Both the position numbers and the translations under genes were made by a program. From a bacterium (GTDB lineage Bacteria > DYJV01 > JALVYZ01), in NCBI GenBank assembly GCA_027037705.1, contig JALVYZ010000246.1:1-10935 (forward strand): a stretch of DNA of 10,935 nt, given 5' to 3'. The notes beneath the pieces are model-generated. The model saw only the letters and a list, made by a program, of their open reading frames with translations. It did no database searches and had not been told where the DNA came from. Position 1 is the stretch's first letter. Each line of letters starts with the position of its first letter. Below are positions 1 through 10,935 of the stretch, piece after piece.

Positions 1-1153
1 AAAAATGTAAAAAGAAATGTTGTGGGAAATATATTAAAGGGAGAACTAAAATTAAATACTTAATAATATTTATCTTTGCAGGTAAATTTTTAATAATAAA
101 TTGAAATCCATATGCAGATATAAATGCATAAAATACAAGCATTGGTATAAAATATTGATTACCTGAAATATACAATGAATCTATACTTAATTTTTTTTCA
201 CTAAAAGTAAAATATGCAAGTAATACTGAATAAGAAAAAAACGCTAATAAGAAATACCAAAATAATCTTTTACTTTTCTTCCATAAAAAAAAACAACCCA
301 GAAAAAAAAAGAAAAAAGAAAAATACTGGAATTGTCTTGAAAGTAGAATAAAAATATTTTTAATAGCATAATACCATTTTTCTAAATCTACTGAAAACAA
401 TGATTTTGCTACATCAACACTTGAAGATTTTCCATAGGCTTTTCTTAAAATAGTATGAAATAATAAAGATAAATTAGGTGAAGGAGACATATTTAAAAGA
501 GTATCTTTACAGCTCCTTATCATAAGATACACTACATTTAAAGAACCTAAAAAAAACAAAAACAAAGAAAACAAAAAATTTCTAATAAAATTTCTAAAAT
601 GTAAAATAATTACTAATAAAAGTGGGATTATTAAAAAAAAAGTTGTTTGATGAAGACCTAATGATAAACCTAATAAAAAAGATATAATAAATTGATATTT
701 CACATTGTATTCATATAAGCTTTTATATCCAATAAAAAAAATAATAAAAATCAAAAAAGTATTTAATGGATAAAATTTTGCAACACAAGCTTGACTTACG
801 AATGAATACGAGGAAAGCAATAAGAAAACATAAAAAAGTTGAGTAGATAAATTAAATCGTTCTTTAATTTCTAAAAACTCACAACCCAAAATGAGCAATG
901 ATGTAGCAATAAAACTTGAAACAAGCACAACTTTTAATGGAATATTTCCAAATGGCAAAAAAGTAAAAAACTTTGATATTAATAGATAAACAGGATATCC
1001 TGAAGGATGGGCAATACCAAGACCATAAGAAGCTGCAACAAGTTCTCCTGCATCCCCTGTATTAATTGTTTTAGATTGTAAATAAAAAAAAACAAAAAAA
1101 AATAGGGGATATAAAATCCCCCATTTAATTTTTGAGTTATATTTTATTATCAT
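1..1153 (-). CDS. DUF2723 / TMEM260-like multi-pass membrane glycosyltransferase (3' end cut by window)
   Basis: My own reverse-strand translation from ATG at 1153 stays open to the window edge, giving at least 384 codons with no stop. The protein is very hydrophobic (Phe/Leu/Ile-rich) with about nine or ten predicted membrane spans. Residues 29-70 carry the DUF2723 signature: T-x-DAGEL (D34, E37), then GIAHPSGYPVY (H49, P50, P54), then LPFGN. Further family landmarks are SQACVAKFYPLN at 120-131, GLSLGLHQT at 162-170, YLMIR at 209-213 and RKAYG at 237-241. The family is GT-C-like; human TMEM260 is an ER protein O-mannosyltransferase, while the bacterial members are mostly uncharacterised. The start lies 2 nt beyond the pilin stop, with GAGAG at 1170-1166 as a rather distant ribosome binding site, so translation is probably coupled to the pilin. 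I infer, without proof, that it transfers sugar to pilin or another exported protein. Family assignment is firm; acceptor and donor are unknown. The gene contains several A9/T9 runs. Confidence 0.85.
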   Translation of the reverse strand, partial: MIIKYNSKIKWGILYPLFFFVFFYLQSKTINTGDAGELVAASYGLGIAHPSGYPVYLLISKFFTFLPFGNIPLKVVLVSSFIATSLLILGCEFLEIKERFNLSTQLFYVFLLLSSYSFVSQACVAKFYPLNTFLIFIIFFIGYKSLYEYNVKYQFIISFLLGLSLGLHQTTFFLIIPLLLVIILHFRNFIRNFLFSLFLFFLGSLNVVYLMIRSCKDTLLNMSPSPNLSLLFHTILRKAYGKSSSVDVAKSLFSVDLEKWYYAIKNIFILLSRQFQYFSFFFFFLGCFFLWKKSKRLFWYFLLAFFSYSVLLAYFTFSEKKLSIDSLYISGNQYFIPMLVFYAFISAYGFQFIIKNLPAKINIIKYLILVLPLIYFPQHFFLHF

Positions 1154-1155
1154 TA

Positions 1156-1560
1156 TTACCAAATACTCTCATCAACTCCACCCTTACCTGAATCATAAGT
1201 TACAACCTTATTATATACTGTATTAGAAATTGAGAATGAAAAAGTATTACCAGCTTCACCATAATTCAAAAAAGAATTATTTCTACTTAATGTAAATGTA
1301 TCACCGTTATCAAAACCTACTATGTCACCATCACTTAAGCTAGATGGATAACTTCCTGTATCTGCAAAATAAGCTTCTATACTATTTGCAATATTTTTAG
1401 CATCTGAAACTGCAGAAGCTTTTGCCGCTCTCTCTTTGTATTTGTTGTACTGAGGAATAGCAATAGCAGCTAAAATTCCTATAATTGCAACAACTACTAA
1501 TAGCTCAATTAATGTAAAACCTTTTCTTTCTTTTAATTTTTTTCTTAAATCTGATATCAT
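1156..1560 (-). CDS. pilA: Type IV pilin (major pilin-like, class III leader)
   Basis: A 134-residue prepilin. A short basic leader (residues 1-14, ending RKG) precedes the cleavage site G14/F15. The mature protein starts [20 protein letters not shown], with Phe at position +1 and the essential Glu at +5 (E19), followed by the usual long hydrophobic N-terminal helix. PilD-type prepilin peptidase would cleave and N-methylate it; the subunit then packs into a pilus at the inner membrane. The 120-residue mature chain has the common [13 protein letters not shown] segment after the helix. Its C-terminal half is rich in Ser, Thr, Asn and Gly, and ends in a Gly-Lys-Gly-Gly stretch. There are no cysteines, so the disulfide-bounded D-region of classic PilA is absent. 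A strong ribosome binding site (GGAGGG) lies 5 nt before ATG. It sits 59 nt after fliH and just before a DUF2723 glycosyltransferase. A GspG-like pseudopilin is the alternative, but no type II secretion genes are visible. Confidence 0.88.
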
Positions 1561-1587
1561 TTTTCCCTCCTTTTTTATTTTTTAGCT

Positions 1588-1612
1588 TTTTTAATCTATA
1601 TCTAATTAAAAA
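1588..1612. repeat. A/T-only inverted repeat between fliH and the pilin gene
   Basis: An 8-bp perfect inverted repeat, tttttaat (1588-1595) and attaaaaa (1605-1612), flanks a 9-nt spacer. It lacks G-C pairs, so the hairpin would be weak; it overlaps the proposed pilin promoter. It might act as a poor terminator after fliH or may simply reflect base composition. Confidence 0.25.
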
Positions 1613-1623
1613 TAAAAAATCAA
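1595..1623 (-). promoter_or_regulatory. Possible sigma-70 promoter for the pilin gene
   Basis: On the minus strand TTGATT (1623-1618) and TATAGA (1600-1595) are separated by exactly 17 nt of A/T-only sequence apart from one G. Each hexamer matches four of six consensus positions. The predicted start, near 1588, gives a leader of about 27 nt ending in GGAGGG. The -35 overlaps the fliH stop codon. In such AT-rich DNA matches of this quality occur by chance, so this is tentative; the pilin could also be read through from fliH. Confidence 0.35.
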
Positions 1624-2438
1624 GAAAAATTTTTGTTTATTATAGCTCTCTCTAATTCAAAGATTTGTTCTTCTATTCTTAAATCGTAATCGCCAAAATT
1701 GGTTTCTATTATACAACCACCTGGAGTAATTTCAGTACTTTTTTCAATTTCTAAATTCTTTACATTATATAAATCCTTTAATTCATTCATTTTATTAAAA
1801 ATAAATTCAAATTGTGATGTATTTAACTTTATCTTTAAATAACTCTTATCAACAATTTTTTCAAGAGCTATTTTTAGATTTTCAAGTAGAATTTCATTTT
1901 TAAAAACTTCTAACTCTTTCTTAATAATCTTTTCAGCAAACTTCACAATTAACTTTCCTAATTTATTTCCATTCTCTTTAACAACTTTATTTTCAAAATT
2001 AGCTAAATTCATTATTAACTCTTTTAATTCTTCAATTCTCTTTTGAACTTCCTCTTTTCCTTCTTCAAATCCTTTTTTAAATCCTTCGTCAAAACCTTCA
2101 TTATAAGCCTGTTGTCTTATATTTTCATATTGCTTTTGCGCATCTTCTAATATCTTTTCGGCTTCTTTTTTCTTTTCTTTAATATAATTAAAGATTTCAC
2201 TTTCAGCGTCCTGTTTTTTCTTTTTATAATATAATTCAATACTTTTTTGATAATCCTCTTTTGTCAGCTCACCTTCTTCTGAAAACAAATTTTTAAATTT
2301 TTCTTCTTTTTCAACATTAAATTCAGGAATAAATTCTCTTTTAATATTAAAATTGGATAATGGATCCTTTTGACTTTTTATTACATTATCTGACTCATCA
2401 AAATTAATAAATTGAAAAGGTTTTATATTTTTAGACAA
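1620..2438 (-). CDS. fliH: Flagellar export apparatus protein FliH
   Basis: A 272-residue, Lys/Glu-rich protein in the usual FliH place after fliG. FliH binds the export ATPase FliI, holding it in check and docking it at the C-ring. Residues about 60-145 are predicted coiled coil. Within them is the glycine ladder typical of FliH, G115-x3-G119-x3-G123-x3-G127 (EGFDEGFKKGFEEGKEE). The C-terminal part (about 150-270) resembles the FliH/YscL/V-ATPase E-subunit domain, including FAEKIIKKEL and a PGGCIIET segment. The start codon is TTG (2438-2436), not ATG. It is well supported by GGAGGT 7 nt upstream, and no ATG lies near the N-terminus. It overlaps the end of fliG by 8 nt. The expected neighbour fliI is not downstream; a pilin gene follows instead. 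The call is secure by position and motif, as FliH sequences are poorly conserved. Confidence 0.88.
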   Translation of the reverse strand: MSKNIKPFQFINFDESDNVIKSQKDPLSNFNIKREFIPEFNVEKEEKFKNLFSEEGELTKEDYQKSIELYYKKKKQDAESEIFNYIKEKKKEAEKILEDAQKQYENIRQQAYNEGFDEGFKKGFEEGKEEVQKRIEELKELIMNLANFENKVVKENGNKLGKLIVKFAEKIIKKELEVFKNEILLENLKIALEKIVDKSYLKIKLNTSQFEFIFNKMNELKDLYNVKNLEIEKSTEITPGGCIIETNFGDYDLRIEEQIFELERAIINKNFS

Positions 2439-3441
2439 CTACTTCACCTCCTCCTTTAGCAATAACAATTTTACCCTCATCAGCAAGTCTTCTTGCAACT
2501 TGAATTATATTCTGTTGAGCCTGTTCAACATCAGACAATCTTACAGGTCCCATTGTTTCAAGGTCTTCTTTTATCATTTCAGCAGCTCTCTTTGACATAT
2601 TACTAAATATTTTTTCTTTAACTTGATCACTTGCTGCTTTAAGTGCAAGTAATAAATCTTCATTACTAACTTCTTTAAGTATTGTTTGTATTCCTCTATC
2701 ATCAACATGAATAAGATCTTCAAATACAAACATTTTCCTTCTAATTTCTTCTGCTAATTCAGGCTCTTTCTCTTCAATCTCTGCCATTACTTTCTCTTCA
2801 ACTTCTTTTGGCACATTATTCATTATTTCTGCAACAGGCTCAATTCCTCCAACCTGATGAGATTCTGTTCCACCAGCTGATTTAACTTCTTCTTCTAAAG
2901 CATCTTCTAATTCTTTTACTACTTCAGGGGATACTGTTTCTAATTTTGCAATTCTTAATATAACATCTGGCTGAAGACTTTCTGGGAGAAAAGATAAAGT
3001 TTTAGCTGCCTGTTGCGGATCTAAATGAGCTAAAATAACAGCTATTGTCTGAGGATGCTCTGATTTAATAAAATTTGCAATCATTTTAGGATCAACATTT
3101 AACAAAGTATAAAAAGGCTGTTTGGATAATGGAGTTCCAACTTTTTTTATTAATTCGGCAGCTTTCTCTTTACCAAAGGCTTTTTCAAGAATATTTTTTA
3201 TATTATCAATTCCAACACCAATAGAATGTTCTTCCCCAAGTTCTTTTAAGAATTCATTTGCTATTTCATCAATTTCTTTTGGAGATAATTCTCCTAATAG
3301 AGCCATCTCGTTACTGAGAGCATGTAACTCATATTCATTCAATTTTCTTAAAATTTTTGCAGCATTTTCTTCACCAATAGCTAATAATAGCGCTGCAGCT
3401 TTTCTCTTTTTTGAATAACCTTCCTGATTTTTTTGTGGCAT
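2431..3441 (-). CDS. fliG: Flagellar motor switch protein FliG
   Basis: A 336-residue protein, normal FliG length. FliG forms the upper C-ring: its N-terminal domain binds the FliF tail at the MS ring and its C-terminal domain meets the stator to generate torque and switch rotation. The N-domain covers about 1-100 (KAAALLLAIGEENAAKILR near 14-32). The middle domain holds the conserved EHPQ motif at 128-131, followed by TIAVILAHLDPQQAA. The C-terminal domain (about 195-336) has MFVFEDLIHVDDRGIQ with the charged torque-helix residues, then KRAAEMIKEDLE and GPVRLSDVE. ATG at 3441 overlaps the fliF stop as TAATG, with AAGGAG 9 nt upstream, so translation is coupled to FliF, its binding partner. 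Its last codons contain the fliH ribosome binding site. Confidence 0.97.
   Translation of the reverse strand: MPQKNQEGYSKKRKAAALLLAIGEENAAKILRKLNEYELHALSNEMALLGELSPKEIDEIANEFLKELGEEHSIGVGIDNIKNILEKAFGKEKAAELIKKVGTPLSKQPFYTLLNVDPKMIANFIKSEHPQTIAVILAHLDPQQAAKTLSFLPESLQPDVILRIAKLETVSPEVVKELEDALEEEVKSAGGTESHQVGGIEPVAEIMNNVPKEVEEKVMAEIEEKEPELAEEIRRKMFVFEDLIHVDDRGIQTILKEVSNEDLLLALKAASDQVKEKIFSNMSKRAAEMIKEDLETMGPVRLSDVEQAQQNIIQVARRLADEGKIVIAKGGGEVVV
2446..2451 (-). promoter_or_regulatory. Ribosome binding site for fliH, inside fliG
   Basis: GGAGGT, part of a longer AAAGGAGGAGGTGA run at 2457-2444, ends 7 nt before the TTG start of fliH. The same bases encode the Lys-Gly-Gly-Gly near the FliG C-terminus. 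This site decides the TTG start. Confidence 0.75.
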
Positions 3442-5078
3442 TAAGTTCTACTCCTTAACCATTCTTTTATTAATCCTACAACTTTATCAGGATCCTCATC
3501 TAATAACTTAACTATTTTATCTTTTGGTTTTAACTTTTTCTCTTTTTTAACTTCAAACTCTTCTTTAACACCTTCTGAAATCTCTTCTTCTCTTTTTAAG
3601 ATTTGTCTCTCTATCTCTTCAACTGTCTTTGGTATTTCTGTAACAACTTCAGGTGGTTGAATCCTCTGTAATAAAATTTTTAATATTGGCTTTATTATAA
3701 AGAAAAATATAATAAATATTATTAAAATAGTCAAACCATATTTTACACCCATCATAATCAAAGATGTTAATTTCTCTTTTTTTAGCTCTTTATTTAATTT
3801 TTCAATTTCATTATAATTAAATGCAACATTTGCTATTTCTATTTGATCCTTTCTATTTGGATCAAATCCAATTGCTTTTTTTACAATTTCTTTAAAAACT
3901 TCCATTTCTTTTGGAGAACGAGGGATATATTCTTTTACAGTTTTTTTACCTTTTTTTACCTCTTTATAAGTTCCATCTACCAGAACAGCGACAGACAATC
4001 TTTTAATTACTCCAATAGGTTTTTCTGTGTGGCTTACAATTTTACTAACTTCATAATTTACAATTTCGTGTTCTTTATTCTTTGCAAGAGGTAAGATTGA
4101 ACCACCCTTTTTCTTTTGTTGAACCATTACAGATGGAACATTGGACGCAACACCTGGAATCCCACCTTTTACCTGATTCTGTGCATAAACTTTTTCTACA
4201 TCTTTTTCATGACTTCTTTCTGCAACATTTTCTGGATCAAAAATTTCTTTTGTTTCTTTCATTTTAGTAAAATCTAAATCTGCATTTACTCTTACAACAA
4301 CTTTTCCTCTACCAACAACTTTTTCCAACATAGATTGAATTTCTCTTTTATAATAATTCTCAACTCTTTTTTTATATTCAATTTTTTTCTGCACTCCTGC
4401 TGTTACATCTTCATTTTCTTTCAATTTATCTGTTAAAACATTCCCTAAATTATCTAATACTACTACATTATCAGGTTTTAATCCTTCAATACTATTTGCT
4501 ACTAAATTTACAATTGCTTTTATCTGTTCAACTTTTAATGTTGAATAACCTGGCTCATAAGTAATAATAACAGAAGCAGTTGGAGGATTTTGTTCATCTT
4601 TAAATAAACTTTCTTTTGGTGTAACAATGTGAACTCTTGCAGTTTTTATACCTCTAATTGTCTCAATTGACCTTGCAAGCTCGCCTTGAACTGCTCTCAT
4701 ATAATTTATTTTTTGAACAAATTCTGTTACTCCAAAACTTGTTTTGTCAAAAATTTCAAATCCAACTCCACTTCCTCCTGGAATTCCAGATTTAGCTAAC
4801 ATCATTCTAATTTCATATACTCTACTTTTTGGAACTTTTATTGTTCCAGTACGTTCATCTATTTTATAACTAATTCTATTTTTCTTTAAAAATTCTATAA
4901 TTTCACCAGATTGTTCCATTGGAATATTATAATATAAAGCCACATAATTTCCAGAGCCTTTATAGGAAATAAATATAATAGAAGATGTTATCAAAAACAT
5001 TATCAATCCCAAAATAATTATCTTTTTTGTCATTGAAAGTTCATTAAACTTCTTTAACAAGTTTTGTAATTGTTCCAT
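3441..5078 (-). CDS. fliF: Flagellar MS-ring protein FliF
   Basis: A 545-residue protein, the usual FliF size. About 34 copies build the MS ring in the inner membrane, the base on which rod, export gate and C-ring assemble. A first membrane helix lies at about 19-38 and a second at about 440-462. Between them is the periplasmic YscJ/FliF ring-building region, with SGIPGGSGVGFEIFDKTSFG near 90-110 and GELARSIETIRGIKTARVHIVTP following. The cytoplasmic tail ends in DKIVKLLDEDPDKVVGLIKEWL, the helical segment that binds FliG. ATG at 5078 follows an AGGGGG ribosome binding site. The gene begins 20 nt after fliE and overlaps fliG by one base. Nothing is missing or truncated. Confidence 0.97.
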   Translation of the reverse strand: MEQLQNLLKKFNELSMTKKIIILGLIMFLITSSIIFISYKGSGNYVALYYNIPMEQSGEIIEFLKKNRISYKIDERTGTIKVPKSRVYEIRMMLAKSGIPGGSGVGFEIFDKTSFGVTEFVQKINYMRAVQGELARSIETIRGIKTARVHIVTPKESLFKDEQNPPTASVIITYEPGYSTLKVEQIKAIVNLVANSIEGLKPDNVVVLDNLGNVLTDKLKENEDVTAGVQKKIEYKKRVENYYKREIQSMLEKVVGRGKVVVRVNADLDFTKMKETKEIFDPENVAERSHEKDVEKVYAQNQVKGGIPGVASNVPSVMVQQKKKGGSILPLAKNKEHEIVNYEVSKIVSHTEKPIGVIKRLSVAVLVDGTYKEVKKGKKTVKEYIPRSPKEMEVFKEIVKKAIGFDPNRKDQIEIANVAFNYNEIEKLNKELKKEKLTSLIMMGVKYGLTILIIFIIFFFIIKPILKILLQRIQPPEVVTEIPKTVEEIERQILKREEEISEGVKEEFEVKKEKKLKPKDKIVKLLDEDPDKVVGLIKEWLRSRT

Positions 5079-5098
5079 TATATTACCCCCTGCTATAA

Positions 5099-5389
5099 TT
5101 AAACCTGCATTCTCATAATATCTTGATATGCCTGTACTAACTTATTTCTTATCTGTAAAAACAATTGCAAAGACACATCAGCTTTCTCCATTGCTAATAC
5201 AACCTTTGTAATATCTTTTTCCTCTCCTTTTAAAAATCTTTCTATTGTTTTATCAGAATCAATTTGTTTTTCATTCACATCATCAATATAATTTTTTATT
5301 AAATCCATAAAATTACTATCTTTTTTTTCTGTTTTCTTATTCTCATTTATAATTGTAGTTAATGGATTATTACTAATTTGATTAATCAT
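5099..5389 (-). CDS. fliE: Flagellar hook-basal body protein FliE
   Basis: A 96-residue protein matching FliE in size. FliE is the junction that joins the MS ring and export gate to the proximal rod protein FlgB, and is itself exported. The conserved C-terminal half is visible: KVVLAMEKADVSLQLFLQIRNKL followed by AYQDIMRMQV at the end. The N-terminal half is polar and variable, as is usual. The ribosome binding site AGGAGG overlaps the flgC stop codon (TAAGGAGG), 5 nt before ATG. The order flgB-flgC-fliE-fliF is classical and supports the call. Confidence 0.95.
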   Translation of the reverse strand: MINQISNNPLTTIINENKKTEKKDSNFMDLIKNYIDDVNEKQIDSDKTIERFLKGEEKDITKVVLAMEKADVSLQLFLQIRNKLVQAYQDIMRMQV

Positions 5390-5399
5390 AATTACCTCC

Positions 5400-5828
5400 T
5401 TATACTCTTAAAATATCTATTGTTCTTGAAACCATATCCTTAGCACTTCTCATAACTTGCACATTTGCTTCATAACTTCTTGAAGCATTAATTAAATTTA
5501 CCATTTCTTCCATTAGGTTTATATTTGGCATTTTGACATACCCATCTTTATCTGCATCAGGATTAGAGGGATCATATTTTAATATTGGAGGTCTGTTGTC
5601 TTCAACTATATTTTTAACTTTTACTGTTTCTAATTCTAATTGATTTGCAAAACTATTTTTATTTTCAATAGGAGAAGCTTCAAAAACAACATCTTTCCTT
5701 TTATATGGTCCTCCTTCAGGAGTACGAGTAGTATTAATATTTGCAATATTACTTGAAATTACATTAATTCTTAGTCTTTCTGCACTCATACCACTTGCTG
5801 AAATATTAAATGCAGTTAAAAAACTCAT
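5400..5828 (-). CDS. flgC: Flagellar basal-body rod protein FlgC
   Basis: A 142-residue proximal rod protein, normal length. It carries the rod/hook N-terminal motif ASGMSAERLRINVISSNIAN (11-30) that forms the helical D0 region. The FlgC-specific EGGPYKRKDVVFE follows, then YDPSNPDADKDGYVKMPN, which is diagnostic for FlgC. The C-terminal D0 helix contains EEMVNLINASRSYEANV. It is secreted through the flagellar type III apparatus and has no cleavable signal. ATG at 5828 overlaps the flgB stop as TAATG. Its ribosome binding site AGGAGGT is encoded in the last FlgB codons, so the two rod proteins are translationally coupled. Confidence 0.97.
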   Translation of the reverse strand: MSFLTAFNISASGMSAERLRINVISSNIANINTTRTPEGGPYKRKDVVFEASPIENKNSFANQLELETVKVKNIVEDNRPPILKYDPSNPDADKDGYVKMPNINLMEEMVNLINASRSYEANVQVMRSAKDMVSRTIDILRV

Positions 5829-6226
5829 TATTTACCTCCTTGAGTGATTGAATCTTTTAACATTCTAACTTTTTTAGTAAAAATTTGAATATACGAATTA
5901 TAAAGCAATTGATTTTTTGCCATTTTAGCCATTTCTCTATCAAGGTCAACATTATTGTTGTCATTCCCTATAACAGTACTATTACATTCCTCTATTTTAA
6001 CTGAATTTAAATCTGAAGAGTTGTTGGATAATGATATGTGTTTGGAATTTGTTGTTTCTAATTTTAATTTTGAGTCAGGTGTCAAAATTTTATTAAATTC
6101 TTTTTCAAAGTCAAGATTTTTACACCTATAATTTGGAGTATTGATATTAGCAATGTTAGAGCTTATAACATCATGTTTTATTGCTCTTAATCTCATTGCT
6201 ATGGAAAGTTCTTTTAAGATATCCAT
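5828..6226 (-). CDS. flgB: Flagellar basal-body rod protein FlgB
   Basis: A proximal rod protein of 132 residues from the start chosen here. The N-terminal rod motif is SSNIANINTPNY at about 22-33, followed by LDFEKEF. The C-terminal rod helix includes the VDLDREMAKMAKNQLLYNSYIQ segment. The open frame extends upstream to a TTG at 6274, but that codon lies in the terminator U-tract and promoter, has no ribosome binding site, and would add 16 residues unlike FlgB N-termini. Two adjacent ATGs (6229 and 6226) follow GGAGG at 6236-6232. The second has the better spacing (5 nt against 2) and matches the usual distance to NIAN. It is the first gene of the flagellar operon. FlgB, FlgC and FliE meet physically at the base of the rod. 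Confidence 0.93.
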   Translation of the reverse strand: MDILKELSIAMRLRAIKHDVISSNIANINTPNYRCKNLDFEKEFNKILTPDSKLKLETTNSKHISLSNNSSDLNSVKIEECNSTVIGNDNNNVDLDREMAKMAKNQLLYNSYIQIFTKKVRMLKDSITQGGK

Positions 6227-6231
6227 CATTG

Positions 6232-6236
6232 CCTCC
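6232..6236 (-). promoter_or_regulatory. Ribosome binding site for flgB
   Basis: GGAGG lies 2 nt before ATG 6229 and 5 nt before ATG 6226. It decides the flgB start against the longer TTG-initiated frame. Confidence 0.7.
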
Positions 6237-6257
6237 ACTTCCTTTTTAAAGAGTGAA

Positions 6258-6274
6258 AGCAATAATTGTTCCAA
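6258..6274 (-). promoter_or_regulatory. Sigma-54 (-24/-12) type promoter for the flgB operon
   Basis: The minus strand reads TTGGAAC, AATTA, TTGCT. The -24 GG (6272-6271) and -12 GC (6260-6259) are separated by exactly 10 nt, as required for RpoN. Against the consensus YTGGCACG-N4-TTGCW only C-to-A and G-to-A differ within the -24 block. The predicted start is the A near 6247, giving a leader of about 18-21 nt that contains GGAGG. It follows the ribosomal operon terminator directly, where a new promoter is needed. Sigma-54 control of rod and basal-body genes is known in several bacteria. An activator site was not identified. Confidence 0.7.
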
Positions 6275-6305
6275 AAAAAAAGCCCTGCCATTTGGCAGGG
6301 CTTTT
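6273..6305 (-). terminator. Rho-independent terminator of the ribosomal/alpha operon
   Basis: A 12-bp perfect stem (6278-6289 with 6294-6305), whose core is GCCCTGCC/GGCAGGGC, encloses a 4-nt loop. On the minus strand it runs into nine T residues (6281-6273). It begins 33 nt past the rplQ stop. It is the only GC-rich hairpin in the window. On the plus strand only four T residues follow, so it works chiefly for minus-strand transcripts. Confidence 0.93.
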
Positions 6306-6338
6306 AAAATCTTAAAAATTTTATTATTTTAAATATTT

Positions 6339-6854
6339 CTATTCTTTTTCAATATTTTCTTGCTCTGAAGAAACTTCCTCCTCTTTATTAGCTTCTTTTA
6401 CTTCTTCAGAAGGTTTAATTTCTGTTTCTAATTTCTCTTTTAACTCTTCAACTTCTTTTGGTTTAACTTCTTTTTTATCTTTTGAAGTTTTTTCAATCTC
6501 TTCTTCAACAAACATAATATAAGCCATTGGAGCAGCATCACCAGCTCTAAATCCAGCCTTTACTATTCTTGTGTAACCTCCAGGTCTATCCTTGTATTTA
6601 GGAGCTATCTCATCAAATAATTTTCTAACTGCTTTTTTATCATCTAATCTTGCAACTGCCAATCTTCTTGCATGCAAAGTGCCTTTTTTCCCAAGTGTAA
6701 CAAGCTTTTCAACAAATCTTCTTAAATTTTTAGCTTTAGCAAGAGTTGTTTTTATTTTACCATTTTTAATTAGTGCTTTAGCAAGATTCCTATAATTAGC
6801 TTTTGCATGATCTGAATCTGTTCCCATTCTCTTTGATAATACTCTATGTCTCAT
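6339..6854 (-). CDS. rplQ: 50S ribosomal protein L17 with acidic C-terminal extension
   Basis: Residues 1-116 form a normal L17: MRHRVLSKRMGTDSDHAKA at the start, then TTLAKAKNLRRFVEKLVTL, and the closing GGYTRIVKAGFRAGDAAPMA before MFVEE. L17 is a large-subunit protein near the peptide exit tunnel. The chain continues about 55 residues further (117-171) as a low-complexity Glu/Lys-rich tail, making 171 residues where the family usually has about 115-130. ATG at 6854 overlaps the rpoA stop as TAATG, with GGAG upstream, so it is coupled to rpoA. It is the last gene of the operon, ending before the terminator. The tail is probably disordered; its role is unknown. Confidence 0.96.
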   Translation of the reverse strand: MRHRVLSKRMGTDSDHAKANYRNLAKALIKNGKIKTTLAKAKNLRRFVEKLVTLGKKGTLHARRLAVARLDDKKAVRKLFDEIAPKYKDRPGGYTRIVKAGFRAGDAAPMAYIMFVEEEIEKTSKDKKEVKPKEVEELKEKLETEIKPSEEVKEANKEEEVSSEQENIEKE

Positions 6855-7891
6855 TATTCCTCTCCTTCATTTTGCTGAAGTAATACTTTATTTGGGTCAA
6901 ATCCTTCAATTTTCATTCCTAAAGACAAACCTAACTCTTTTAATTTATCTTTTATATCATTTAATGACTTTCTACCAAAGTTTTTAGTTGCAAGCATCTC
7001 TGCTTCTGTTTTTTGAACAAGCTCACCTATAAGTCTAATATTAGCTTTTCTTAAACAATTAGATGCTCTTACAGAAAGCTCAAGCTCATCAACTGGCCTG
7101 TAAAGATGCTTCATAACTTCTTTGCTTAATTGACCTGCCTCTTCGTCTTTTTGTTCTTCTTTTTCTTCTTTTGGCGGCTGAACAGCATTTTCATCAAAAT
7201 TAATAAATATACTTAATTGATCCTGCAATATTTTAGCAGCAAATGCTAAAGCATCTTCTGGTTTTACTCCACCTTTTGTCCATATTTCTATTGTTAGTTT
7301 ATCATAGTCAGTTTTTTCTCCTATTCTTGCATCTGAAACATTATACGCAACTTTTAAAATTGGAGAATAAATTGCATCAATTCCAATTGTGCCTATTGGC
7401 AAATTTTCTTTTCTTTCATAGGCTGGCTCATATCCTTTACCCATTCTAACTGTTAATAAAGCTTTTATCTCTCCATCTTCATCTAAAGTTGCAATATGTT
7501 GCTCTGGATTCAAAATTTTTACACCACTTACAGTCTCAATGTCTCCAGCTGTAACTTCTTTTGGACCTTTTACATTTAATTTTAAAATTTTATCTTCATC
7601 ATCTTCCATATGGACATACACTTGCTTTAAATTTAATATTATTTCTGCAACATTTTCTTTAACCCCAGGGATTAAATCAAATTCGTGCATTACCCCTTCA
7701 AATTTTACATCTACAATAGCACTTCCTTGAATTGATGACAATAAAACTCTTCTTAATGCATTTCCAAGAGTAATACCATACCCTCGTTCAAGTGGTTCTA
7801 TTATAAATTTGCCATATTTATCAGGCTCATTAGAAGGCTCTTTTATAATATTTTTTGGTTTTACAAGTTCTGTCCAGTTACGATATATCAT
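6854..7891 (-). CDS. rpoA: DNA-directed RNA polymerase alpha subunit
   Basis: A 345-residue alpha subunit. The N-terminal domain (about 1-235) dimerises and nucleates polymerase assembly. It includes FIIEPLERGYGITLGNALRR near 29-48 and the LLSSIQGSAIV stretch. An acidic, charged linker (about 240-260) leads to the C-terminal domain (about 270-330), which binds UP elements and activators. There VRASNCLRKANI gives R275 and N278, and NFGRKS gives G306 and K308, corresponding to the DNA-contacting residues of E. coli alpha. ATG at 7891 follows GGGAGG with 6 nt spacing. The gene starts 13 nt after rpsD and overlaps rplQ by one base, the standard arrangement. Confidence 0.98.
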   Translation of the reverse strand: MIYRNWTELVKPKNIIKEPSNEPDKYGKFIIEPLERGYGITLGNALRRVLLSSIQGSAIVDVKFEGVMHEFDLIPGVKENVAEIILNLKQVYVHMEDDEDKILKLNVKGPKEVTAGDIETVSGVKILNPEQHIATLDEDGEIKALLTVRMGKGYEPAYERKENLPIGTIGIDAIYSPILKVAYNVSDARIGEKTDYDKLTIEIWTKGGVKPEDALAFAAKILQDQLSIFINFDENAVQPPKEEKEEQKDEEAGQLSKEVMKHLYRPVDELELSVRASNCLRKANIRLIGELVQKTEAEMLATKNFGRKSLNDIKDKLKELGLSLGMKIEGFDPNKVLLQQNEGEE

Positions 7892-7904
7892 TAAAATCCT
7901 CCCA

Positions 7905-8531
7905 TTATTTTGAATAAAGCTCTACAATTAATTGTTCATTTACTGGTAAAATAATCTCTTCTCTTTGAGGCAATCTCTTTACAGTCCCTTTCATTGCTTC
8001 TCTATCTACTTCAAGATATTCAGGCACACTTCTTCTCTGTGTAGAAGCTAAAATATCCTTCATAAATTCTGTTTCTTTAGTCTTTTCTCTAATCTCAATT
8101 ACATCACCTTCTTTTACTAAAAAAGAAGGGATATTAACTTTTTTTTCATTAACTAAAACATGGTTATGCCTTACAAATATTCTCGCTTCTCTCCTTGTTC
8201 TTGCAAAACCCATTCTGAATACGATATTATCAAGCCTTCTTTCTAACAATTGTATTAAATTATCACCAGTAATACCTTTCATTGTATCAGCTTTTTCAAA
8301 ATATCTCCTAAATTGATTTTCACTCATTCCATAGATTCTTTTTAACTTCTGTTTTTCTCTTAACTGTAATCCATATCCTGTTAATTTAGTTCTCTTCTGC
8401 CCATGTTCACCTGGTGGATAACTTCTTTTTTCAAAAGCGCATTTAGAAGAGTAGCATCTATCTCCTTTTAAAAATAGCTTTACACCTTCTCTTCTACATA
8501 ACCTACAAACTGGACCTGTATATCTTGCCAA
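7905..8531 (-). CDS. rpsD: 30S ribosomal protein S4 (zinc-binding C+ form)
   Basis: A 208-residue S4, a primary 16S rRNA binder that starts assembly of the 30S body. The N-terminus has the four-cysteine cluster C9-x2-C12-x13-C26-x4-C31, as in Thermus S4, which binds zinc. [21 protein letters not shown] and the S4 RNA-binding domain (SRLDN-like [21 protein letters not shown], about 92-155) follow; it ends [14 protein letters not shown]. The start codon is TTG (8531-8529), with AGGAGG 6 nt upstream. S4 often represses its own operon by binding the mRNA leader; I see no specific pseudoknot in the 36-nt gap to rpsK. Confidence 0.98.
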
Positions 8532-8567
8532 AATTAACCTCCTAAGTATAATATTTTATTATTAAAA

Positions 8568-8960
8568 TTAAACTCTTCTTCTCTTTGGTGGTCTACATCC
8601 ATTATGAGGTATTGGAGTTATATCTCTAATACTTGTTATTTGCAAGCCAGCTGCTTGAAGTGCTCTTATCGCACTTTCTCTACCTGCTCCTGGTCCTTTC
8701 ACCAATACGCCAACTTTTTTTAAACCCATATCAAGTGCTTTTTTTGCTGCTTCAGTTGCTGCAAGTTGTGCTGCGTATGGTGTACTTTTTCTTGAACCTT
8801 TAAACCCTACACTTCCTCCACTTGCCCATGTTAAAACATTACCCTGTTTATCTGTAATTGTTATAATAATGTTATTAAAAGTTGACTTTATATAAGCTCT
8901 TCCTTCATCAATATTTAATTTTTGAATTTTTTTCCTTGTGCCTCTTTTTTTTCTCGCCAT
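8568..8960 (-). CDS. rpsK: 30S ribosomal protein S11
   Basis: A 130-residue S11, standard length, part of the 30S platform contacting mRNA near the E site. Visible landmarks are [16 protein letters not shown], the [22 protein letters not shown] run, [17 protein letters not shown] and the closing [20 protein letters not shown] at 8960 has GAGGAG a few bases upstream. It lies 17 nt after rpsM and 36 nt before rpsD, in the conserved order. Confidence 0.98.
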
Positions 8961-8977
8961 CTGTCTCCTCTTAATTT

Positions 8978-9361
8978 TTATTTTTTACCAGCTTTTTTCT
9001 TTTTAGCTATTGCAGCGCCTCTTGGTCCCTTTCTTGTTCTTGCATTTGTTCTTGTTCTCTGTCCCCTTACAGGTAGACCTCTTTTATGTCTTAATCCTCT
9101 ATAACATCCTATTTCTATAAGTCTTTTAATATTTTGCGTAATCTCTTTTCTTAACTCACCTTCAACTTTAAAATTGTCATCAATATATCTTCTAATTTTA
9201 TTAATATCTTCCTCGCTTAAATCTTTAGTTCTAATATCAGGATCCACTCCAGTAGCTTGTAAAATCTGTTTTGCTCTACTTCTTCCAATACCAAAAATAT
9301 AAGTTAATGCAATTTCTATTCTTTTATTTCTTGGTAAATCAACTCCAGCTATTCTTGCCAT
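8978..9361 (-). CDS. rpsM: 30S ribosomal protein S13
   Basis: A 127-residue S13, found in the 30S head where it bridges to the 50S subunit and touches P-site tRNA. It begins [20 protein letters not shown], with the [11 protein letters not shown] helix-hairpin-like element at about 25-35. The [18 protein letters not shown] segment and a Lys-rich tail are typical. ATG at 9361 follows GGAGGAAAA. It begins 11 nt after rpmJ. Confidence 0.98.
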
Positions 9362-9372
9362 TTTTCCTCCCT

Positions 9373-9486
9373 CTAACCCTGTCTCTGTTTATGTTTTGGA
9401 TTTTCACAAATTACTCTTACAATTCCTCTTCTTTTAATAATTTTACATTTATTGCATATTTTTTTTACACTACTTCTAACTTTCAT
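9373..9486 (-). CDS. rpmJ: 50S ribosomal protein L36 (zinc-binding C+ form)
   Basis: A 37-codon gene read directly from the minus strand: ATG at 9486-9484, stop TAG at 9375-9373. The protein begins [20 protein letters not shown] and ends KHKQRQG. The zinc ligands C11, C14, C27 and H32 (C-x2-C-x12-C-x4-H) are all present, so this is the zinc form. The exact 37-residue length is usual for L36. AAGGAG lies 6 nt before ATG. It sits between infA and rpsM, its conserved place. Easily overlooked because of its size. Confidence 0.97.
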
Positions 9487-9506
9487 TTTATACTCCTTAT
9501 ATTAAA

Positions 9507-9728
9507 TTATTTATTGTATCTATAAACAACTCTTCCCCTTGACAAGTCATATGGTGAAAGCTCTAATTTTACCTTATCTCCAGGCAAAATTTTTATATAA
9601 TGCATTCTCATTTTACCAGAAATATGTGCCAAAACTTCATGCCCATTTTCAAGTTTCACTTTGAACATTGCATTAGGTAAAGTCTCTAAAACTACTCCAT
9701 CTACTTCTATTGCATCTCCTTTAGCCAT
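9507..9728 (-). CDS. infA: Translation initiation factor IF-1
   Basis: A 73-residue protein, one longer than the common 72. IF-1 binds the 30S A site and helps IF-2 and IF-3 select the initiator tRNA. The whole chain is the S1-like OB fold: [20 protein letters not shown], then [20 protein letters not shown], then [19 protein letters not shown]. It starts [14 protein letters not shown] at 9728 has AGGAGGG 6 nt upstream. The 72-nt gap to map holds repeat sequence (separate entry). Confidence 0.97.
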
Positions 9729-9747
9729 CTATACCCTCCTAAACTAA

Positions 9748-9800
9748 AGTGATGGTGTTTTATTTAATTTTTTACTATCACCACCACTATCACTAACACT
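9748..9800 (-). repeat. Hexamer repeats and imperfect hairpin in the infA leader
   Basis: On the minus strand the gap after map opens with four near-identical hexamers, AGTGTT AGTGAT AGTGGT GGTGAT (9800-9777). On the plus strand this also appears as a direct repeat ACTATCAC (9774-9781 and 9786-9793). Part of it (9794-9785) can pair with CACCATCACT at 9757-9748, nine of ten positions, across an A/T-rich loop of 27 nt. The pairing arm ends about 12 nt before the infA ribosome binding site. It may be a leader structure or only local repetition. Confidence 0.4.
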
Positions 9801-10547
9801 TTATAAAGTTAAAATATCAGGTCCATTATCTGTCACTGCAACAGTATGTTCAAAATGGGCACTCAGTTTTCTATCTCTTGTAACAGCAGTCCAGCCATCC
9901 TTTAAAATATCAACTTCAAAAGTTCCCTCATTTACCATAGGTTCTATTGCAATTACAAGTCCTTTTTTTATAATTACACCATTATTTGGATCTCCAAAAT
10001 TTGGGACTTGAGGTTCTTCATGGAGATTCCTTCCTATTCCATGCCCTACAAACTTTCTAACAACAGAAAATCCATATTTTTTTACTGTTTTTTCAACTGT
10101 GTCAGAGAGCTTCCCTAATCTATTTCCAATCACTGCTTGATTAATTGCATTATCTAAAGCTTCTTTTGTTGCTTTTACAAGTTTTAATTTTTTTTTATTT
10201 GGCTTTCCTACAATTTTTGTAAAAGCAGCATCACCATAAAAACCTTTATATTCAACACCAAAATCTATTTTAACTAAATCACCTTTTTTTATAATTTTTT
10301 TAGAAGAAGGTATTCCATGCACAACTTCTTCATTTAATGATACACACACTGATTTTGGAAAACCCCCATATCCTTTAAAAGCTGGTCTTGCTTTATATTT
10401 TTTACAAAGTTTTTCAGCTTCTTTATCAAGCTCTATTGTTGGTAATCCCTCTTCTATTTTATCATATAAAACATTTAAAACTTCTCTAACAATCTTGCAG
10501 GCATCTCTTATCTTCTCAATTTCTAATTCTGATTTATAATATATCAT
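9801..10547 (-). CDS. map: Methionine aminopeptidase, type I
   Basis: A 248-residue cytosolic enzyme that removes the initiator methionine from new proteins when the second residue is small. It has the type Ia size, without an N-terminal zinc-finger extension. All five metal ligands of the pita-bread fold are visible: D95 (KIDFG), D106 (YGDAAFT), H169 (FVGHGIG), E202 (AIEPM) and E233 (HFEHTV). Substrate-contacting histidines H77 (VVHGIP) and H176 (NLHEEP) are present too. ATG at 10547 overlaps the adk stop as ATGA. No Shine-Dalgarno sequence is visible before it (CTTTCTTCCAA), so translation probably depends on coupling to adk. Confidence 0.97.
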   Translation of the reverse strand: MIYYKSELEIEKIRDACKIVREVLNVLYDKIEEGLPTIELDKEAEKLCKKYKARPAFKGYGGFPKSVCVSLNEEVVHGIPSSKKIIKKGDLVKIDFGVEYKGFYGDAAFTKIVGKPNKKKLKLVKATKEALDNAINQAVIGNRLGKLSDTVEKTVKKYGFSVVRKFVGHGIGRNLHEEPQVPNFGDPNNGVIIKKGLVIAIEPMVNEGTFEVDILKDGWTAVTRDRKLSAHFEHTVAVTDNGPDILTL

Positions 10548-10935
10548 TTGGAAGAAAGTATTGCATCAATTTGAGCAAAAATCTCGTCAATATTTCCTAC
10601 ACCATTAACCTTTTTTACTTTATCTTTATAATAATCAATTAATGGTTGAGTTTGTTCATTATAAACCTTAATTCTATTTCTAACTGTTTCTTCTTTATCA
10701 TCATCTCTCTGATAAAGCTCACCACCACATTTATCACAAACTCCTTCTTTTTTTGGTGGATTATAAATTATATGATAAACAGCACCACAATCTTTACACA
10801 TTCTTCTGCCTGTAATTCTTCTTACCAACTCTTCATCTGGAACATCTATACATATTACATAATCAATTTGAGAATTCATCTCTTTTAACATCTCATCAAG
10901 TGCAACAGCTTGTTTAACAGTTCTTGGAAATCCAT
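10544..10935 (-). CDS. adk: Adenylate kinase, zinc-LID type (5' end cut by window)
   Basis: The C-terminal 129 or so residues of adenylate kinase, which interconverts ATP + AMP and two ADP. The frame enters at the right edge within the conserved GFPRTVKQAVALDE AMP-binding segment, so the P-loop and N-terminal third lie outside. The LID carries a four-cysteine zinc knuckle, C-x2-C-x16-C-x2-C (RRMCKDCGAVYH and VCDKCGGELYQ), as in Bacillus-type and many thermophile enzymes. The catalytic-arginine strings TGRR and ETVRNRIKVY are intact. Translation from an internal ATG at 10891 would miss the AMP site, so that is not the real start. Its stop overlaps map by 4 nt. Confidence 0.96.
   Translation of the reverse strand, partial: GFPRTVKQAVALDEMLKEMNSQIDYVICIDVPDEELVRRITGRRMCKDCGAVYHIIYNPPKKEGVCDKCGGELYQRDDDKEETVRNRIKVYNEQTQPLIDYYKDKVKKVNGVGNIDEIFAQIDAILSSK

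Follow-up and report, generated by a model that had tools for sequence, protein, structure and literature searches.

Experimental knowledge of pilin glycosylation comes mainly from TfpO/PglL and TfpW, in proteobacteria. TfpO/PilO and PglL belong to the Wzy_C/O-antigen-ligase family and transfer O-antigen units or oligosaccharides. In enzymes of the GT-C class, an acidic residue of the first extracytoplasmic loop is catalytic. TfpW of Pseudomonas group IV is a pilin-linked GT-C D-arabinofuranosyltransferase, described as a novel GT-C family using D-Araf (Kus 2008, as cited in PMC11841053). In Pseudomonas and other genera, a terminator has been described between pilA and the accessory gene (PMC11841053). 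Outside bacteria, TMEM260 (CAZy GT117) is an animal protein O-mannosyltransferase that acts on the IPT domains of plexins, MET and RON (PMC11292533).

The locus considered here places a type IV pilin gene directly before a TMEM260-family gene, and the analysed window of 10,935 nt is an entire contig (G000:C246:1-10935) from a fragmented metagenome-assembled genome (MAG; 496 contigs, 92.8% complete). The prepilin gene is on the minus strand at 1156..1560, encodes 134 aa with the N-terminal motif GFTLIELL...AIP, and is preceded by a GGAGGG ribosome-binding site at 1565..1570 on the same strand, found by direct reading of the sequence. The enzyme gene follows on the minus strand at 2..1153. The pilin stop TAA (1158-1156) is separated from the enzyme ATG (1153-1151) by 2 nt, and the open reading frame coordinates agree with the spacing given in the original prediction. 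Because the contig ends inside the enzyme gene, only the first 384 residues are visible, of about 610-645 aa in relatives, and the C-terminal part and possible downstream partners are absent from the window. We think it quite probable that these two genes are the front of a pilin-glycosylation operon, in which the GT-C enzyme O-glycosylates the pilin.

In genetic layout, the nearest described loci are TfpO/TfpW/TfpY of Pseudomonas (PMC11841053). With TfpO and PglL the locus would share O-glycosylation of pilin and, for TfpO, a gene beside pilA, but neither the window enzyme nor its homologs L138-L141 has any Pfam match to the Wzy_C/O-antigen-ligase domain, and membership in the TfpO/PglL family is rejected as far as Pfam matches can show. 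The likeness to TfpW is closer, being that of a pilin-dedicated GT-C enzyme whose gene adjoins the pilin gene, with a terminator between pilin and accessory gene; the donor genes differ, the relatives' operon having a GT2 like dolichol-phosphate-mannose synthase, and by its description TfpW would belong to another enzyme family. On this comparison the nearest known mechanism appears to be TfpW rather than TfpO/PglL. The route is different from TfpO/PglL as originally predicted, although a GT-C enzyme dedicated to pilin was already known in principle through TfpW.

The pilin is recognizable by a class III signal peptide with Gly(-1), Glu5 and a hydrophobic helix, matching PF07963 (E = 1.2e-9) and TIGR02532, both over cut-off, and a PDB search matches it to Geobacter and Neisseria pilins. 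Ten pilin-like N-termini are found among the roughly 2,000 genes of the window genome, and its T2SSE matches include frames of PilB size (575 aa) and PilT size (367-368 aa); because of these pilin-like N-termini and PilB-/PilT-type ATPases, a type IV pilus is plausible in this organism. Upstream of the pair in the window (1156-6274) is a flagellar operon, flgB-flgC-fliE-fliF-fliG-fliH with no fliI, that adjoins an rpoA/rplQ ribosomal cluster and is separated from the pilin by a gap of 59 nt after fliH.

The enzyme belongs to the TMEM260/DUF2723 family (CAZy GT117) by every sequence and fold test we ran. It matches PF11028, 'Protein O-mannosyl-transferase TMEM260-like', at 69.6 bits (E = 3.9e-19) against a gathering cut-off of 24.2, and PF11028 is matched also in L138-L141; the window enzyme is the one copy found in its genome. 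The DUF2723 signature that had been read from the letters is confirmed by this match, with its motifs exactly at residues 34-38, 49-54 and 120-131. A profile built from five sequences, with the window protein in the lead, finds the PDB sequence of TMEM260 (9rql/9rqm/9rqn) at E = 3.9e-44, aligning the membrane core (chain residues 32-465) with GDxGEL, HPxGYP and LRxxYG in register and leaving the C-terminal part unaligned. The differences from TMEM260 are that the window enzyme is bacterial and pilin-linked, and that the pilin acceptor and the sugar are what we propose for it.

The segment D34-A-G-E-L38, encoded at 1040..1054 on the minus strand and predicted to be in the first periplasmic loop, aligns with GDSGEL of TMEM260. 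Its Asp is kept in all 44 pilin-linked homologs and in 54 of the 56 without a linked pilin, and Glu37 is not conserved, so that of the DAGEL motif noted earlier the Asp stands as a conserved feature and the Glu, replaced by Gly in several relatives, does not. The substitution to Gly with the Asp retained occurs in several Aquificota and Nitrospirota enzymes (L139, L191-L194, L166, L168 and L170). A His-Pro-Gly-Pro motif is also conserved. From its position and conservation D34 is probably the catalytic Asp. An enzyme lacking the GT-C acid in the complete gene would have spoken against the proposal; the loop Asp is present and invariant, including in the complete genes of relatives. In L170 (G484:C3, Nitrospirota) the enzyme gene is in two overlapping frames, which is a frameshift or an assembly error.

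AlphaFold2 models are of moderate confidence, with pLDDT 58 and pTM 0.61 for the full homolog from G001, and pLDDT 62 and pTM 0.67 for the window fragment; the loop bearing D34 is below pLDDT 50. In a fold search with VIA-align, the strong matches of both models are GT-C enzymes alone, namely OST/STT3, ArnT, PglB, PMT and ALG12. The best score is Z = 24.3 (6s7o) for the G001 model and Z = 19.9 (8pn9) for the window model, for which the next unrelated folds are at Z ~5 (5.5). The models thus predict a GT-C fold. TMEM260 is not among the fold-search matches listed, and its entries may be missing from the searched structure set; likeness to TMEM260 is for this reason judged by the sequence profile. 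The structural comparison with TMEM260 and PMT folds that had been suggested as a check gives GT-C folds, with PMT itself (6p25) at Z = 23.1. The fungal and animal PMTs (GT39) resemble the enzyme in that fold, in an Asp in the first loop and in the Dol-P-Man donor, which for the window enzyme is a proposed one, but are another sequence family, have a MIR domain and form dimers, and the window enzyme has no Pfam PMT match.

How often the two genes go together was asked in 3 surveys. A DUF2723 match is present in 50/345 Nitrospirota genomes, and a pilin is directly upstream on the same strand for 22 of the 28 best-scoring loci having enough upstream sequence. Aquificota have the gene in 15/136 genomes, directly after a pilin in 13 of the 14 with upstream sequence. 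A domain-wide sample gives 5/54 pilin-linked, and about 50 bacterial DUF2723 genes in it are without an adjacent pilin. PMT_2, another GT-C family, served as a control in 30 of the same genomes, with a pilin upstream in 0/28; one apparent PMT_2 gene with a pilin (L266) was rejected, being in fact G420's own DUF2723 gene. The number of pilin genes gives a rough chance expectation of 0.2-0.5% per gene. Adjacency in relatives is far beyond chance, and is conserved across phyla as the original prediction required.

Binomial tails for these counts are tiny, although genes that share ancestry are not independent. A tree handles relatedness better than binomial counts do, and we built one of 87 DUF2723 proteins. 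The window enzyme falls in a group of 29 (SH-aLRT 100) spanning Nitrospirota, Aquificota and the window's order, of which 27 are pilin-linked, counting G001 and Thermodesulfovibrio SKYB9 through split contigs; the unlinked members are L169 and L033. Over the whole tree the pilin-linked label needs 5 changes, versus a shuffled mean of 25.5. A second pilin-linked clade consists of G033, G045, G058 and G293. Genuine exceptions are the Nitrospirota locus L169, with no upstream pilin, and L194, whose pilin is 464 nt upstream.

A contig search with the window protein alone has no match, and one with the window/G001 pair leads to four named loci. G001, the one other genome of the window's order examined, is a MAG from a sulfidic cave that was deposited under the name 'Candidatus Methylomirabilis sp.', possibly a misnomer; it is itself one of the four (L140). 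Its best enzyme homolog begins 25 nt from a contig end and its best pilin homolog is cut off by the end of another contig, consistent with a junction of the window type. The L139 locus, from a Hydrogenothermaceae bacterium, has a tandem pair of pilins ahead of the enzyme, with an overlap of 16 nt between the second pilin and the enzyme; in a Nitrospirae MAG (L141) the pilin is ~70 nt upstream. In Thermodesulfovibrio SKYB9, PilQ, the pilin and the enzyme start are on a contig that overlaps identically with the contig bearing the remainder. Most Aquificota (L190-L202) have the tandem arrangement, with the second pilin overlapping the enzyme start by ~4-16 nt. What is further upstream differs: the window has fliH there, G001 a histidine kinase, SKYB9 PilQ and SKW173 minor pilins. 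The order of pilin, enzyme and small transmembrane protein is kept despite this variation. The linked pilins of L174, L177 and L185 look to be of MSHA type (GFTLIELVMIIxILGILAAVAxPKF), which means that more than one type of pilin is found in the pairing.

Downstream of the enzyme, the relatives' operon encodes first a small 3-TM protein, then a glycosyltransferase of family GT4 or GT9 and, in most cases, a GT2 of ~235 aa; the version with GT4/GT9 and GT2 is found in many of 20 longer loci and in L138-L141. The small protein has 200 aa, about three transmembrane segments and a weakly TPR-like middle, and is 3' of the enzyme in nearly every clade member with sequence there (for example L042:1889-2527, L138:1813-2439, L139:8866-9462 and L141:8875-9498). 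It has no Pfam, NCBIfam or convincing PDB match. The best PDB match of the L139 GT2 is dolichol-monophosphate-mannose synthase 5mlz at E = 7e-31, far better than ArnC-type enzymes at 5e-11. A donor enzyme like Dol-P-Man synthase in these operons is a further likeness to TMEM260, beside PF11028, the membrane-core alignment with GD(S/A)GEL, HPxGYP and LRxxYG, and the GT-C fold. A search across the window genome for the missing C-terminus, the small 3-TM protein and the donor synthase gives distant GT2 proteins alone (30% identical); the window organism would presumably have these partners as its relatives do.

Assembled into a mechanism, these parts suggest the following. The prepilin would be inserted into the inner membrane. 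The GT2 would make a lipid-phosphate hexose on the cytoplasmic face, which would then be moved across. With a polyprenyl monophosphate as carrier of the hexose, which may be mannose, the GT-C enzyme would transfer this sugar on the periplasmic side to Ser/Thr in the exposed domain of the neighboring pilin while the pilin is still unassembled, D34 working at the transfer site. The GT4/GT9 probably adds or prepares a further sugar, and the small 3-TM protein may be an accessory of the enzyme.

The case for the pilin as acceptor can be looked at in its composition. The exposed part of the window pilin is 92 residues, beginning after the first 28 mature residues, and has 21.7% Ser+Thr, where the remaining pilin-like proteins of this genome have 7-16%. 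Across loci, linked pilins have 20% and unlinked pilins 17% (p = 0.007), a difference confounded by pilin class. The Ser/Thr-rich exposed half pointed out earlier is therefore a real enrichment, but with so small an excess and with pilin class as a confounder it makes a weak argument, and it favors the acceptor role without proving it. No conserved acceptor motif is obvious by eye in the linked pilins. Among the results listed by open-access literature searches there is no report of a glycan on pilins of these loci, no paper on DUF2723, none tying TMEM260/GT117 to pilin, and none on pilin glycosylation in these phyla. The conserved neighborhood by itself shows joint function of the two genes, not that the pilin is the acceptor. 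Joint function is a well-supported hypothesis, and O-glycosylation of the pilin by the enzyme is rather well supported; cross-phylum adjacency together with the invariant GT-C loop Asp argues for the original prediction that the enzyme modifies its neighbor.

Other readings of the pairing have to be set against this one. If the enzyme were a general periplasmic O-glycosyltransferase of several exported proteins, the pilin would be just its most abundant or most recent neighbor; TMEM260 and PMT relatives do modify several proteins (PMC11292533), and many bacterial DUF2723 genes have no pilin neighbor, but the enzyme follows pilins in almost all genomes of the clade, with tandem pilins in most Aquificota, and each pilin type is paired with its own enzyme branch, leaving this reading unlikely. 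Somewhat less likely again is a target that is a lipid-linked glycan or surface polysaccharide, with the locus kept because pili and polymer are used together. That would account for the GT4/GT9 in the operon and for surface-polysaccharide-like genes farther downstream in relatives' loci, and many GT-C enzymes act on lipids, with ArnT and ALG12 being among the fold matches. Its difficulty is that TMEM260, the family member of known function, is protein-specific, and that the enzyme stays with pilins across very different downstream contexts.

TfpY-type genes follow pilins behind a terminator and aid assembly with no modification of the pilin (PMC11841053), so a non-catalytic assembly accessory would fit the gene order as well; the conservation of D34 and of the His-Pro-Gly-Pro motif, and the donor-synthase-like GT2 genes accompanying the enzyme, make such a role very improbable. 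As for an adjacency with no functional meaning, the window genome offers a single case, with ~10 pilin-like genes in roughly 2,000, but the arrangement recurs in at least 3 phyla and clusters on the tree, and with the PMT_2 control at 0/28 we regard chance as ruled out.

Returning to pilin glycosylation as the preferred reading, we lean, with rather less assurance than for the locus itself, to the broader view that this is a widespread undescribed pilin O-glycosylation pathway, present in Nitrospirota, Aquificota and further phyla. The TMEM260 homologs of these bacteria would be pilin-dedicated O-hexosyltransferases, probably O-mannosyltransferases, each working with a polyprenyl-phosphate-hexose synthase of its own and with a new 3-TM accessory. 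If so, pilin glycosylation would have a third enzyme family, one common to an animal protein O-mannosyltransferase, and would extend to deep-branching thermophiles. It would also suggest what the bacterial DUF2723 proteins, a large family, may do, and would bear on the origin of animal O-mannosylation, and the pilin glycan could account for pilus survival against heat and phages.

The junction between the two genes has a further feature in a terminator-like hairpin and T run, found by a terminator scan at 1100..1126 on the minus strand, within codons ~10-18 of the enzyme gene. The scan gives 3 overlapping sites versus 0.5 expected, and the fold has z = -3.0. Many relatives have strong terminator-like hairpins between pilin and enzyme, with z from -3.5 to -7.1 in those tested. 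The window hairpin is a candidate attenuator, which would let the pilin stay abundant and the enzyme scarce.

The small 3-TM family also occurs in a setting like the Myxococcus pilA-pilG-pilH-pilI-pilD cluster, to which we liken it by description. In G045, G179 and G034 it is found among a pilin, a PilG-like protein, an ABC ATPase/permease and PilD, where the PilG/H/I naming is by gene order and domains, and two of these three clusters include a DUF2723 gene. At L125:315-8042 and in L057, the cluster of pilin, PilG-like protein, ABC ATPase and permease, small 3-TM protein and PilD has the DUF2723 gene inserted. A PilG/H/I-PilD-like cluster at L133 has the small protein but no DUF2723 gene, and the protein is found beside unrelated genes as well.
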